A stretch of 64,000 nucleotides of DNA from Streptomyces tsukubensis (GTDB taxonomy: Bacteria; Actinomycetota; Actinomycetes; Streptomycetales; Streptomycetaceae). Below are positions 1 to 64,000 of the stretch, one piece after another (position 1 is the stretch's first letter; each line of letters starts with the position of its first letter). The position numbers and the translations under genes were made by a program. Location of the stretch: assembly GCF_009296025.1 (NCBI RefSeq), contig NZ_CP045178.1:1-64000 (forward strand), given 5' to 3'. A model generated the notes under the pieces. It saw nothing but the letters and a program-made list of their open reading frames with translations. It ran no database searches and had not been told where the DNA came from.

Positions 1-2
1 CG

Positions 3-1172
3 GGTGGGGGCGGGGAGTTGGGTGCGGGCTTTGCGCTCATGGACAAGCCGGCGCAGGAGTGGCTGCGCATCCAGCCGCGCCGCTACCACCTGCTCCTGCC
101 GGGCCAGCACGATCTCCTCGACAAGCTCGGTCTGAAGCCGGAGACGGCCACCGCCGGAGCACAGGCTGCCACGGCCTGTGCGTCTGCTGCACCCGTGCGG
201 GCCCCGGGTGGCCCACAAGGTGATGCGGAAGGTACGGAAGCAGTGGGAGGCCTTCCTGCGGTCGCGCGGCACAGGCCGCTGGGAGTTCCGCGGGTCGGAC
301 AGCGTCCCGACCAACGCGTCCGGTTCGACAGCGCGCTGGTGCACGCCCGGGCCTGGGCCGACGTCCACGGGCACCTGGCCGTTCCACGCGATACACGGCA
401 GAGCGGCTTCGCGCTCGGGATGTGGCTGTTCAGCCAGCGCAACCGCGCCAAGCAGCGCGCCCGGCAAGGCGAGCCCTCCTCACCGCACCTCAACCAACTG
501 GCCGCGATCGATCCATGGTGGAACCCGCCGTGGGACCTGCACTGGCAGCGCAACTACTACCGCGCCCGCGACTGCATGCGTGCCGGCCGTGGAGCCGACA
601 CGGTGGGCGGTCTCCCCGTCGGGAAAGACGCCCTGGGTATCTGGGTCAAGCGACAGTGCACCCTCTACGAGAGCCTCCGCCCCGACCAGCAGCACCTCCT
701 CGCCGCTATCGGCATCACCCCCGAAGCCGCCCGGGCGCGAGTCGGCCCCCGTGACTCCCGCCGGCTGACCACCACACCGCGCTTCGACACCGACGTCGCG
801 CATGCCCGCTCCTACGCAGCCCAGCACGGACACCTCGCCCCACACGCTGGCGAGGAACACGAGGGGTTCCCAATCGGGCGGTGGCTGGCCGAACACCGCC
901 AACGCGCCCGCAAAAAGAGCGGCACGTCGCCTCAAGCCCGGGTCCTGGCCAGCCTGGACCCGTGGTGGAACCCGCCTTGGCCGATGCGGTGGCAGTACTC
1001 CTACCACCACGCCCGCACCCTCCCCGACACCCCACGCGCCGCACGATGGATCACCGCCCAGCGCCAGGCATGGCCGCTCCTACATCCTGGCCAGCAGCAA
1101 CTCCTGGCCGACATCGGCATCAGCGTGGGCAGGCAGCTCTCGTTTCAGCGAGGGCGCTCCTGCTCGCTGTGA
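3..1172 (+). CDS. Helicase-associated (HA) repeat protein, 5' truncated
   Basis: The frame is open to the window edge, so the N-terminus lies outside; the first possible start inside is TTG at 18. At least two clear repeats of the helicase-associated type are present. Each has the pattern FD..(V/L).HAR..A..HGHL, then G(F/L)..G.WL......A, then a shared DPWWNPPW block followed by W...Y..AR. A third, weaker copy sits at the N-terminal edge (RRYHLLLPGQHDLL). Streptomyces proteins of this type often carry these repeats behind a DEAD/DEAH helicase core on plasmids and chromosome arms, but no helicase motif is visible here. The role is probably nucleic-acid binding. Its 3' end overlaps the convergent ADP-ribosylglycohydrolase gene by 28 bp. 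The stretch around residues 50-95 has no repeat similarity and may be a linker. Confidence 0.7.
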   Translation, partial: GGGGELGAGFALMDKPAQEWLRIQPRRYHLLLPGQHDLLDKLGLKPETATAGAQAATACASAAPVRAPGGPQGDAEGTEAVGGLPAVARHRPLGVPRVGQRPDQRVRFDSALVHARAWADVHGHLAVPRDTRQSGFALGMWLFSQRNRAKQRARQGEPSSPHLNQLAAIDPWWNPPWDLHWQRNYYRARDCMRAGRGADTVGGLPVGKDALGIWVKRQCTLYESLRPDQQHLLAAIGITPEAARARVGPRDSRRLTTTPRFDTDVAHARSYAAQHGHLAPHAGEEHEGFPIGRWLAEHRQRARKKSGTSPQARVLASLDPWWNPPWPMRWQYSYHHARTLPDTPRAARWITAQRQAWPLLHPGQQQLLADIGISVGRQLSFQRGRSCSL

Positions 1173-2827
1173 TAGGCGCGGGCCAGTAGCCCAGCGAAGG
1201 CAGCGGCCCGCTCGACGCCGTACCGACCACCTCGGATCTGGTGAAGCAACGCCCGGCCTACCTGCTCGGGAGTGAACCCGTTTCTCGCCAGCTCTTGAAC
1301 GATCTCCTCAATGGACGGTGGTGCCTGCCGGTGGGCACGCTCGCTCACCGCACCAGGTGCAGTCCCAGCAAGGCCGGGCCTTTGATCGGCGGATACGGCA
1401 GCCTGCACCGGGGCTTCGAAGAGGAGTTGCTGCTCTTTCGGGACGTCTGCAGCCCGCCGACTCCGCGGTGGTCGCACGTCCCCCGGGAGCAGGTTCTCAT
1501 CCAGTGGCCTGAGATCCAGCCTGGCTCGGACAAGGACGCTCTGGCCGAACGGCAAAGTGCCCCACACGTACGTGGCCTGGTTACTCGCTGCTGGTGTGTC
1601 CGTAGGCGTAAGGGGCCCCAGACCGGCCAGTGCTGGCCCCATTGGCGTGTGGCCTACGAGGTCGAGCGTGGCCTTGGGAGGGCTCCAGCGCAGAAGATCC
1701 GGGTAAGCGAATGTGGAGGCCTCACGCCCTTGAGAAATGTCCCACATGCGCCGTGCCTCGGAGTCGATTAGCTGGACATCTTGCACGGTGCCAGGCGGGG
1801 GGCCTGCCGTGACGACGCCTAGAAGAGCGCCAGCCATGGTGGCGATCGTGTCGGTGTCCGAGCCGAGGGTGTTGGCGGCAAGGAGCAGGCCAGCTTCTGG
1901 GGAGTCGGCATAGGCATGTGCCAGAACCGCGGCAAGCAGAGTGGTGACTGTGCCTGATCCACGTGTTGCGGCGTCGAAGCCGCCCCACCGCTGCACCAGG
2001 GCAGCGTAGGTCTCTGTTGTGAGGGGCGTTGTGGGGTCGAAGGCCTCGAGTGCTGCGCGGCATTCGTTGGCGACGGTGACGGCGGCCGAGCGGAAATCGA
2101 TGCCAGCGGCATCACTCCATGTGGGTAGCCACAGGTATGCCAGTTCGTCGTCTTTTGCGATGACGTCCGGTACCTGCTCCAGCCAATCGACTGCGGGGCG
2201 CCACTGCTTGGGGCCGGGGAGTTCGTTGGTGTCCAGGGCGTGGGCCAGCAGGATGGCGTGCAGGACGGCGCCGAGGATGCCCCGGGGATGTCCGTGGGTG
2301 CTGACGGCGTTGCGTACGACGTCGCGGGTGATGTGGTCCCAGTTGGTGAGGTCTCGTGCGGACCAGACGTGGGGCTGGATACGCATGGCGGCGCCGTTGC
2401 CGCCGATGTCGACGTAGCGGGCGGCTTTGGTGGCGAAAACGTTCTGGGACCACTTGGCTTCGACCCGCATCAAACCGGTGGCTGCCGCTTTGGTCCCGCG
2501 GCCGGCGCCGAGGGCGTAGGCCTGCCAGGCAACGACTTCGATCTTCGCGAAGGCCTCGGCGTCGAATTCCCCGTCTCCGCGAATGGCGCGTGAAGTTGCA
2601 AGGCGCAGTTGGGTGTCATCGGAGTAGGCGCCTGCGGGGAGAGGCATGTCGCGTCCGTAGCGGCCTCCCACGCGCCTCTTCCAGGGCACGGTCGTGGTGA
2701 CTTCATCCTGTCCGACGCGTCGTCGCACGCCGGCGGTGTCGGTCAGTTCGGTGATGAAGCCGAGTGCATCTCCGTACGCCGCCCACTGGGCTGAGGCGCG
2801 TACTGCCTCCCATTGCATGGCGCTCAC
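1145..2827 (-). CDS. ADP-ribosylglycohydrolase (DraG/ARH family), likely antitoxin
   Basis: 560 aa. The N-terminal two thirds carry the family metal-site motifs: GDALG near residue 20, YSDDTQ near 69, and GSDTDT near 324, which together bind the two Mg ions that hydrolyse ADP-ribose from a modified target. NGAAMRI and the HG..RG segment are also typical. A roughly 190-residue C-terminal extension is not recognised. The GTG start at 2827 is favoured because AAGGA lies 5 nt upstream; ATG at 2818 is the alternative. It begins 8 nt after the stop of the DarT-like gene, so it is the last gene of a three-gene operon. By analogy with DarTG, where DarG reverses DarT modification through a macrodomain, this enzyme is inferred to undo the neighbour's ADP-ribosylation; that pairing is inference. 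Confidence 0.85.
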   Translation of the reverse strand: MSAMQWEAVRASAQWAAYGDALGFITELTDTAGVRRRVGQDEVTTTVPWKRRVGGRYGRDMPLPAGAYSDDTQLRLATSRAIRGDGEFDAEAFAKIEVVAWQAYALGAGRGTKAAATGLMRVEAKWSQNVFATKAARYVDIGGNGAAMRIQPHVWSARDLTNWDHITRDVVRNAVSTHGHPRGILGAVLHAILLAHALDTNELPGPKQWRPAVDWLEQVPDVIAKDDELAYLWLPTWSDAAGIDFRSAAVTVANECRAALEAFDPTTPLTTETYAALVQRWGGFDAATRGSGTVTTLLAAVLAHAYADSPEAGLLLAANTLGSDTDTIATMAGALLGVVTAGPPPGTVQDVQLIDSEARRMWDISQGREASTFAYPDLLRWSPPKATLDLVGHTPMGPALAGLGPLTPTDTPAASNQATYVWGTLPFGQSVLVRARLDLRPLDENLLPGDVRPPRSRRAADVPKEQQLLFEAPVQAAVSADQRPGLAGTAPGAVSERAHRQAPPSIEEIVQELARNGFTPEQVGRALLHQIRGGRYGVERAAAFAGLLARAYHSEQERPR

Positions 2828-2835
2828 CGTAGTCC

Positions 2836-3519
2836 TTACCTGCCGAACGTGACCGGGTCGACGATGATGTCGACCTCATCATGTCCGCTGACACTGACAA
2901 TGGCCTCGGCCTTCGCTGCGTCTTCGTCGGTGAAGACGAAGATGCGCTGCAGGTGTCGGGTTGAGACGGCCTGCGGGTAGAGCACTTCGGCCTGGGGATT
3001 GGTCGGGAGGTGGGGCGCTCGGTCCCAGCGTGCCATCGTCTTCTTGAAGCCTTTGGGGACGCGGTCAGCGAAGAGGGCTTCGGCTCCGGGCAGTCCCTCG
3101 ACGGGGGTGATGCCTTCGTATCCCATGTTGCCTGGGGCGAAGAGGACGCCGGGGTGCGTCATGATCACTGGATCGAAGCTGAGGACAGCCCAGAACAGGT
3201 CTTCGTTCGCCCACCAGTCTTCGCTGCTGATGCGAAGGAAGCGGTGGTTGGGCTCGCTGACGCTGAGGTTCACGTACGACCAGTACTTGGGGTCCTCGCG
3301 ACGCCACTTGGTGTTCTCGTGGTAGATGCTCTCGAGGTACTCGTCTTTGGCAAGGAGCGCCCGAGCTTTGCACAGCCGCTGCACCAGGATGCCGAGCAGA
3401 CCTCGGTTGGTGGTGAAGTGCACCACTTCGGTGATCTTTCGTTCCTGGATGAGCGTGCTGATTCCCTCGGCGTGTATGTCGCCGTCCGACGTGGGCGGAC
3501 TCGGCTCTGTGGTGGTCAT
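2836..3519 (-). CDS. DarT-like ADP-ribosyltransferase (putative toxin)
   Basis: 227 aa. The segment VVHFTTNRGLLGILVQ matches the DarT opening motif (histidine of the NAD site plus the helix that follows). YVNLSVSEPNHRFLRIS matches the second strand block, and AEVLYPQAVSTRHLQRIFV matches the block holding the catalytic glutamate. DarT enzymes use NAD+ to ADP-ribosylate thymidine or guanosine in single-stranded DNA. The length fits the family. The ATG overlaps the TGA of the upstream helicase gene by 4 nt (ATGA), so translation is coupled. It is followed 8 nt later by an ADP-ribosylglycohydrolase. The substrate cannot be read from the sequence, and RNA or protein targets remain possible. Confidence 0.8.
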   Translation of the reverse strand: MTTTEPSPPTSDGDIHAEGISTLIQERKITEVVHFTTNRGLLGILVQRLCKARALLAKDEYLESIYHENTKWRREDPKYWSYVNLSVSEPNHRFLRISSEDWWANEDLFWAVLSFDPVIMTHPGVLFAPGNMGYEGITPVEGLPGAEALFADRVPKGFKKTMARWDRAPHLPTNPQAEVLYPQAVSTRHLQRIFVFTDEDAAKAEAIVSVSGHDEVDIIVDPVTFGR

Positions 3520-4916
3520 ACGGCCTTCACGTCATAGGTGTCCGGGTCCATGCAGGCGATGAGGTCGCTGGCCTCGGAAGGCTTGTAAGTGATGGTCAGC
3601 GTCTTGCGGGCGCGTCCAGCGGACATGGCCAGCAAGCGCAGGTGGGCGTCTCGCTCGCTGTCGCCGGGCTCAGTGGCGTGCGGCATGACCTCACTGTTGA
3701 GTCCGACGATGATCACGTGGTCGAACTCCAGCCCCTTGGCGGAGTGCATGGTCGACAGTGCCACGTTCACCGGGCCGGTGGGCCATTCTCCGGTACGCGT
3801 GAGCGGGACCCAGGCCAGCCCAGCGGCATTCAGCCGTGCCTTGACCTCGCTGAACCAGCCGCCACCTCTGGCATGGAGGATGGCGACGGACTCGTCGTTT
3901 TCCGGGCCGAGGTCGTTGAGGAACTGCACGACGTGGTCCATCTGCTGGGTGAAGGTCCCCTGGACCAACAAGGGCTTGTCGCCGTCCTCCTCGCACGAGG
4001 AGAGATCCGGGATCGCTGCGTCGTCCGTGGTCTCTACGTCGCGCAGCAGGGAGGCCGCGAAGGCAGCGACCTGGCGGGTGTTGCGGAAGTTCTTCGATAG
4101 CAGCTTGCTGTTGTGCGGCCCCACGCTCAAGCCGACTTCAGTCCAGGTGAAGCGCTGGGGATAGATGCGCTGAGCCGCGTCAAGGACGAAAGTAAGGGTG
4201 TGCTCGTCGGTGACGTGGTTGAGGACCGCCCGGACCTGGTTGGCAGAGAAGTCCTGGGCCTCGTCCACGACGACCACGTGGTACGGGTCGTCGGCGCGCT
4301 TGGCCGCCATGGCGTTGGCCAGGTCGGACCAGTCCCAGGCCTGCTGCTCCTTCTTCCACTCCTGGAAAGGAAGGATCACCTCGTCCAGCAACCGACGGCG
4401 CAGCGAAGCCGGCATGCGCGGGGAACGGCCACGGCCCTGACGCTCGCACTCGATGTACTCGACCAGGCGGTCCGGCATGAAGCGGCCCAGGACATAGTCC
4501 ACTTCAGAGCGCGCAAAGTCCTCTGACAGAGGCAAGGCCGCAGCCAAGGAGTCCAGTCTCCCGTTGTGCTCGTGCTCTTGAAGGATCCGCTCGTAAGACA
4601 CTTGGTCGGTGGCCCATTTGGCGAAGGTGGAGATCCTCAGCTCAACGTCATTGCCCTTGATCTGTTCCTTGGTCAGTTCCTCGATGTAGCCGCGCAGAGT
4701 CTTGTTGTAGGTGAGGACCAGGACCCGGACGGGGCCGTCGATGAAACCGTCACGGCGGCGCCGCTGCCAGAAACCGACGGTGAACTTCAGCCGGTAGAGG
4801 GCAGTGGTGGTTTTGCCGCTACCGGCGGCGCCCCGTACGACGAACACTCCTGGCTTGTGATTGTTGATCACCGTGAGCTGCTCGCTCGTCGGCTGCGCCG
4901 GCCTGAGAACCTTCAT
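3516..4916 (-). CDS. Superfamily 1 UvrD-like DNA helicase of an ADP-ribosylation module
   Basis: 466 aa from the ATG at 4916, chosen because GGGAGGGA lies about 8 nt upstream; the frame runs open to 5045 without a better site. Motif I is GAAGSGKTT (residues 29-37), Ia LVLTYNKTLRGYIE, II VVVDEAQDFS, III/IV FVLDAAQRIYP and SKNFRNT, V MHSAKGLEFDHVIIVG, and VI MSAGRARKTLTITY. This is a complete UvrD/Rep core without nuclease or RecB domains. The downstream gene overlaps by 4 nt. It resembles helicases found in several defence systems; here it may expose or recognise single-stranded DNA for the ADP-ribosyltransferase (inference). The divergent tnsA-like gene starts about 190 bp away. Confidence 0.85.
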   Translation of the reverse strand: MKVLRPAQPTSEQLTVINNHKPGVFVVRGAAGSGKTTTALYRLKFTVGFWQRRRRDGFIDGPVRVLVLTYNKTLRGYIEELTKEQIKGNDVELRISTFAKWATDQVSYERILQEHEHNGRLDSLAAALPLSEDFARSEVDYVLGRFMPDRLVEYIECERQGRGRSPRMPASLRRRLLDEVILPFQEWKKEQQAWDWSDLANAMAAKRADDPYHVVVVDEAQDFSANQVRAVLNHVTDEHTLTFVLDAAQRIYPQRFTWTEVGLSVGPHNSKLLSKNFRNTRQVAAFAASLLRDVETTDDAAIPDLSSCEEDGDKPLLVQGTFTQQMDHVVQFLNDLGPENDESVAILHARGGGWFSEVKARLNAAGLAWVPLTRTGEWPTGPVNVALSTMHSAKGLEFDHVIIVGLNSEVMPHATEPGDSERDAHLRLLAMSAGRARKTLTITYKPSEASDLIACMDPDTYDVKAV

Positions 4917-5009
4917 CCGCGCGGTCCCTCCCCAAGACTCGCTCCCCCGAACCTGAGGCCATGTTAGAAGCGACTGACGCCATGCGGGCTGAAGATAGGA
5001 CAAGCAGCC

Positions 5010-5035
5010 TGTCGCAACAGTGTCGGATAGCGACA
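5010..5035. repeat. Inverted repeat in the helicase/tnsA divergent region
   Basis: TGTCGC (5010-5015) and GCGACA (5030-5035) form 6-bp inverted arms, and a second TGTCG starts at 5021. Between two divergent promoters this could be an operator. It also has the TGT...ACA layout of Tn7-like transposon termini and TnsB-site repeats. No matching copy was found at the other side of the tns operon by eye. The rest of 4917-5109 shows only a possible GGAGGA at 5082-5087. Confidence 0.4.
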
Positions 5036-5109
5036 CGTCGACCACTCATTCGGGTGAACGCTGCTGAGGTCCCCTTTCCCCGGAGGAAGCAGGTACTTGG
5101 CTGTTCGGC

Positions 5110-5943
5110 GTGGAGCAGCAAGCTGTCAAAGGGCGGGGCGAGGCCGTCATCGAGACGGCGTTTGCCACCGCTGCCGGGCAAGTGACGCAGCTGTCATGGG
5201 ATCAAGCGGCGGCGACGGTGCGGTTCGAGGACCTGGCACCGGTATCCGCGTTCCCGGTTGTGCCGGGCCGCCGGTGGGGGCCGGGCTGGTGGTGGTCGGC
5301 GACCACCGGACGGCACGTCGTGCACGGTTCGGCCGCGATGCGCACCCAGCTGATGGTCCTGGACCGGGATCCGGACGTGACCGGCCTGTCCGCGCGCCCG
5401 GTACGGCTGCTGTGGCGGGACATGTCCGACGGGCGGGTGCGCTCGTGGGTGCCCCAGCTCTTCGCCCGGCACGCGGACGGCACCGGCCTGCTCGCCGACT
5501 GCCCCTCCAGCCCGACCACGGGTGGGGACAGGGCGCAGCGGGCCCGGATGGTCCTGGAGGCGGCGTGCGCGCGCGTGGGCTGGGCCTACCGGCGCCTCGA
5601 GCCGCCTCCGACGGTGGTGGCGGCGAACCTGCGGTGGCTGGCCGGCTACCGCCACCCCCGCAATCAAGGCCCGCCCGGGATAGGGGCAGCGCTGGCCGAA
5701 GTCTTCGCCGCGCCCCGGCCGCTGGCCGACGGTGCGGCCGCGGTGGGGGATCCCCTGCAGGTCCTGCCGGCTGTCTATCACGCGCTGTGGTGCGGGCATC
5801 TGACGACATCTCTTGATGAGCCACTGCACGAGGAAGCGCTGATCTGCGCTGACGCAGAACGCAGTGGTGAGGGTGTTGAAAAGCGGCTGGGCGCCGGGGG
5901 CGGCCAGGGAAGGGGTGAGTGCGGTGGGCGGCACACGCGGTAA
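5110..5943 (+). CDS. tnsA: TnsA-like heteromeric transposase endonuclease subunit
   Basis: 277 aa, first gene of a Tn7-type operon. In Tn7-like elements TnsA cuts the 5' ends of the transposon while TnsB cuts and joins the 3' ends. The order TnsA-like, DDE transposase, AAA ATPase, TniQ supports the call, as does the overall pattern of actinobacterial TnsA-like proteins (ERxR-rich N-terminus, central beta block, helical C-terminus). In the expected nuclease block the sequence reads WVPQLFARHADGTGLLADCPS, where a PD...(V/D)VK arrangement would be usual, so catalytic competence is doubtful. The start is GTG at 5110 with only a distant SD; no better in-frame start was found. Its 3' end overlaps tnsB by about 29 nt. 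Confidence 0.7.
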   Translation: MEQQAVKGRGEAVIETAFATAAGQVTQLSWDQAAATVRFEDLAPVSAFPVVPGRRWGPGWWWSATTGRHVVHGSAAMRTQLMVLDRDPDVTGLSARPVRLLWRDMSDGRVRSWVPQLFARHADGTGLLADCPSSPTTGGDRAQRARMVLEAACARVGWAYRRLEPPPTVVAANLRWLAGYRHPRNQGPPGIGAALAEVFAAPRPLADGAAAVGDPLQVLPAVYHALWCGHLTTSLDEPLHEEALICADAERSGEGVEKRLGAGGGQGRGECGGRHTR

Positions 5944-8080
5944 GAGCGGGCGACCGGTGGTGGAGGTCGGTGCGCACGTCACCTACCGGGGGCAGACCTG
6001 GCAGGTTGCCGCCTTGCAGGGGCCGCGGGTCTACCTGGTACAGGAGGCCGGCACTGAAGTGAGCCTGCTGCTGGGGCGGTTGTTCGCCGACCCGGACTTC
6101 GAAGTGGTGGGCGCACGGGCACCGGATACGGTGCCGCAGTGGGGGCTGTTCGAGGCGGTTCCGGTGGCGGCCCAGCAGCGGGCGCTGGCCTGGCTGCCCC
6201 ATATCCGGGAGGTCGAGACCGGGTGGCCGCACCCTGAGGGCGGCCGTGACGGCCACAGGATGCGGCCGGAGTACGACCCCGAGCGGTGGACGCTGGCGCA
6301 GCGGGAGGCGGCCAAGGCGAAGGAACTGACGGCGCTCGGCTTCGCCCGGGTGACGTCTACGACGGTGCAGCGGATGCGGCACGCCTACCGCAAGCAAGGC
6401 TTGTGGGGACTGGTCGACAAACGCGCGGTGCCGGCCCGTGGCCGTCATCCGACGGGATATGCCGACGAGCGGGTCGTGGCCGCGGTGCTGGAAGGGCTAC
6501 GGCGCCAGCGGGGCCGGTCGAAGGGGACGGTGAAGGGACTGCAGGTACTGGTCGGGCAGATCCTTCAGGACACCCATGGGCGCGGGGTGGTGGAGATGCC
6601 GTCACGCTCGACGTTCTACCGGCTGGTGAGCGTGCTGGCCGACCCGGCCGACCGCCCGGGGCTCCCGGCGCGTACCGGCAGCACGCCCGCCCGCGCCTCA
6701 TCGGGGCCGCCGGTGGTGCTGCGGCCCGGGGAGCAGGTGCAGATCGACACCACACGCCTGGACATCATGGCCGTCCTGGAGGACGGCAGCCTTGGCCGGC
6801 CGGAGCTGACGATCGCCGTCGACGTCGCCACCCGCTCCATCCTGGCCGCCGTCCTGCGCCCGCACAGCACCAAAGCCGTCGACGCCGCCCTGCTCCTGGC
6901 GGAGATGGCTGTTCCGCATCCTGCCCGGCCGGCCTGGCCCGCAGCGCTGTATCTGTCGCACGCCCAGGTGCCGTATCAGCGGATGCTGTCGCTGGACGAA
7001 CGCCTGGAAGGCGCAGCCGCGCGGCCGGTGGTCGTGCCCGAGACGATCGTCGTCGACCGCGGGAAGATCTACCTCTCGCAGGGCTTCGTCGCCGCCTGCG
7101 AGACCCTCGGGGTGAGCGTCCAGCCCGCCCCTCCGAGACGGCCGCAGGCCAAGGGCGTGGTAGAGCGGACCTTCGGCTCGGTCAACGACCTGTTCTGCCA
7201 GCACGTCGCCGGCCACACCGGCTCCAACCCCCAGCGCCGCGGCTTTGCGACAGCGGCCGAAGCACGGTGGACGATCCCGCAGCTGCAGGACTTCCTCGAC
7301 GAATGGATCACCTGCGGCTGGCAGAACCGGCCCCACGACGGACTGCGCCACCCCGTCCTGCCCAAAACCGCCCTCACACCGAACCAGATGTGGGCCGCGC
7401 TGATCACCATCAGCGGCTACGTCCCCGTGCCGCTGACCGGGGCCGACTACCTCGAACTGCTGCCCGTGCGCTGGCAGCCCATCACCGAACGCGGCATCCG
7501 CCTCGACTACCGCACCTACAACCACGACATCCTCGACCCCCACCGCAGCCAGCACTCCCCCGTCACGGCCAGAGACGGCAAATGGGAGGTCCACCACAAC
7601 CCCCACGACGCCCGCCAGATCTGGGTCCGCCTCACCGACGGACACCTCCACGAAATCCCCTGGATCCACCGCGACCACGTCCACCAGCCCTTCAACAACA
7701 CCATCTGGCGCCACGTCCAGACCGAGGTCGAACAACGCGGAGACCGCGAGCAGCATGAGGCCGACCTCGCCGGCGCCCTCGACCAGCTCCTGCGCCGCAC
7801 CCGCCACCCCGCCGAGACCGAGCAGAAAACCCGCCGCCGCAGAGCCCCCCGCTCCGATACGGCAGCGCAGTTGCCCGATCTGCCAGGCCAGCGGCGCCCC
7901 CTCGACGCAGAGACCGCCCCGGGCCCGGCACCGGACTGGAGCGAGAGCCTGGACGACCTCATCAGCGTCGACACCCCGGCCCAGACCGGCACGAGCGAGC
8001 CGGAGGGCGCGGGCGGGCTGCCGGGAGCGGCAGGCGGGTACGGGCTGTGGGACGCCGAAGCGGAAGCCGAGCAATGGTGA
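5915..8080 (+). CDS. tnsB: TnsB/TniA-type DDE transposase
   Basis: About 721 aa from GTG 5915 (frame open to GTG 5864; GTG 5924 is another option; GGGAAGG sits just upstream). An N-terminal HTH region is followed by an integrase core (rve). The catalytic acids are visible in QIDTTRLDIM (first D), TIVVDRGKIYLS (second D) and KGVVERTFGSVND (E). A Mu-transposase-type C-terminal domain follows (GIRLDYRTYNH and the later beta-rich block), then a charged tail that would contact TnsC. It breaks and joins the transposon 3' ends. The stop overlaps the ATG of tnsC (ATGGTGA at 8074-8080), showing a tightly coupled operon. Confidence 0.9.
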   Translation: MSAVGGTRGKSGRPVVEVGAHVTYRGQTWQVAALQGPRVYLVQEAGTEVSLLLGRLFADPDFEVVGARAPDTVPQWGLFEAVPVAAQQRALAWLPHIREVETGWPHPEGGRDGHRMRPEYDPERWTLAQREAAKAKELTALGFARVTSTTVQRMRHAYRKQGLWGLVDKRAVPARGRHPTGYADERVVAAVLEGLRRQRGRSKGTVKGLQVLVGQILQDTHGRGVVEMPSRSTFYRLVSVLADPADRPGLPARTGSTPARASSGPPVVLRPGEQVQIDTTRLDIMAVLEDGSLGRPELTIAVDVATRSILAAVLRPHSTKAVDAALLLAEMAVPHPARPAWPAALYLSHAQVPYQRMLSLDERLEGAAARPVVVPETIVVDRGKIYLSQGFVAACETLGVSVQPAPPRRPQAKGVVERTFGSVNDLFCQHVAGHTGSNPQRRGFATAAEARWTIPQLQDFLDEWITCGWQNRPHDGLRHPVLPKTALTPNQMWAALITISGYVPVPLTGADYLELLPVRWQPITERGIRLDYRTYNHDILDPHRSQHSPVTARDGKWEVHHNPHDARQIWVRLTDGHLHEIPWIHRDHVHQPFNNTIWRHVQTEVEQRGDREQHEADLAGALDQLLRRTRHPAETEQKTRRRRAPRSDTAAQLPDLPGQRRPLDAETAPGPAPDWSESLDDLISVDTPAQTGTSEPEGAGGLPGAAGGYGLWDAEAEAEQW

Positions 8081-9167
8081 ACACCTCATCGCGTACGAAC
8101 GATGCGCCGGCCGGCAAGCCGCCGACGGCGGGCCGGTCTCCCGGTGACGCGGCGAACGCCGACGGCGACACCCCTGATCCGCAGCCTCGGTCGGTGACCA
8201 CCTGGGACGGCTTCCAGGCCTTCGCCACCACCCCCGTAGCAGCCCCTCCCCCGCCGGCGCGCCGCCCCGCGGTCTCGAGGAACGGCTGGCCTACCACTCG
8301 CGGTTCGTCACCGTGCGCACCCCCGCCATCGACGCCCTCGCCAAGAACGTGCGCACCCTGATGATCCTCGGCCGCCACCAGACCGTCACCGCCCGGCCCT
8401 CACTCATCGTCACCGGCCCCGCAGGCGCCGGGAAAACCACCGCGCTGCTCCAGGTCGGGCGCGCCTGCCACCTCGCCCACACCCGCCGCCACGGTGCCGC
8501 GGCAACAGCCGGTCAGGCCCCGGTCGCCTACGTCCTGGTCCCGCCCGCCGCCAGCGCCAAAACCCTCGCCGCCGAATTCGCCCGCTACCTCGGCATCCCC
8601 GTCGCCGCCGGCATGTCCCAGGCCCAGATCACGAACGCCGTCTGCCACACCTACACAGCCGCCCGGGTCCAGCTGGTCCTGATCGACGAAATCCACCGCC
8701 TCAACCCCCGCACCACCACCGGCGCCCAGAGCGCCGACCTGATCAAAGACCTCACCGAACGCATCGGCGCCACCTTCGTCTACGCCGGTATCGACGTCAC
8801 CACCACCCCCCTGTTCACCGGCGTACGCGGCTCCCAGCTCGCCGGCCGCGCCTCCCTCATCGACTGCGCCGCCTTCCCCGCCCGCCTCGGCGACGAAGAG
8901 CCCTTCCGCAACCTCGTCAACGCGATGGAAGGCGCGCTCGACCTGCGTCATCACCGGACCGGAACCCTGCCTCAACTGGCCCCATACCTGCACCAGCGCA
9001 CCGCCGGCCGCATCGGCAGCCTCGCCCGCCTCATCCGCCAGGCCGCCATCACCGCCCTCATCGACGGCACCGAACGCATCACCAAAACCTCGCTCGACGC
9101 GATCCGCCTCGACCACCTCGCCGAACAGCACCAACGCCCCCGGGCCCGGAGCACCAACACCCCGTGA
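8074..9167 (+). pseudogene. tnsC: TnsC/TniB-type AAA+ ATPase, apparent frameshift
   Basis: The ATG at 8074 overlaps the tnsB stop and reads a plausible TniB-like N-terminus ending in TTWDGFQAFATTP and a proline-rich stretch. Family-like sequence then resumes in another frame as GLEERLAYHSRFVTVRTPAI from about 8271, continuing to 9167. Joining the two needs one extra base between about 8230 and 8275, in a C/G-rich run. Downstream are Walker A GPAGAGKTT, Walker B VLIDEIHRL, and an arginine-finger region. If only the GTG at 8313 were used, the conserved N-terminal block would be lost. TnsC links target selection (TniQ) to TnsA/TnsB. The cause may be a sequencing indel, a real mutation or ribosomal frameshifting. 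Confidence 0.75.
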
Positions 9168-10120
9168 GCCCGACAGACGCCGCGGCCCGCGCTGCGGCAG
9201 GGGCCGGCACCGCACAGCGCAGCGTCGTCACCACAGAGCCATGGCATCGGATCCCATTCGCCGCGCCGGGCGTGTTCCGCGTACGGCCACTGCCCCGCGA
9301 AGCGACCGCCTCATACGCCCAACGCCTCGCCGACACCTACCAGCTGACGCTCCCCCAGCTCCTCGACGGCTCCGGCATCACCCTCCACCGCCACGGCACG
9401 CCACCGACAGCCGAACTCATCCTCACTCCGGGCGCTGCCCGGCGCCTCGCCGTCCTGGCCCGCACCGCGCTCCCCCAGCTGACGTGCGCCCTGCCCCATC
9501 TCCCTCTCAGCGACACCGCCCACGACACCGAAGCGGCCGCGAACTGGAAACGACTCGATGCCGGGCAACAACCCGTCCGCGCCTGCACGCTGTGCACCCG
9601 CCACCGAAGTCACAACGCCACCGACACCGCCTGGATCCACCCACCGCCGCACCAACTGGTATGCCCACGCCACCACCAAGCCGCCCCCGACCCACGACTC
9701 ACCTCCACCGTCCACACCCGAGACGTGCCCGAGCTCGCCGCCGCGCACCACGCCCACCAGCGCCTGCTACGGCATCCCCGCGCCGCCACCGCCTGGATCA
9801 CAGCGCGCGCCATCACCACCCGCTGGTACGACCACCAGCAACACCTCACCCACCGCTGGCACACCCGCCTGACCCAGCTCCGGGCGACTAACCCCCACGT
9901 GACCACCACAGGCAGCGCCTCCCCAGCCCTGCTAACCCGCGGCCTGATCACCTACCCCGAAACCGTCGCCCTCGCCCGCGTACTCACCACCCTGCCGAGC
10001 GGGCACCACCACACCACCAACGGCGCCCTCACCCTCATCGCCCGCCGACTCGCCCTGGCCCATCTGGCCCCCAGCGCGAACGACCCCCTCCGCGTCTTCC
10101 TCACCCACACACGCCACTGA
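9164..10120 (+). CDS. tniQ: TniQ/TnsD family target-selection protein
   Basis: 318 aa. The start GTG overlaps the tnsC stop (GTGA, 9164-9167). The N-terminus has the TniQ-like run RVRPLPREATASYAQRLADTY. A zinc ribbon follows with CTLC near residue 146 and CPRH near 168. The C-terminus is helical and rich in H, R and T. TniQ/TnsD proteins recruit the transposon to its attachment site or to a guide complex. No Cas genes or CRISPR array are in the window, so a sequence-specific TnsD-like mode is more likely than RNA guidance. It is the last tns gene. Confidence 0.8.
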   Translation: MSPTDAAARAAAGAGTAQRSVVTTEPWHRIPFAAPGVFRVRPLPREATASYAQRLADTYQLTLPQLLDGSGITLHRHGTPPTAELILTPGAARRLAVLARTALPQLTCALPHLPLSDTAHDTEAAANWKRLDAGQQPVRACTLCTRHRSHNATDTAWIHPPPHQLVCPRHHQAAPDPRLTSTVHTRDVPELAAAHHAHQRLLRHPRAATAWITARAITTRWYDHQQHLTHRWHTRLTQLRATNPHVTTTGSASPALLTRGLITYPETVALARVLTTLPSGHHHTTNGALTLIARRLALAHLAPSANDPLRVFLTHTRH

Positions 10121-10508
10121 CCAGCATCATCCAGAACCCCAAGCCCACAGAAAACACAGCCGCCTTTAGACGTGCCACCACACCTACGAAACACCCAAGA
10201 TCAATCCCACACACCTACCGAACCGCAGGCCAAGCACCCGAACACCCAAACCGAACACACCCACCAGCCCACACCCACCCCACCCGAACGCAACCACTCC
10301 AACCGTCCCGAATCCCACCCCAAAAGACGGAACACCAGACCAGAACAGCCCAACCACCTGAAGACCAATGGCCCGTCACACGGGCACACAGGCCATTCGG
10401 GGATGGATGTTCATGGAGCGAGTCGCCGTGCGAAGTGGGCATCCCGGGCGCGCGGGCAGCCTTGGGATCCGCAGGGGTCCTCGCCGCCGGTCCACCGGCC
10501 TGGGGAGG
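10121..10508. other. Intergenic region with extreme A/C strand bias
   Basis: No convincing gene. From 10121 to about 10375 the plus strand is almost entirely A and C with very few G or T, then the composition returns abruptly to normal near 10385. This may hold the end of the Tn7-like element. No terminal repeat could be matched by eye to the region before tnsA. Confidence 0.6.
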
Positions 10509-10928
10509 TCAGCTGACGAGGATGTTGACCGAATTGGACGGGACCCCGCCCGCGATCGTGCGCATGACCTTCTCGCCCTTGTACATGAACGAGTCGTAAA
10601 TCGGCCCGTAGGTACCGTCGGCCCTGGTCTTCGCGGTCTTGCCGTTGACGTCGAACCATTTTTTCCCGATGAGTTGCTGGAGCTGTACCTCGGTGCCGGT
10701 GCTCAGCCCCGGAGTGCTGCCGGTGTAGGCCACGTTCTTGTGCACCGCGATCTTGCTGGGCTTGACCTGGAGGTTGTTGCTCGCGGCGAGGGTTGTCTCG
10801 TGGGCAGCCGACGCGGCGGGTGCGTGGGCGGTTGCCGTAGCGCCGATGCCGCCGCCTACGAGCAGTGCGGCCGAGGCCGCGCCGACGAAGAACCCGCGGC
10901 TCACCCGGTGACCGATTGTATGAATCAT
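10509..10928 (-). CDS. Small secreted protein of unknown function
   Basis: 139 aa from the ATG at 10928, preceded by GGGAGGA at good spacing. An N-terminal signal peptide is clear: R-containing n-region, hydrophobic FFVGAASAALLVGGGIGA, then an Ala-rich cleavage region ending ASAAHE. The mature part (about 100 aa) is beta-rich (KIAVHKNVAYTGSTPGL, EVQLQQLIGKKWF, TYGPIYDSFMYKGEKV) and resembles small secreted Ig-like or SH3-like Streptomyces proteins. No catalytic motif is recognised. Confidence 0.75.
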   Translation of the reverse strand: MIHTIGHRVSRGFFVGAASAALLVGGGIGATATAHAPAASAAHETTLAASNNLQVKPSKIAVHKNVAYTGSTPGLSTGTEVQLQQLIGKKWFDVNGKTAKTRADGTYGPIYDSFMYKGEKVMRTIAGGVPSNSVNILVS

Positions 10929-11701
10929 GGTGCATTCCTCCCAAGGAATCTGTCCACTACGAGATGTGTGTCCCATTCAGGAGGCTAGGGACTCACTGCG
11001 AGACACCGGCCGCTCGGAAGGAAAAGCGAGCCGGAAACCACCCGAACGGCTCAACTCGACCGGCGTGTTGCCCACGCCAAGCCCGTAGCCCAGGGCTGAT
11101 CTGACCGACTCGGGAGGCCCGCGACCGTGCGCCCTCACTCGATCGCCCCGCCGGAGGGCCACCGAAAGGGTGATCATCGGACTGAGCCGCGTGTGCCGTC
11201 GACTGTGGCCGCCAGCTCCTGGGCCCGGCCGGCCCGACGGCGAAGCGACCTACGACGGCACCGCACGGCACCGCACGGCAGCAGGATGACTCGGTGACCT
11301 GGGCTGCTGTCTCTTCCGCTGTCCGGCCGCCCGCTTTCCCATGGCATCGCTGGTGCTGTGACCGCATGGGTTCACCGGGTTGGTGGTCGCGACGGTTGGA
11401 GGTGCGGTGGCCTCGTCCCGACGCCGGGGCAGCGCACCGGACCGTCGGTTGTTTGTCGACTTCCTCCCGGCGGATGGTTGAGCGCCCCGGAGATGAGGGA
11501 GTCGGTGTTGAGGAAGAACGGGAGCCCCGCACCCGGTTGGTATGGGGCTCCCGTGATGCTTGGGGGCTCAACGCTCGCAGCAGAGGCGGTCACTGGGCGG
11601 CTGGTGGCCGACAGCGTGGGTCAGGAGCTCGGAGCGGGCCGAAGGGACCGACTCCGCCTTCGAACCGGGCGGTACAGGTGCGCGTACCTGGATGGACGGC
11701 G
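10929..11701. other. Intergenic stretch without a convincing gene
   Basis: About 770 bp. Overlapping open frames exist but lack coherent coding character. It holds a short tandem repeat of the decamer ACGGCACCGC at 11255-11280 and the stem-loop annotated separately. Confidence 0.5.
11518..11554 (-). terminator. Stem-loop, probable terminator of the CDPS operon
   Basis: ACGGGAGCCCC (11518-11528) pairs perfectly with GGGGCTCCCGT (11544-11554), an 11-bp stem with a 15-nt loop, about 150 bp after the methyltransferase stop. There is no U-tract, as is common in Streptomyces. Confidence 0.55.
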
Positions 11702-12445
11702 TCAGCGAGCGTTGACGATCAGGGTGTGGGGGCTGGTGAGGTAGTCCGTCCAGTGTGTGTCGGTGGGGGTGTCGTGGAGGGTGGGCGCGTGCCAGGTGAC
11801 CTCGGTGAACCCGGCATCGTGGAGGGCTTGCCGGTGGGCATGGCGGGACCACCGGCGGGCTGTGGCGGTGAAGGTGTTCGCGTCGATCCAGGTGTTCAGC
11901 TCGACCGGGTGGCCCTCCGGTGGTTCCGGGCTCTCATGGTCGCCCGGGGTGAGGGTGAAGCCGTAGGGGCGGTAGTAGTCGTGGGCGGTGGCGAAGTCGG
12001 GGTTGAGGGTGGCTGTGACAAATCGGCCTCCTGGGGCGAGGAGCGTTCGAGCAGTGCGGCAGATGTCCGTGAGCTGCCGCTGGGTGGAGGCGTAGGGCAG
12101 GACGTAGACGCAGACCACGGCGTCGAAGCTCTGGGGAGGCAGCGGGGGTGGCTGGGAGATGTCGTGCAGGAGGTAGGTGATGCCGGATGCTTCGCGACGG
12201 TCACGCTGGTGGGCATGCGCGATCATTCCCGGGGACTGGTCCAGTCCTGCCACGACGCTGGCTCCGCCGCGGGCCACGAGGCGCGCGTACAGCCCCGCGC
12301 CGCAGCCGAGGTCGACCACACGCTTGCCCCGGAGGTCGCCGAGGGCGGCGAGGACCGAGGGGATCTCGATGTGCCGGCGGAAGGGCAGCCCTGCCTCGCT
12401 GGCGCCGTACAGCTCGGCGGCTTGATCGAAGGCGTGTCCGGGCAT
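11702..12445 (-). CDS. SAM-dependent methyltransferase of the cyclodipeptide operon
   Basis: 247 aa, class I Rossmann fold. Motif I is VVDLGCGAGLYARL (about residues 42-55), the acidic residue of motif II is in VAGLDQSPGMI, and the post-motif strands are SFDAVVCVYVLPY and LLAPGGRFVTATL. It is the third gene of the operon, 33 nt after the P450. In known CDPS clusters such enzymes N- or O-methylate the diketopiperazine, which is the likely role here; the target atom cannot be told. Confidence 0.85.
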   Translation of the reverse strand: MPGHAFDQAAELYGASEAGLPFRRHIEIPSVLAALGDLRGKRVVDLGCGAGLYARLVARGGASVVAGLDQSPGMIAHAHQRDRREASGITYLLHDISQPPPLPPQSFDAVVCVYVLPYASTQRQLTDICRTARTLLAPGGRFVTATLNPDFATAHDYYRPYGFTLTPGDHESPEPPEGHPVELNTWIDANTFTATARRWSRHAHRQALHDAGFTEVTWHAPTLHDTPTDTHWTDYLTSPHTLIVNAR

Positions 12446-12478
12446 GGTTGGTTCTCTCCTGCCATGGGTGGTTCTCTT

Positions 12479-13702
12479 CTACCAGGCGACGGGCAGACAG
12501 ACGGGGCGTACGAAGATGACGTCGTTGCGCCAGGGCACGTGGTGCTCGTCGACAGCCAGGTACAACGTGGGGAAGCGTTCGAACAAGGCGCGCAGCGCTG
12601 CGTGGAGGTAGCCGCGGGCGAACTGGGAACCCAGGCAGTAGTGGGGTCCGGCACCGAAGGTCGCTGCGGCGTCGGCGCTCCGGTGGATGTTGAACTTCTC
12701 CGGGTTCTTGACGTGTTCGGGGTCCCAGGTGGCGGCCTGCATGGAGGCGACGACGGCCTCGCCCCGGCGGACGACCTGGCCGTGCAGTTCCACGTCCTCG
12801 GTGGCGACGAGGGGGAAGCCCAGGACGCCGTTGTGGTAGTAGCGCAGTACTTCCTCGGCCGCGCGAGGCCACAGCTCGGGATCGTCGAGGCATTCCCTGA
12901 GCTGCTTGCGGTGGAGCATGAGGATCATCGATCCGGTGGTGGTGGGTGCGACGACCGCGTCCGAGCCGGTGAAGAACAGCACGAAGGCCGTGCCCGCCAT
13001 CTCCTCCTCGCTGATGACGCCTGCGTCGACGGCCCGCAGGAGGGCGCCGAGCGGATCATCGAGTAACGGTCCGCGACGTCGCGCCGCGATGACCTCTGCC
13101 ACGAACCGCTGGATCTCCTGGGTCTCGTTCCCGGTCGCCTCCGGTCCCGCGCTGATACTGGCGCCGGTCGGGAACAGTTGTTCGTATGTGTCATAGAGCT
13201 CGGGAGGAACGCCCAGGACCCCGCGCATCACCGTGAGCTGGAGCCGGGCCGCGTAGGCGGTGACGAGGTCGGTCGGGTTCGGCCCAGCCGCCATCGTGTC
13301 CAGCAGGGCGTGGGCCCGTTCACAGATCAGAGGGAGGTACGTCTGCGTCGCCCGACGGGTGAAGTACGGGCTGATGACCTGCTTGACGCGGGTGTGGTCG
13401 GGCGGATCGAGGTTGAACAGTCCGCGCCCGACGGCGGTCACGTCGTCGCCCGAGATACGGGGGCTGCCGGGGGCCAGGAGGTTGCGGGAGAAACGTGGGT
13501 CGGCGAACACAGCGGCGATGTCGTTCTTACGGGTCAGCATCCAGACACGGCTTCCGCTGGGCATCAGCACCGGACACACCGGCCGGGACTTCTGTGCCCA
13601 CTGGATCAATGGCGGCAGCTTGCCCAGGTCCCCCAGCGGAAAGGGGTAGGGCAGCGGAAGGTCCTGCTCGATGCGCGGGTTGCTCTGGTCCGGGACGCTC
13701 AC
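12479..13702 (-). CDS. Cytochrome P450 of the cyclodipeptide operon
   Basis: 407 aa, full bacterial P450 length. The heme-binding loop is FGAGPHYCLGSQFARG (Cys near residue 356). The K-helix ExxR is in AAEEVLRYYH, and the I-helix reads LFFTGSDAVVAPTTT. The GTG start overlaps the CDPS stop by 4 nt (GTGA at 13699-13702), so translation is coupled. P450s paired with CDPSs hydroxylate, dimerise, or couple nucleobases to diketopiperazines; which reaction applies is not evident. It needs separate ferredoxin and reductase, which are not in this operon. Confidence 0.9.
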   Translation of the reverse strand: MSVPDQSNPRIEQDLPLPYPFPLGDLGKLPPLIQWAQKSRPVCPVLMPSGSRVWMLTRKNDIAAVFADPRFSRNLLAPGSPRISGDDVTAVGRGLFNLDPPDHTRVKQVISPYFTRRATQTYLPLICERAHALLDTMAAGPNPTDLVTAYAARLQLTVMRGVLGVPPELYDTYEQLFPTGASISAGPEATGNETQEIQRFVAEVIAARRRGPLLDDPLGALLRAVDAGVISEEEMAGTAFVLFFTGSDAVVAPTTTGSMILMLHRKQLRECLDDPELWPRAAEEVLRYYHNGVLGFPLVATEDVELHGQVVRRGEAVVASMQAATWDPEHVKNPEKFNIHRSADAAATFGAGPHYCLGSQFARGYLHAALRALFERFPTLYLAVDEHHVPWRNDVIFVRPVCLPVAW

Positions 13703-14382
13703 GCTGTCTCGGCCTCCCAGGTGGCGATCGCGTACCTCTGCCCGGCGTGCGGAACGAGAGACTTGCTCTCGCCGCTGATCAGGGGACGGATCAATGCCAT
13801 GTCGCGGTGGTAGAGGAATGCCGACGAGGGGACTCCGAAGATGTCTGGCCCTTCGGTCACGAGCGGAAGTTCGGCCAGGGCGTAGCTCACGGCCAGGTCG
13901 ATCGCGGACTCGTCCGGCTCACGCTGCCCCGCCCCGCGCACCGCCTCGCGCGCGGTGTCCCGGCAGGCCCGTCTGACCACAGGGTCGGAGGCATAGGCGC
14001 GTTGGACCCTGTGGCGTGCTCCGGTGTACGCAGGCCGGGCGTGCAACTGCGTCCAGGTGTGTACGTGGGTCTGCGGTTCGGTGACTCCTGCGTTCCGCAG
14101 CGCACGCAGTGCCGGGTTGCGCAGTTGAGTGTTCGCCCGCCGTGCGCGATGCACCGCCTCGCCGACGGGAAAGCCGGCGGCGACCAGGGTGTGCGCCGCC
14201 TCGTACCCCGGGGTGAAGACGTCGATTCTCGGAAAACGCGAGTGTGCCCACGTCACCAGCGCCTCGATGTAACGGCGGCTGTACCGGCCGTTCCAGGGGC
14301 TCAGCCCGATCAGGGCATGCCCGCACCGGTCAGGAAAGAACGTTTCACCCCCCGGCAGCGGAGAGAGAGTGAACATACGCAC
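13699..14382 (-). CDS. Cyclodipeptide synthase (CDPS), NYH subfamily
   Basis: 227 aa, normal CDPS size. It uses two aminoacyl-tRNAs to build a 2,5-diketopiperazine. HALIGLSPWNGRYS contains the catalytic Ser28 and Asn31. YALAELPLV supplies Tyr167 and Glu171, equal to AlbC Y178/E182. VPSSAFLYH ends in Tyr191-His192, equal to AlbC Y202/H203. Asn31 with Tyr-His places it in the NYH group. The first amino acid pockets cannot be decoded by eye, so the dipeptide is unknown. It is the first gene of an operon with P450 and methyltransferase. Confidence 0.92.
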   Translation of the reverse strand: MRMFTLSPLPGGETFFPDRCGHALIGLSPWNGRYSRRYIEALVTWAHSRFPRIDVFTPGYEAAHTLVAAGFPVGEAVHRARRANTQLRNPALRALRNAGVTEPQTHVHTWTQLHARPAYTGARHRVQRAYASDPVVRRACRDTAREAVRGAGQREPDESAIDLAVSYALAELPLVTEGPDIFGVPSSAFLYHRDMALIRPLISGESKSLVPHAGQRYAIATWEAETA

Positions 14383-14735
14383 GCAGCTCCTTCCCTGGAG
14401 CGATTCGCCGGTTGAGGGGGATCGCTCTTCTCTTCGCGCGTTCGCGTGGACGTTTCGTGAGGGGCGCCCGTGCGGGCGTCTCCCGAGAGGCTTCGGACCG
14501 TCACGCCCGCCCGCCCCGTCGCCCCGGCGGACGCCTCGCGCGGCCGGGGCACCCGCCTAGGGTGCCGCGATGTTGCCCTTCGGCTCTGGCCGAGCAGCCG
14601 GGCGGCCATGGCCTGTCCCCTTCCGGCCCGGTGGCCCAGGGGGCATCTCGCTTCAGCCCTTACTCCGCCCGGCCCGCGCCCCGTCAACGAACAGACGCCT
14701 TCGCCACACTTCCCGACGGCTGCCGACAGGCGAGG
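14383..14735. other. Intergenic, presumed CDPS promoter region
   Basis: About 350 bp upstream of the CDPS operon and downstream of the EF-hand gene. No clear operator, hairpin or small gene was seen. Confidence 0.4.
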
Positions 14736-15287
14736 TCAGGCAGCCGAGTCGATCGGACCGAGCAACCAGTTGCCCGGAGCGTCGAGGTCGGCGCTGAGGA
14801 AGAACTCCGAGAGCGCCGTCCGGTACTCCTCATGACTGATCACCCCGTCACCGTCCCGGTCGAGTTTCTGGAACCCCGCCGCGGAGTTGACCGGCGAGAC
14901 ACTCAGCCGGCTCGCCATGCTCACGTACTCTTCCCGGCTCAGAACCCCGTCTCCGTCCGTGTCCAGCGCTTGCATCGTCGCGTCGGCGATGGCGAGCACC
15001 GCGCTGCCGAAGTTCTCGGGGGACGTGACGTTGGCCTCCATCGCGGCAATGAACTCATCGCGGGAGACCCGGCCGTCCCCGTCGGTGTCTCCGTGCGTGA
15101 GGAGCAACTGCCACCACCGCTCGAACGCGTCGCGCATCGCTGTGGCGCTTTCGCGCTCGCCCTGGGCCAGTGCCGCGAACAGCCCCGCCATCGCCTGCAT
15201 GTCGCCCTGGGTGAGCTGCCCGTCCCGGTCCTGGTCGAACCAGTCGAAGAGGGTGTTGAACTTCTGACTCTTCACTGCACTCGTCAT
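14736..15287 (-). CDS. Calcium-binding protein with four EF-hands
   Basis: 183 aa from the ATG at 15287, which has AGGGAGAA just upstream; the frame extends further but without a good site. Four 12-residue EF loops are visible: DQDRDGQLTQGD, DTDGDGRVSRDE, DTDGDGVLSREE and DRDGDGVISHEE. All have Asp at loop position 1 and Gly at 6; the first ends in Asp and the others in Glu at position 12. No signal peptide is present, so it is a cytosolic Ca2+ sensor or buffer of the calerythrin/sarcoplasmic type. It sits alone between unrelated genes. Confidence 0.92.
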   Translation of the reverse strand: MTSAVKSQKFNTLFDWFDQDRDGQLTQGDMQAMAGLFAALAQGERESATAMRDAFERWWQLLLTHGDTDGDGRVSRDEFIAAMEANVTSPENFGSAVLAIADATMQALDTDGDGVLSREEYVSMASRLSVSPVNSAAGFQKLDRDGDGVISHEEYRTALSEFFLSADLDAPGNWLLGPIDSAA

Positions 15288-15493
15288 TGCGGTTCTCCCT
15301 CGATTCCCCAGTCCGCGCCGGATACGCGGCGGCGTTCCGGACACTAGGAGCAACCCGAAGCCGCAATCCAACCAACCCGGAAACCGTCACTCGACTGGGC
15401 TAAGCAGAAACGTTGCGCCCAGTTGCTCCCCTGGGGGCTTTGCGCTGGCTGCTCAGGCCTGGCGCGCTCAAGTGGCCGATGTGCCACCGCTGT

Positions 15494-15649
15494 TCAACAG
15501 GTCAGCGTGGACCTGGGCCGGGGGCGGTAGCCGTGGGCCTTGCGCGAACGGTGGTTGAGTTCGTGAGCGAAGGTGTCCAGGTCGGCCTGGCTGAACGGGC
15601 GGAGGTCGGCGCCCTTGGGGAGGTACTGCCGAAGCAGCCGGGGTTGTCG
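15494..15649 (-). pseudogene. IS30-family transposase C-terminal remnant
   Basis: The minus frame reads LLRQYLPKGADLRPFSQADL followed by a segment with ELNHRSRKAHGYR, the typical end of IS30 transposases (LLRQYFPKGTDL...LN.RPRK.LG). Nothing of the rest of the transposase is recognisable upstream. Confidence 0.7.
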
Positions 15650-15812
15650 CGCGACGCCCCTGCCAGGTGCCGTCGGAGGCCGCCGTGTGCTGGAGCACTT
15701 GAGCGAGGCCAGGTGGCAACGGGGCATCCCTGACGTGGCGTTGACCGGACCCGTGAGTGTTCCGGCCAGTCCCCGCTTCGTGAGCTGTGCCCGTTCGACC
15801 TGGAGAGGCCGG

Positions 15813-17006
15813 TCACGCGTCGGCCACCTTGTGGAGGGTGTCGCTGGTGTACTGGACCTCCTCCATAAGACGTGCGGCTTCGATGACCAGGACACCGTAG
15901 GGCCTGGTGGGGTCGGCCAGAGGGAGCGCCTGGGCCTTGGCTTCGTCGACGAGTTCGTGGCGTCGCTCCTGGGCGCCGTCGGCGAGACCGGCGAGCCGCT
16001 CCGTCTGCTGGGGCAGGGTCGTCTCGTCCAGGGTGCTCAGTGCGAGGGCGATCTCCGAGACGGCTTCGAGGAAGGCCGCGTAGCGGTCCAGGAAGTGGAG
16101 GTAGCGGTAGTCGTTCTCCTCTTTCCGCCACTGGTCGAGACTGCGTGTCAGAGAGGCCAGTTGGGCGAGTGTGCGTTCCAGGGCGTCGAGCACCGACTCG
16201 AACCTCTGGAACCCGAGCCGGCCGCGGTTGCGCCGCAGCAGCCGCCGGGGGTTGTAGTGGACGCTCTCCTTGGCGGTGTTCAGGCCGACCCGGGCCTGGG
16301 CGATCAGATTCCCCGTCCGGGCAGCGTGCTCGCGCCACCGCGTGGTGGTGTCCGCGTCCAGGGTGCCGGCGCGCAGGACGGGGGGCATGTCACAGGTCAG
16401 TTCGTAGAGTGCGCGGGCGAGGGCGCGGATGCTGTATTCAGCGCTGCGGTAGCGCATCGGCGGGACGATGATGATGTTGACTGACGTGCCGACAGCGCAG
16501 CCGATGAGGACAAGCAGCACGATCTGCCCGAGCTGGCTGACGCGGGTCATATCGTCGGTGGCGCTGGTGTACGTGGAGAACGCGAAGAACGCGGCGGTGG
16601 CCACCTGCGGTCCTTGTGCGCCCAGTACCCGCGAGCGCCCTATGGACAGAGTGATCACCGCCACCAGGGCAAAGGTCAGCAGGTCGGAACCTGTGAGGAA
16701 GCCCAGCACCGCCTGAACGGCCACGCCAGCGGTGACCGCGCCCACGTAACGCAGGGATTGCGTCACGGACTGGTAGACGGTGACGTACATGATCGTCACC
16801 GCGGAGAACGGCGCGAACGCCGGCGACTGCGCGTCGAGGGCGTAGAAGGAGATCATCCAGGCGATTGTGGCCGCCAGGGTGCTTTTGCCGATCAGGATCA
16901 GGGCATGCCGCTCGGAACCCGCGTAGCGCAAGGCCCACGCCCACCACTGTGCCGTCCGTGCGAACCGTCCCTGCGTCCCTTGCCCGGCCCTCGCACCACC
17001 CACCAT
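15813..17006 (-). CDS. FUSC/aromatic acid exporter family membrane protein
   Basis: 397 aa. The N-terminal half has five to six hydrophobic helices (LILIGKSTLAATIAWMISFY, PFSAVTIMYVTVYQSVTQSL, GAVTAGVAVQAVLGFL, LTFALVAVITLSIG, QIVLLVLIGCAVGTSVNIII). The C-terminal half is a long soluble helical region, the layout of FUSC/ArAE proteins. PFSAVTIMYVTVYQS and the repeated R(V/Y).G matching are typical. It probably exports aromatic or other organic anions. No operon partner is evident; it converges on nothing and follows the IS30 remnant. Confidence 0.85.
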   Translation of the reverse strand: MVGGARAGQGTQGRFARTAQWWAWALRYAGSERHALILIGKSTLAATIAWMISFYALDAQSPAFAPFSAVTIMYVTVYQSVTQSLRYVGAVTAGVAVQAVLGFLTGSDLLTFALVAVITLSIGRSRVLGAQGPQVATAAFFAFSTYTSATDDMTRVSQLGQIVLLVLIGCAVGTSVNIIIVPPMRYRSAEYSIRALARALYELTCDMPPVLRAGTLDADTTTRWREHAARTGNLIAQARVGLNTAKESVHYNPRRLLRRNRGRLGFQRFESVLDALERTLAQLASLTRSLDQWRKEENDYRYLHFLDRYAAFLEAVSEIALALSTLDETTLPQQTERLAGLADGAQERRHELVDEAKAQALPLADPTRPYGVLVIEAARLMEEVQYTSDTLHKVADA

Positions 17007-17435
17007 GCGCGACTCGCTCTCTCTCCGATTCCCGGACCGGTGCCCACGTGACCGCCAGCAGTGCGATCAGGCTGCCTGCCCGCCCAGGCGGCCTTGGCCG
17101 GTGGGAACACCACCACATGCAGGTAGCCCCCGGACTCGTCCATGAAACGTGTCGGGGACCCGTGCGGGTACGTCAGGGTCTCTCCGCCACCTCGGATCTG
17201 TTCGCGCGACAGACGTGCTGCGGTGTTCCTACTGCCTCCGAAGAACGCGGTCCGGTGGTCACGCATCCCCGCCGAGTGGCCACAGCCGGCCGGGGACGGG
17301 CTGGGCGGAAGCGGCGGTGCGCCATCCTTGCGTGTGGCCTCCCAGCGCTCGATCAGCTCCTTCTTCCATCCAACCGACAGCTCTTGTCTCACAAAGGTGC
17401 GTCGTCCCAGGCCGGCAAGGTGCTGTCGTGTTTCC
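17007..17435. other. Intergenic, possible decayed coding fragment
   Basis: No intact gene. On the minus strand around 17330-17440 one frame reads protein-like sequence (RTFVRQELSVGWKKELIERW), which may be a remnant, but no family is recognised. Confidence 0.35.
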
Positions 17436-18035
17436 TCAACACCGGTCGGCGCCCCGGACGGATCGGTGTGGCTCAGGGTGGCCACGGCGCACGACATCGG
17501 CGCCGATGCCCAGAGCAGCCAGCGTCGCGACCGCGCCCTGTGCGTGCGCGAAGCGTTCGCCGCGACCCCAGTACGGGTCGTTGAGACCCACAAGGAGACG
17601 CACCTCGTCGGTGATCAGGGCGAATCCGACGCCGAGCGGCAGGCTCAAAAGCCGCTCCCGGCGTCCGGGCCGTACGAGCAGCGCGGTGCAGCCCACGGCG
17701 AATCCGATGGCTATTCCCGGTAGGAAGTGGTGCACGCGTACGGTGTTCTTGAGGGGGATCTCCATCAGGAGGCGGGTCAGGCCACGTATCCTGGGCAGTG
17801 CTCGCCGCCGTTCACGCACGTAGTTGATGGTCCGCGAAGTCGCGATGGTGATGGCGAAGCTCGTGGACAGGCCGAGCAGAACCCGCTCCGGTCCTGGTGT
17901 GCTGTTGTACCCGTCGATGATCCGCTGTGCTCCCGCCACCGGCCCCTGCTGTCGGTGTCCCTCCCTCCGCGACTCCTGCCGGGGCTTGTGGTGCTGCTCC
18001 GCCTGCGGACCGGGTTCCCCATTCGTCGGCAACAT
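17436..18035 (-). CDS. Integral membrane protein of unknown function
   Basis: 199 aa from the ATG at 18035, chosen because GAAGAGGAG lies 5-10 nt upstream; a much longer open frame continues without coding character. Hydrophobic segments include VLLGLSTSFAITIATS, FLPGIAIGFAVGCTALLV and LLSLPLGVGFALITDEVRLL. The N-terminal 40 residues are charged and proline/glutamine-rich. The pattern resembles a family of Streptomyces membrane proteins of no assigned role. Confidence 0.7.
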   Translation of the reverse strand: MLPTNGEPGPQAEQHHKPRQESRREGHRQQGPVAGAQRIIDGYNSTPGPERVLLGLSTSFAITIATSRTINYVRERRRALPRIRGLTRLLMEIPLKNTVRVHHFLPGIAIGFAVGCTALLVRPGRRERLLSLPLGVGFALITDEVRLLVGLNDPYWGRGERFAHAQGAVATLAALGIGADVVRRGHPEPHRSVRGADRC

Positions 18036-18443
18036 GCTGCTCCTCTTCGCGTTGTAGAGGTGGCGCCTACCCGCCACTGAAGACGTCCCATACGTGAGAG
18101 GAGGGAGCGTGCGCGGATGCGCCCGTTCTCTCCCGCGACGGCGGCCGAGGTCGGCGAGGCTCTCAACTCCCGTCACACGCGCATGGAGCAGCCGCGTAGT
18201 CCCCGCACCTCCACCCCCACCTCCATCGAACGGTTCATCGAGGACGAATTCGCTCCCCGGTACCGCGCGGCCTGACCGACTGAAAGCCCTGGCGGCTCGG
18301 CCGGGGCGGGGAGCGTGGGGACCGCAGCCAGCTCGCGGGTCGGGCGGCAACGGCGAGGCCACCCGACCACAGCGCAGTGATAGGGTATAACTATTGCAAG
18401 AATAAGTCGCCGAAAGCCGGTTCAGGAATCTTCGAGGATGCCC
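18036..18443. other. Intergenic with an A/T-rich promoter-like island
   Basis: Between divergent genes. At 18381-18407 the local sequence is unusually A/T-rich and contains TATAAC at 18386-18391, a fair -10 match about 50 bp before the glycosyltransferase start; no good -35 was found. No other feature was seen. Confidence 0.4.
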
Positions 18444-19577
18444 ATGAAACTGTTGTTCAGCGCTACCCCTGCCTTTGGTCACATACTGCCCTTGGTCCCG
18501 CTCATGCAGGCGGCGGTCAGTGACGGCCACGCCGTCGGACTGCTGTCGAGTGCGGAATTCAGGGCCGCGGTCGGTGAGGAGCTTCCTCCGGAGGTCGAGT
18601 TTCTCGACGCCGGAGTGATGCCTGCCGTGTTCTCCGAGGAGGCGGGCCGTCGCACCGGTGCCGACGTCTTCCATCCGACACCTTCGACCATCGGTGAGAT
18701 CTTCGGAGGTGCCCGCGTCGACCTCGCTGTCGAGGAGAGCATCTACCAGGCCACCGATTGGGCCCCGGACCTGATGGTCGCCGAGCCGTTCGACGCGGTC
18801 GGTCCACTCGTCGCCGCCCGGCTCGGTGTCGGATGGCACATGGCCGGTATCGGCCCGGCTCTGCCCTCGGTGATCACCGATGAGGTCGAGCGCGTGGCCT
18901 CGACCCGGTACGAGCGGCTGCGACTTCGCCCGGTCGCGGCCTCAAGCTACATCGATCCGTGCCCGCGGCAACTGCAGGATCCGGAGTGGTCCCCGGCCGT
19001 CCAGGTGAGGGCGGTCCGGCCCCAGGCCCACCGTCGACCGAAGGACGTCGCGCTCGACCTGTCCGGCTTCGGTGAGCCCGGCAAGCCGACGGTGCTTGTC
19101 ACCTTGGGCACCATCTTCTCCGACCCGGAGACTCTCGCCGCGGCTGTGGCGGCTGTCGCGGATACCGGGGTCAATGTGATCGCCACGCTCGGCTCGTCCC
19201 TGCGGCATTCCACCGCGAGCCAGGCGACCCCCGCCGACTCGGCGAACGTACGGTACGTGCCTTTTGTTCCACTGGACCAGTTGCTCGAAAGGGTTGATCT
19301 GGTAGTTGGCGCCGGAGGCGTCGGGACAGTTGTCGGCACCCTCGCGCACGGCCTCCCGATGGTGCTGTGGCCCCAAGGAGCCGACCAGCCCATCAACGCC
19401 GCACGCGCCGCCGCATCAGGTGCGTCGGTCACGGTCGACTCGGCGGAGGGGATTTCTCCGGCCGTGGCGGACGTGCTCAGGAATGGCACGTACCGCGACC
19501 GGGCCCAGGAAATCGCGACCGGAATCGCCAAGTTGCCCCTGGCGGCCACGGTGATCTCGGAAATCACCCATCCGTAG
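18444..19577 (+). CDS. GT-B glycosyltransferase (GT1, macrolide/antibiotic type)
   Basis: 377 aa from ATG 18444 (GAGG six nt upstream; ATG 18438 overlaps the SD). The N-terminus MKLLFSATPAFGHILPLVPL is the acceptor-domain start of UGT-like antibiotic glycosyltransferases. The donor domain shows PTVLVTLGTIF, VRYVPFVPLDQLLERVDLVV, GAGGVGTVVGTLAHGLPMVL and PQGADQPINAARAA, the nucleotide-sugar signature. It would move a dTDP-deoxysugar onto a small-molecule acceptor. The rmlA and rmlB genes downstream could supply dTDP-4-keto-6-deoxyglucose, but rmlA is broken and no later sugar enzymes or aglycone genes are nearby. Confidence 0.9.
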   Translation: MKLLFSATPAFGHILPLVPLMQAAVSDGHAVGLLSSAEFRAAVGEELPPEVEFLDAGVMPAVFSEEAGRRTGADVFHPTPSTIGEIFGGARVDLAVEESIYQATDWAPDLMVAEPFDAVGPLVAARLGVGWHMAGIGPALPSVITDEVERVASTRYERLRLRPVAASSYIDPCPRQLQDPEWSPAVQVRAVRPQAHRRPKDVALDLSGFGEPGKPTVLVTLGTIFSDPETLAAAVAAVADTGVNVIATLGSSLRHSTASQATPADSANVRYVPFVPLDQLLERVDLVVGAGGVGTVVGTLAHGLPMVLWPQGADQPINAARAAASGASVTVDSAEGISPAVADVLRNGTYRDRAQEIATGIAKLPLAATVISEITHP

Positions 19578-19690
19578 CAGGAGCAGGCGTCAGCGGTCGC
19601 ATTCGTACCGTCACCAGCGAAAGCAACGGGAATCGGTGGTGATCGCCGCTCCTTGCGTCTGATATCCGACCATCGGCGGCCGACTGTCCA

Positions 19691-19728
19691 TCCCGGTTGA
19701 GCACACCCCTGTCCCGGTTGAGCACACC
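19691..19728 (+). repeat. Direct repeat, 17 bp twice
   Basis: TCCCGGTTGAGCACACC occurs at 19691-19707 and again at 19712-19728, a 21-bp period (two helical turns), upstream of rmlA. Two same-face sites suggest a regulator binding region. Confidence 0.55.
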
Positions 19729-19791
19729 GCGGGTACATCGGGTGGAGCGGGTGCACTGCCACCGAATCCGTTTACGACCGCGACAGCAGGA

Positions 19792-19847
19792 CCCCTTGGT
19801 GCTGCTCGGTTCGGTTCGAGCCTTCGAGCCTCCGGGTCACCAAGGGG
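19792..19847 (+). other. Long-loop hairpin upstream of rmlA
   Basis: CCCCTTGGTG (19792-19801) pairs perfectly with CACCAAGGGG (19838-19847). The 36-nt loop itself contains a short internal repeat of CGAGCC. It lies about 160 bp before the rmlA start and could be a terminator of the glycosyltransferase or a leader structure. The rest of 19578-20008 has no gene. Confidence 0.45.
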
Positions 19848-20008
19848 CGTTCCCCTTTGCGTCGCGAGGAATGGAGACCACACGACCTGGAATCTTCTGG
19901 GTATTCGTCCTCACGGGTTCCCCTGGGCTCTCCCTGCCGCATCCGAAATCTCCCTGGCCCCCGCATCAGCACCACCACATCAGCAATGAACGCCTCGGAG
20001 GAAACGCT

Positions 20009-20918
20009 GTGTTCGAGACATCGCTGGACCGCCCCAAAATGAAGGGGATAATCCTCGCCGGAGGCAGTGCCACTCGACTGTATCCGCTGACCGGTGCGCT
20101 TTCCAAGCAGCAGCTGCCCGTTTACGACAAACCCATGATCTACTACCCGCTGTCAGTACTGATGCTGGCCGGTATCCAAGACGTCCTCGTCATCTCCTCG
20201 CATCAACACGTGGAAACGTTCCAGTTCATGCTCGGCGACGGCTCACGTATCGGCATACACATCGATTACGCCGTTCAGGACGAGCCTCGCGGCGTCGCCG
20301 ACGCGTTCCGGGTCGGCGACAAGCACGTCGGCAATGACCGGGTGGCGCTCGTTCTGGGTGACAATGTCTTTCACGGCCCTGGATTCACCACCGTGCTGCG
20401 TCGGGGCATGCAACGCCTCGACGGATGTGAACTGTTCGGCTACCCGTCCAGAACGCTACGGCGTCGCCGAAATCGACGCGCGGGGGCACTTGTTGTCGCT
20501 CCAGGAGAAACCGCGATATCCCCGTTCCGACCTCGCGGTCACCGGACTGTACTTCTACGACAACGATGTGATCGAACTGGCGAAGGAACTCAAGCCTTCC
20601 GCGCGCGGCGAACTGGAGATAACCGACATCAACCTCGCCTATTTGACGCAAGGCCGGGCGCGGCTGACCGAGCTCGGTCGCGGTTTCGCCTGGCTGGACC
20701 TGGGGACCCCGGACTCCCTGCTCCAGGCCGGCCAATACGTCCAGCTTCTGGAGCAGCGTCAAGGCGTACGCATCGCCTGTATCGAGGAGATCGCCTTGCG
20801 TATGGGTTCCATCGATGCTGACACCTGTTACCGGCTGGGCGAGGAGCTGGCCGCCTCCAGCTACGGGAACTACCTCATGGAGACCGCCGCACGATTCGGA
20901 GCGACATCCGCAGGCTGA
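20009..20918 (+). pseudogene. rmlA: Glucose-1-phosphate thymidylyltransferase, frameshifted
   Basis: The start is GTG at 20009 behind GGAGGAAA. The first frame reads the sugar nucleotidyltransferase signature [18 protein letters not shown] and [20 protein letters not shown], then VLGDNVFHG, up to ELFGYP near 20445. Homologous sequence continues in another frame with [30 protein letters not shown] and [12 protein letters not shown] to 20918. The family normally has a V.D tripeptide between the two blocks, so about 8 bases appear to be missing (net frame change +1). An intact protein would be about 300 aa and make dTDP-glucose for the adjacent RmlB. As read, the product is truncated after about 150 residues and lacks the second half of the active site. 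Confidence 0.85.
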
Positions 20919-20956
20919 CCATTTCCCCCTTCACAGCACGGCAGAAAGGCGATTCT

Positions 20957-21928
20957 ATGCGCATCCTGGTAACCGGGGCAGCGGGTTTCATCGGCTCACA
21001 CTTCGTCAGGCACATCCTGTCGGACTCCTACCCGGAGCTGGCAGGTGCCCACGTCACCGCGCTCGACAAGCTGACCTACGCCGGAAACCCGGAAAACCTC
21101 GCCGAGATCGCATACCATCCCCGCTACGCTTTCCTGCACGGCGACATCTGCGACCCGCATACGGTCACCGAGGCTCTGCGCGGCATCGATCTGGTGGTGC
21201 ACTTCGCCGCCGAGTCGCACGTCGACCGCTCGATCGCGGACTCCGCCGCGTTCATCACCACCAACGTCCTGGGCACGCACATACTGTTGCAGTCGGCGCT
21301 GGACACGGGCGTGAGCCGATTCGTCCACGTCTCCACCGACGAGGTGTACGGATCGATCGCCGAGGGCGCCCGCGCCGAGGACCACCCGCTGGACCCGAAT
21401 TCCCCCTACGCGGCGTCCAAGGCCTCCTCCGACCTCCTGGCGCTCGCCTTCCACCGTACGCACGGCCTCGATGTCCGCGTGACGCGCTGCTCCAACAACT
21501 ACGGTCCCTACCAGCATCCCGAGAAGGTCATCCCGCTGTTCGTCACGAATCTGCTGGAGGGCCTGCGGCTGCCCGTGTACGGCGACGGCCTCCACCGGCG
21601 CGACTGGCTGCACGTGGACGACCACTGCCGAGCCATCGCCGCGGTCGGCAGCCGGGGCCGGGCGGGAGAGGTCTACAACATCGGCGGTGGAACGGAACTG
21701 TCCAACGTCGGACTCACCCACCACATCCTCGACATCTTCGATGCCGATTGGTCCGTGGTCGAACAGATACAGGATCGAGCGGGGCACGACCGCCGGTACT
21801 CCGTGGACACCCGGAAGATACGCGAGGAGCTGGGATGGGCTCCCCGTATCTCCTTCGCTTCCGGGCTGGCGGAGACTGTCGCCTGGTACCGCGAGAACGG
21901 ATCATGGTGGAAGACGCTGAAGGCGTGA
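20957..21928 (+). CDS. rmlB: dTDP-glucose 4,6-dehydratase
   Basis: 323 aa, full length. The NAD-binding motif is TGAAGFIGS near residue 6. The catalytic triad and acid pair are VSTDEVYG (Asp128-Glu129) and YAASK (Tyr151, Lys155). RCSNNYGPYQHPEKVIPLF and YGDGLHRRDWLHVDDHC are diagnostic of RmlB. It converts dTDP-glucose to dTDP-4-keto-6-deoxyglucose, the branch point for antibiotic deoxysugars. It starts 38 nt after rmlA with GAAAGG upstream. Confidence 0.95.
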   Translation: MRILVTGAAGFIGSHFVRHILSDSYPELAGAHVTALDKLTYAGNPENLAEIAYHPRYAFLHGDICDPHTVTEALRGIDLVVHFAAESHVDRSIADSAAFITTNVLGTHILLQSALDTGVSRFVHVSTDEVYGSIAEGARAEDHPLDPNSPYAASKASSDLLALAFHRTHGLDVRVTRCSNNYGPYQHPEKVIPLFVTNLLEGLRLPVYGDGLHRRDWLHVDDHCRAIAAVGSRGRAGEVYNIGGGTELSNVGLTHHILDIFDADWSVVEQIQDRAGHDRRYSVDTRKIREELGWAPRISFASGLAETVAWYRENGSWWKTLKA

Positions 21929-22415
21929 CACCCAGTATCCGTTCGCCCATGACGGGCCTCAATACCCCGTCATCATGTCTCTCGTCGTGCTCGCCTCCGC
22001 GGCTTTCGTGGTGTTCGGGCCCTGGCAGTTCGAGGAGAGTTGGGGGGCCCGTCGGTCTCAGGGAGAGCAGAGCCGTCACCGTGTACTACGCCCCCGGAAA
22101 ACCGGAGCGGGCGAACGCGCGACCGCCCCCGGTAGCCAAGAGCGCCCGCGGCAACGAGTGCGGGGAGTTCAAGGGGATGACGCCGGTGCGGCGGCGCGGA
22201 CGCGAAGGCCGATCGGACGGCGAGAGCGAGCGGACGATCGGCTGATAGTGGGGCGGCACGACATCGTCGTTCTCATCAGCGTCACGCCGTAGGGCACATG
22301 CCTGTACGTGGGGGCGACGCGAGGGGCCTGCGGCACCACTCGGGGTACAGGAAGGGGACCGTCCTTGCGCCGGGACGCTGCCCGATTTGTGCCCCCTGAC
22401 TGCCTCCGCACCTCC
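21929..22415. other. Intergenic region
   Basis: About 490 bp between convergent genes. A short hydrophobic frame begins at 21975 (MSLVVLASAAFVVFGPWQF) but loses coding character at once. No strong hairpin was found. Confidence 0.4.
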
Positions 22416-22883
22416 TCAGGAGACCTTGGCGATCGCACGCTTGCCGTTCAGCGGAGTGATCTCCAGCGAGACCCCGTTGATCTCCACACCACCGTTCACC
22501 GTCGTGGTCATCGGGTTGTCGAACGGGCCGACGGCCACCGTCGGCCCGTCCTCGCTCAAACCCGTGATCATGAACTCCTTCGCGCCGGAGCTGCTCTTGA
22601 CGCTGATCACGTCGCCGGTTTTGACCTCGACCTCGCAGGTACCGTCACCACAGGCGGCGAGGTTGGTGCCGTCGACCGCTTTCGGGGGTGACGAGGTTTT
22701 GGCGGGCGGTGGTGACGAGGTGGGCGCCTTGGACGGCGGAGTGGCGGATCGGGTCGGCCCGTGCGACTTCTGTGGAGCGCCGCTGTTCGAGTTGTCACTG
22801 CCGTCGCTTCCGCATCCCGCGAGCAGGAGGGCGACGGCGGAAGCCAGTACGACAGGTGTGGTGTGACGTGAGGGTGTCAGCAT
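22416..22883 (-). CDS. Secreted lipoprotein of unknown function
   Basis: 155 aa from the ATG at 22883. A lipobox is present (VALLLAGC near residue 22). A Ser/Thr/Pro/Lys-rich tether of about 45 residues follows. The C-terminal 85 residues are beta-rich and hold a CGDGTCEVEV motif whose two cysteines could form a disulfide, then repeated V.G..F/V..TTV. The pattern matches small Streptomyces lipoproteins of unknown role, attached to the outer face of the membrane. Confidence 0.8.
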   Translation of the reverse strand: MLTPSRHTTPVVLASAVALLLAGCGSDGSDNSNSGAPQKSHGPTRSATPPSKAPTSSPPPAKTSSPPKAVDGTNLAACGDGTCEVEVKTGDVISVKSSSGAKEFMITGLSEDGPTVAVGPFDNPMTTTVNGGVEINGVSLEITPLNGKRAIAKVS

Positions 22884-23370
22884 CGAGCGTGTGGTCTCCC
22901 GGATCTGGTTCGGCGGGCACGAGGGCGGCCCACGGCGACAGGAAACAGTGTGGCAGTCCATCCTTGCGCACGATGCACCAACTACGCTTCCTTGCCGGGC
23001 AGTTGACGACCCGTTGTTGCAAATCAGGAGCTCAATCGCCGCGTGAATCCAATGCCGCACCAACGTCCGGGATCGACTGTCACTCGTGTGGGGGATCGGC
23101 GGCGGCACCGAAGGGCAGGAAGCCCGCGGAAAGGTATGGAGACCGGATGTGTGGGCGCGCCGGGGTATCGCGCGTGCTCCCTCCTCCCGCAAGGCGGTTC
23201 GAGTGCCATCAAAGATGGCCGTCGGCGTCCTGGGCGGCGGCCGCCACTTCCTCCCCCTGGGCGTTTGAGGACTCTCTCAGAGCGACGTGATCGGCCACGG
23301 TCACCATCCAGTGACTGACCAGGTACCGGTGAGCCAGGACAGCCGGAACGAACGGGTCGGTCACGCCGCG
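22884..23370. other. Intergenic region
   Basis: About 490 bp; no coherent frame, hairpin or repeat was recognised. Confidence 0.35.
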
Positions 23371-23979
23371 TCAATCGAGGGCGTGACTACGACCGGTCCG
23401 CAGGATCTCGTCGGAGAGCTCGGGCTCGACGTGGCATACGGCGCGGGCGAGCATCAGCGCCCCGACCATCTCGCTGAGCAGGCGGATGGCCCGGTGGCGG
23501 GCCTCGTCCGGGTCGAGTTCCTGCCCCTTGTCCTCCGTCTCACGCACGAACTCGGCGGCGAACCCGGTGAGATAACCCTCGACACCTTCGGCGTACGTGC
23601 TCTGCACGGCTTCGCTGTGCCGTCCGGCGTCGGTGACCAGGGAGGCCGAGGGGCAACCGCCGTCCGGGGCGTCGCGGTGCGCCGTGGACAAGTACCCGGA
23701 AACGACGCGCTCCAGCGGTGAACCGCCCTGGCCGGGGCCGTCCTCGATCGTCCGGGCCAGGACCCCGAGCGAGGCGGCGAACGAAGCGCCGCACACCTCC
23801 ACGGCCAGGTCGCTCTTGGAGGCGAAGTGGTTGTAGAAGCCGCCGTGGGTGAGTCCGGCTTCTTTCATCAGCTCGGCGATGCCGACCGCGTCGATGCCTT
23901 GCGAGCGGAACATGCGGCCCGCCGCTTCGAGGATGTTCTCCCGATTGCGGGCCTTGTCCTCCTTGGTGATCCGCGGCAT
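23371..23979 (-). CDS. TetR family transcriptional repressor
   Basis: 202 aa. The N-terminal HTH is clear: ILEAAGRMFRSQGIDAVGIA and LMKEAGLTHGGFYNHFASKS. The C-terminal half matches the group with LVTDAGRHSEAVQSTYAEG and a ligand cavity. It is divergent from a quinone oxidoreductase, and the 107-bp gap has two near-identical palindromes. It probably represses the redox genes and itself, and is released by a quinone or electrophile (inference). Confidence 0.9.
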   Translation of the reverse strand: MPRITKEDKARNRENILEAAGRMFRSQGIDAVGIAELMKEAGLTHGGFYNHFASKSDLAVEVCGASFAASLGVLARTIEDGPGQGGSPLERVVSGYLSTAHRDAPDGGCPSASLVTDAGRHSEAVQSTYAEGVEGYLTGFAAEFVRETEDKGQELDPDEARHRAIRLLSEMVGALMLARAVCHVEPELSDEILRTGRSHALD

Positions 23980-24015
23980 TGCCGTCCTCTCTCGTCGCTC
24001 TCGACTTGACCTTTT

Positions 24016-24061
24016 TGATGACGCCTCTCATCATAGCAGGAGCTTCAATGACACTCGTCAT
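24016..24061. promoter_or_regulatory. Two candidate TetR operators
   Basis: TGATGA-N6-TCATCA (24016-24033) and ATGAC-N4-GTCAT (24048-24061) are perfect inverted repeats. Aligned, both follow ATGAC...TCATCA, so they look like two copies of one site. They lie between the divergent repressor and oxidoreductase starts. Confidence 0.65.
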
Positions 24062-24086
24062 CAATAGCTCATGGAAACGGAGCGTC

Positions 24087-25095
24087 ATGCGCGCCATCGC
24101 CTACGACCAGCACGGAGAAGCCGGGCAGGTACTACGCCTGAGCGAACAGCCGGACCCCGCTGCGCCCACGGCCGGGCAGGTGCGGGTGCGGGTAGTGTCC
24201 CGGCCGATCCACCCCGGTGATCTGGCGGGAGTGGAGGGCCTCCTGGGTGGACCGCGGCAGCGGTTCGCCACGCCACGGATCCCCGGCCTGGAGGGGATGG
24301 GCGTCGTCGAGACCGTCGGCGCGGGCGTGCGGGATCTGCGGCCCGGTCAGCGGGTGGCGTTCTTCCCGGTGCCGGCCGCGTGGAGCGAACTCGTCACGGC
24401 ACCGACCGATCTGGTGGTGCCGGTGCCCGAGGGTCTCAGTGACGAAACCGCGGCCTTGATGCTGGTCAACCCGCTCACCCTGCTGACCTTGCTGCGGGCG
24501 GTCGAGGATGCCCAGCACGGCCGGGCAGGTCCCGTGGTGCAGACGGCCGCCGGTTCGTCGGTGGGAAGACTCGTCAGCGCCGCAGCGCTCAAGCACGGCA
24601 TCCCGCTAATCAACCTGGTACGCGGCGCCACGGGGGCGCAGAGCGTTGCGGAGCGCTTCTCGACGGCTGCCGACCATCTCGACGGCTGACGCGGACTGGC
24701 GCACTCAGGTCGAGGACGTGACCGGTGCCCGGGGCGCCCAGGTCGTACTGGACGCGGTGGGCGGGTCCCTGACCGGTGAGCTGGCCGCACTGCTCGCCGA
24801 TGGCGGAACGCTGATCACCTACGGACAGCTCGGTTCCGGCAGCACGCCGCTGGAGTCGCTCGCGCTGACCCCACGAGCCCTGACCGTGCGGGGCGTGTCC
24901 ATCGGCCAGTGGAGGGCCCGCACGCCTGAGGAACGGTCCGAGGACATCGCCTTCGCCGCCCGTCTGGCCACGACCGCCCCGGAACTCTTCGAGGTCGCCG
25001 CCGGCTACGACCTCGCCGACTTCGCGGAGGCCATCGATCATGCCCGCCGCCCGGGCAGGAGCGGAACCGTCCTGCTCACCAGCCCCGCATCCTGA
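24087..25095 (+). pseudogene. Zinc-independent quinone oxidoreductase (MDR), frameshifted
   Basis: The ATG at 24087 has GGAG upstream. The first frame reads MRAIAYDQHGEAGQVLRL, the GroES-like fold (VVSRPIHPGDLAGVEG, PGLEGMGVVE), VQTAAGSSVGRLV (NADPH loop) and INLVRGATGAQSVAERF, then stops at 24687. The second half continues in another frame from about 24660 (PTISTADADW, GAQVVLDAVGGSLTGELAAL, GRSGTVLLTSP) to 25095. Removing one G near 24661 restores a single 335-aa MecR/QOR-like protein. Such enzymes reduce quinones or enals with NADPH. This is the first gene of the TetR-controlled set. Confidence 0.85.
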
Positions 25096-25116
25096 ACCCC
25101 ACAAAGGGACACTGCC

Positions 25117-25719
25117 ATGAAGATCGGAACCCTCGGCGCCGGAACCGTCGCCCAGGCCATCGCCCGTCACGCCGTGGACCACGGCCACCAAGTCGTACTG
25201 AGCAACAGCCGCGGCCCCGCCTCCCTCGCCGTGCTCGCCGACGCACTCGGACCGCTCGCCCACGCCGGGACCCCGCAGGAGGCCGCCGCGGCGGAAATCG
25301 TCGTGCTCGCGGTCGGCTGGCCCCAGGTCCCGGACGCGGTAGCCGGGCTGCCACCCTTCGACGGGAGCATCGTCATCGACGCCACCAACCAGTTCGTCTC
25401 CCCGCCCCCGCACACGAAGATCGCCGACCTGGGCGAGTTGACGGGCAGCGAATACGTCGCCTCGCTGCTGTCCGGAGCCCGTGTCGTCAAGGCGTTCAAC
25501 ACCCTCTACGGCCAGTACATCGCCGCCGATCCACGCCACCGGGCAGGACGCCAGGTGCTGTTCCTCGCAGGTGACGACGCCGACGCCAAGACAACCGTCA
25601 AGGATCTCACCGCCGCCTTCGGCTTCGCCCCCGTCGACCTCGGCTCCTTGCGCGAGGGCGGACGTCTCATGCAGCTGGGCGGTCCGCTGTCCGGCCTCCA
25701 CGCTCTCAAACAGGACTGA
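25117..25719 (+). CDS. NADPH-dependent F420 reductase-like oxidoreductase
   Basis: 200 aa. A Rossmann start MKIGTLGAGTVAQAIARHAV is followed by VVLSNSRGP, where the Ser-Arg pattern after the second strand fits NADP(H). The block AEIVVLAVGWPQVPDAV and IVIDATNQF follow, then ARVVKAFNTLYGQYI and LFLAGDDADAKTTVKDLTAAFGF, as in the F420-dependent NADP reductase family. It starts 21 nt after the oxidoreductase and is presumably co-transcribed. The true cofactor pair is not settled. Confidence 0.85.
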   Translation: MKIGTLGAGTVAQAIARHAVDHGHQVVLSNSRGPASLAVLADALGPLAHAGTPQEAAAAEIVVLAVGWPQVPDAVAGLPPFDGSIVIDATNQFVSPPPHTKIADLGELTGSEYVASLLSGARVVKAFNTLYGQYIAADPRHRAGRQVLFLAGDDADAKTTVKDLTAAFGFAPVDLGSLREGGRLMQLGGPLSGLHALKQD

Positions 25720-25762
25720 GCCGGGCCCCGCCCGTTCCTCGCTCTTCCCCTCATACCCCCTC

Positions 25763-25926
25763 AGGGGTCCTTGCAATAGGGGCGCCCGAGCCGCGGGGGC
25801 CGGCACCGCCCCTCGCGGCGTTGCCGAAAAGCCCTGGTAGCTCCGCCACGAGGACTCTCCGGCGCCTTGCGACGCACGGCACCGGCCCCCGCGGCCTGAT
25901 CGGACTCCCCTGTTGCAAGGACCCCT
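25763..25926. mobile_element. 164-bp MITE with terminal inverted repeats
   Basis: AGGGGTCCTTGCAATAGGGG (25763-25782) is inverted at 25907-25926 with one mismatch. A second perfect pair, CCGCGGGGGCCGG (25791-25803) and its complement at 25882-25894, extends the arms. There is no coding capacity. Target duplications are not obvious (left flank CCCTC, right flank TAAGC). It lies between two genes of the TetR redox locus and ends 20 bp before the Old Yellow Enzyme start codon, so it could act as a transcript hairpin that lowers downstream expression. Confidence 0.75.
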
Positions 25927-25946
25927 TAAGCACAAGGAATCTACTG

Positions 25947-27032
25947 ATGCCCACCCAACCCCTGCTGCAACCCGTCCGCCTCGGCGCGCTGGAGCTCGCC
26001 AACAGCGTCGTCATGGCCCCCATGACCCGCGCCCGCGCTCAGAACGCCGAGCTGGCCCCCACCGACCTGCACGCGACCTACTACGCGCAGCGCGCCGGCG
26101 CCGGCCTCATCGTCACCGAGGGAACCTGGGTCAGCCCCGACGCGATCGGCTTCATCAACGTTCCCGGCATCTACACCGACACGCAGACCGCCGGCTGGGC
26201 GAAGGTCACCGAAGCCGTTCACGCGGCGGGCGGGCGGATCGTCTCCCAGTTCGGCCACCTCGGCGCGGCCTCCCACCCCGACCATTTCGGCGGCCGCCTG
26301 CCCGCCGGTCCCTCGGCCATCAACCCCGGTGAGAAGTCCTTCACCCCCTCCGGTCCGAAGGACACCCTCACCCCGCGCGCCTACACCGCAGCTGAGATCG
26401 CCGACACCATCGCCGACTACCGCCACGCGGCCGAGAACGCCCGTCGGGCCGGCTTCGACGGCGTGGAACTCCACGCCCAGGGGCCCCACTTGATCCCGCA
26501 GTTCCTGAACCCTCGTCTCAACCAGCGCACTGACGCCTACGGAGGCAGCAGCGAGAAGCGGGCCAAGTTCCTCCTCGACGTCCTCGACGCCGTCACTGAC
26601 GTGTGGGGCAGCGACCGCATCGGGGTGAAGATGTCCCCGGGCTGGACCAGCGGAACCGCGTTCACCGCGGCCGAGGAGACACTCGCCGACTACGACCAGC
26701 TGCTCAAGAAGCTCAACGACAGCGACCTGGCCTACCTGCACCTCCTGGGCACCGCCGGCACCACTGAGGAGCGCATCGCCCTCTTCTCCCGCTACCGCGC
26801 CCACTACCTGGGCAACATCGTCGCCAACCTCGGCTTCACCCAGACCCTCGGCAACGAGATCCTCGACCGCGGAATCGTCAACGCGGTCTCCTTCGGCGCA
26901 CCCTTCATCGCCAACCCCGACCTGGTCGAGCGCTTCACGCAGGGCCACCCGCTGGCCGACGGCGACCGGGACACCTACTACGCCGGGCACGGCGAGGGCT
27001 ACACCGACTACCCCGCCTTCACCGCCGGCTGA
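25947..27032 (+). CDS. Old Yellow Enzyme family FMN oxidoreductase
   Basis: 361 aa from ATG 25947 (AAGGA nine nt upstream); the frame runs open through part of the MITE but that is not coding. It is an FMN TIM barrel: MAPMTRARA (classical OYE Thr), YYAQRAGAGLIVTEGTWVS, QFGHLGAASHP, FDGVELHAQGPHLIPQFLNP (N-H pair altered to H-A-Q), DAYGGSSEKRAKFLLDVLD and VSFGAPFIANPDLVERF. In the usual H.AN/H motif the second residue here is Gln rather than Asn. It reduces activated alkenes with NADPH. It is the third member of the TetR-regulated redox set. Confidence 0.9.
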   Translation: MPTQPLLQPVRLGALELANSVVMAPMTRARAQNAELAPTDLHATYYAQRAGAGLIVTEGTWVSPDAIGFINVPGIYTDTQTAGWAKVTEAVHAAGGRIVSQFGHLGAASHPDHFGGRLPAGPSAINPGEKSFTPSGPKDTLTPRAYTAAEIADTIADYRHAAENARRAGFDGVELHAQGPHLIPQFLNPRLNQRTDAYGGSSEKRAKFLLDVLDAVTDVWGSDRIGVKMSPGWTSGTAFTAAEETLADYDQLLKKLNDSDLAYLHLLGTAGTTEERIALFSRYRAHYLGNIVANLGFTQTLGNEILDRGIVNAVSFGAPFIANPDLVERFTQGHPLADGDRDTYYAGHGEGYTDYPAFTAG

Positions 27033-27155
27033 GCAAGGAGGACCGCTACGAGCAGCGGCATCCGAGCAATGCTCGCAAACGGCGAAGTGGAGAACAGCCG
27101 CCCGTCGTGCATCGTGGAGCCGAAGTCGTGCACGGTGACGAGGCGGGCGGTGGGA

Positions 27156-27189
27156 CGGGCCGCCGTCCTCGAAGAAGGACGACGGCCCG
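27156..27189 (+). terminator. Stem-loop downstream of the Old Yellow Enzyme gene
   Basis: CGGGCCGCCGTCCT (27156-27169) pairs with AGGACGACGGCCCG (27176-27189), a 14-bp stem with one mismatch and a 6-nt loop, about 125 bp after the stop. The remainder of 27033-27555 has no convincing gene, only a short run of CACCGG-type triplet repeats near 27480-27515. Confidence 0.6.
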
Positions 27190-27555
27190 AGCGCCAGCGG
27201 GCCGGTAGGGCTCGCCGATCTTGACGACGGTGAAGATGATCACCGCACTGGGCCCAACCGACCCGGGTGCCGGGGACTGTGAGCAGACGGTCCAGTCGCG
27301 GTATAGGGGGCGGTGGGGTGGAAGGGCATCCGGCCGTTTTCTGCGGCCGCACCTTCGCGACGCTACCGCCCGGGACCCCGCGACGTGACAGGACCCGGGA
27401 CGCGCTCGTCGCCGCGTCCGGACGGGACGGCCGGCGCGTGCGTCACGCGCACGACCCGCCGCCGCCGACATAGCCGACACCGGTGGCACCGGCCGCACCG
27501 GCGGCACCGGCGCTGGGTGGTATCGCTCCGAGCGCCGGGCCGCCGTGCAAGCCGG

Positions 27556-27810
27556 TCAGTCCGTCTTGGTCCCCCGGTAGCCGACAGGTCCCTCGCCGGG
27601 GAACTGGGCGGTGCCCTGGAATGAGCCGCCGTTGTCGAAGAAGGTGACCGAGCCGTTGCCTGCCTCGCCGGACCAGGTGACGCTGGTGCCGGTGGCGGGG
27701 GCTCCGTTCGCCGGGACGACGTCCCCGCGGCCGGCGAGGGAAATACTGAGAGGCTCGTCCTGCTGCCAGCCTCCCCCGCCCGTGTGGATCTCTGTCTCGT
27801 ACGTGGCCAT
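27556..27810 (-). CDS. Small OAA-lectin-like protein
   Basis: 84 aa from the ATG at 27810, preceded by GGGAG. No signal peptide. The C-terminal part (GSFQGTAQFPGEGPVGYRG) closely resembles the repeat of the OAA family of high-mannose-binding lectins, where each repeat ends G.M.Y.GEGPIGF(R/K)(A/G)T. The N-terminal part (YETEIHTGGGGWQQDEPLSI) parallels the Y.VENQWGG...W...G.W.(I/L) half of the repeat. One such repeat per chain would be unusual, since OAA proteins have two or more. It stands alone in the locus. Confidence 0.55.
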   Translation of the reverse strand: MATYETEIHTGGGGWQQDEPLSISLAGRGDVVPANGAPATGTSVTWSGEAGNGSVTFFDNGGSFQGTAQFPGEGPVGYRGTKTD

Positions 27811-28257
27811 GTCTACTCCCTGGCTGATCGGTCGGCCCGTGGTGCGCCGTGACGGCTCCTGTGCCGCCTGCTCACACACTGGGGCGCCCCGGTATCCGGC
27901 GGCAGGGCGTTGGCAGGCAAACCACCCGACCAGATGACCACGACGGGCATCCACGTTGACGCGGGGAAGCAGCCGAAGACTCAAGTCGCCGATGTGCGGC
28001 TGTGCTGGCTCCGGGGCGGGCAACCCCGGTGGGACGACGGCGAGATGTGATGGCGAGTGCGCCCTCGACTGGCTGTGGCGCGACGGGACTCCGCCCACCG
28101 GTACCCGGTCGGGCCGCACCTTGGCGGGCCGGGGGGAAAAACGGCTCGCCGCCGGATCCCGTTGGACCTGAGCGACCGCTTCGCCGGCCGCCGGCCGTCT
28201 GGCAGGGTATGAGGGAGCGGTGAGCTGTCGCGTCTCGCCGCGGGATGGAGGAGTCCG
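27811..28257. other. Intergenic region between divergent genes
   Basis: About 450 bp; no coherent frame or repeat was seen. GGAGGAG just before 28258 serves the next gene. Confidence 0.35.
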
Positions 28258-28551
28258 GTGACAGCGTTCGGCCGTGAACCGGCGGAGGTGCGGATACCGC
28301 GCGCGGCTCTGGATGCCTTGGCTGCGGCGCTGAGCGTCCGCACGGTGGCGATGCGCACCTGGCCCGACGGCATCGAGTGGATGTACCCGATGGGGACGTG
28401 GGACGAGCCGCACTTGGAAGTGGCGCTCATGCCCGGCGGCGAAGAGGTATGGCTGCGGATGTCCACCGACCGCTCCAGCGTGGCCGTGTGGACCATCCAG
28501 CAGTGGCTGGCCTTCACCAGGAAGTTGCCCGGAGCGACGCCGCCCGACTGA
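28258..28551 (+). CDS. Conserved hypothetical protein
   Basis: 97 aa. The GTG start has GGAGGAG seven nt upstream. The sequence is soluble and mixed alpha/beta (IPRAALDALAAALSVRTVAMR, IEWMYPMGTWDEPHLEVALM, EEVWLRMSTDRSSVAVW). No family is recognised. The high G/C third-position use supports a real gene. Confidence 0.55.
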   Translation: MTAFGREPAEVRIPRAALDALAAALSVRTVAMRTWPDGIEWMYPMGTWDEPHLEVALMPGGEEVWLRMSTDRSSVAVWTIQQWLAFTRKLPGATPPD

Positions 28552-28656
28552 ATCCACTACAGGGCCGTCAGCGGCCGCGGTGCGAGGGGAGCCTGATTGC
28601 GGCGCGGCCTGTGGAGTGATCCCTTCGCTGCCCGCTGCCAGGTGTCGCACACCGGG

Positions 28657-30876
28657 TCAGAGGTCGCCGGTCGCCACCGCGCGATCACGTACGGCGCGCA
28701 GGCTGATACGTACTCCGTGTTCGTCCTCGATGTGCCATTCGTTCATGCCCTGGCAGGTCTTGGTGCCACGGGCGACAGCTCCGGCCTCGTCGACGCGGCC
28801 ATAGGCGGTGCCTCCGGTCGCGTCGAGAATGATGCCGCCGGTGGCGTCGATGGTGGCCCAGTGCTCGGTGGAACGGTGGGTCAGGACGATGTGGGTGCCC
28901 GCACGAAGGATCCGTGCCTCGATCATCTTGGCCACGTCCGTGCGTCGGCGCGGTGCCGCTCCTCGGCGCGGCGCGGCCTTACGACGGCGGGCGGCCGGAG
29001 GCTGACCGCAGTCATCCGACGGAGGTGCGGAGGCAGCGGAGGCGGGCAGGCCCAGGCGGTCGGGGTCCCAGATACGTTCGAACAGGCTGAGGTACAGCTC
29101 CTGCCGGGTTTTGATGACGGTGGGCATGGTCTCTCTCACGCCGAAGGTACGCAGGTGCTTGTCGAGCCGGTGTGTCCTGATGAAGACGCGCAGGTGGGGG
29201 TTGCGGAGATCGTACTTGGGCGCCATGACGCCCAGTAGGACGTTGGCACGGAAGTAGAGAGGCTTCTTGTCGTGAAAGGGGAGGTCGTTGATGCTGGAGT
29301 TCTCGCGGCCCTCCAGCAGCCCGAGGCCGCCCAGTTGGTTGCGGACACTGCGGAAGACGACCGGGTCGGGGATGTCGTTGGCCACGCGATGGTGGTGGTT
29401 GGCCCACAGATGTTCAATGTGGAACCGGTCGCGGTCGAGGTAGGCGAGAATGTCGGGGTTTTTCCCGCATGCCTCGTCGGCGTAGGCGGTCGCACGGGCG
29501 AGGAGATAGCGAATCTGGTGGGCGTTGTTGCCGCGCAGCCCCAGAGTGACGCCCTCAGCCACCGGGTTTCCGTCACGCTGGGCGAGGGCGCCCAGCTCGG
29601 AGGCGACGTCGGCCACGGTGCGGCATCCGCGAAGGAGCGGGACGAGTTCGTTGTGGACCAAGCCATCGAGATCGGCGGACTGGACAGGCAGGTCCTGAAG
29701 GATACGCAGGGCGTACCAGCGGTCGATGTATCCGGCGACCAGACGACCTTTGTCCTTGGCGTCGGTGGGCTGGTCGCCGGGGTCGAAGGCCGCGAGCACG
29801 GCGACGGACTGGATGCCGAGGCCGTTTCGTTCGTTGAAAAGCACCGTCTCCAGATGGTCGCCGTCCTTCTTCAGCGCACGGGTGGCCGCGAGGACGGGCC
29901 GGTATTGGCGGGCCGACTTCAGCAGGTCCTGTACGAACGTGAGGAAACGGTCGGGGTGTCCGGTCACTAGGCCGAGGTGCGTCGCGTTGCGGCGTACCCA
30001 CACATTGAGGTTGGTGGCGACCTGATGCCGGTCCCCGGCGTGGCCCTGGCGTACGCAACGGGCAAGGAGGTACGCCTTGATGAAGTGGGATGCCGCCAGG
30101 GGATCGTCACGGTCGGTGGAGAGTTCGCGCAGCATTTCCTGCCACTGGGTGTTGAGTTGCTCCTCGCCGTCCCCGACGTTGGAGAGCAGATGGCTCTTGA
30201 GGAGATCGACGGCTGTGAGGCGGGCGCCGCGGTCGTTCATTGTCTCGAACATGCGGTAGCCGTGGTTGGGGCCGGCCGCTCGGATGCCGACCAGGACGAC
30301 CCGTTTCAACAGCCACTCCGTGAAGTGGCGGAGTTCCTCGGCGTCCAGTTCCTCGATCAGCTGGTATTCGATCTGCTGGTTGCGGGCCCACAGGTTGCGG
30401 CGGGAGAGGGAGTCCCCGGCGCCCGTCTCGTACTTGCGGCCCTCGCTGACGGCCCGCAGGACGGGGTCGTGGTCGGTGATACCGACGCAGAAGCTCTTGC
30501 CGTCCGTGGTGATGACACGGTTCAGCTGGTCGACGGTCTGTGAATCCCCCATCTCCCTGGCCCACAGACGCAGTTGCAGGAAAAGCACATGCAGGGTGAC
30601 GAACCGCTGCTGGCCGTCGACGAGGAAACGACGATTCCTCACCGGTTCGTGATAGACGAAGGGACCGAGGAAGTACTGCGGCGCGGTCTGCGGACGTCGT
30701 CGGTAGACCGAGTCGCCCGACCAGTTGCGAAAGGAGTCGCACAGGTCCCGCAGCAGGGTGCGGACTTCCTCCTCGCCCCAGGTGTAGTCCCGCTGGTAGT
30801 AGTCGATCTCGTAGGTCACATCACGAAACAGTTCATTCAGGTTGAAGCCCTGAGAGCTGATCTCGTCCGCCGCCAC
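28657..30876 (-). CDS. DUF262-DUF1524-RAMA protein (GmrSD/SspE-type nuclease)
   Basis: 739 aa from the GTG at 30876 (GAGGGG seven nt upstream); ATG 30912 is an alternative. The N-terminal DUF262 domain has YQRDYTW and DGQQR at residues 87-91, the NTPase/nicking-type motif of GmrS, BrxU and SspE proteins. A helical linker leads to a DUF1524 HNH-like domain near residues 500-560 (FHIEHLWANHHH, NQLGGLGLLEGRENSSIND, PFHDKK). After a basic linker comes a C-terminal domain of about 95 residues (AGTHIVLT, WATIDATGGIILDATGGTAY, GMNEWHIEDEHGVRISLRAVR) resembling RAMA, a module tied to modified-DNA restriction. It is likely a stand-alone modification-dependent restriction factor against phage DNA. Confidence 0.85.
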   Translation of the reverse strand: MAADEISSQGFNLNELFRDVTYEIDYYQRDYTWGEEEVRTLLRDLCDSFRNWSGDSVYRRRPQTAPQYFLGPFVYHEPVRNRRFLVDGQQRFVTLHVLFLQLRLWAREMGDSQTVDQLNRVITTDGKSFCVGITDHDPVLRAVSEGRKYETGAGDSLSRRNLWARNQQIEYQLIEELDAEELRHFTEWLLKRVVLVGIRAAGPNHGYRMFETMNDRGARLTAVDLLKSHLLSNVGDGEEQLNTQWQEMLRELSTDRDDPLAASHFIKAYLLARCVRQGHAGDRHQVATNLNVWVRRNATHLGLVTGHPDRFLTFVQDLLKSARQYRPVLAATRALKKDGDHLETVLFNERNGLGIQSVAVLAAFDPGDQPTDAKDKGRLVAGYIDRWYALRILQDLPVQSADLDGLVHNELVPLLRGCRTVADVASELGALAQRDGNPVAEGVTLGLRGNNAHQIRYLLARATAYADEACGKNPDILAYLDRDRFHIEHLWANHHHRVANDIPDPVVFRSVRNQLGGLGLLEGRENSSINDLPFHDKKPLYFRANVLLGVMAPKYDLRNPHLRVFIRTHRLDKHLRTFGVRETMPTVIKTRQELYLSLFERIWDPDRLGLPASAASAPPSDDCGQPPAARRRKAAPRRGAAPRRRTDVAKMIEARILRAGTHIVLTHRSTEHWATIDATGGIILDATGGTAYGRVDEAGAVARGTKTCQGMNEWHIEDEHGVRISLRAVRDRAVATGDL

Positions 30877-31407
30877 GCAATCACCCCTCACCTGCCGGGC
30901 ATATCCCGCCATGCTCCCAGCCCGGCACCCTTTCGTACAGACTGTGTGGGGCCGGGCGGGCTGCCCGCACCGCACCGGTCCTGCCCGCCCCTCACCGACC
31001 CTCCGGCAACGGTCCCCTCGCGAGGCGTTCCCGGAAGCCACGAAGATCCACGTCCCACGGGCCCGACCCGCACACCGACGGAGCGCGCCTGCGCCGACTG
31101 GCACCCGGCTTCACTCGCGGCCCTGTGGTGACACTCGGACGAGTGGATGCCGGTGGGCCGGTGGGCGGGTGGCCGAACGGCTTGCCCGCAGCGGCTACGG
31201 ATGTGTGACCAGGTGTTTTGGAGCAGTCGGATGAACGGCGACGCGGCTCCCGGGACTGTGGGGCGGCGGATCGCCGAAAAGACAACCGCGGTCGGGGATG
31301 TTTCTCTTCCTGCGAGAGCCATTTCTGTTCCCGCCTCGGTGGATTCGGGGGTTGGTCGTCTTCGCCGGTTTCCGCGGGCTCACTTTTCTTCCCCAGACAG
31401 GGCCTCC
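30877..31407. other. Intergenic region between divergent genes
   Basis: About 530 bp upstream of both the DUF262 gene and the small secreted peptide gene. No clear operator or small gene was recognised. Confidence 0.35.
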
Positions 31408-31602
31408 ATGAAGCTTCACCACATCGCTGGCGCCTCCCTCGCCGCCGCCGCTCTCCTGGCCTGCGGTACGCAGGCACAGGCTGGCACCGGCACCCCGGCC
31501 GAGGCTTCCGTCATCGAGGGGCGCTCTCTGTCCGACCCCGTGTCCTGCGGGGTCTCCACCACCGCCACCCAGGCGGCCGTCACCGCGTGCGCGGCATCCT
31601 GA
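31408..31602 (+). CDS. Small secreted peptide of unknown function
   Basis: 64 aa. The ATG at 31408 opens a signal peptide (MKLHHIAGASLAAAALLACG) with a possible lipobox cysteine or an AQA cleavage site near residue 25. The mature part is about 40 residues, Ala/Thr/Ser-rich with two Cys (VSCGVSTTATQ, VTACAAS). It lies 55 nt before the phenolic acid decarboxylase and may be co-transcribed with it. Confidence 0.5.
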   Translation: MKLHHIAGASLAAAALLACGTQAQAGTGTPAEASVIEGRSLSDPVSCGVSTTATQAAVTACAAS

Positions 31603-31657
31603 TCCGCGTCGCATCGAACACTCCCCCGGCCCGTCGGGCCCCGAGAGGAGACACATC

Positions 31658-32209
31658 GTGGGCCAGAACGCCGCCGCCTCGCAGCCCCCCGCCGAACACC
31701 ACGCGCCCGAGCAGGACCTGTCCGGGTTCGTCGGTAGCCACTTCATCTATACCTACGCCAACGGCTGGCAGTACGAGTGGTACGCGCGCAACGAGAAGGA
31801 ATGCGACTACCGCATCCACCACGGCCTGGTGGGCGGTCGCTGGGTGACCAGGCAGGCCGTATCCATCGTTCGGTTCTCGGACGGCCAGTACAAGGCCGAC
31901 TGGCACGAGCCCACCGGTACCTGTGTGAGCCTGCTCTTCGATCTCCCGCGCCGTCTGTTGCACGGCACTGTCTTCTTCCCGCAGTGGATCGGCGGGGAGG
32001 GCCGGCATCCCGAGAAGACAATCTGCTACCAGAACGAATTCACCGACGACATGCACCGATTCCGCGATGAGGGCCCCGCCTATCCGTACGTGGTCATCCC
32101 GGAATTCGCGAAGATCACTTATACGGAGCAGCGCGGGCGCGACAACGACACCGTCATCGATGCTGCTCCAGGACAGCTCCCCGACGGTTACGCGGACCGC
32201 ACCAACTGA
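31658..32209 (+). CDS. padC: Phenolic acid decarboxylase
   Basis: 183 aa from the GTG at 31658 (GAGAGGAG upstream). It has the PAD beta-barrel signature throughout: FIYTYANGWQYEWYARNE, DYRIHHGLVGGRWVTRQ, DWHEPTGTCVSLLFDLP, LHGTVFFPQWI and YPYVVIPEFAKITY. The paired Tyr residues, Arg and Glu of the active site are present. It decarboxylates p-coumaric, caffeic or ferulic acid to the 4-vinylphenol without a cofactor. It is encoded just before a tyrosine ammonia-lyase, which would supply coumarate. Confidence 0.92.
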   Translation: MGQNAAASQPPAEHHAPEQDLSGFVGSHFIYTYANGWQYEWYARNEKECDYRIHHGLVGGRWVTRQAVSIVRFSDGQYKADWHEPTGTCVSLLFDLPRRLLHGTVFFPQWIGGEGRHPEKTICYQNEFTDDMHRFRDEGPAYPYVVIPEFAKITYTEQRGRDNDTVIDAAPGQLPDGYADRTN

Positions 32210-32598
32210 TCCGAGCAACCGGCCCGAGCACTGACCTGGCCGAGCTCCGGACCGGCTCGATGGCCCTGCGGGGCCCCTGTACCCGGCCATCCCCCGATGC
32301 CCCGCGGAACAGAGAAAAACGCCCTCGCGGACGGCGATATCGCGCCGATATGCGCCTCCGCGCATCCTGTGTTGCCATTGACCACAGCAGGTCTTCTCTC
32401 AGGAGTGCGTACAACGTCGGCGTACGCGGCAGGTCAGGGCGCGTACGTGGCACGCGGGTGGCGGGTCCCGGACGGACCGCCCCCTCCCTGCGACTCCGAC
32501 TCCGCCGAGCCTCCTCCCGCGGCCGCGGCGGTGACCGCGAGACCTCGTCCCGCCCGAAAGCCCTCACCAAAGCTCTCACCGGAAGGGGCGGCGGAGCC
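32210..32598. other. Intergenic region
   Basis: About 390 bp between the decarboxylase and ammonia-lyase genes. The lyase frame is open through it, but the first good start is at 32599. No hairpin or operator was seen. Confidence 0.35.
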
Positions 32599-34119
32599 AT
32601 GCCGACCCATGACGCGTCACGTGCACTGCTCATTTCGCGAGAGGCGCTGGCACTCGCCCACCTCAAGACGGCGGCAGAACCCGTGGATATCCGCGTCAGT
32701 GCGGAGGTGCTGGACAGGGTGGCCGCCTGTCACACCTTCGCACGACGCCACATCGATGCGGGAAACGCGGTGTACGGGGCGTCCACGGGCTTCGGGCCCC
32801 TCGTCGATTTCAGGGGGAGGGACGAGACCCAGCAGCAGGCCGAGAACGCTCTGGCGCATCTGGGTGCCGGTCAGGGGCCCAACCTCGATGCGCCCCTCGT
32901 ACGGGCCACGATGCTGGCCCGCCTGTCGGTCCTGTGCCAGGGACGGTCGGGAGTGTCGACGGGCGTGGTTCAAGCATTGGCGGCGGCGCTCGGCAGCTCC
33001 TTCGCCCCGGCCGTGCCGTCCACCGGTTCGCTGGGAGCCAGCGGTGACCTGATTCCCCTCTCGTATGTCGCCCGCGCCCTCAAAGGTGACGGCGAAGCCT
33101 ACGCGGACGGCACCTTGATGCCCGCGGCGCGAGCACTGGCACATTGCGGGCTCACTCCGCTCGAACTCGACGAGAGAGAGGCCCTGGCACTCGTCAACGG
33201 CACGTCACTGACGGCTGCCGCCGTGGGCCTCGCGACCTTGTCAGTCGCCCGTTCGCTCACCGTCTCCGTTCTCCTCACGGCGTTGCTGTGCGACACACTG
33301 GGATGCTCCACGGAGTTCGCCTCCCCCGCCCTGCTGAGGCTCTACGCCCACCCGGACGCCGAACGTGTGGGCGCGGGACTGCGCGGACAACTGGAAGGCA
33401 TCAGGCCGGATGACGGCCGTTCCCTGCAGGAGCCGTACAGCGTTCGCTGCTCCCCTCAGCTGATCGGCGCCGTGGGGTCGACCATCGCCTACGCCGACCG
33501 CGTCACGCACGACAGCCTGAACAGCGTCACGGACAACCCGGTGTTCTTCGTCGAGGACGAATCGGTGATCCACGGCGGCAACTTCTTCGGGCAGTCCCTC
33601 GCCTTCGCAGGTGACCTGCTGTCGGTGGGCTCCGCTCAACTGGGCAATCTCGCCGAACGGCAGCTGGACGCGTTGGTGGACCCGCGGCGCAACGGTGGGC
33701 GGCCTCCCATGCTGTCGCCCGCCCCTGGCCAGCAGCACGCTCTGCAGGGGGTGCAGCTCGCCGCCACGGCGATGGTCGTGGAGATGCGGCGCGACACCGT
33801 GCCGGCCTCCGCGCAGAGCCTGCCGACCAACTGGCACAACCAGGATGTGGTACCGCTCGGGACCCACGCCGCCCTCACCGCCCTCCGGCAAGCCACGTCA
33901 CTGCGCCTGCTGCACGGTTCCCTCGCCGTCGCGCTGCGGCAGGCCGTGCACGTCGGCGAACGCGAGCTCACGGCTCCGGCCTGCGTCCGGCTCTACGAGC
34001 GACTCGCTGATGTCGTGGACCAGGTCGACACCGACCGGCCGCTGGGCCATGACGTACGTATGGCGGCCGATCTCCTGGACCGGATCGTGGACGAGGACGA
34101 CGGGCTCACCTCGCGATGA
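32599..34119 (+). CDS. Aromatic amino acid ammonia-lyase, predicted tyrosine-specific
   Basis: 506 aa. The MIO prosthetic-group triad is Ala147-Ser148-Gly149 in SLGASGDLIPLS. Tyr59 in VYGASTGFGP is the catalytic base. The residues at the aromatic-selectivity position are His87-Leu88 (ALAHLGAGQGP), the pair found in bacterial tyrosine ammonia-lyases; Phe or Ser-His would suggest PAL or HAL. NSVTDNPVFF, HGGNFFGQSLA and the QSLPTNWHNQDVVPLG block complete the active site. It deaminates tyrosine to p-coumarate. An aminomutase activity is possible but less likely given the neighbouring decarboxylase. The start has GGAG upstream. Confidence 0.88.
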   Translation: MPTHDASRALLISREALALAHLKTAAEPVDIRVSAEVLDRVAACHTFARRHIDAGNAVYGASTGFGPLVDFRGRDETQQQAENALAHLGAGQGPNLDAPLVRATMLARLSVLCQGRSGVSTGVVQALAAALGSSFAPAVPSTGSLGASGDLIPLSYVARALKGDGEAYADGTLMPAARALAHCGLTPLELDEREALALVNGTSLTAAAVGLATLSVARSLTVSVLLTALLCDTLGCSTEFASPALLRLYAHPDAERVGAGLRGQLEGIRPDDGRSLQEPYSVRCSPQLIGAVGSTIAYADRVTHDSLNSVTDNPVFFVEDESVIHGGNFFGQSLAFAGDLLSVGSAQLGNLAERQLDALVDPRRNGGRPPMLSPAPGQQHALQGVQLAATAMVVEMRRDTVPASAQSLPTNWHNQDVVPLGTHAALTALRQATSLRLLHGSLAVALRQAVHVGERELTAPACVRLYERLADVVDQVDTDRPLGHDVRMAADLLDRIVDEDDGLTSR

Positions 34120-34172
34120 CCCGTCGGCCCGGCACCCACTTCACCAACGATCGGGGGTGAAGGAGAAGCGAG

Positions 34173-35138
34173 ATGGCAGCACGGACCCAGAGCGTACGGT
34201 GTCACCAAGTGGCCGCTGCCCCACGTACGGGACGGGTGGAGAATCTCCTCCTCACCCCGTCCGGGGAGAACGACCTGCGGTGCGGCTCACCTGCCGCCTG
34301 TGACCAGCCGGCTCGCGACGATCTCATCCTGCTCAGGCAGGCCGCCACCGGGACTCCTCCGGTTCGGCTGCTGGCGCCGGGTGAACCCGACGCGCGTATC
34401 CGTTACCGGTGGGCAGTCGGCCACCACGCGGCTTTCGGGGTATGGCGGCTGCTCGCCGCACGGTTGCGCACCATCGCCGATACGGCCAGCCCCGCCGGAA
34501 GCGCCATCACCGAGGCCGCGCGGCTGTACGACGTGTACTCCGTCCTCTTCCTCTACACGAGCAGTTGTTCACCCGAGCGGTACGACGCCACCGTCCGCGC
34601 CGACATGATCGCCTGCGACCCTGCGTTCAGCGGCACGTGGAGCCGCGACCACGAGGCCGTACCGGCGTTGATGCACAGGATGGACGAGGCGCACGACGCC
34701 GGTCTGACCAGAGAGATCAAGCGCGCCGCGCGGCTCAACGGCCAGATACACATGGCGGTGGCGAAGAAGCTTGTCCCCGAGGGGGTGTCACTGCTTCAGC
34801 AGGAGGGTGGTCCACCGCATCGGCCCGCATCGGCCGAGGGCGACCTGTATGACGAGTTCTTTCACGTGCGAAGGACCGCGACCTGTCGTTGCGCGTTCAG
34901 CGCTCAGATCCTCCGCCGTCTCACGCAGGTGGCGACCGACATGGCACACCACGGCCTGCACTCCTCCGACGATCCTCTGCCGGGGCTCGGCGTGAAGGCG
35001 GCCTCGGGTCTGCGGCGCATCGAGTCCAGTGCTCACCAGCAACTGCTTCACCTGGCCGCCCTGTTGGCTTCGGAGACCTGTCGGGCGGACACGGGACGCC
35101 GGGGCCACGCGGGGTCGTCCTTCTCCACCCACGTATGA
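34173..35138 (+). CDS. Putative heme-dependent tyrosine hydroxylase-like protein
   Basis: 321 aa, starting 53 nt after the ammonia-lyase with GAAGGAGA upstream. The sequence YRWAVGHHAAFGVWRLLAA, AARLYDVYSVLFLYTSSCSP and DPAFSGTWSRDHEAVPAL recalls the histidine-ligated heme aromatic oxygenases (LmbB2/Orf13 group) that hydroxylate tyrosine to DOPA. A cysteine pair (TATCRCAFS) is present near residue 233. The assignment is from memory of the family pattern and is tentative. If right, the locus could yield caffeate and vinylcatechol. The C-terminal region is helical. Confidence 0.45.
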   Translation: MAARTQSVRCHQVAAAPRTGRVENLLLTPSGENDLRCGSPAACDQPARDDLILLRQAATGTPPVRLLAPGEPDARIRYRWAVGHHAAFGVWRLLAARLRTIADTASPAGSAITEAARLYDVYSVLFLYTSSCSPERYDATVRADMIACDPAFSGTWSRDHEAVPALMHRMDEAHDAGLTREIKRAARLNGQIHMAVAKKLVPEGVSLLQQEGGPPHRPASAEGDLYDEFFHVRRTATCRCAFSAQILRRLTQVATDMAHHGLHSSDDPLPGLGVKAASGLRRIESSAHQQLLHLAALLASETCRADTGRRGHAGSSFSTHV

Positions 35139-35216
35139 GGATCCGTCCGCAAGCCGCCCACCGGCCCGGTCGAGGGAGCGGCGCCATGAACCCTCAGCCC
35201 AGGCACCGCCGGTGCG

Positions 35217-36263
35217 TCAGCCGCGCACGACCCGTACGCCGGTGGCTCCCATCAGTCCGGCCAGGGGCACCTTCGCCGAGGTCTGGCCGGGATCGACCGT
35301 GAGCCCGTCACGGCGGATCAGGTCGAGCAGCCGTTCGGCGAGGGGCATGACCATGTGCCGCCCCCAACAGCGTTCCCCGACGTGGCCGAAGGGCAGGTAG
35401 CCGGGGTGGGTGTCGGGGTCGGCCGTCGCCCACCGCTCGGGCCTGAAGACGTCCGGGTCCTCCCAGTGGCTCGGGTCCCGGTGACTCAGCAGCGGGAGCA
35501 TGAGCACGTCGTCAGCGAGGCCGATCCGGTCGTCCAGGGCGGTGAACTCCGCGTCGGCGACCCGCAGCAGGTTCCAGGAGACGGGCAGCAGCCGCAGACT
35601 CTCCAGCAGGATGTGCTCGTTCGGGGTGTCGGTGGCGAAGGGTGCTCCCAGCCACAGCGCGTTGGTGACGAGCGCGGAGACGGTGAAGCACACGGGGGCG
35701 GCGGCCCGCCGGTACATGCCCATGGCGTGCCTGCGGCCCTCGTATCCGGTGGCCGAGGACACGAGACCGGCGAGCTCCGACAGAGGGGGCCGACCCGCGG
35801 GCGGTACGGGGAGGGTCGCGCCGGCCGCGATGACGCTCCAGGTGATTTTCGGCGTGAGTTCCAGGGTGCGGTCCACGAGCACGCGCAGCCGGTAGGGGTC
35901 GGCGCCGAAGACCAGGTCGCGAAGATAGCGATGGCCCACCTGTGGCCATTCCCCGGTGAGGTCCACCGGGGTGTCCGTCGGCGTTTTCAGGGCGGTCCGC
36001 ACATCCTGCCCGACGGCGCGCATGACGGCGGAGGCCTCGGGGCGGCCTATTTTCCTCCCCTGAAGCGGTTTGAATGTCGGTCGCTCGAATTCATTCGCGG
36101 GCCGGGCGGCGAGTACCGCGTTCATGAGGTCGGCGCCTGCGATTCCCACGGTGCTTTCGTCCAGCCGGAAAGCTTCGGCGCCCCTGTAACTCCGCAAAAG
36201 GTGTTCGATACGCGGGGCGAACACCGTTTCCCGGCGGAGCCGCTCTGTACCGGTCGTGCTCAT
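35217..36263 (-). CDS. Atropopeptide-modifying cytochrome P450 (tryptorubin type)
   Basis: 348 aa from the ATG at 36263 (GGGAGG upstream), short for a P450. The heme loop is FGHVGERCWGRHMVM with Cys near residue 299. The ExxR motif is in LLESLRLLP, and PERW appears before it as FRPERWATADP. A standard I-helix acid-Thr motif is not evident. It lies right behind the gene for a 26-residue precursor ending AWYIWY, the sequence of tryptorubin A, separated by a stem-loop. In the known tryptorubin pathway one P450 installs all C-C and C-N bridges among the Trp and Tyr side chains. The same role is inferred with high confidence. Confidence 0.9.
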   Translation of the reverse strand: MSTTGTERLRRETVFAPRIEHLLRSYRGAEAFRLDESTVGIAGADLMNAVLAARPANEFERPTFKPLQGRKIGRPEASAVMRAVGQDVRTALKTPTDTPVDLTGEWPQVGHRYLRDLVFGADPYRLRVLVDRTLELTPKITWSVIAAGATLPVPPAGRPPLSELAGLVSSATGYEGRRHAMGMYRRAAAPVCFTVSALVTNALWLGAPFATDTPNEHILLESLRLLPVSWNLLRVADAEFTALDDRIGLADDVLMLPLLSHRDPSHWEDPDVFRPERWATADPDTHPGYLPFGHVGERCWGRHMVMPLAERLLDLIRRDGLTVDPGQTSAKVPLAGLMGATGVRVVRG

Positions 36264-36297
36264 CAGCGCCTCCCAGGGCCCGAAGGATCGAAGTGGC

Positions 36298-36340
36298 GGG
36301 CGGTGGGCCGACGTACTGAAAGCACGTCGGCCCACCGCCC
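36298..36340 (-). terminator. 17-bp perfect stem-loop between precursor and P450 genes
   Basis: GGGCGGTGGGCCGACGT (36298-36314) is exactly complementary to 36324-36340, with a 9-nt loop. It begins 31 nt after the precursor stop and ends 34 nt before the P450 start. In RiPP operons such hairpins act as partial terminators or 3' stabilisers, giving much more precursor than enzyme. Confidence 0.8.
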
Positions 36341-36371
36341 GGTTCACCGGCACGATTCGCCGGTGGCCCCG

Positions 36372-36452
36372 TCAGTACCAGATGTACCAGGCATACGCCT
36401 TGAGGCTTTTTTCGGGCGCGATCTTCTTCTTCAGGGAGCTGAGGAGCTTCAT
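36372..36452 (-). CDS. Atropopeptide (tryptorubin-type) precursor peptide
   Basis: 26 aa, too short for usual gene callers. The ATG at 36452 has GGAGGT six nt upstream, and the stop TGA is at 36374-36372. The leader is MKLLSSLKKKIAPEKSLKAY, with a hydrophobic start and a lysine-rich middle. The C-terminal six residues are Ala-Trp-Tyr-Ile-Trp-Tyr, the peptide sequence of tryptorubin A; tryptorubin B lacks the Ala. The core sits at the extreme C-terminus, so only leader removal is needed after P450 cross-linking. The next gene downstream is a P450 of matching type; a subtilase is encoded upstream on the same strand and could trim the leader. Producer-strain identity is not proven. Confidence 0.95.
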   Translation of the reverse strand: MKLLSSLKKKIAPEKSLKAYAWYIWY

Positions 36453-36769
36453 GGCCGTACCTCCGATGCGAATGAACCGCTGAATCCTTTTCGTGCGCAG
36501 CAGGGGTGCGTGATCTCAACCCCGGCCGCCGAAAGTGAATCCGGAGGCTCCCGCGAGTGTCAACATGACGCAACTCACCGAGAGTTCGGGATTAGGCGGG
36601 GCCGGATTGGTGAATCACGTCGAACCGCCCAAATGCCTCGTTCCTGCGGGCCGGTTGCCCATGGATCAGCCGAGGTACTCCGGTGACCACGGAATACTCC
36701 GGTAAAGCCTGCGTCGACAACACCCCAAGACGTATGGCGGCAGGACACGCCCTTCCGTCGCGGGTGGTT
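36453..36769. other. Upstream region of the precursor gene
   Basis: About 320 bp between the subtilase stop and the precursor start, presumed to carry the precursor promoter. GGAGGT is the ribosome site. ACTCCGGT occurs twice (near 36668 and 36698). No other feature was seen. Confidence 0.4.
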
Positions 36770-37978
36770 TCAGAGTTGGCCGACATACAGGAGCCGGTCG
36801 GGAGAGCCCGCGCCGGGTGAGACGACGGCGCCGGTGGTGGCCCTGTCGGTGAGAAGGCGGGTGATGGTCGCGGGAGTGGCGCCGGGGTCCTGCTCCAGAA
36901 GGAGAGCGGCGCCGCCTGCCGCGTGGGGGCTGGCCATGGAGGTGCCGCTGAGGGAGCGGGAGCCGCCGCCGAGCCCGGCGGAGACGATGTCGACACCCGG
37001 CGCGTACAGCTTCAGACACGGCCCGTAGTTGCTGAAGTCGGCCTGGCGGTCCTGCCGGTCGGTGGCCCCGACGGCCAGAGCCTTCTGCGCGCGGGCGGGA
37101 GAAGCGGTACAGGCGTCCACGGCGTCGTTGCCGGCCGCGACGACGGGGAGGGCCCCGGCGTCCGCGACGGCGTTGGTGGCGGTGTCCAGCGTGGCGGAAG
37201 CCGAATCGCCGATGGAGGCGTTCATGACGGCAGGCCGCTTGAGGTGGGTGGCGATCCAGTCGAGGCCGGCGAGGGTCTGGGCCGTGGTGCCGCTGCCGGT
37301 GCAGTCCAGTACGCGTACGGCGACGAGGGAGACACCCTTGGCCACACCGTAGGTCTTCCCGCCGACCGTTCCCGCGACATGAGTGCCGTGGGAGTGGCAG
37401 TCCTGGCCGTCGCGGCCGTCTCCGATCGCGTCGAATCCCACGGTGGCGCGGCCCTCGAACTCGGCGTGGCCGGTCTCGATCCCGGTGTCCAGGACGTACG
37501 CGGTCACACCACGTCCTGTCCCGGTCACGGCGAAACGGCCGTCGAGGGGGAGGCGGCGCTGGTCGATACGGTCCAGCCCCCAGCTCCCCGCGGCCACCTC
37601 ACTAGCGGCCGTCGGTGTCCTTCCGCGCCCGCCGGCACCGTCCGCCGGTGCGCTGTTGAGGGTGACCCGGCCGTTCTCCTCGATGGCTGATACGGCGGGT
37701 TGAGTGCGGGCCAGTCGCAGCTGGAGTGGGGTGAGGGCGGCGGCGAACCCGTGCAGGGCCGTGCTGTAGGTGAACAGCGGTCTGATGTCCAGTTTCCGCA
37801 TGAGCGCCTTCGGCGCGAACGAGGGCTTGACCGTGACGATGTACTCACCCGCCACCGCCTTCGCCGCGTGCTGCGTGACCACGGCGTCCGGGCCGGGAGC
37901 GGCCACCGCGCCCGATCCGCCCAACATCGGTAGCACCATCAGAAGAACAGACGCCGCCCCGCGCATACTTACCCGCAT
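36770..37978 (-). CDS. Secreted subtilisin-like serine protease (S8)
   Basis: 402 aa. A signal peptide spans about residues 1-27 (VLLMVLPMLGGSGAVAA). An inhibitor I9 propeptide follows (AGEYIVTVKP...LHGFAAALTPLQLRLA). The catalytic triad is Asp164 (YVLDTGIETGH), His197 (CHSHGTHVAGT) and Ser347 (SGTSMASPHAAG), with the oxyanion Asn in PVVAAGNDAV. This is a proteinase K/aqualysin-type exoenzyme. It lies upstream of the atropopeptide precursor on the same strand; a role in leader trimming is possible but unproven, because such proteases are common housekeeping exoenzymes. Confidence 0.92.
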   Translation of the reverse strand: MRVSMRGAASVLLMVLPMLGGSGAVAAPGPDAVVTQHAAKAVAGEYIVTVKPSFAPKALMRKLDIRPLFTYSTALHGFAAALTPLQLRLARTQPAVSAIEENGRVTLNSAPADGAGGRGRTPTAASEVAAGSWGLDRIDQRRLPLDGRFAVTGTGRGVTAYVLDTGIETGHAEFEGRATVGFDAIGDGRDGQDCHSHGTHVAGTVGGKTYGVAKGVSLVAVRVLDCTGSGTTAQTLAGLDWIATHLKRPAVMNASIGDSASATLDTATNAVADAGALPVVAAGNDAVDACTASPARAQKALAVGATDRQDRQADFSNYGPCLKLYAPGVDIVSAGLGGGSRSLSGTSMASPHAAGGAALLLEQDPGATPATITRLLTDRATTGAVVSPGAGSPDRLLYVGQL

Positions 37979-38266
37979 GCAGACTCCATCACAGAAGGGG
38001 AATGAACAACCGGAAGGCGCGGCTCACGACGAACCGCAGCCGTACCCTTCTTTTCGGCGGGCCGACGCCCCGGCTTGAGTGGCGCGGAGCCCGAGCCACG
38101 CCGGGCCTTCCCCTCGCGGTCTGTTGCCGTGCGGGCGGCGACGGTACGTGGGGGTCCTCGCGCCCCCGTGCGATTCCCGCTGAGCCCCGCCCCACGGCAA
38201 CCGATGGCGATGAGCCTTGGGTTGACGAACAGGACCGCACGGGAAAAGATCATCAGGCTCGAAATT

Positions 38267-38278
38267 GACAACGTTGTC
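38267..38278. promoter_or_regulatory. LacI-type operator before the GH92 gene
   Basis: GACAACGTTGTC is a perfect 12-bp palindrome with the central CG typical of LacI-family operators controlling glycosidase genes in Streptomyces. It ends 16 nt before the start codon, so a bound repressor would block transcription or elongation. Confidence 0.7.
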
Positions 38279-38294
38279 GTACGAGAGGATCGCG

Positions 38295-40658
38295 ATGAGA
38301 GCGTTGAGACGCGCGTTCACCGCCTTGTTGGTCGCCACCACCGTGGCCACGGCTTCCGCCGCGTCCGGCGTGGCCAACGCCGCGGAGCGAGGGCCGAAGT
38401 TCGCCCATGACCCCACGACGCTCGTCGACACGTCGATCGGCAACAACGGGGACGGGACCACCTTCCCCGGCGCCGCCGCCCCGTTCGGCATGGTGCAGCT
38501 GAGCCCTGACACGCAGCTGAACAAGTACGCCTCCTACGACTACGCGCAGGACACCATCCTCGGCTTCAGCCACACCCACCTCTCGGGTGTCGGCTGTCAG
38601 ACGATGGGCAACTTCCGGTTCATGCCGACCACCGGTGCGGTCACGTCGTCCGACCCTGCGCGGTACGCTGCGAAGTTCAGCCATGACAACGAGACCCGCG
38701 CGCCCGGTTACTACGGCGTGAAGTTCGACAACGGCATCCGGGCCGAACTCTCGGCGACGCGGCGCACCGGTCAGCACCGCTACACCTACCCCGCCGGGTC
38801 GGGCTCGCAGAACGTCCTCATCGAGACCGGTGAGAGCAACGGCAGCACGTACGCAGGGGACATCAAGGTGGTCGGCGACGACACCGTGGAGGGCTGGCTC
38901 CAAGGCGGCAACTTCTGTGGTGAGACCGGTAAGGAGCGTTACCGGATCTTCTTCAGCGCCACATTCGACCGGAAGTTCTCCCGGTTCGGCACCTGGTCCG
39001 ACGACACCCTCACCCCGAACCAGCGCGAGGCGTCGCGCGGCACCAAGCGTGCGGGCGCCTGGCTGACCTTCGACTCCGCCAAGGGCGACCAGGTCGGTAC
39101 TTCGGTGGGTCTCTCCTACACGTCCGTCGACGGCGCCCGCCTCAACCGCAAGGCCGAGCAGCCGAAGTCGTTCGACAAGGCCCGCGGTTCCGCGCACGAC
39201 GCCTGGAAGGACGAGCTGAACCGCATGCGCGTGGCCGGCGGCACCACCGCCGACCAGCGCACCTACTACAGCGCGCTCTACCACTCGCTGCTGCACCCGT
39301 CGATCGGGTCGGACGTCGACAACCGCTACCGCGGCTTCGACGACAAGGTGCACCGCGCGGACTCCACGTACTACCAGATGTTCTCGCTCTGGGACACCTA
39401 CCGCTCGCAGAACCAGTTGGTGGCCCTGCTCAACCCGGACGAGACGGCCGACATGGCCAAGTCCGTCCTGCACGTCTACCAGGACGGCGGCTGGCTGCCA
39501 CGCTGGGGGCTCGGCAACGGCGAGACCAATGTGATGAGCGGTGACCCCGTCACCCCGTGGATCGTCGACATCTACAACCGGGGACTCCTCGACAAGCGCA
39601 CCTCGCGTCAGCTCTTCGACGCACTGTGGAAGAACGCCAACGAGGTTCCCTCCGATCAGTCCCTCTTCCGCGGCCGTGACGGCAACCCGACCTATCTTGA
39701 GAACGGCTGGGTCGGCTATCAGAACCTGCCCGGTTACACGTACGGCGACAGCCGTCAGGCCGGCTCGGCCACGCTTGAGTACGCGCTCGCCGACTGTGCG
39801 CTGTCCACCATGGCCGACGGCCTCGGCCACCGGGGCAAGGCGTCGACGCTCGCCGCGCGCTGCGACAACTTCGCCAAGCTCTGGGACCCCGGCGTCACCT
39901 CACAGGGCTTCTCGGGTTTCCCCGTGACGAAGAACGCGGACGGCAGCGTCGCCGGCGACCCCGATCCCACCCAGGCGGGCGCGTTCCACGAGGGCACCGC
40001 CTGGCAGTACCAGTGGCTGGCCCAGCAGGACCCGAAGACCCTCTTCGGGCTGATGGGCGGCCGGGCCAGGGCCGAGCAGCGGCTCGACAAGTTCTTCGAC
40101 ATGCCGACCGTTCTCACCGACCCGGCGAAGGCGGCTTCGGAGTCGTGGGTGACCGGCGCGTACGACTACCACAACAATTTCGCCTTCAACCCCAACAACG
40201 AGCCCGACTTCCACACGCCGTGGATGTACGCGTGGACCGGCGCGCCGTGGAAGACCTCAGCCACGCTGCGGGCCATGCGGACACTCTTCACCGATGACGC
40301 GTACGGCATGCCCGGCAATGACGACCTCGGCGCCACCTCCTCGTTGCTGGTCTTCGCCATGGCCGGCGTGTTCGAGGCCCAGCCGGGGGCGGCCGACTAC
40401 CTCGTCACCGCGCCCATGTTCGAGAAGGTCGAGATCAGGCCCGAGCACGGACGGAAGATCAGCGTCGAGGCTCCGGGCGCCAGGGCGTCGAAGCTCCAGT
40501 ACGTGTCCTCCGTGCACACGGGCAAGGGTGAGCTGCGCCAGAGCTGGCTCTCCCACAAGGACCTGCTCCGCTCCGGCACGATCAAGATCAAGCTCTCCGC
40601 CAAGCCGTCGAAGTGGGGCGTCGGCTCCGCCCCGCCCGCCATGGGGGCCCGGAACTGA
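38295..40658 (+). CDS. Secreted GH92 alpha-mannosidase
   Basis: 787 aa from the ATG at 38295 (AGAGGA upstream). The signal peptide is in residues 1-30 (RAFTALLVATTVATASAASG, then ANAAERG). GH92 features: DTSIGNNGDGTTFPGAAAPFGMVQLSPDT, GFSHTHLSGVGC, SLWDTYRSQNQLVALLNPD, GNGETNVMSGDP, YEGTAWQY-like EGTAWQYQW and NEPDFHTPWMYAWTGAPWK. These are Ca2+-dependent exo-mannosidases that release mannose from fungal or host mannans and N-glycans. The LacI-type palindrome just upstream suggests sugar induction. Confidence 0.93.
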   Translation: MRALRRAFTALLVATTVATASAASGVANAAERGPKFAHDPTTLVDTSIGNNGDGTTFPGAAAPFGMVQLSPDTQLNKYASYDYAQDTILGFSHTHLSGVGCQTMGNFRFMPTTGAVTSSDPARYAAKFSHDNETRAPGYYGVKFDNGIRAELSATRRTGQHRYTYPAGSGSQNVLIETGESNGSTYAGDIKVVGDDTVEGWLQGGNFCGETGKERYRIFFSATFDRKFSRFGTWSDDTLTPNQREASRGTKRAGAWLTFDSAKGDQVGTSVGLSYTSVDGARLNRKAEQPKSFDKARGSAHDAWKDELNRMRVAGGTTADQRTYYSALYHSLLHPSIGSDVDNRYRGFDDKVHRADSTYYQMFSLWDTYRSQNQLVALLNPDETADMAKSVLHVYQDGGWLPRWGLGNGETNVMSGDPVTPWIVDIYNRGLLDKRTSRQLFDALWKNANEVPSDQSLFRGRDGNPTYLENGWVGYQNLPGYTYGDSRQAGSATLEYALADCALSTMADGLGHRGKASTLAARCDNFAKLWDPGVTSQGFSGFPVTKNADGSVAGDPDPTQAGAFHEGTAWQYQWLAQQDPKTLFGLMGGRARAEQRLDKFFDMPTVLTDPAKAASESWVTGAYDYHNNFAFNPNNEPDFHTPWMYAWTGAPWKTSATLRAMRTLFTDDAYGMPGNDDLGATSSLLVFAMAGVFEAQPGAADYLVTAPMFEKVEIRPEHGRKISVEAPGARASKLQYVSSVHTGKGELRQSWLSHKDLLRSGTIKIKLSAKPSKWGVGSAPPAMGARN

Positions 40659-40762
40659 GGTTGTGGGGTGCGGCCCTCCGCACCCGCTGACGACGTGTCG
40701 GCACTGTGGCGGCCGGTGCCCAGGCGTCGTCCGCACGCACCATGGAGACGCTGAGACGTGCG

Positions 40763-40799
40763 GGAAGGGGGTGTGGCTGTCTCGGCCACACCCCCTTCC
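40763..40799. terminator. Bidirectional terminator between GH92 and chitinase genes
   Basis: GGAAGGGGGTGTGGC (40763-40777) pairs perfectly with GCCACACCCCCTTCC (40785-40799) across a 7-nt loop, centred between two convergent genes. Confidence 0.85.
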
Positions 40800-40818
40800 A
40801 CTGCTCACTCCGTCCGGT

Positions 40819-42054
40819 TCAGCAGGGGCCGTCGTCCTGCCAGGCACCCCACTCGCCGGTGGTGCCCGGCTTCTCGCCCGTGGTCCACCACTTCGCCTCC
40901 CAGGCGTGGCCGTCCTGGGTCACCCGGTCGCCCTTGACGTAGACCGCCGAGGCGCTCCAGGCGGTCGTCGGGCAGGTGCCGCCGGGGTCGGTGGGCGGAT
41001 CGGTCGGCGGGTCCGTGGGCGGGTCCGTGGGCGGGGTCGCTCCGGCGAACCTCACTGAGAACTTGGCGAAGTCCCAGGCCGACTGGGGCACACTGCTGCA
41101 GGTGCCTGAGGTACGGCCGTTGTTGTCGGGCGGGTCGCACTGCCTGTCACGGTTGAGCGACCAGAAGGTGAAGCGGTCCATGCCGTGCGAGGTGGCGTAG
41201 TCGAGGACGGTCTGGAAGTCGGTCTGGCTGAAGAACTCCCCGGTGTCGCTGCGGCCGTTCATCCCCGAGAAGCCCTCGTGAGCGTAGGCGGTGGCCTCGC
41301 TCCAGCCGAAGGTCGAGCGCAGCACGCCGTTGAAGGCGGTGAGCGCCGCGGTCTGGGCGGCCGCTCCGCTGAAGCCGCCGTCAAAGGGCATGATGGAGAA
41401 GTTGTTGGGCGTGAGGCCCTGTGCCTTGGCCTCGTTGAGCATCTGCTTGCCGAACCAGCCGGTCCCGTCGGCGGTTCCGGCTGTGGTCACTGAGACGTAC
41501 AGCCCCGGGTTCTTCTGCTGGAGGATCTTGGCGGCGCCGATCTCGCGGGCGATCGCTGCCGTGTTCTCGTACTCCGGTTCCTCCAGGTCGAAATCGATCG
41601 CCTTGAGCCCGTACTTGTCGATGACCTGCTGGTACGCGGCGGCCGTGGAGGCGGCGTCGGAGCAGGCCTGGCCGAGTTTGGTTCCGCCGTAGCCGCCGAT
41701 GGAGACGGAGACGTCCCCGCCCTTGGCGCGGATCGCGCTGATGACGGAGCCGACGGCGGTGTCCGAGGAGACGGGCGCCGTCCCGTCCCAGGTCGGGCTG
41801 CATCCGCCGCCATTGGGGGCGAGGATGAAGGCGAGTTGGAAGGCCTTCAGCCCGGAGGCATCCATGATCGCGGTGGCGCTCGGCGGGTCGTTGTCGAGCG
41901 GCATGAGGTACGGGGCGGCCGCGTACCAACGGTTGCTCAGCGCGGCCGTGGAGCTTTCGGCCCCGGACGCGGAGGAGGGAAGGAGTGCGGTGAGCCCGGC
42001 TGCCGCGACGGCCGTGGACGCGGCGGCGCAGAGCAGGGCACGAAGACGTCTCAT
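40819..42054 (-). CDS. Secreted GH18 chitinase with CBM5/12
   Basis: 411 aa from ATG 42054. A signal peptide covers about residues 1-32 (LLCAAASTAVAAAGLTALL). The GH18 catalytic motif is AIDFDLEEPE (Asp154, Asp156, proton donor Glu158). A (TDPP)x4 linker follows at about residues 345-362, then a C-terminal chitin-binding CBM5/12 (WSASAVYVKGDRVTQDGHAWEAKWWT, W..G). The GH18 part resembles ChiC/chitinase-family D proteins with a Cys-rich end (CDPPDNNGRTSGTC). It degrades chitin for N-acetylglucosamine. A DasR-type site lies 66 bp upstream. Confidence 0.93.
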   Translation of the reverse strand: MRRLRALLCAAASTAVAAAGLTALLPSSASGAESSTAALSNRWYAAAPYLMPLDNDPPSATAIMDASGLKAFQLAFILAPNGGGCSPTWDGTAPVSSDTAVGSVISAIRAKGGDVSVSIGGYGGTKLGQACSDAASTAAAYQQVIDKYGLKAIDFDLEEPEYENTAAIAREIGAAKILQQKNPGLYVSVTTAGTADGTGWFGKQMLNEAKAQGLTPNNFSIMPFDGGFSGAAAQTAALTAFNGVLRSTFGWSEATAYAHEGFSGMNGRSDTGEFFSQTDFQTVLDYATSHGMDRFTFWSLNRDRQCDPPDNNGRTSGTCSSVPQSAWDFAKFSVRFAGATPPTDPPTDPPTDPPTDPGGTCPTTAWSASAVYVKGDRVTQDGHAWEAKWWTTGEKPGTTGEWGAWQDDGPC

Positions 42055-42119
42055 GAGGTCTCCCGAGGAGGTGAAGAGGCGCCTCACTTTCGCGCCGTTG
42101 TAGCGCACACGTCAACGGA

Positions 42120-42133
42120 TTGGACTAGACCAA
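42120..42133. promoter_or_regulatory. DasR responsive element (dre) of the chitinase gene
   Basis: TTGGACTAGACCAA reads TTGGTCTAGTCCAA on the gene's strand, close to the known dre consensus ACTGGTCTAGACCACT. It lies 66-79 bp upstream of the chitinase start. DasR represses the chitin system until glucosamine-6-phosphate accumulates. Confidence 0.75.
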
Positions 42134-42152
42134 GACGAACTCTTGACCTGGA

Positions 42153-42958
42153 TCAGGAGGCAGCGTCCGTACCGGGGATCAGGTCTCGCGGAGTGGCTCG
42201 GTGCGGGCAACCCCGGTCGGCCTCGCGGGTCGCCTCTTCGAGCACCGCGTAGTACGCGGCGGGGCGGCGCACGAAGTCCGCCAGGGTGGCGAAGCCTTCG
42301 GGGTCGGGGTCGGCGCCGCGCAGCAGGTCCACCGAGGACTGCGCGAAGCCCCGGGCGAGGTGGTCCTGTCCGGCCGGGGCGATGACACGGTGCAGGGTAC
42401 GTGCGGCGGTGCGTTCCTCGGCCTGCTCCAGGACGTCGGGTGCTCCGCGTCGAGGTGTACAGCGGCCTGGTCGCAGGCTCGGGCGGTGGTGTGCGCGAGT
42501 GCGGTGAGTACCTCTTCCGTCACCTGTCGGCCGAGTCCTGGCAGCCGCCCCGGGGTCCGGGCCGCGGCTTCGCGTACGGCGTCCATCGTGTCCAGTCCCT
42601 CATGCCGGAGTCCGCTGGCGTGCGGCAGGGTTCGGACGGGGAGGCGGTCGAGTGCGGCGCGTACCCGCGCCTCGTGGAGCGGGGTCCAGGCCACCACCAC
42701 GGCCTCGGTGGCGCGGAGGTGGTCCGCACGGACCCGCGCGGCGCTCTCTCGCAGTTGGTTCGCCTGCCGTACGATCGCACGGCTCGCACCGCCGTCCCCC
42801 GGCCGCACTGCCGTCACTCCCCCGGCGCTGAGCCCCGTGAGGGTCACCAGCAGCCCAGGCAGCACCAGGACATCGCCGATGTCGACGAGTGTGCCGACCG
42901 TACCCTCGTCCTGGTCCAGGGAGTACAGGTCACCCTGGTGGGCGCCCTCCGTGAGCAT
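42153..42958 (-). pseudogene. HhH-containing hypothetical protein, frameshifted and 5' disrupted
   Basis: The minus frame from 42958 reads coherent sequence (VRADHLRATEAVVVAWTPLH, TLPHASGLRHEGLDTMDAV, RLPGLGRQVTEEVLTAL), with a helix-hairpin-helix-like segment. Near 42440 it loses sense; the next frame continues DVLEQAEERTAARTLHRVIA and LLRGADPDPEGFATLADFV to a TGA at 42153. One missing base restores the frame. Upstream the same frame stays open to a TAA at about 43135 inside a tandem repeat and reads plausible protein (DALLKAPRYDPDTGHGWDSG), but no start is found, so the 5' end appears lost. The family is not recognised. Confidence 0.6.
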
Positions 42959-43113
42959 CCAGCCGCTGTCCCAGCCGTGGCCGGTGTCCGGGTCGTAGCG
43001 TGGGGCTTTGAGGAGGGCGTCGCGGTCGGGGTCGCACTGGTGGGCGCCCTCGCGGTCACCCGGCCGGGGCAGGCCGATGCCCGCCCCGGCTGCCGCTCGG
43101 GTGTCGCGACCCT

Positions 43114-43163
43114 CGGCGGAAAGGTTGAGCCCTTAGTTCGGCGGAAGGTTGACCCCTTAGCAT
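43114..43163 (+). repeat. Tandem 25-bp repeat, possible IS scar
   Basis: Two copies of a 25-bp unit beginning CGGCGGAAAGGTTGAGCCCT (43114-43138 and 43139-43163, the second with small changes). The motif AAGGTTGACCCCTTAG resembles multi-repeat ends of some IS21-like elements. It interrupts coding-like sequence on the minus strand. The remainder of 42959-43595 holds only broken frames. Confidence 0.55.
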
Positions 43164-43595
43164 GTTCGACCAGGAAGACACCCAGGCTGTCGAGGAGCAC
43201 GGTGCCGCCCTGTTCCGCGAACGGGACCTGGCCGCCGTCGGGGGTCGGCTCGGGGTAGCCCGGCCCGGCCCCCGTCGTGCTCCACCGGGCTGAATCGATA
43301 CTCCGTTGGCCGACCGGGACAGGACCGGCTCCATCGCGACGGATGCGCACGGAGTGCCGGGAGGTGACCAGAGCGCGCCGGACGGGCTCGTGGTGCGCCC
43401 TGACGTCGGTCCGGGCGTCGCCGGCATCCGGGCACCCCTCGCGTCGAGTGCGCCACCCGCGACCGGTGGCGGTCCCAACGGCCGGGCGGGGGCGGGGTCC
43501 TGGCGTGATTCGTCGGACACCGACACCGGAGACGTTTACTGTACGGATACGAGGTGTCACTCACCGCGTGTCCGTGATTTCGAGGAGGACTCCCT

Positions 43596-44129
43596 ATGTC
43601 ATCTTGCGACCCCGGCCACGCTGCCGTCGGGGATGTGGGCGCAGCGCTCATGGTGATGGACTCCCGGCTCAAAGCCGTCTACGACGGGAAGACCGCGACC
43701 GACCCCGAGCAGGAGGCGCTGATCGAGCAGATCACCGCTTCACTGGGTCCCAAGGGAGCCGACGATGTGCTGGACGGTGCGTGCACCCTCATCTTCATGT
43801 ACATGAAATGGCTGCGCGCGGCCTACGAGGACCAGGAGAAGGACGTCATCGAGTATGTGGTGACCAGCCTGGTGGCCTCCATGCGCGTGATGACCAGGAG
43901 CGTTCCCCCTGAGGTCATCCCCACCATGACCGGTCTGGTCGTCGCCGCGGGCACCGGTCTGAGCCCCAATCTCTGGCGCAAGCAGTACGGATACTGGACT
44001 CGGGCCGAGATGACCCCCTTGGAAGTCACCGTCGTCCTGCTGGCTGAGCACATCAACCGCCTCACCGGCGACCGTGACTACGCGACTCGCCTGATCACCG
44101 ACGCGCTGGCCGGTACGGACATCGACTGA
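43596..44129 (+). CDS. Conserved hypothetical helical protein
   Basis: 177 aa. The ATG has GAGGAGG seven nt upstream. It is predominantly helical and soluble (LMVMDSRLKAVYDGKTATDP, DVIEYVVTSLVASMRVMTRS, LEVTVVLLAEHINRLTGDRD). No motif is recognised. A GC-rich codon pattern and good ribosome site support a real gene. Confidence 0.7.
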   Translation: MSSCDPGHAAVGDVGAALMVMDSRLKAVYDGKTATDPEQEALIEQITASLGPKGADDVLDGACTLIFMYMKWLRAAYEDQEKDVIEYVVTSLVASMRVMTRSVPPEVIPTMTGLVVAAGTGLSPNLWRKQYGYWTRAEMTPLEVTVVLLAEHINRLTGDRDYATRLITDALAGTDID

Positions 44130-44454
44130 GCTCCCGACCCGTCGCACGCTCCTGGGAGTGCGCCCCCTGCCCCCACGATTCCGGCCCCACCCGGACGATG
44201 TCCAGGCAGACGTGCGAAGACCGTCCGGGCAGGCGACCACGGGCACAGACTGCCTGCGTGGTCCGTCTGTTCGCTTCATGGGCCCCGGTAGTACGGCAGT
44301 GTTGACCGCAGCGGTACGAGGGCGGGATCGTGGATCCTGGAGCACGTGCGGAACGGACCTCGGCGTTTCGTCGGCTTACCGATGGCTCCTGCTGCTGCCG
44401 CGGACCATCGGTACCGTGTCGGCTGCGGCGGCCCGGCGAGAACACGGAGGCACG

Positions 44455-45051
44455 ATGGGCACCTCGGCCGGTCCCCCGGAGCCCGCCCCCGTGATCGAGC
44501 GGGCTGAGGCGACCCGCCTCTGGGGCAGGGAAGTGAAGGACCGGGCCCGCCGGATGCGGATACGGGCGCTGGAGCTGCGGCAGCGCTCGGAGCAGATGCG
44601 CTCCGCCACAGCGGGATCACTCTCCCGGTGCAGGCAGGTGAACGCGGCGTTCCGAACCGCCCGCGCCGCCGCTTCCGCGCACGGTGGTGGCGCTCCCGGG
44701 CGGGGTTGTGGCGCTCCCGCGGCGCAGTGGGCGGCCCTGGTCGCTTTCGTACACGCGCGTCTGGACGAGGAGGCGACCGCCGCGGACCTCCACCACGAGG
44801 CCCCATGCCCGACACTGGGCGGGCCGGGGCGCGACGGGGTGACGGTGTGCGGCTGCCGCGCCCCGGCTCACGTGCGCTACGACGTCTCGGTCCGTCGCGG
44901 AATCGTCCGCGACATCGAGAGGGCCCTACGTGCCGCCGACCACTCCACACCGAACTGGCCGTACAGCGAGCTGTCCGCCCTGGTGAGGCTGAAGACGTCC
45001 GCTCTGCCCCACGAGCTGCACAAGCAATGGCGGGAAGCCTGGCGGCCCTGA
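44455..45051 (+). CDS. DUF6221-like hypothetical protein with coiled N-terminus
   Basis: 198 aa from ATG 44455 (GGAGG upstream). The N-terminal 60 residues are a charged helix (EATRLWGREVKDRARRMRIR, ALELRQRSEQMRSATAG). The C-terminal part (ALVAFVHARLDEEATAADLH ... ALRAADHSTPNWPYSELSAL) resembles the DUF6221 family (LV.F...RLDE.E..A) common in Streptomyces. A CGCRAP cysteine pair is present. No function is known. Confidence 0.65.
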   Translation: MGTSAGPPEPAPVIERAEATRLWGREVKDRARRMRIRALELRQRSEQMRSATAGSLSRCRQVNAAFRTARAAASAHGGGAPGRGCGAPAAQWAALVAFVHARLDEEATAADLHHEAPCPTLGGPGRDGVTVCGCRAPAHVRYDVSVRRGIVRDIERALRAADHSTPNWPYSELSALVRLKTSALPHELHKQWREAWRP

Positions 45052-45265
45052 CACCAGGGGTGACCGGGCTCCTCTTCGCGGCCGCTGGTCCGCGTCGGGG
45101 CGGAGGGCGCGTTGAGGGGCGCACGCGCCTTGGGCGATGACTCGTTCGACACTTCGCGCGCCCTGCCGTGGCCGCGGGAGCGCCGCGATGATGAGCCGAC
45201 CGCACGTGACCCCAGGACTGCGTTCATCTGTTCCTCCGACAGGCGGACATACGGTAGAGGAGTCC

Positions 45266-46024
45266 ATGTTGTTGCTTCTCATCTCTCCTGACAGCGTCGA
45301 GGAGGCCCTCGACTGCGTGAAAGCAGCGGAGCACCTTGACATCGTCGACGTGAAGAAACCCGATGAGGGCTCCCTCGGTGCGAACTTCCCGTGGGTCATC
45401 AGGGAGATCCGTGACGCGGTTCCCTCGGACAAGCCGGTGTCGGCCACGGTGGGAGACGTACCGTACAAGCCCGGCACGGTGGCGCAGGCGGCGCTCGGTG
45501 CGGCTGTCTCCGGTGCCACGTACATCAAGGTCGGGCTGTACGGCTGCACGACGCCGGAACAGGCCGTCGACGTCATGCGTGGGGTCGTCCGGGCGGTGAA
45601 GGAGTACCGGCAGGACGCTTTCGTCGTCGCCTCTGGATACGCCGACGCCCACCGGATCGGCTGCGTCAATCCGCTGGCGCTGCCCGACATCGCCCGTCGC
45701 TCCGGCTGCGACGCGGCCATGCTCGACACCGCGATCAAGGACGGGACACGGCTCTTCGACCACCTTCCGCCCGACGTCTGCGGGGAGTTCGTCCGGCTGG
45801 CCCACGAGGCCGAACTCCTCGCCGCGCTCGCCGGCAGCGTCCAGGTGGGGGATCTCGGTGCGCTGACCCGCATCGGCACGGACATCGTGGGGGTGCGCGG
45901 GGCGGTCTGCGAAGGGGGCGACCGCGACCGCGGCAGTATTCAGCCGGGGCTCGTGGCCGCCTTCCGGGCGGAGATGGACCGGCACGGCCGGGAGCACGCT
46001 GCCGCCGTCGCCGCCGCGAGCTGA
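45266..46024 (+). CDS. mfnB: MfnB-type (5-formylfuran-3-yl)methyl phosphate synthase
   Basis: 252 aa from ATG 45266 (GAGGAG close upstream). It is a TIM-barrel DUF556 protein. The signature [20 protein letters not shown] carries the catalytic lysine (Lys30 or 31). [29 protein letters not shown] and [17 protein letters not shown] give the other active-site lysines and aspartates. The archaeal enzyme condenses two glyceraldehyde-3-phosphates into a furan aldehyde phosphate for methanofuran. Here the next genes are an aldehyde dehydrogenase, an alcohol dehydrogenase and a methyltransferase, not methanofuran enzymes. A furan specialised metabolite is therefore inferred. Confidence 0.88.
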
Positions 46025-46032
46025 CCGCCGGT

Positions 46033-47439
46033 ATGCCGATACCTCAGCGCGGACCCCTGCCCGGAACCCGCGGCGAGTACTTCCGCGTGGTCGATCCCGC
46101 GACGGGTGAGACCTTCGACGAGGCCCCTGATCAGCGTCCGGAGGAGTTGGACGCCGTCGTCGGCCGGGCGCATGAGTCGTGGCGGGGCTGGCGGGCCGAT
46201 CCCGCCGCCCGCACCGGCGCGTTGCTCGCGGCGGCCGACGCCGTGGAGGCGGCCGGAGCCGACCTCGCTCCCCTGCTCACCCGTGAACAGGGCAAACCTC
46301 TGGCCGAGTCGTACGCGGAGGTCGCCCGCACGGCGGCCCGCCTCCGCTACTTCGCCGAGCTGACGGCGCCGGAGCCCCAGCCGATCGCGGACGGCCGGCC
46401 GCTGCGCAGCGAGGTCCGCTGGCGGTCTCTCGGGCCGGTGGCCGCGATCGTCCCGTGGAACTTCCCTCTCCAACTCGCGTCGGCGAAGATCGCGCCCGCC
46501 CTCGCCGCGGGTAACACGGTGGTACTCAAGCCGTCCCCCTGCACGCCCCTCGCCACCCGGCTGCTGGGGACCGTCATGTCCGCCGCCCTTCCCGCCGACG
46601 TACTGACGATCGTCACCGGTCGCGAACCCCTCGGTGCCCGCCTCGCGTCCCATCCGGGGATCCGTCACGTGACCTTCACCGGTTCGGTGCCCATCGGGCG
46701 GGCCGTCGCGGAGGGCGCGGCCGCCTCCCTTGCCAGGGTCACGCTGGAGCTGGGCGGCAATGACGCCGCCATCCTGCTGGATGACGTGAACGTGGAGCGG
46801 ATCGCCGACCGGCTGTTCTGGGCCGCGTTCCGCAACTGCGGGCAGGTCTGTATGGCGGTGAAGCGGGTCTACGCCCCTGCCCGGCTCTACTCCCGCGTGG
46901 TCGAGGCCCTCGCGCAGCGTGCGAAGGCCGTCGTCGTCGGGGCCGGGCTCGACCCTGGTACGCGGCTGGGGCCTGTCGTCAACGCCTCCCAGCTGGCCGG
47001 CGTCGAGCACCGAACCGGCCGGGCCCTGGCCGACGGGGCCCGGGTCGCGGCCGGTGGGCATCGGCTGGACCGGCCGGGTTACTTCTTCGCCCCGACGATC
47101 CTCGCCGCTGTCCCGGCCCACAGCCAAGTGGTGACCGAGGAGCAGTTCGGTCCCGTCCTGCCGGTGCTGCCGTACAGGAGCCTCGACGAGGCCGTCGACG
47201 CGGCCAATGGCACCTGCTTCGGACTGGGCGGATCGGTCTGGGCGACCGACCTCGACCGGGCCGAGGCGGTGGCCGACCGGCTGGAGTGCGGGACGGTGTG
47301 GATCAATCACCACGCCGAACTCTCCCTGGCCCAGCCCTTCGCCGGTATCAAGGCGAGTGGTGTCGGTGTCGCGGGTGGGCCGTGGGGGCTCTACGGGAAC
47401 CTCAGACCGTTCGTGGTGCATCGCCCGGAGGAGGTATGA
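46033..47439 (+). CDS. NAD(P)-dependent aldehyde dehydrogenase of the furan operon
   Basis: 468 aa, starting 8 nt after mfnB. Catalytic Glu is in VTLELGGNDAAILLDD and catalytic Cys in FRNCGQVCMAVKRVYAP. The cofactor site is shown by VPWNFPLQLASAKIAPALAA and HVTFTGSVPIGRAVAEG. The C-terminal block EEQFGPVLPVLPYRSLDEAV is typical. It likely oxidises the furan aldehyde made by MfnB to the carboxylate (inference from the operon). Confidence 0.92.
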   Translation: MPIPQRGPLPGTRGEYFRVVDPATGETFDEAPDQRPEELDAVVGRAHESWRGWRADPAARTGALLAAADAVEAAGADLAPLLTREQGKPLAESYAEVARTAARLRYFAELTAPEPQPIADGRPLRSEVRWRSLGPVAAIVPWNFPLQLASAKIAPALAAGNTVVLKPSPCTPLATRLLGTVMSAALPADVLTIVTGREPLGARLASHPGIRHVTFTGSVPIGRAVAEGAAASLARVTLELGGNDAAILLDDVNVERIADRLFWAAFRNCGQVCMAVKRVYAPARLYSRVVEALAQRAKAVVVGAGLDPGTRLGPVVNASQLAGVEHRTGRALADGARVAAGGHRLDRPGYFFAPTILAAVPAHSQVVTEEQFGPVLPVLPYRSLDEAVDAANGTCFGLGGSVWATDLDRAEAVADRLECGTVWINHHAELSLAQPFAGIKASGVGVAGGPWGLYGNLRPFVVHRPEEV

Positions 47440-47441
47440 CG

Positions 47442-48545
47442 ATGAGATTCGGCGCGGCGGTACTGCGTTCGTACGAGAGCCGCTTCGCCATCGAGGAGGT
47501 GATCCTTGACTCGGGTCCTGACGACGGGGAGATCCTCGTCAGGATCGCGGGCTGCGGGATGTGCGGGACCGATCTCGCGGTCCGTCGTTCCGCGGGCCGC
47601 TCGCCGCTGCCCGCGGTGCTCGGTCACGAAGGGTCCGGGGTCGTGGTGGAGACTGGCGGCCCGGCCAACGGCCTGCACGTCGGCGACCATGTCGTGCTGA
47701 GCTTCGACTCGTGCGGACACTGCCGAAGCTGCCTGGGCGCGGCCCCCGCCTACTGTGACTCCTTCGCCTCGCTCAACCTCTTCGGTGGCCGGGCAGAGAG
47801 GGCGGGCAGGTTCACCGACGCGGGAGGGGGCAAACTGGCGGCGAGGTGGTTCGGGCAGTCGTCGTTCGCCGAGTACGCGATGGTCCCGGCCCGCAACGCC
47901 GTCAGGGTCGACCCGTCGCTCCCCGTCGAACTGCTCGGACCGCTCGGCTGCGGTTTCCTCACCGGCGCGGGAGCGGTACTCAACTCCTTCGGCGCCGGTC
48001 CTGGCGACACCGTCGCGGTATTCGGTGCGGGAGCGGTGGGGCTGGCCGCGGTGATGGCGGCCACCGCCGCCGGGGCACTGACCGTGGCCGTTGACCGGCA
48101 CCCCGAACGGCTCTCCCTCGCCGAGCGATTGGGCGCGATCCCACTCCCCGTGGCGTCGGCCGGGCTGCCCGACCGCCTGCGGCGGCTGACCGACGGCGGC
48201 GCGCGGTACGCACTGGACACCACGGGTTCCGCCCGGCTCATCAACGACGCGCTCCTTGGACTTCGCCCGACCGGCCATCTCGGGCTGGTGGTACGACAGC
48301 ACACCGCGCTGCCCATCGAACCGGGAGCACTGGACCGAGGCCGGAAGGTCTCCCACATCTGTGAGGGGGACGCGGTACCGGGACTGTTGATTCCTCGGTT
48401 GATCGGGTTGTGGCAGGCCGGACGTTTCCCCTTCGACCAGCTGATCCGTACGTACCCGCTCGCCGACATCAACGAGGCGGAACGTGACTGTGCGGCGGGC
48501 CGGGTGGTCAAACCCGTGCTGCTTCCCGAGGGCACGGGTCGCTGA
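47442..48545 (+). CDS. Zinc-dependent alcohol dehydrogenase (aryl-alcohol type)
   Basis: 367 aa from ATG 47442 (AGGAGG seven nt upstream); ATG 47436 overlapping the dehydrogenase stop is less well placed. Catalytic zinc ligands are in GCGMCGTDL and LGHEGSGVV. The structural zinc site is CGHCRSCLGAAPAYC. The Rossmann motif is VAVFGAGAVGLAAVMAA and an acidic residue (VAVDRHPE) suggests NAD. It resembles AdhC/benzyl alcohol dehydrogenases. It probably oxidises the hydroxymethyl group of the dephosphorylated furan product. Confidence 0.9.
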   Translation: MRFGAAVLRSYESRFAIEEVILDSGPDDGEILVRIAGCGMCGTDLAVRRSAGRSPLPAVLGHEGSGVVVETGGPANGLHVGDHVVLSFDSCGHCRSCLGAAPAYCDSFASLNLFGGRAERAGRFTDAGGGKLAARWFGQSSFAEYAMVPARNAVRVDPSLPVELLGPLGCGFLTGAGAVLNSFGAGPGDTVAVFGAGAVGLAAVMAATAAGALTVAVDRHPERLSLAERLGAIPLPVASAGLPDRLRRLTDGGARYALDTTGSARLINDALLGLRPTGHLGLVVRQHTALPIEPGALDRGRKVSHICEGDAVPGLLIPRLIGLWQAGRFPFDQLIRTYPLADINEAERDCAAGRVVKPVLLPEGTGR

Positions 48546-48628
48546 CCGAGGCGTTGATACCGCCGGCAGCGGTTCGCTCCTCTTCAGGCACACCCGAGAA
48601 GCGGGTCGCCGAGAGCAAGGGAGAACAC

Positions 48629-49537
48629 ATGACAGAGACAGCGCGTCGGAACACCGGTGTGGGGGGTGTGGAAGGTGGTGTCGGTCTGACCGCTCTCATG
48701 GTGGCCGCCGCACGGGCGATCGAGACCCACCGGCACGACAGCCTGGCGCAGGACGGCTTCGCGGAGCACTTCGTGCGCGCCGCACCGGCCTCCGCCGACT
48801 GGCCGGTACGTCTGCGGCAGGTACCGGACGGGGACGCGAACCCACTGTGGGGGCGTTTCGCGCGGTACTTCGGTCTGCGGACACGGGTCCTCGACGACTT
48901 TCTCCTGCGGTCGGTGCACACCGGCGGCGCACGCCAGGTGGTGCTCTTCGGAGCGGGGTTGGACTCGCGGGCGTTCCGACTCGACTGGCCTCCCGGCTGT
49001 GTGCTCTTCGAGATCGACAGGGAAGGCGTGCTGGCTTTCAAACACGGGGTGTTGGAAGGGTTGTCGGCCGTCCCGAGGACGACCCGCGTACCGATCGCGG
49101 TCGATCTGCGCGCCGACTGGGTCACCGCGCTGACCGGAGCCGGTTTCGACCCGGGCGCGCCCAGTGTCTGGCTGGCCGAGGGGTTGCTGTTCTACCTGCC
49201 CGTCATCGCTGAGCGGTACCTCATGGAGACGGTGGACCGGCTGAGTGCCGGGGGCAGCGCTCTGGCGTTCGAGGTCAAGCTTGAGAAGGACCTGATGGCG
49301 TACCGCGACAGCCCGCTCTACACCTCCACGAAACATCAGCTCGGCATCGACCTGCTCGGGCTCTTCAGTGGTGAGCCCCGTCCCGACTCCGCCGGTGAGC
49401 TGACGGACCGGGGCTGGTCGGCCTCGGTCCACACACCCTTCGAGTTCACCCACAGGCATGGGCGCGGGCCGCTTCCCGAGGAGAACGACGCGTTGGCCGG
49501 CAACCGGTGGGTGTTCGCGGACAAGCCTCGGTCGTAG
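48629..49537 (+). CDS. LCMT-type SAM-dependent methyltransferase
   Basis: 302 aa from ATG 48629 (AAGGGAGAA upstream). It matches the leucine carboxyl methyltransferase-like family: GVGLTALMVAAARAIETHR, VVLFGAGLDSRAFRLDWP (SAM loop), LFEIDREGVLAFK, VWLAEGLLFYLPVIAERYL. Members methylate carboxyl or O-groups of small molecules. Placed 83 nt after the alcohol dehydrogenase, it may esterify a furan carboxylate (inference). Confidence 0.85.
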   Translation: MTETARRNTGVGGVEGGVGLTALMVAAARAIETHRHDSLAQDGFAEHFVRAAPASADWPVRLRQVPDGDANPLWGRFARYFGLRTRVLDDFLLRSVHTGGARQVVLFGAGLDSRAFRLDWPPGCVLFEIDREGVLAFKHGVLEGLSAVPRTTRVPIAVDLRADWVTALTGAGFDPGAPSVWLAEGLLFYLPVIAERYLMETVDRLSAGGSALAFEVKLEKDLMAYRDSPLYTSTKHQLGIDLLGLFSGEPRPDSAGELTDRGWSASVHTPFEFTHRHGRGPLPEENDALAGNRWVFADKPRS

Positions 49538-49657
49538 CGCCGAACGGTGCGGGCCCCCCTCGCTCCCCAACGTCGTTGTCAGTGGTGGACGTTAGGTTGT
49601 GGGTACTGGAGATCGGCCGTACCTGGCCGGTCGGGGGTTTGTCAGGAGGAGTGTGCC

Positions 49658-51124
49658 GTGGCCGGTACGCAGGCGGGGCAGTCGGGCAGGACGACGTACC
49701 TGGAGTTGTCGCAGGAGAACGGAAGCGCCCACAAGTTCTACGAGGTGACGATCGACGGGACGACCGTCACCGTGCGGTACGGACGGATCGGCGTGGACGG
49801 TCAGCGTCAGACCTCCGCCTTCCCCACGACGGGGAAGGCGGAGGCCGCGGCGGCGAAGAAGATAGCCGAGAAGGTGCGGAAGGGATACGCGCCCGCCGTG
49901 CGGGGCCGGCGCGCCGCTCGTCCGGTGACGCGCAGGCAGGTGGCGTCCGCTCCCTCCACCGCACGCTCCACGGCTCCCGTGTTGTGGCGGTTCCGTACCG
50001 GAGCCTCGGCGTTCGGCATTCATGTGGACGAGGATCGCTGCTGGGTCGGCAACCAGCGCGGCGACGTCTACAACCTCGGTCACGACGGCGAGGTGTTGGC
50101 CCATTACTCGCTGCCCGACGGTGTGAAGTGCTTGGTGGCCGACGACTTCTGGATCTACGCGGGCTGTGACGACGGCAGGGTGTACGACCTTTCCTCGAAG
50201 GTGCCGTTCGCCGCGTACGAGATAGCCGACGACGTCGACATCTTCTGGCTGGACATCCATGACGGCGTACTGAGTGTCGCCGACCGCGACGGCGGGCTGA
50301 CCGTCATCGACCACGAGGACGAGCTCCAGTGGCACCGCGACTCCTCCGGGAACAGCGCGTGGATGGTGCGGGCCGACGACCACACCGTCTACCACGGGCA
50401 CAGCCACGGGGTGACCGCCTACGCGGCGGACGGCGCCCGTCAGCTGTGGTCCACGGCGACCAACGGCAATGTCCTCTTCGGGTGGCAGGAGCAGAACGCG
50501 GTCTACGCCGGGACCGGGCGGCGGGTAGTGCAGCGGCTCTCGAAGGACACCGGGGCGATCGAGGCGACCTACCGGTGCGACGCCGCCGTGTACTCGTGCG
50601 CCTCGTCTCCAGGTGGCCGGTATGTCTTCGCGGGCGACTCGTCCTCATCCGTGTACTGCTTCACGGCTGACGGCACGAGGCTGTGGAAGCTCGGTACCGG
50701 GGGTGGCTCCGCGCTGTCCATGCAGTACCACAACGAGCGGCTGTACATCGTCTCCACGGACGGGACGCTGGTCTGCGTCGACGCGACGGAGGCCGCGATC
50801 AACGCCGCGCAATCGGGTGCTGTCCCGGTGGCGGCGGACATCAAACTGGCGGCCGCCCTACCGACGTTCGCACCACTGACCACAGCGGCTGCCGTCCCCA
50901 CGGTGAGTGCTGTTCCCGCCGTGGGGAGCGGGGTGGTCGTGGAGTGCGTCCAGGAGAGCGGGCGCGTACGGGTCCACGTGGTGTCGGAAGGGTACGAGCC
51001 GGGTTGGAACGTGCAGTTCCCTCGGGCCATACGTCAACCCGGTGCGCGCTATGTGGTGGACGCGTTGCACTCCTCAACAAGGGGGTTCTACCGGGTGCGA
51101 GGGGAGATCAAGCGCTTGGTGTGA
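49658..51124 (+). CDS. WGR-domain protein with PQQ-like beta-propeller
   Basis: 488 aa from the GTG at 49658 (AGGAGG eight nt upstream). The N-terminal WGR domain (about residues 12-75) reads TYLELSQENGSAHKFYEVTI, VTVRYGRIGVDGQRQTSAF. A basic linker follows. From about residue 110 to 390 the sequence repeats a WD/PQQ-type blade (FGIHVDEDRCWVGNQRGDVY, YAGCDDGRVYDLSSK, GVTAYAADGARQLWSTATN, SSVYCFTADGTRLWKLGTG). A separate 75-residue C-terminal domain ends the protein (VVECVQESGRVRVHVVSEGY). WGR domains bind nucleic acid ends in PARPs and in bacterial MolR-type proteins. The role here is unknown. Confidence 0.85.
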   Translation: MAGTQAGQSGRTTYLELSQENGSAHKFYEVTIDGTTVTVRYGRIGVDGQRQTSAFPTTGKAEAAAAKKIAEKVRKGYAPAVRGRRAARPVTRRQVASAPSTARSTAPVLWRFRTGASAFGIHVDEDRCWVGNQRGDVYNLGHDGEVLAHYSLPDGVKCLVADDFWIYAGCDDGRVYDLSSKVPFAAYEIADDVDIFWLDIHDGVLSVADRDGGLTVIDHEDELQWHRDSSGNSAWMVRADDHTVYHGHSHGVTAYAADGARQLWSTATNGNVLFGWQEQNAVYAGTGRRVVQRLSKDTGAIEATYRCDAAVYSCASSPGGRYVFAGDSSSSVYCFTADGTRLWKLGTGGGSALSMQYHNERLYIVSTDGTLVCVDATEAAINAAQSGAVPVAADIKLAAALPTFAPLTTAAAVPTVSAVPAVGSGVVVECVQESGRVRVHVVSEGYEPGWNVQFPRAIRQPGARYVVDALHSSTRGFYRVRGEIKRLV

Positions 51125-51198
51125 GAGGTGGTGCGCCGCCGGGAGGGCAGGGGACACGGGGGCATCATGCCGGTACGGCGCATCCCCTCCCCTGTCCC

Positions 51199-51275
51199 CT
51201 GCACCTGCACCTGCACCTGCACCTGCACCTGCACCTGCACCTGCCCTCACCTCACCTCACCTCACCTCACCTCAC
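51199..51275 (+). repeat. Compound microsatellite: (CTGCAC)n then (CTCAC)n
   Basis: About eight hexamers of CTGCAC (51199-51244) run directly into about six pentamers of CTCAC (to about 51275). It lies about 75 bp after the WGR gene. Confidence 0.85.
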
Positions 51276-51457
51276 AGAGTGTGCGATGCGGCCGTCATGG
51301 TCGTCTCTCGTGCCTCGTCGACGGCCCGTAGACGACCCGGCGGGTGCGGGGTGCGGCGGAGTGCCGACGTGAGTGGTGGACGGGCACGGGCGCGCCCGTC
51401 ACGCGGACGATTCGCGGGCGCCGCGGCGGATTCGCCGCACGCCGGAGACCGTACGGA

Positions 51458-51577
51458 TCAGCTGACCGGGCCCCGGCCCAGCGTGATCGCTCCGGATGGG
51501 CACACCCCCACGGCGTCACGTACGGCTGACAGTTCGGAAGCGGGTGGGGCGTCGGCCGAGACCAGCACGCTCCACAA
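51458..51577 (-). pseudogene. Ferredoxin C-terminal remnant
   Basis: The minus frame ending at the TGA 51460-51458 reads SELSAVRDAVGVCPSGAITL and a few more residues, the standard C-terminus of small P450-type ferredoxins (AV..CPSGAI). The N-terminal cluster cysteines are not found in any frame, though protein-like sequence (YAHVFLAQDPHARL) continues in a neighbouring frame to about 51660. The rest of 51125-52137 has no gene. Confidence 0.5.
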
Positions 51578-52137
51578 GGTGCTGAGACAAGACCCAGACG
51601 CGCGTGCGGATCCTGCGCCAGGAACACGTGCGCGTACTGCTCGGCCATCGCATCGGGGTCCGCGATGGGCTCCGGGGCGGGCGCGGGCCCTACCAGGTCC
51701 ACTCGGCGTACTCGGCGCGCGGTTGGGGCCACAGTTCGGTGTCGGGCGGTCCGTCGCTCAGCCACGGTGGCCGCACGTGCCATATCCCTCATCCGAGGTG
51801 GTCATACGGCCGGGCGGCAGCGCCGGGAGTTTGGACAGGTGGGATTCGAGGTTCACACGTGGATGCCAGATCGAGGATCTGACAGCGGGGCGCGACGATG
51901 AGGGCGCTACTGCCGACGAGACCTGCGCGGCGGTGACTGCCTTCGTGTGTGCGGGCTACGGTGCCGCTGGGGGAACCAGCCATGAGCGACCCGCGACGAC
52001 CGAGCGCCGCCCACGGGCCTGTCGCGCCGGCAGAGTGGCCCGGCGACCCGTAGGCGGCTCGATGCCCGTCCACTGTGCCGGTCGGCGCCGCACTGCCCTG
52101 GGGCAGCCCGCGCCGACGCGCAGTGGGGGCCATCACC

Positions 52138-52395
52138 TCACTTGGAGTGGTGGCCGCCGCTCTGGTTGACGCAGGTGTTACCGAAGGACGGGTTGAGCAG
52201 GCCGACGATGTCGACGGTGTTGCCGCAGACGTTGACCGGCACGTGGACCGGGATCTGAAGCAGGTTCCCGCTGAGCACACCGGGCGAACCGATGGCGGCG
52301 CCGTCGGCACCGGCGTCGGCGGCAGCGACACCGCCACCGGCGAAGACCCCGGCGGCGGCCAGGGTGATGGCGACGGCGGAGATTCGAGTACGCAT
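52138..52395 (-). CDS. Short chaplin, hydrophobic aerial-surface protein
   Basis: 85 aa from the ATG at 52395 (TTGGAG upstream). A signal peptide spans about residues 1-27 (AVAITLAAAGVFAGGGVAAA). One chaplin domain follows: GSPGVLSGNLLQIPVHVPVN, VCGNTVDIVGLLNP, FGNTCVN, with the conserved cysteine pair. No sortase signal is present, so it is a short chaplin of the ChpD-H type. It assembles into amyloid fibrils that lower surface tension for aerial hyphae. This is a strong marker for Streptomyces. Confidence 0.95.
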   Translation of the reverse strand: MRTRISAVAITLAAAGVFAGGGVAAADAGADGAAIGSPGVLSGNLLQIPVHVPVNVCGNTVDIVGLLNPSFGNTCVNQSGGHHSK

Positions 52396-52735
52396 GGGAC
52401 TCCAATGCTGTCTGTGTCGGAAATCCCCACGATCACACCGCGTACCGACCCCCGAGACCGCACATTCGGCACATCGCGGGCGTGGCGCGTCCAGCCGTCC
52501 CGACACGCGCGGCACGGGCGGCACGGGCGGCACCGCCGCCGGTTTCAGGTGATACGGCCGCGGGTTTCAGCTGGCGGTACATGTATGTACTGACAGCCGG
52601 CCGTCGGCCCTCGCGGTTCGCTGAGTGCGGCGGGGGCGGCCCCGGCCGCACGGCCACATGCGGTCGCCGGCCCGGCGCGCTCTCGCGCACATCCGACCAA
52701 GACTCGCCTTTGGTCGGCCCGTTAGGGTCGGAGGC
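52396..52735. other. Intergenic region between chaplin and PPOX genes
   Basis: About 340 bp between divergent genes; repeated GGGCGGCAC triplet-type runs occur near 52515-52535. No operator was recognised. Confidence 0.35.
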
Positions 52736-53395
52736 ATGACAACACCCCTCGCCAGCAGTGCCTTCGACTCCCTCCGCCTCGACGCCGTGCCCGACCAGGA
52801 GGCACTGCGCCGGGTCTATCAACCCCCCAGCGACGCGGCCGTGCGGAAGCAGATGACCGAACTCACCGAGCAGACAAGGAGATTGATCCACTGCTCGCCG
52901 CTGGTCCTGATCGCCAGCGCGGACACCGAGGGCAACTGTGACGTCTCCCCGCGCGGCGGGCCCGCCGGGTTCGTCGCCGTCCTTGACGCACGGACCGTGG
53001 CGATACCGGACGCGACCGGGAACAAGCGTCTGGACACCTTGCAGAACGTCATCGCCACCGGACGCGCCGGGTTGCTGTTCGTCATCCCGGGACGCACCAC
53101 GACACTCAGGGTGAACGGCCGGGCCTGCGTCTCCACCCGGCCGGATCTCCTGTCGCGGCTGACCGCCGTGGGCAAGCCGCCGGCCAGTGCGTTGGTGCTG
53201 GGGATCGAGGAGGTCTACCCGCACTGCCCGAAGTCGTTGCTGCGCAGCGGGGCCTGGAAGCCTGAGGAGTGGCTGCCGGCAGGCGCCCAGCCGGCCTCGG
53301 CCGAGGTGACGCTGGCCCAACTGCGGATGCCGGAGCTGACGATCGCCGACGTCGAGCGGGCGGAGGCGGACTCGCTGATGTACCGGTACGAGTAA
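52736..53395 (+). CDS. FMN-dependent PPOX-type flavoprotein
   Basis: 219 aa from ATG 52736 (GGAGG upstream). It matches the MSMEG_1061-like branch of the pyridoxamine-phosphate-oxidase fold: PLVLIASADTEGNCDVSPRG, VAIPDATGNKRLDTLQNVIA, GLLFVIPGRTTTLRVNGRAC, YPHCPKSLLRSGAW. Likely a cytosolic FMN or F420 oxidoreductase of unknown substrate. Confidence 0.88.
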   Translation: MTTPLASSAFDSLRLDAVPDQEALRRVYQPPSDAAVRKQMTELTEQTRRLIHCSPLVLIASADTEGNCDVSPRGGPAGFVAVLDARTVAIPDATGNKRLDTLQNVIATGRAGLLFVIPGRTTTLRVNGRACVSTRPDLLSRLTAVGKPPASALVLGIEEVYPHCPKSLLRSGAWKPEEWLPAGAQPASAEVTLAQLRMPELTIADVERAEADSLMYRYE

Positions 53396-53503
53396 CGGCC
53401 TTCCCGCGATGGTTGAACCACCCACGTGGCCGAGCCCTGGGCCGGCAGGCCCCAGGGGCATCCGATGTGGCCTACGCCCGACCCGCGCTGCGGCCACCCG
53501 AAC

Positions 53504-53565
53504 GGGTGGCACAGGTAAGGAGTGGCACAGGCAAGGGGTGGCAAAGGTAAGGGGTGGCAAAGGTC
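53504..53565 (+). repeat. Tandem 15-16 bp repeat, four copies
   Basis: Four imperfect copies of GGGTGGCACAGGTAA-type units, two with CACAGG and two with CAAAGG. They lie between the PPOX gene and the lamin-tail gene. No gene was found in 53396-53799. Confidence 0.8.
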
Positions 53566-53799
53566 CGGCTGGACGGGCAGCGTTCGCGGTGCGGCGGAGT
53601 CACGCGCACGGATTGCCGCGAACCGTTGCCGCGGACCGTTGCCGGGGAGGTCGCCCTGTCATGAGCAGCCCCCGCTGTTCGCAGTGTGTTCAGCCGCGTG
53701 TCGCCGGTGTGCCGGATCCTTCTGCCGGGAGTGCGAGCACGCCACTCCCCGCCCCATCCTCCGTGTGGAAACCCCCTATGAAGAGAAGGACCGGCCACA

Positions 53800-55230
53800 T
53801 TGCGTACGCACTGGCGTAGAAGAGCCCGCCGCACCGCTGCCACCCTGTCCGTTTTCGCCCTCGGCCTCGGCCTGCACGGTGGCCAGGCGTCCGCGCACGC
53901 GCGGGCCCAGTCCTCGGTGCGGATCAACGAGGTCGAGTCGAGCGGCGGCGACCCCGGCGACTGGGTGGAGCTGATGAACGACGGTTCGGCCCCGGCCGAT
54001 GTGTCCGGGTGGATCGTGCGGGACAACGACGACTCCCACTCCTACCGGATCGCCGAGAAGACGAAGATCGCTCCGGGCGGCTTCCTGGCGCTGGACGTGG
54101 ACTCGTCGTTCGGGCTGGGCGGTGACGACTCGGTGCGGCTGTTCCCGTCTGCCGGGGCGACGCCGGTGGACTCGTACTCCTGGAGTGACCACGCCTCCAC
54201 CACGTACGGGCGCTGCCCGGACGGCGCGGGTGCGTTCCGCACGACCAGCGAGCCGACCAAGGGCTCCGCCAACGCCTGTGACTCCAGCGGCGGGGGTGGC
54301 GATCAGCCGGCCGCCCAACCCTGGCCCGGGGGCTCGGAGATCGCCGTCGCTGACGGCTCGAACGTGTTCGGGGAAAACCTCAGCGGGCTGTCCTTCGAGA
54401 GCTCCGGCGTGCTGTGGGCGGTGAACAACGGCCCGAGCAAGCTCTACCGTCTGGTGCCAGGCGGCGCTTCATGGAAGCCTGACACGGCCGGTGGCTGGTC
54501 CTCGGGCAAGGCCCTGCACTACCCGGAAGGCACCGGCGACCCCGATGCGGAAGGCGTGGTGGTCACTCCCGACGGGATGTTCGTCTCCACCGAACGTGAC
54601 AACGACGACGACTCCACCAGCAAGCCCGAGATCCTGCGCTTCGACGCCACCTCCGGCGCCTCATCGCTGAGCGCGACCGGCGAGTGGAACCTCACCTCCG
54701 ACCTGCCGTAGCTCCCCGCCAACTCCGGTGTCGAGGGCGTCTCCTGGGTCCCCGACTCGTTCCTGACCGCACACGGATTCTTCGACGAACACACCGGAGC
54801 CGCCTATGACCCGGCCTCCTACCCCGGCCATGGCACCGGCCTCTACTTCGCCGGCCTTGAGGCCAACGGCACCGTTTACGCCTACGCCCTCGACCTGTCC
54901 GGCGACGGATACACCCGCGTCGCCACCGTCACCAGCGGCCTGCCCGCGGTGATGGATCTGGAGTTCGAGCCCGCCACCGGACGTCTCTGGGCCGCCTGCG
55001 ACGACACCTGCCAGGGGCGGAGCTCGACTCTGGACATCGGCGCCCAGGGCCGGTTCACCGTCACCGGTTTCCAGGACCGCCCCACGGGGATGGCGGACTA
55101 CAACAACGAGGGGTTCGCCATCGCTCCCCGGTCCACCTGCGTCGCGGGCCGTGAGCCGGTCGTGTGGTCCGACGACGCCAATGACGGCGGTCACGCCCTG
55201 CGTACCGGCACCTTGAACTGCACCTCCTGA
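53800..55230 (+). pseudogene. Secreted lamin-tail domain/propeller protein with in-frame stop
   Basis: The TTG start at 53800 is the only in-frame option. A signal peptide is followed by a lamin-tail domain (about residues 40-160: VRINEVESSGGDPGDWVELM, GWIVRDNDDSHSYRIAE, CPDGAGAFRTTSEPTKGSAN). Next comes a beta-propeller-like region (VFGENLSGLSFESSGVLWAV). A TAG at 54709-54711 ends the first part, but the same frame continues with LPANSGVEGVSWVPDSFLTA and runs to 55230 without further stops (GLYFAGLEANGTVYAYALDL, VMDLEFEPATGRLWAACDD). A single CAG-to-TAG change explains this. The intact form would be 476 aa. Confidence 0.85.
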
Positions 55231-55751
55231 AGACCGGTTCGTCGCGGCGCTCCGCACCGACAGCCGTTGTCCGGCGGTAGCCGGGCGCCCGCATCGCGCA
55301 CAGCGGTTCACCTCCCCGTCCGGGGACTGCCGCGTGCCAGCGCCGGGAGGGCCCGGCTTCCGGGCCTCCCTGCGCCGGCTCCGAGTCCGCCCGGCGCCGG
55401 TGCGCGCGGTGGCCGCCCCCTGTCGCCACTTGTGGGTTGCGGAGCCGTCCCGCTCCTCCCTCCCCAGTCCCCGCCACGTGCCGCGTGACGCGTACCCCGC
55501 GCGGCGAGCAGCTGCCCGGTCAGGAAGCGGCCTGTCGGATTCGCCGTCGCGGCCCTGGTCCACCTCGCCGTCCGCGCGCTGGCGCCCCTGTGGCACCGTG
55601 TACCCCTCCAGCCGCGGACGGGAGGGTGCAGCCCGACCTGACGGGGACAGGCGGCCGCTCAGAGAGCTGACCGGTGCCTGACCGGCGCCCCGCCTCACCG
55701 GACCGCCCGCGGCCCCGCCCCGACCGCCCCTACAAGGATGACGAGGCTCCC
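55231..55751. other. Intergenic region
   Basis: About 520 bp; several overlapping frames without coherent sequence. No hairpin or repeat stood out. Confidence 0.35.
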
Positions 55752-56105
55752 ATGCCACAGATCACCGTCGACCACTCCGCGGCCCTCACCGCCGCATTCG
55801 ACCCGGCCGCGCTCGCCGAGGGGCTGCACGCCGCCGTGGTCGAGATCGCCGCAGCGACACCGGCCGCCTGCAAGACACAGTTCCGTCCCGGCTCGTTCAC
55901 GGCCGTGGGCCACGACACCGAGGGACACGCGGTCCTGCACGTCACGATCGGGCTCCTCGCTGGGCGCGCCGCCGAGACCAAGGCCCGGCTGACCGAAGCG
56001 GTGCTGGAACTGGTGGGTGAACACGTACGTCCCGACGGCCTCACCCTGCACGCCTCCGCCGAGACCCGCGACCTCGACGCGTCCTACCGCAAGTTCGACG
56101 CCTGA
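55752..56105 (+). CDS. CHMI-family tautomerase
   Basis: 117 aa. It begins MPQITVDHSAALTAAFDPAA, giving the N-terminal Pro base of the tautomerase superfamily. The trimeric 5-carboxymethyl-2-hydroxymuconate isomerase pattern continues with ALAEGLHAAVVEIA, HAVLHVTIGLLAGR and SAETRDLDASYRK. It isomerises unsaturated keto acids of aromatic degradation. It sits opposite the aromatic-acid-type operon and could serve it. Confidence 0.85.
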   Translation: MPQITVDHSAALTAAFDPAALAEGLHAAVVEIAAATPAACKTQFRPGSFTAVGHDTEGHAVLHVTIGLLAGRAAETKARLTEAVLELVGEHVRPDGLTLHASAETRDLDASYRKFDA

Positions 56106-56122
56106 GCCGCACACCGGCGTGA

Positions 56123-56170
56123 ACCGACCCACCACAGGGCGCCGGCCGTGGAGTCCTGTGGTGGGTCGGT
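56123..56170. terminator. Bidirectional terminator, 16-bp perfect stem
   Basis: ACCGACCCACCACAGG (56123-56138) is exactly complementary to 56155-56170 with a 16-nt loop. It lies between the convergent tautomerase and permease genes. Confidence 0.85.
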
Positions 56171-56208
56171 GTGCTCGTGGAAGGCACCGCCGTCCTGCGA
56201 GGCGTGGA

Positions 56209-57054
56209 CTACGCCCTGCGGCGGGCGGCGAGGCCGAGGCGCTTCAGGGCGTATGTGTCGAGCGCGGTCAGAACGCCGTTGAGGGTGAGGGTGAGCGCGA
56301 CAAGGACGATGAGGCCGGCGAACTCACTGGCCGCGTCGAGGTTCTGGGCCGCGGTGAACAATTCGTGACCGACACCCTCGGAGGAGGCGATGAACTCGCC
56401 GCCGATGACGCCGAGGATGGCGAGCGGTCCTCCTGTCTTCAGCGCGGCGAAGAAGGGGGCGGCGAGCGTCGGTATCGTCACGTAGCCCAGCACGTGGTGT
56501 TTGCGCCCGCCCATCACCTGGACGACCTCGACGAGTTCGCGTTCCCGCAGCCGCAGGCCGAGATAGATGTTGTAGAAGACCACGAAGGCGACACCGGTCA
56601 TGGCGATGGTGATCTTCGACCAGGAGCCGATGCCGAAGAACAGCAGGAAGAGCGGGGCGAGGGCGATCTTCGGGATGCCGTTCAGGGCCGCGACGAGCGG
56701 TTCGAGGACCTTGCCGAGGAGCGGGAAGGAGCCGAGCACCAGCCCCATCACCGTTCCTGCGGCGACGCCGAGCCCGAAGCCGGCCAGCACCTCGACGGTG
56801 GTCACCTTGATGTTGATCCATCCGGGCTCGGAGCCGAGCATCCCGGTGAGTGCGTCGAAGACGTCGGTGGGCCTGCTCACCGCGTACTCGGGCACGACCG
56901 GGCCGCTCATCACCTGCCAGAGGACGAGGGCGACCGCGATCACCAGGACCCGCAGCCCGATGACGGTGCCGGTGCCGCGCCAGCGGTGGGGTGTCTTCCC
57001 CGCGGGTGCCGCGGTGGGGGTCTCTGTCACGGCCTTGCCTGTGACGGTTGCCAT
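56209..57054 (-). CDS. ABC transporter permease (NitT/TauT type)
   Basis: 281 aa from ATG 57054 (AAGGAG upstream). About six membrane helices (VIGLRVLVIAVALVLWQVMS, AGFGLGVAAGTVMGLVLGSF, ITIAMTGVAFVVFYNIYLGL, FAGLIVLVALTLTLNGVLTA). The EAA loop is in the QVMGGRKHHVLGYVTIP region. The class imports sulfonates, nitrate, or aromatic acids. Its binding protein is 32 nt upstream. No ATPase gene is visible in the window. Confidence 0.9.
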   Translation of the reverse strand: MATVTGKAVTETPTAAPAGKTPHRWRGTGTVIGLRVLVIAVALVLWQVMSGPVVPEYAVSRPTDVFDALTGMLGSEPGWINIKVTTVEVLAGFGLGVAAGTVMGLVLGSFPLLGKVLEPLVAALNGIPKIALAPLFLLFFGIGSWSKITIAMTGVAFVVFYNIYLGLRLRERELVEVVQVMGGRKHHVLGYVTIPTLAAPFFAALKTGGPLAILGVIGGEFIASSEGVGHELFTAAQNLDAASEFAGLIVLVALTLTLNGVLTALDTYALKRLGLAARRRA

Positions 57055-57086
57055 GGTCTGCTCCTTGCGATCGGGGACGGCCGATG

Positions 57087-58121
57087 TCACGGCAGGTAGG
57101 TGTTGGTCCAGTCATCGGTGGTGACGGAGGAGTCCTTCACCGCGCCCATGTCCTTGACGAATTCGGCGGTCTTCTTCCATCCGGCCTCGTCCTGTTCGGC
57201 GCTCCTGGGCCAGTCCACCTGTGCCACGGAGGCGCTGAGTACCTTGTCGGGCACCCCGGGCAGCGTCGCCCGCGCGGCGGCCAGCACGGCCTTGTCGCCG
57301 CTCTCGTGGGTGGCGAGGTAGGTGGTCGCCTGCTGGACCGCGGTGGCGAACCCCTTCACGGTGGCGGTATGGGCCTTGGCATAGCTCTTCTGCACCACGA
57401 CGGCCTGGCCGTATCCGGCGTCCTTGAAGGCCCATTGGGGCACCTTCAGCGGGTCGGCGACGACCACGCCGTCCCCCTCGTTCTGGACCTGGAGCGGGAT
57501 CGGCTCAGAGGTGATGAACCAGTCGACCTCTCCCTTGGCGAGGGCTGCCTTGTCGGCGGCCGGGTTCGGCAGTGAGACCCACTTCAGCTTGGCGGGGTCG
57601 ACATGGTGGGCCTTGAGGAAGATGCCCGCCTCCGCCTTGGTGTTGGCGGAGCTGGCGCCGGCCGTCGAGTGGGCCAGGGCCTTGGCCACCTGGTCCGCCG
57701 GGGTGTCGGAGGTCAGGTGGTGTTTCTTCGCGAACTCGTCACTGACGACCACGCCGAGCGGGTTGCCCCCACCGTTGGTGGCGACCGACAGCTGCGGAAG
57801 CCCCTTGGAGAGGGCGGCGAGAAAACTGGTCGGGCTGGCGTTGAGGAACTGCACGGAGCCCGACTGCAGACCCGAGGCGCCCGTCGACGCGTTCAGCGTC
57901 ACGTACTTGATCTTTATGTTCTGCTTGTCGAAGTAGCCGTTCTCCTCGGCCACGCGGATCGACAGGTCGAAGACGTTGCCGCTCACACCCACCGAGACGG
58001 TCGTCTTGCCGTCCGAGCCGACCGAGGTGGAACCGTCGTTGCCGCAGCCGCTCAGCAACGCGGCGCCGAGCAGCGCGGCCGAGGCCATCGCGACGGACCT
58101 GACACTCGTATGGTGCCTCAT
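57087..58121 (-). CDS. ABC transporter substrate-binding lipoprotein
   Basis: 344 aa from ATG 58121 (AAAGGAG upstream). A lipobox is present (ALLSGC near residue 26). The SsuA/NMT1-like fold shows VSVGVSGNVFDLSIRVAEEN, YVTLNASTGASGLQSGSVQF and KGEVDWFITSEPIPLQVQNE. It captures an organic anion outside the cell for the adjacent permease. The ligand is probably an aromatic carboxylate given the rest of the operon. Confidence 0.9.
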   Translation of the reverse strand: MRHHTSVRSVAMASAALLGAALLSGCGNDGSTSVGSDGKTTVSVGVSGNVFDLSIRVAEENGYFDKQNIKIKYVTLNASTGASGLQSGSVQFLNASPTSFLAALSKGLPQLSVATNGGGNPLGVVVSDEFAKKHHLTSDTPADQVAKALAHSTAGASSANTKAEAGIFLKAHHVDPAKLKWVSLPNPAADKAALAKGEVDWFITSEPIPLQVQNEGDGVVVADPLKVPQWAFKDAGYGQAVVVQKSYAKAHTATVKGFATAVQQATTYLATHESGDKAVLAAARATLPGVPDKVLSASVAQVDWPRSAEQDEAGWKKTAEFVKDMGAVKDSSVTTDDWTNTYLP

Positions 58122-58234
58122 GAGAACTCCTTTGTTCCCCAGGCCTGCTGGGTACGGAAGTAGCGGTTCCGGATGTCGGTACCGCTCGCGGGGTTTCACG
58201 CGCGTGGCGGTGGTTCTCTTCCTTCTGTTCTCCG

Positions 58235-58954
58235 TCAGCCGGCGGGTGGCTGCGGTGAGTTGTCGAGCAGCAGCGCCCGGCGGGCGGAACCGACGTGGTG
58301 GCGCATCGCCGCGTTGGCCGCGTCGGGGTTGCGGGTGACGACGGCGAGGAAGATGGCCTGGTGCTCTTCGAGCGACCCGGTCCTCGGGTGGAGCGCGGAG
58401 AGATTGCGGTACTGGCGCATCACCAGCGGGTAGAGCAGCGTGTCGTAGGCGCGGGCCAGCGTCTGCTGGTGGGCCGCGAGTTTCATCTGCTGGTGGAAGC
58501 GCCGGTTGCAGCGCGAGTAGGTGTTCTGGTCGCCTCGGGACTGCGCCTCCACCATCTCCGCGAGGGTGGAGCGCAGCTCTTCGACCTCCTCGGCCGTGGC
58601 CCGCTCCGCCGCCATGCCCGCGAGTGCGGCCTCCATGATCTCGCGGGCCTCCAGGATGTCCGCCGCCTCGTCGACGGCGAAGCTCCTGGTGCGCACCCCT
58701 CGGTTGACCTCGCCTGTGACATAGCCCTCCTGCGTCAGCCGCGCCAGCACGGTGCGCATGGTGCTCCGCGACACGTCGAACCTCCGCGTGAGGTCCGCCT
58801 CGGTCAGTCGGGTGTCGGGCGCGATGCTCCCCGACAGCAACAGGGAACGCAGTCCGTCGTACGCGTGGCCGTAGCGGGTTCCCGGCATCTTCTCGCCCGG
58901 CCGGGCCCCGATGTCATGGCCGCTCACCTTGTCGGGGCCTGTGGTCGACGACAT
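58235..58954 (-). CDS. GntR/FadR-family transcriptional regulator
   Basis: 239 aa. A winged HTH (about residues 30-90: AYDGLRSLLLSGSIAPDTRL, DLTRRFDVSRSTMRTVLARL, GYVTGEVNRGVRTRSF) is followed by a helical FCD ligand domain with DILEAREIMEAALAGMAAER and the metal-site His in NRRFHQQM and MRHHVGSARRAL. It starts 6 nt after the amidohydrolase stop, so it is in the operon and probably senses a pathway acid. Confidence 0.92.
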   Translation of the reverse strand: MSSTTGPDKVSGHDIGARPGEKMPGTRYGHAYDGLRSLLLSGSIAPDTRLTEADLTRRFDVSRSTMRTVLARLTQEGYVTGEVNRGVRTRSFAVDEAADILEAREIMEAALAGMAAERATAEEVEELRSTLAEMVEAQSRGDQNTYSRCNRRFHQQMKLAAHQQTLARAYDTLLYPLVMRQYRNLSALHPRTGSLEEHQAIFLAVVTRNPDAANAAMRHHVGSARRALLLDNSPQPPAG

Positions 58955-58960
58955 GGCGGG

Positions 58961-59821
58961 TCAGTTCCCGTGGCTGCCGAGTGAGGGGTACAGGCGCCGG
59001 GCCGTACCCGCGAATATCTCCCGCCGGTCCTCCTCCGGCAGCCCCGCGAGGACCTCTTGGGCGAGGGTGAGGAGTTCGGGCAGGGGCTGCTCGGCCGCCG
59101 GGCAGTTCGACCCCCAGGCGATCCGCCGCGCGCCGAACGCCTCGACCACGGGTCGGAGGAAGTCACCCGCGTGCTCTCCGGCGTCCCGCAGCCGTCCGAG
59201 GTTGCGGTGGGTGAGCTTGAGGTGGAGCCCGGGGTGGGCGGCGAGCGCCGCGACCTCGGCTCCGGCGCGGGCGGGCGACGCGGCGATGTCGGGGTAGCCG
59301 ATGTGGTCGAGAAGCACCCGCACACCGGGGAAGCGTTCCAGGAGTTCCACCAGTTGCTCGGTGGCGGGACCGAGGCGCATCTGGAGGCAGACCGGCAGCT
59401 CCAGTTCCCCGGCCCGCTCCCAGAAGGGGAACGTCTCCGGGGCGACGAACCACTCGCCCTGTGTGGGTACGGTGCTGCCGCTGGTGAAGAGCCGTACCCC
59501 CGCCAGAGCGCCGTCGCCGACCGCGGCCTTGAGCTCCGCGGCGGCTTCCGGGCGCAGCGGGTCGACGGTGCCGACGGCCACGAACCGCTCCGGCCTGCGC
59601 CTGCTGCTGTCGAGTACGTAGGAGTTGTCGTAGCCGTAGTTCGTGGTGGCCTGGACCAGGACGGCCTGATCGATGCCGGTCTCGTCCATGCGGCCGGCCA
59701 TGGAGTCGGCGGTCACGGGACGGGTGGCGGCCCACGCCGACTGCTTGCCCCCGATCGGGGCCTTGGGGTAGCGGGTCAGGTCCTCGGAGATGATGTGGCA
59801 GTGTGCGTCGACGACGTCCAC
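58961..59821 (-). CDS. Amidohydrolase-2 family hydrolase
   Basis: 286 aa from the GTG at 59821 (GGGAGAA upstream). Metal ligands are VDAHCHI at the start, VRVLLDHIGYPD, LKLTHRNL and IAWGSNCPAAEQPLPELL near the end. This is the PDC-hydrolase (LigI)/decarboxylase-like TIM-barrel branch that handles aromatic ring-cleavage products. The stop is 6 nt before the GntR gene. Confidence 0.85.
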   Translation of the reverse strand: MDVVDAHCHIISEDLTRYPKAPIGGKQSAWAATRPVTADSMAGRMDETGIDQAVLVQATTNYGYDNSYVLDSSRRRPERFVAVGTVDPLRPEAAAELKAAVGDGALAGVRLFTSGSTVPTQGEWFVAPETFPFWERAGELELPVCLQMRLGPATEQLVELLERFPGVRVLLDHIGYPDIAASPARAGAEVAALAAHPGLHLKLTHRNLGRLRDAGEHAGDFLRPVVEAFGARRIAWGSNCPAAEQPLPELLTLAQEVLAGLPEEDRREIFAGTARRLYPSLGSHGN

Positions 59822-59861
59822 GGTGCGGGTTCTCCCTTGTCTGTTGTCTGTCTTCTCATGT

Positions 59862-59945
59862 GTTCTGTACGGAGGGTGTGTTCTGTACGAGGCGTGTCTC
59901 CTGTGCGGGTGTGTCTTCTGTACGGGGGCGTTCCGTACGGGACGT
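59862..59945 (-). repeat. Degenerate direct repeats in the operon spacer
   Basis: Five imperfect copies built on TTCTGTACG or CTGTGCG, spaced 14-20 bp, fill the 161-bp gap between amidohydrolase and the next upstream gene. They may be a regulator array or simply low-complexity. Confidence 0.6.
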
Positions 59946-59982
59946 TGTGCGCGAGGGGTGCGTTCTGCGGACCGGTGCGGGC

Positions 59983-60963
59983 TCAGGCGTCCGGGTACTC
60001 CCCCGCGGCGAACAGTGGGCGTGCCTCGCTCGGGAAGTCCCCGTCGAGCAGGCCCTGGTCCTTCGCGTAGCTGACCATCGCGCGCAGGCTGGGCTCGTTG
60101 GCCTTGATGCCGTAGGGGACGGGGTCGCCACCGATCGCGCGCCCCTGGCGGGCCAGTCGGGGCACCGCCGACCACTCGGGCCGCTCGGCGAGGTGGCGGC
60201 GCTTGCTGTCGGCGAACGCCGCGTACAGCTTGCCCGGCAGGTCGGGGTCGCGCTCCACGAGCTGGGAGCGGACCGAGATCAGGGAGTGCAGCGGGTAGAC
60301 GCCGGTACGCAGGTAGTGGTCGACGGCGAGCACTCCGGGGTCGGCGAAGAGCGGGTAGGGGCTGTCGTCACCGGGCTCCGGGTCGGCCGCCGCCGTCCAG
60401 CCGGCCCGGGGCGCGCCCGCCCGTCCCGTTCCCGCGTTGCCGGTGAGCGCGGCGTCGATCTCGCCCGCACGCAGCAGCTCGCCCAGTGTGCGTCCGTCGG
60501 TGACCCGTTCGACGTTGGCGGGGACGCGGCCCTCGATGTGGTCGTCGTCGTCCACCACCCAGGTGATCTTGTCGATGTCCACGCCGTACTCGTCGCGCAG
60601 CACGCCACGTACCCACACTCCGGTGCTCACCGAGTAGGCGCGCACCCCGACCCTGCGCCCCTCCAGGTCCTTCGGCACGCGGATGCCCGAGTCGGCCGCG
60701 CACCGCACATCGCCGTGGTGGAAGCGCCGGTTGAGGAAGACCGGCACCGCGGTGAGGGCGATGTTCTCCTGGCGTGCCATCAGGTAGGAGACCGGCGCCA
60801 GTTCGCACACGTCGAACTCCAGGTCCCGGATCATCCGCCGGTAGGCGCCGATGACCGGCTTCACCTCCACCGGGTCGACCAGGTACCCGTCGATCCCCGC
60901 GTCACCGTCCAGCAGGGGCCGTGCGTGCGGGTAGTCGCCGAGAACCACTGTGAGCTTGTCCAT
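59983..60963 (-). CDS. 4,5-dihydroxyphthalate decarboxylase-like protein, paralogue 1
   Basis: 326 aa. The periplasmic-binding-like fold of the family is used without a signal peptide. DLEFDVCELAPVSYLMAR, RRVGVRAYSVSTGVWVRGVL and DEYGVDIDKITWVVDDDD are family blocks. Pht5-type members decarboxylate 4,5-dihydroxyphthalate; others are uncharacterised. It shares the VGVRA..TTGVWVRG block with two neighbours. ATG start. Confidence 0.8.
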   Translation of the reverse strand: MDKLTVVLGDYPHARPLLDGDAGIDGYLVDPVEVKPVIGAYRRMIRDLEFDVCELAPVSYLMARQENIALTAVPVFLNRRFHHGDVRCAADSGIRVPKDLEGRRVGVRAYSVSTGVWVRGVLRDEYGVDIDKITWVVDDDDHIEGRVPANVERVTDGRTLGELLRAGEIDAALTGNAGTGRAGAPRAGWTAAADPEPGDDSPYPLFADPGVLAVDHYLRTGVYPLHSLISVRSQLVERDPDLPGKLYAAFADSKRRHLAERPEWSAVPRLARQGRAIGGDPVPYGIKANEPSLRAMVSYAKDQGLLDGDFPSEARPLFAAGEYPDA

Positions 60964-61021
60964 GCCCTGTCCTGTCCTTTGCTGTTCTGCGTTCTGATCC
61001 GGCTGTGCGTGGAGCGGGTCC

Positions 61022-61900
61022 TCAGGAGCCGAGGCGGGCGGGCGGGACGCCCAGGGCGGCGCAGGTCCGCTCGACGAGTTCGTCGTAGTCCACCGCCCTC
61101 GGGATCACGTCCTGTTCGAGCGCGTAGGCGGCGGCCTTGGTGAACGCGGCGCGCAGTCCTTCGAACCCCACCGGGTGCCGGGCGACGCCGCCGCTCTTCT
61201 CCTTGGCGCCGAGTACCGATGCCATGGCGTCGTAGGCGGCGAGGACGGCGGCGGTGTGCTCGGCGGCGGCGGCTTCGGAGACGGCGACCACGTGGTTGAC
61301 CGGGATGAACCCCTGGTCCTTGGACCACTGTTCCGCGACGGCGTGGGCGTCGCCGATGGCGGTGCGGACGCGGTCGTCGACGGGGAGTTCGTTGCCCATG
61401 ATCCCGAAGTCGACCCGGCCTTCCAAGAAGTCCGTCGGAAGCTTGGTCCCCTCGGGGGCCCGCTTCACCCAGGAAGGGTCCTCGGCGCCGTCGACGTGGT
61501 GGCCCTCATACGTCTTCCACCGGGCCTCGCGCAGGTCGACCCCGTAGTTCTCGGTGAGGAATCCGCGCACCCACACGCCGGTGGTCTGGCTCCAGGCGCG
61601 GACTCCGACGCTGTGCCCCGCCACGTCGGCGACCGAGAGTTCCCCGAGGGTCACCAGGGTCTGGTGCTGGTGGCGTCCGAGAGTGGTGACCGGCAGCAGC
61701 AGGACCGGCTTGTCGTAGGCGAGGGCCTGGAGGACGGTCACGATCGCCACTTCGCACAGATCGGCGTCCGACTCGTTCACAAAACCGCGGGAGGCCTTGT
61801 GCACCGGCTTGACAGCGATCCGCTCCGGCTCGGAACCCGCCTCGCGGGCCGCCGAGAGTGCGGCTGCCGCGAGATCGTCACGGCCGAGCACCAACTTCAT
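61022..61900 (-). CDS. 4,5-dihydroxyphthalate decarboxylase-like protein, paralogue 2
   Basis: 292 aa, shorter than its neighbour, with a variant N-terminus (LVLGRDDLAAAALSAAREAG, VNESDADLCEVAIVTVLQAL). The core block VGVRAWSQTTGVWVRGFLTE and NYGVDL align with paralogues 1 and 3. No signal peptide. It starts 15 nt after the DUF3500 stop. It may be a divergent subunit or enzyme. Confidence 0.75.
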   Translation of the reverse strand: MKLVLGRDDLAAAALSAAREAGSEPERIAVKPVHKASRGFVNESDADLCEVAIVTVLQALAYDKPVLLLPVTTLGRHQHQTLVTLGELSVADVAGHSVGVRAWSQTTGVWVRGFLTENYGVDLREARWKTYEGHHVDGAEDPSWVKRAPEGTKLPTDFLEGRVDFGIMGNELPVDDRVRTAIGDAHAVAEQWSKDQGFIPVNHVVAVSEAAAAEHTAAVLAAYDAMASVLGAKEKSGGVARHPVGFEGLRAAFTKAAAYALEQDVIPRAVDYDELVERTCAALGVPPARLGS

Positions 61901-61915
61901 GTCTCTCTCCTCCTG

Positions 61916-63112
61916 CTACGGGTGGTGGGGGGATCGGATCTGCGGGCCCGGCGGGTCCTTCCGGGGCCTGTGGTGCCGCTCGTGGTGCTGGCGCAGCAGG
62001 TCGACGCCGAAGTCGTTGCCGTTGGGGGTGCGGACGACGGTGTGGATGTGCCGGCGTGAGTGGTAGTCGTTGTCGAAGAGCACGCCGGGCATGTGCTCGA
62101 ACTCGACGAGGATCACCGGGCTGTGGAAGCGGTAGTAGAAGGTGCCGTCCGGGTCCCCGACCCAGCCGAAGTGGGTCTCGCCCTCGTGGGACAGCACCTC
62201 CTCCCTGCGCACCCGGGCGTGGGGGTCGCCGGCCCGGTTGACGTACAGGCCGAGGAGCCGGAGCGCGGTGTCCCGCTGACCGGGGGACATCTCACTCAGC
62301 CGCAGCCCTCGCTGGTCGAGTTCGAAGTTGTCCCTGAAGGCTCCGGCGTACAGCTCCGACGGCATCGTGTCGGCGAGGACGGCCCGTTCCCGCTGCCCGT
62401 GGCCGAGCTGGGTGAACAGCTCGTGACCGAGGGCCTCCTCGCCTCGGAAGGCCATCGTCCCCGCGTACTTCCCCGACCCCGCGATCACCGGCTCGGCGCC
62501 GAGGAAGGAGGGGGTGAGGACCATCTGGTCCCCGACGAAGGCGCAGTTGATGTTGACGTGGTGTCCGTCGAGCTGCCAGCCCCACGGGCCGCCGTTCTCC
62601 GGCTCCCCGTAGAGGGAGAACCAGTACAGCCACTCGTTGAGGCCGTGCGTGTTGTCGCTCAGCTCGCCGATGGTGAGGTTGAGCCGCATCAGGTCGACCG
62701 TCTGGCGATATCCGTCCGCGCTGAGGCTCTCCCTTATGACGGCCAGGGCCCGCTCGCGCCCCGCGGCGTCGAACTCCTCCAGGCAGATGCCGTGCCGGAG
62801 GAAGTATCTGGCGCCGTTGTTCCAGTGCCGCCAGCTCACGTCGTCCATCCGGAACCGGCCTTCGGCGAGCTGCTTCTCCGTCAGCCCCGCCAGATAGTTC
62901 TCCGCCGCCCGGTGCACCTCGCGGACGTCCGCACCCGTCTCGCGCAGCGGGAACAGTCCGCGCCGCACCCCGTCGGACGTGGCCACGCCACGGAAGGGCT
63001 CGTTGGCCGCCTTCACCCGCCAGGCGACCTTTTCGAGCAGGTCGGGGGTCCATACCTCCGGTTCACGCGTGGGCGGGTTGCCTCGTTCGCGCAGCCCTAC
63101 CGGCTCTCGCAC
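61916..63112 (-). CDS. DUF3500 family protein
   Basis: 398 aa from the GTG at 63112 (GAGGAGGAG upstream). It carries the family blocks GVRRGLFPLRETGADVREVH, WRHWNNGARYFLRHGICLEE, WGWQLDGHHVNINCAFVGDQ, THFGWVGDPDGTFYYRFHSP and VLFDNDYHSRRHIHTVVRTP. The conserved His/Glu/Asp set suggests a metal-dependent hydrolase, but no function is established. It sits amid aromatic-acid genes. Confidence 0.85.
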   Translation of the reverse strand: MREPVGLRERGNPPTREPEVWTPDLLEKVAWRVKAANEPFRGVATSDGVRRGLFPLRETGADVREVHRAAENYLAGLTEKQLAEGRFRMDDVSWRHWNNGARYFLRHGICLEEFDAAGRERALAVIRESLSADGYRQTVDLMRLNLTIGELSDNTHGLNEWLYWFSLYGEPENGGPWGWQLDGHHVNINCAFVGDQMVLTPSFLGAEPVIAGSGKYAGTMAFRGEEALGHELFTQLGHGQRERAVLADTMPSELYAGAFRDNFELDQRGLRLSEMSPGQRDTALRLLGLYVNRAGDPHARVRREEVLSHEGETHFGWVGDPDGTFYYRFHSPVILVEFEHMPGVLFDNDYHSRRHIHTVVRTPNGNDFGVDLLRQHHERHHRPRKDPPGPQIRSPHHP

Positions 63113-63176
63113 CGCTGCTCCTCCTCTCGATGTTCTCTCCCGAGTACGCGGCAGCGCACCGGGGCCGACCGGCTCC

Positions 63177-64000
63177 TCAGGTGCCGAGGAAGGCCGTCTC
63201 CTTCTCGATCGCGGCGACGTCCACCGGCCGGCTGATGAGGTGCTGCTCCAGGGCGTAACGTCCTGCGATCTCCAGGCAGGCCCTGAGCGACGCGCTCCAT
63301 CCGGCCGCGACCGCGCGCCCTGCGGGCGGGTCGGCACGCTCGCCGGTGGTGTCCGCGATCGCCTGTTCGAGCGCCCGGTAGAAGGCGCGTACGGCGTCCG
63401 GGGAGTCGCGCAGGACGTCGTCGCGGACCACCAGCAGATGGTTGGCGGGTACCGTGCCGTGCCGCTTTGTCCACGCCAGCCCGGCGCTCTCGGCGTCCGC
63501 CACCAGCGGGACCAGCCCCGCGCCCTGCCCGCCGAGCGCCTTCGGGCCGAGCACCGCCGCATCGACCTCGTGGGAGCGCAGCAGGTCGGCGACGCGCTCC
63601 GCCCCCGACCGCACCACGTAGGAGGGGTTGACGTACGGGGCGACATGGACGTCCTCGGTGGTCACCCAGGTGACGTCGGAGGCGTCGACCCCGTACTCCT
63701 CCCGCAGCCAGCCGCGCACCCACAGTCCCGTGGTCTGGCCGTAGGCACGGACGCCCACTCGCCGTCCGACGAGGTCGGCGGGGCCGATCGGCGGGCTTTC
63801 CGGCAGCCGGGTCAGGGAGCGGTGGTGGGTGGAGCCCACCAGCACCGCGGGCAGCAGCGTCACGGGGATGCCCGCGTCCCTGGCCTGGAGGTAGGTGGCC
63901 ATCGGCAGCTCGCAGATGTCGTAGGCCAGGTCGCGGACCATCCGGGCGAAGGCAGGGGGCAGCGGAGAGGACTCCGGGTACCGGCACTCCGCCCCGTCCA
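63177..64000 (-). CDS. 4,5-dihydroxyphthalate decarboxylase-like protein, paralogue 3, partial
   Basis: The frame continues past the window end; 275 codons are visible. AYDICELPMATYLQARDAGI, RRVGVRAYGQTTGLWVRGWL and EEYGVDASDVTWVTTEDVHV match paralogue 1 closely. The missing part should be about 40-60 N-terminal residues. It is the most upstream gene of the operon that is visible, 64 nt before DUF3500. Confidence 0.8.
   Translation of the reverse strand, partial: DGAECRYPESSPLPPAFARMVRDLAYDICELPMATYLQARDAGIPVTLLPAVLVGSTHHRSLTRLPESPPIGPADLVGRRVGVRAYGQTTGLWVRGWLREEYGVDASDVTWVTTEDVHVAPYVNPSYVVRSGAERVADLLRSHEVDAAVLGPKALGGQGAGLVPLVADAESAGLAWTKRHGTVPANHLLVVRDDVLRDSPDAVRAFYRALEQAIADTTGERADPPAGRAVAAGWSASLRACLEIAGRYALEQHLISRPVDVAAIEKETAFLGT

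What the first reader, a model, noticed from the sequence alone, without database searches (positions are those of the whole stretch)
35217..36452. Minimal atropopeptide (tryptorubin) RiPP locus with a 26-aa precursor
The unannotated 81-nt gene at 36372-36452 ends in Ala-Trp-Tyr-Ile-Trp-Tyr, the tryptorubin A sequence, and is followed by one short atypical P450. This is the whole known requirement for an atropopeptide with non-canonical bridge atropisomerism. The gene is below usual calling thresholds and would be missed.
Basis: partly seen in the sequence, partly recalled or inferred. Interest (0 to 1): 0.93.

Follow-up and report, generated by a model that had tools for sequence, protein, structure and literature searches.

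The report
Tryptorubin-type peptide genes in Streptomyces
A Streptomyces genome carries a two-gene set that most likely makes the already known cross-linked peptide tryptorubin; the family is well described, though a strong RNA hairpin between the two genes, shared by most relatives examined, may be a control element worth testing.

Summary
On the minus strand lie a 26-codon gene (36372-36452, MKLLSSLKKKIAPEKSLKAYAWYIWY) and, 108 nt downstream, a 348-aa cytochrome P450 (35217-36263). The small gene matches NCBI's curated tryptorubin-precursor model (56.2 bits, cut-off 33). The P450 has the usual length of its family and is up to 72% identical to named relatives; 79 of 80 related P450 loci carry a similar precursor upstream. 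This is an atropopeptide gene pair whose core predicts tryptorubin A/B. It is a known kind: 683 putative clusters are published, antiSMASH 8 has a rule, and 42 of 392 genomes sampled from the genus exceed the model's cut-off. It is a new member, on its own P450 branch, not a new system. One feature is not mentioned in the main text of the two atropopeptide papers that I searched: the gap between the genes holds an uninterrupted 21-bp hairpin. Strong hairpins recur in most relatives (61 of 80 gaps among the strongest 5% of their locus, 19 not; 15 of 70 ordinary co-directional gaps in actinobacterial loci), with some compensatory changes and no U-tail. It probably keeps precursor above enzyme, as suspected for lasso-peptide operons; this is inferred, not shown.

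The parts
36372..36452 (-). Atropopeptide precursor gene, 26 aa: leader MKLLSSLKKKIAPE, recognition motif KSLK, then AY, core AWYIWY
   Evidence: ORF; NF038372.1 56.2 bits, cut-off 33; single copy in genome
36460..36464 (-). Ribosome-binding site GGAGG of the precursor gene
   Evidence: sequence
36264..36371 (-). Precursor-P450 gap, strongly structured as RNA
   Evidence: MFE -74.4 kcal/mol, z -7.45, 0 of 200 shuffles as low; none of 251 blocks of the same length from both strands of the surrounding 14 kb has as strong a 60-nt fold
36297..36341 (-). Hairpin between the two genes: uninterrupted 21-bp stem (one G-U pair), 3-nt loop, no T-run after it
35217..36263 (-). Cytochrome P450, 348 aa, of the atropopeptide-crosslinking family
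   Evidence: PF00067 44.7 bits; 404 homologues at E 1e-3 among 7995 scored candidates, best named 72% identity over the full length; tree

Best explanation
This is a minimal atropopeptide (tryptorubin-type) gene pair. The 26-aa precursor is translated; its leader and KSLK motif guide it into the adjacent P450, which links Trp2, Tyr3 and Trp5 of AWYIWY by one C-C and two C-N bonds (expected loss of 4 H). Host proteases not encoded here remove the leader (tryptorubin A, [M+H]+ 897.393) and partly the alanine (tryptorubin B, 826.356). The hairpin between the genes probably lowers P450 expression relative to precursor, by partial termination, by protecting the 3' end of the precursor's mRNA, or by RNase III processing. 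Shown here: gene content, family membership, recurrence of the hairpin. From the literature: cross-linking chemistry, two-gene sufficiency. Inferred: expression in this strain, that the product is exactly tryptorubin, the -4H masses, and what the hairpin does.
For: Precursor over the curated cut-off. P450 homologues of the same length; S. laurentii P450 64%, A. xylanica P450 63% identical. 79 of 80 related P450 loci carry a precursor; of these 79, 20 end in AWYIWY and 63 hold exact KSLK. The -6H ions computed for AWYIWY and WYIWY (895.377, 824.340) equal the laurentirubin-related ions printed in PMC11450843, and that paper reports tryptorubin B from lauA plus lauB1, so a core of this composition with one such P450 suffices. 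Hairpin. A ribosome site inserted before svaB raised yield 100-fold, so P450 expression limits yield in a related pair.
Against: No expression or product data. The P450 pairs only with one unnamed relative (P0002, 81%) and is at most 72% identical to listed named ones, so bond positions could differ; SvaB makes two bridging patterns from one core. Hairpin: 19 of 80 gaps are not in the top 5% of their locus, and L043, L044, L077, L079 and L084 are unremarkable (34-88%); there is no U-tail (1 of 60 tails with 4 or more T in 8), against a canonical intrinsic terminator; the covariation term is near zero in one alignment.
Confidence: 0.93

Rival explanations
1. An atropopeptide pair whose product is not tryptorubin: same core sequence, but the divergent P450 sets different or fewer cross-links.
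For: Own P450 branch; ScaB makes mainly monocyclic products and SvaB two patterns.
Against: P450s only 59% identical (jum and amyxirubin) gave the same compound in PMC11450843; lauA with lauB1 gave tryptorubin B, and an S. laurentii P450, probably LauB1, is 64% identical to this one.
Confidence: 0.2
2. The pair is intact but silent or without function in this strain.
For: No transcript or product evidence; the window begins at base 1 of the 8.6-Mb contig, that is at a chromosome end.
Against: Both frames are open, ribosome sites are present, and the P450 aligns along its whole length with 29 relatives, heme region included.
Confidence: 0.15
3. For the hairpin: an ordinary transcript end; the P450 is transcribed from a promoter of its own.
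For: Convergent gaps, where transcripts end, are also hairpin-rich (13 of 25 in the top 5%).
Against: No U-tail; no sigma-70-like site in 36200-36800 (a weak test in Streptomyces); only 33 nt lie between the stem and the P450 start codon.
Confidence: 0.25
4. The subtilase gene upstream (36770-37978, same strand) is the dedicated leader protease of the cluster.
For: Same strand, 317 nt upstream; in four relatives of one clade a subtilase match begins about 430-480 nt after the P450 match.
Against: 4 of 80 loci only. Of 61 genomes searched (own included) 23 hold this subtilase type at E 1e-80; of the 8 others with the P450 only G019 does, and not beside it. It has a signal-peptide-like start, so it probably acts outside the cell.
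Confidence: 0.05

Closest known systems
trp gene pair (tryptorubin A; P450 WP_007820080.1)
   Same: Short precursor with KSLK and core AWYIWY (that tryptorubin A has this sequence is recalled; masses agree), one adjacent P450, two genes in all
   Different: The reference P450 itself was not compared here; this P450 lies apart from every named one in my tree
lau gene cluster, Streptomyces laurentii (LauA, LauB1, LauB2)
   Same: Core of the same composition by mass; P450 64% identical to an S. laurentii P450 (probably LauB1, not verified)
   Different: No second P450 next to this pair, so no extra aryl-ether bridge is expected
sva cluster, Streptomyces varsoviensis (L080)
   Same: Same two-gene layout; hairpin in the gap (rank 8 of 309 blocks)
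   Different: Core SWYQWL; P450 61% identical
Lasso-peptide operons (astexin-1, capistruin)
   Same: The gap between precursor and enzyme gene limits production: 'removal of the hairpin' is listed for astexin-1, and putting a strong ribosome site there raises yields (PMC7549694, PMC6092494, passages)
   Different: Unrelated enzymes and product

Membership tests
Atropopeptide (atropitide) RiPP family | Short precursor with KSLK or a listed variant between leader and core | tested here: met
   KSLK at residues 15-18; the published positions 17-20 probably count two alignment columns filled in few peptides (my inference from the legend)
Atropopeptide (atropitide) RiPP family | C-terminal core with Trp at position 2 | tested here: met
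   AWYIWY, stop directly after
Atropopeptide (atropitide) RiPP family | Precursor over the curated score of the family model NF038372.1 | tested here: met
   56.2 bits against 33
Atropopeptide (atropitide) RiPP family | Adjacent family-defining P450 | tested here: met
   Gap of 108 nt; of 80 related P450 loci, 79 have a precursor; tree
Atropopeptide (atropitide) RiPP family | Side-chain cross-links in one atropisomer | not testable with these tools
   needs product isolation
Tryptorubin A/B producers | Core AWYIWY with a single P450 | tested here: met
   composition agrees with masses in PMC11450843
Laurentirubin-type (second P450) | Second P450 gene beside the pair | tested here: not met
   Seven genes between 31658 and 42108 scanned: only the one P450
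Canonical intrinsic terminator (for the hairpin) | GC-rich stem followed by a T-run | tested here: not met
   0 sites in 36200-36800; 1 of 60 tails with 4 or more T in 8

The most novel reading that the evidence does not exclude
Atropopeptide gene pairs carry a conserved structured RNA element between precursor and P450, kept by compensatory change in Actinomycetota and present in Pseudomonadota while its sequence drifts, that sets the precursor-to-enzyme ratio without a U-tract. It would be a regulatory part of the family's layout and one reason why native clusters yield little.
Probability: 0.5. Interest if true: 0.42.

Novelty: new member of a known kind. Interest (0 to 1): 0.27.

Why it matters
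It adds one more predicted tryptorubin producer, on a P450 branch with no named close relative, useful for testing how far the enzyme can diverge and still make the same fold. The shared hairpin gives a testable reason for the low yield of native pairs and a simple engineering handle (replace the gap). Beyond that it is ordinary.

Tried and rejected
Subtilase as a cluster protease: rejected for lack of conserved linkage. Phenolic acid decarboxylase, ammonia-lyase-like gene, gene 34173-35138 and GH92 gene as cluster members: no tblastn match at E 1e-10 in the 80 related loci, which reach at most 6 kb to each side; the gene at 40819-42108 gave 5 loci, one of them a 48-residue piece. Hairpin as a canonical terminator: rejected. 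Hairpin as a known RNA family: no Rfam match at gathering score in 36200-36800. A solved structure of a close relative: none by sequence; best match 9ulw_A, 57.3 bits over 112 positions. Literature searches on precursor-gap hairpins: in the passages I read, only lasso-peptide precedents (one search returned no paper); most listed papers were not opened. Structure prediction was not run, because it would not separate the explanations left.

Weak points of the hairpin test: control genes were called by a crude codon-position GC rule, 539 genes and 127 gaps in 71 loci with a precursor gap in the comparison; the nine Pseudomonadota loci were left out of that control; loci are related, so the Fisher value (6e-11) is too small; with one locus per 80% P450 identity, 26 of 32 gaps are in the top 5%. 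L095 was dropped from the hairpin count because my pattern found no precursor. The n = 80 includes the window itself. For covariation I aligned 9 of the 14 gap sequences printed as group A, plus L030, and all 10 of group B; the 12 of groups C and D were not tested. In the tree L077 and L095 were dropped and eight P rows bore no core label, so the 14 changes of the AWYIWY label are too many.

Full report
Observation. On the minus strand an ATG-to-TGA reading frame at 36372-36452 encodes MKLLSSLKKKIAPEKSLKAYAWYIWY. A 348-aa cytochrome P450 begins 108 nt downstream and ends at 35217. Both have ribosome-site-like sequences, GGAGG and GGGAGG. The precursor matches NCBIfam NF038372.1 'tryptorubin family RiPP precursor' end to end at 56.2 bits against a cut-off of 33. 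The own genome (8.63 Mb, 2 contigs) has one copy.

What it is. The P450 gives 404 homologues at E 1e-3 among 7995 scored candidates; 120 are listed, 110 of them 343-354 aa long; the closest, P0002, is 81% identical but unnamed, the best named is 72%. The list includes a P450 of Amycolatopsis xylanica (63%) and one of S. laurentii (64%), two organisms with characterised atropopeptides. A scan of named genomes gave 135 related loci, of which the best 80 were kept. 79 of these 80 have a precursor of 19-40 aa just upstream; of the 79, 63 hold exact KSLK and 20 end in AWYIWY. One (L080) is the published S. varsoviensis sva cluster: contig accession and core SWYQWL agree with PMC11450843 (introduction and results read), a positive control.

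Place in the family. In a maximum-likelihood tree of 87 P450s the window's enzyme pairs only with P0002 (support 100/100); the placement of that pair beside a Pseudonocardiaceae/AWYGWI branch is weak (91/53). The AWYIWY label needs 14 changes, an overestimate because eight rows without a known core counted as unlabelled; still, several separate AWYIWY groups agree with the statement in PMC11450843 that tryptorubin cores fall into several clusters. Of 392 genomes drawn from the genus, own included, 44 have a precursor match at E 1e-3, 42 over the cut-off.

Product and mechanism. PMC11450843 describes the two-gene requirement, the leader-guided P450, the bridges and release by host proteases, and proposes KSLK as the anchor. 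It reports that lauA plus lauB1 gives tryptorubin B and prints 895.3760 and 824.3401 for the laurentirubin-related ions. My calculated -6H ions of AWYIWY and WYIWY are 895.377 and 824.340, so the LauA core has the composition of this one. Varsorubin B1, with three bonds, lost four protons; by analogy this locus, with no second P450, should stop at -4H: 897.393 and 826.356. That is a prediction. That tryptorubin A is Ala-Trp-Tyr-Ile-Trp-Tyr is recalled; no passage I read spells it out.

Surroundings. Upstream on the same strand lies a subtilase (36770-37978). Subtilases match near the P450 in 4 of 80 loci, all of one clade. The type is common: 23 of 61 genomes, own included; of the 8 other genomes with the P450, only G019 has one, and not beside it. 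The plus-strand genes on the other side, a phenolic acid decarboxylase, an aromatic amino acid ammonia-lyase and a gene without Pfam or NCBIfam match, have no match at E 1e-10 in the 80 loci. The pair is thus minimal, and its neighbours look incidental.

The gap hairpin. The 108-nt gap folds at -74.4 kcal/mol (z -7.45, 0 of 200 shuffles as low), with an uninterrupted 21-bp stem at 36297-36341. None of 251 blocks of equal length from the two strands of the locus has as strong a 60-nt fold. Across 80 loci (79 relatives and the window), 61 gaps are in the top 5% of their locus, 35 in the top 1%, and 60 have z below -2. In the 71 actinobacterial loci it is 54 of 71, against 15 of 70 other co-directional gaps, 13 of 25 convergent and 3 of 32 divergent gaps. 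In Pseudomonadota it is 7 of 9, and with one locus per 80% P450 identity 26 of 32. In two alignments of 10 gaps, 4 of 17 and 5 of 18 predicted pairs show double changes that keep the pair; the covariation term is slightly unfavourable in the first (+0.41) and slightly favourable in the second (-1.44), so this support is modest.

Results against the hairpin. 19 of 80 gaps are outside the top 5%: L043, L044 and L077 are plainly unremarkable (55-88%), L079 and L084 lie at 34%, L041 and L038 at 17-18%, the other 12 between 5% and 12%. There is no U-tail: 1 of 60 tails has 4 or more T in 8, mean T 18% against 14% in the gaps. There is no Rfam match. The words hairpin, terminator, stem-loop and intergenic do not occur in the main text of PMC11450843 or PMC12352619. 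A search for papers with both 'tryptorubin' and 'hairpin' listed two, which I did not open. Supplements and the founding 2022 paper, which is not held, were not seen, so I do not claim that the hairpin is unreported.

Reading of the hairpin. The likeliest role is to keep P450 expression low relative to precursor. In the sva pair a ribosome site inserted before the P450 raised yield 100-fold. In lasso-peptide work a strong ribosome site added in the precursor-enzyme gap raised almost all yields 1.8- to 84.5-fold (PMC6092494, passage), and one listed strategy is 'removal of the hairpin' (PMC7549694, passage). So this kind of element has precedents; here it is quantified for atropopeptides. How it acts (termination, 3'-end protection, RNase III) is not settled.

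Novelty. The family has 683 putative published clusters, an NCBI model and an antiSMASH 8 rule (PMC12230676, passage). The locus is a new member of a known kind. Interest is low to moderate, raised slightly by the hairpin.

Noticed in passing
window 31658-35138 (+): Phenolic acid decarboxylase, aromatic amino acid ammonia-lyase and a 321-aa gene without Pfam or NCBIfam match in a row: possibly a tyrosine-to-vinylphenol route. The third gene has no match at E 1e-30 in the other 60 genomes of the relatives search.
   Followed up: partly
window 36770-37978 (-): Subtilase with a signal-peptide-like start, 317 nt upstream of the precursor on the same strand; linkage not conserved.
   Followed up: yes
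L064, L074, L079, L082, L087, L088, L090, L096, L102, L105: In ten Streptomyces loci of one clade the gap holds GACATCGTTGTC, GACGTCGTTGTC or GACACCGTTGTC, which resembles a repressor operator as much as an RNA stem.
   Followed up: no
genome G358, C1:1966964 and C1:165562: Two separate tryptorubin-family precursor matches in one genome.
   Followed up: no
L077: Xanthomonas cucurbitae locus: the P450 frame stops after 105 codons although the precursor (core SWYIWY) is open; also one of the gaps without a strong hairpin.
   Followed up: no
L043, L044: Two Streptomyces loci (S. rimosus NRRL WC-3904 and strain CB02923, core AWYIWY) have a 49-nt gap and no strong hairpin: a natural control for what the hairpin does.
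   Followed up: no
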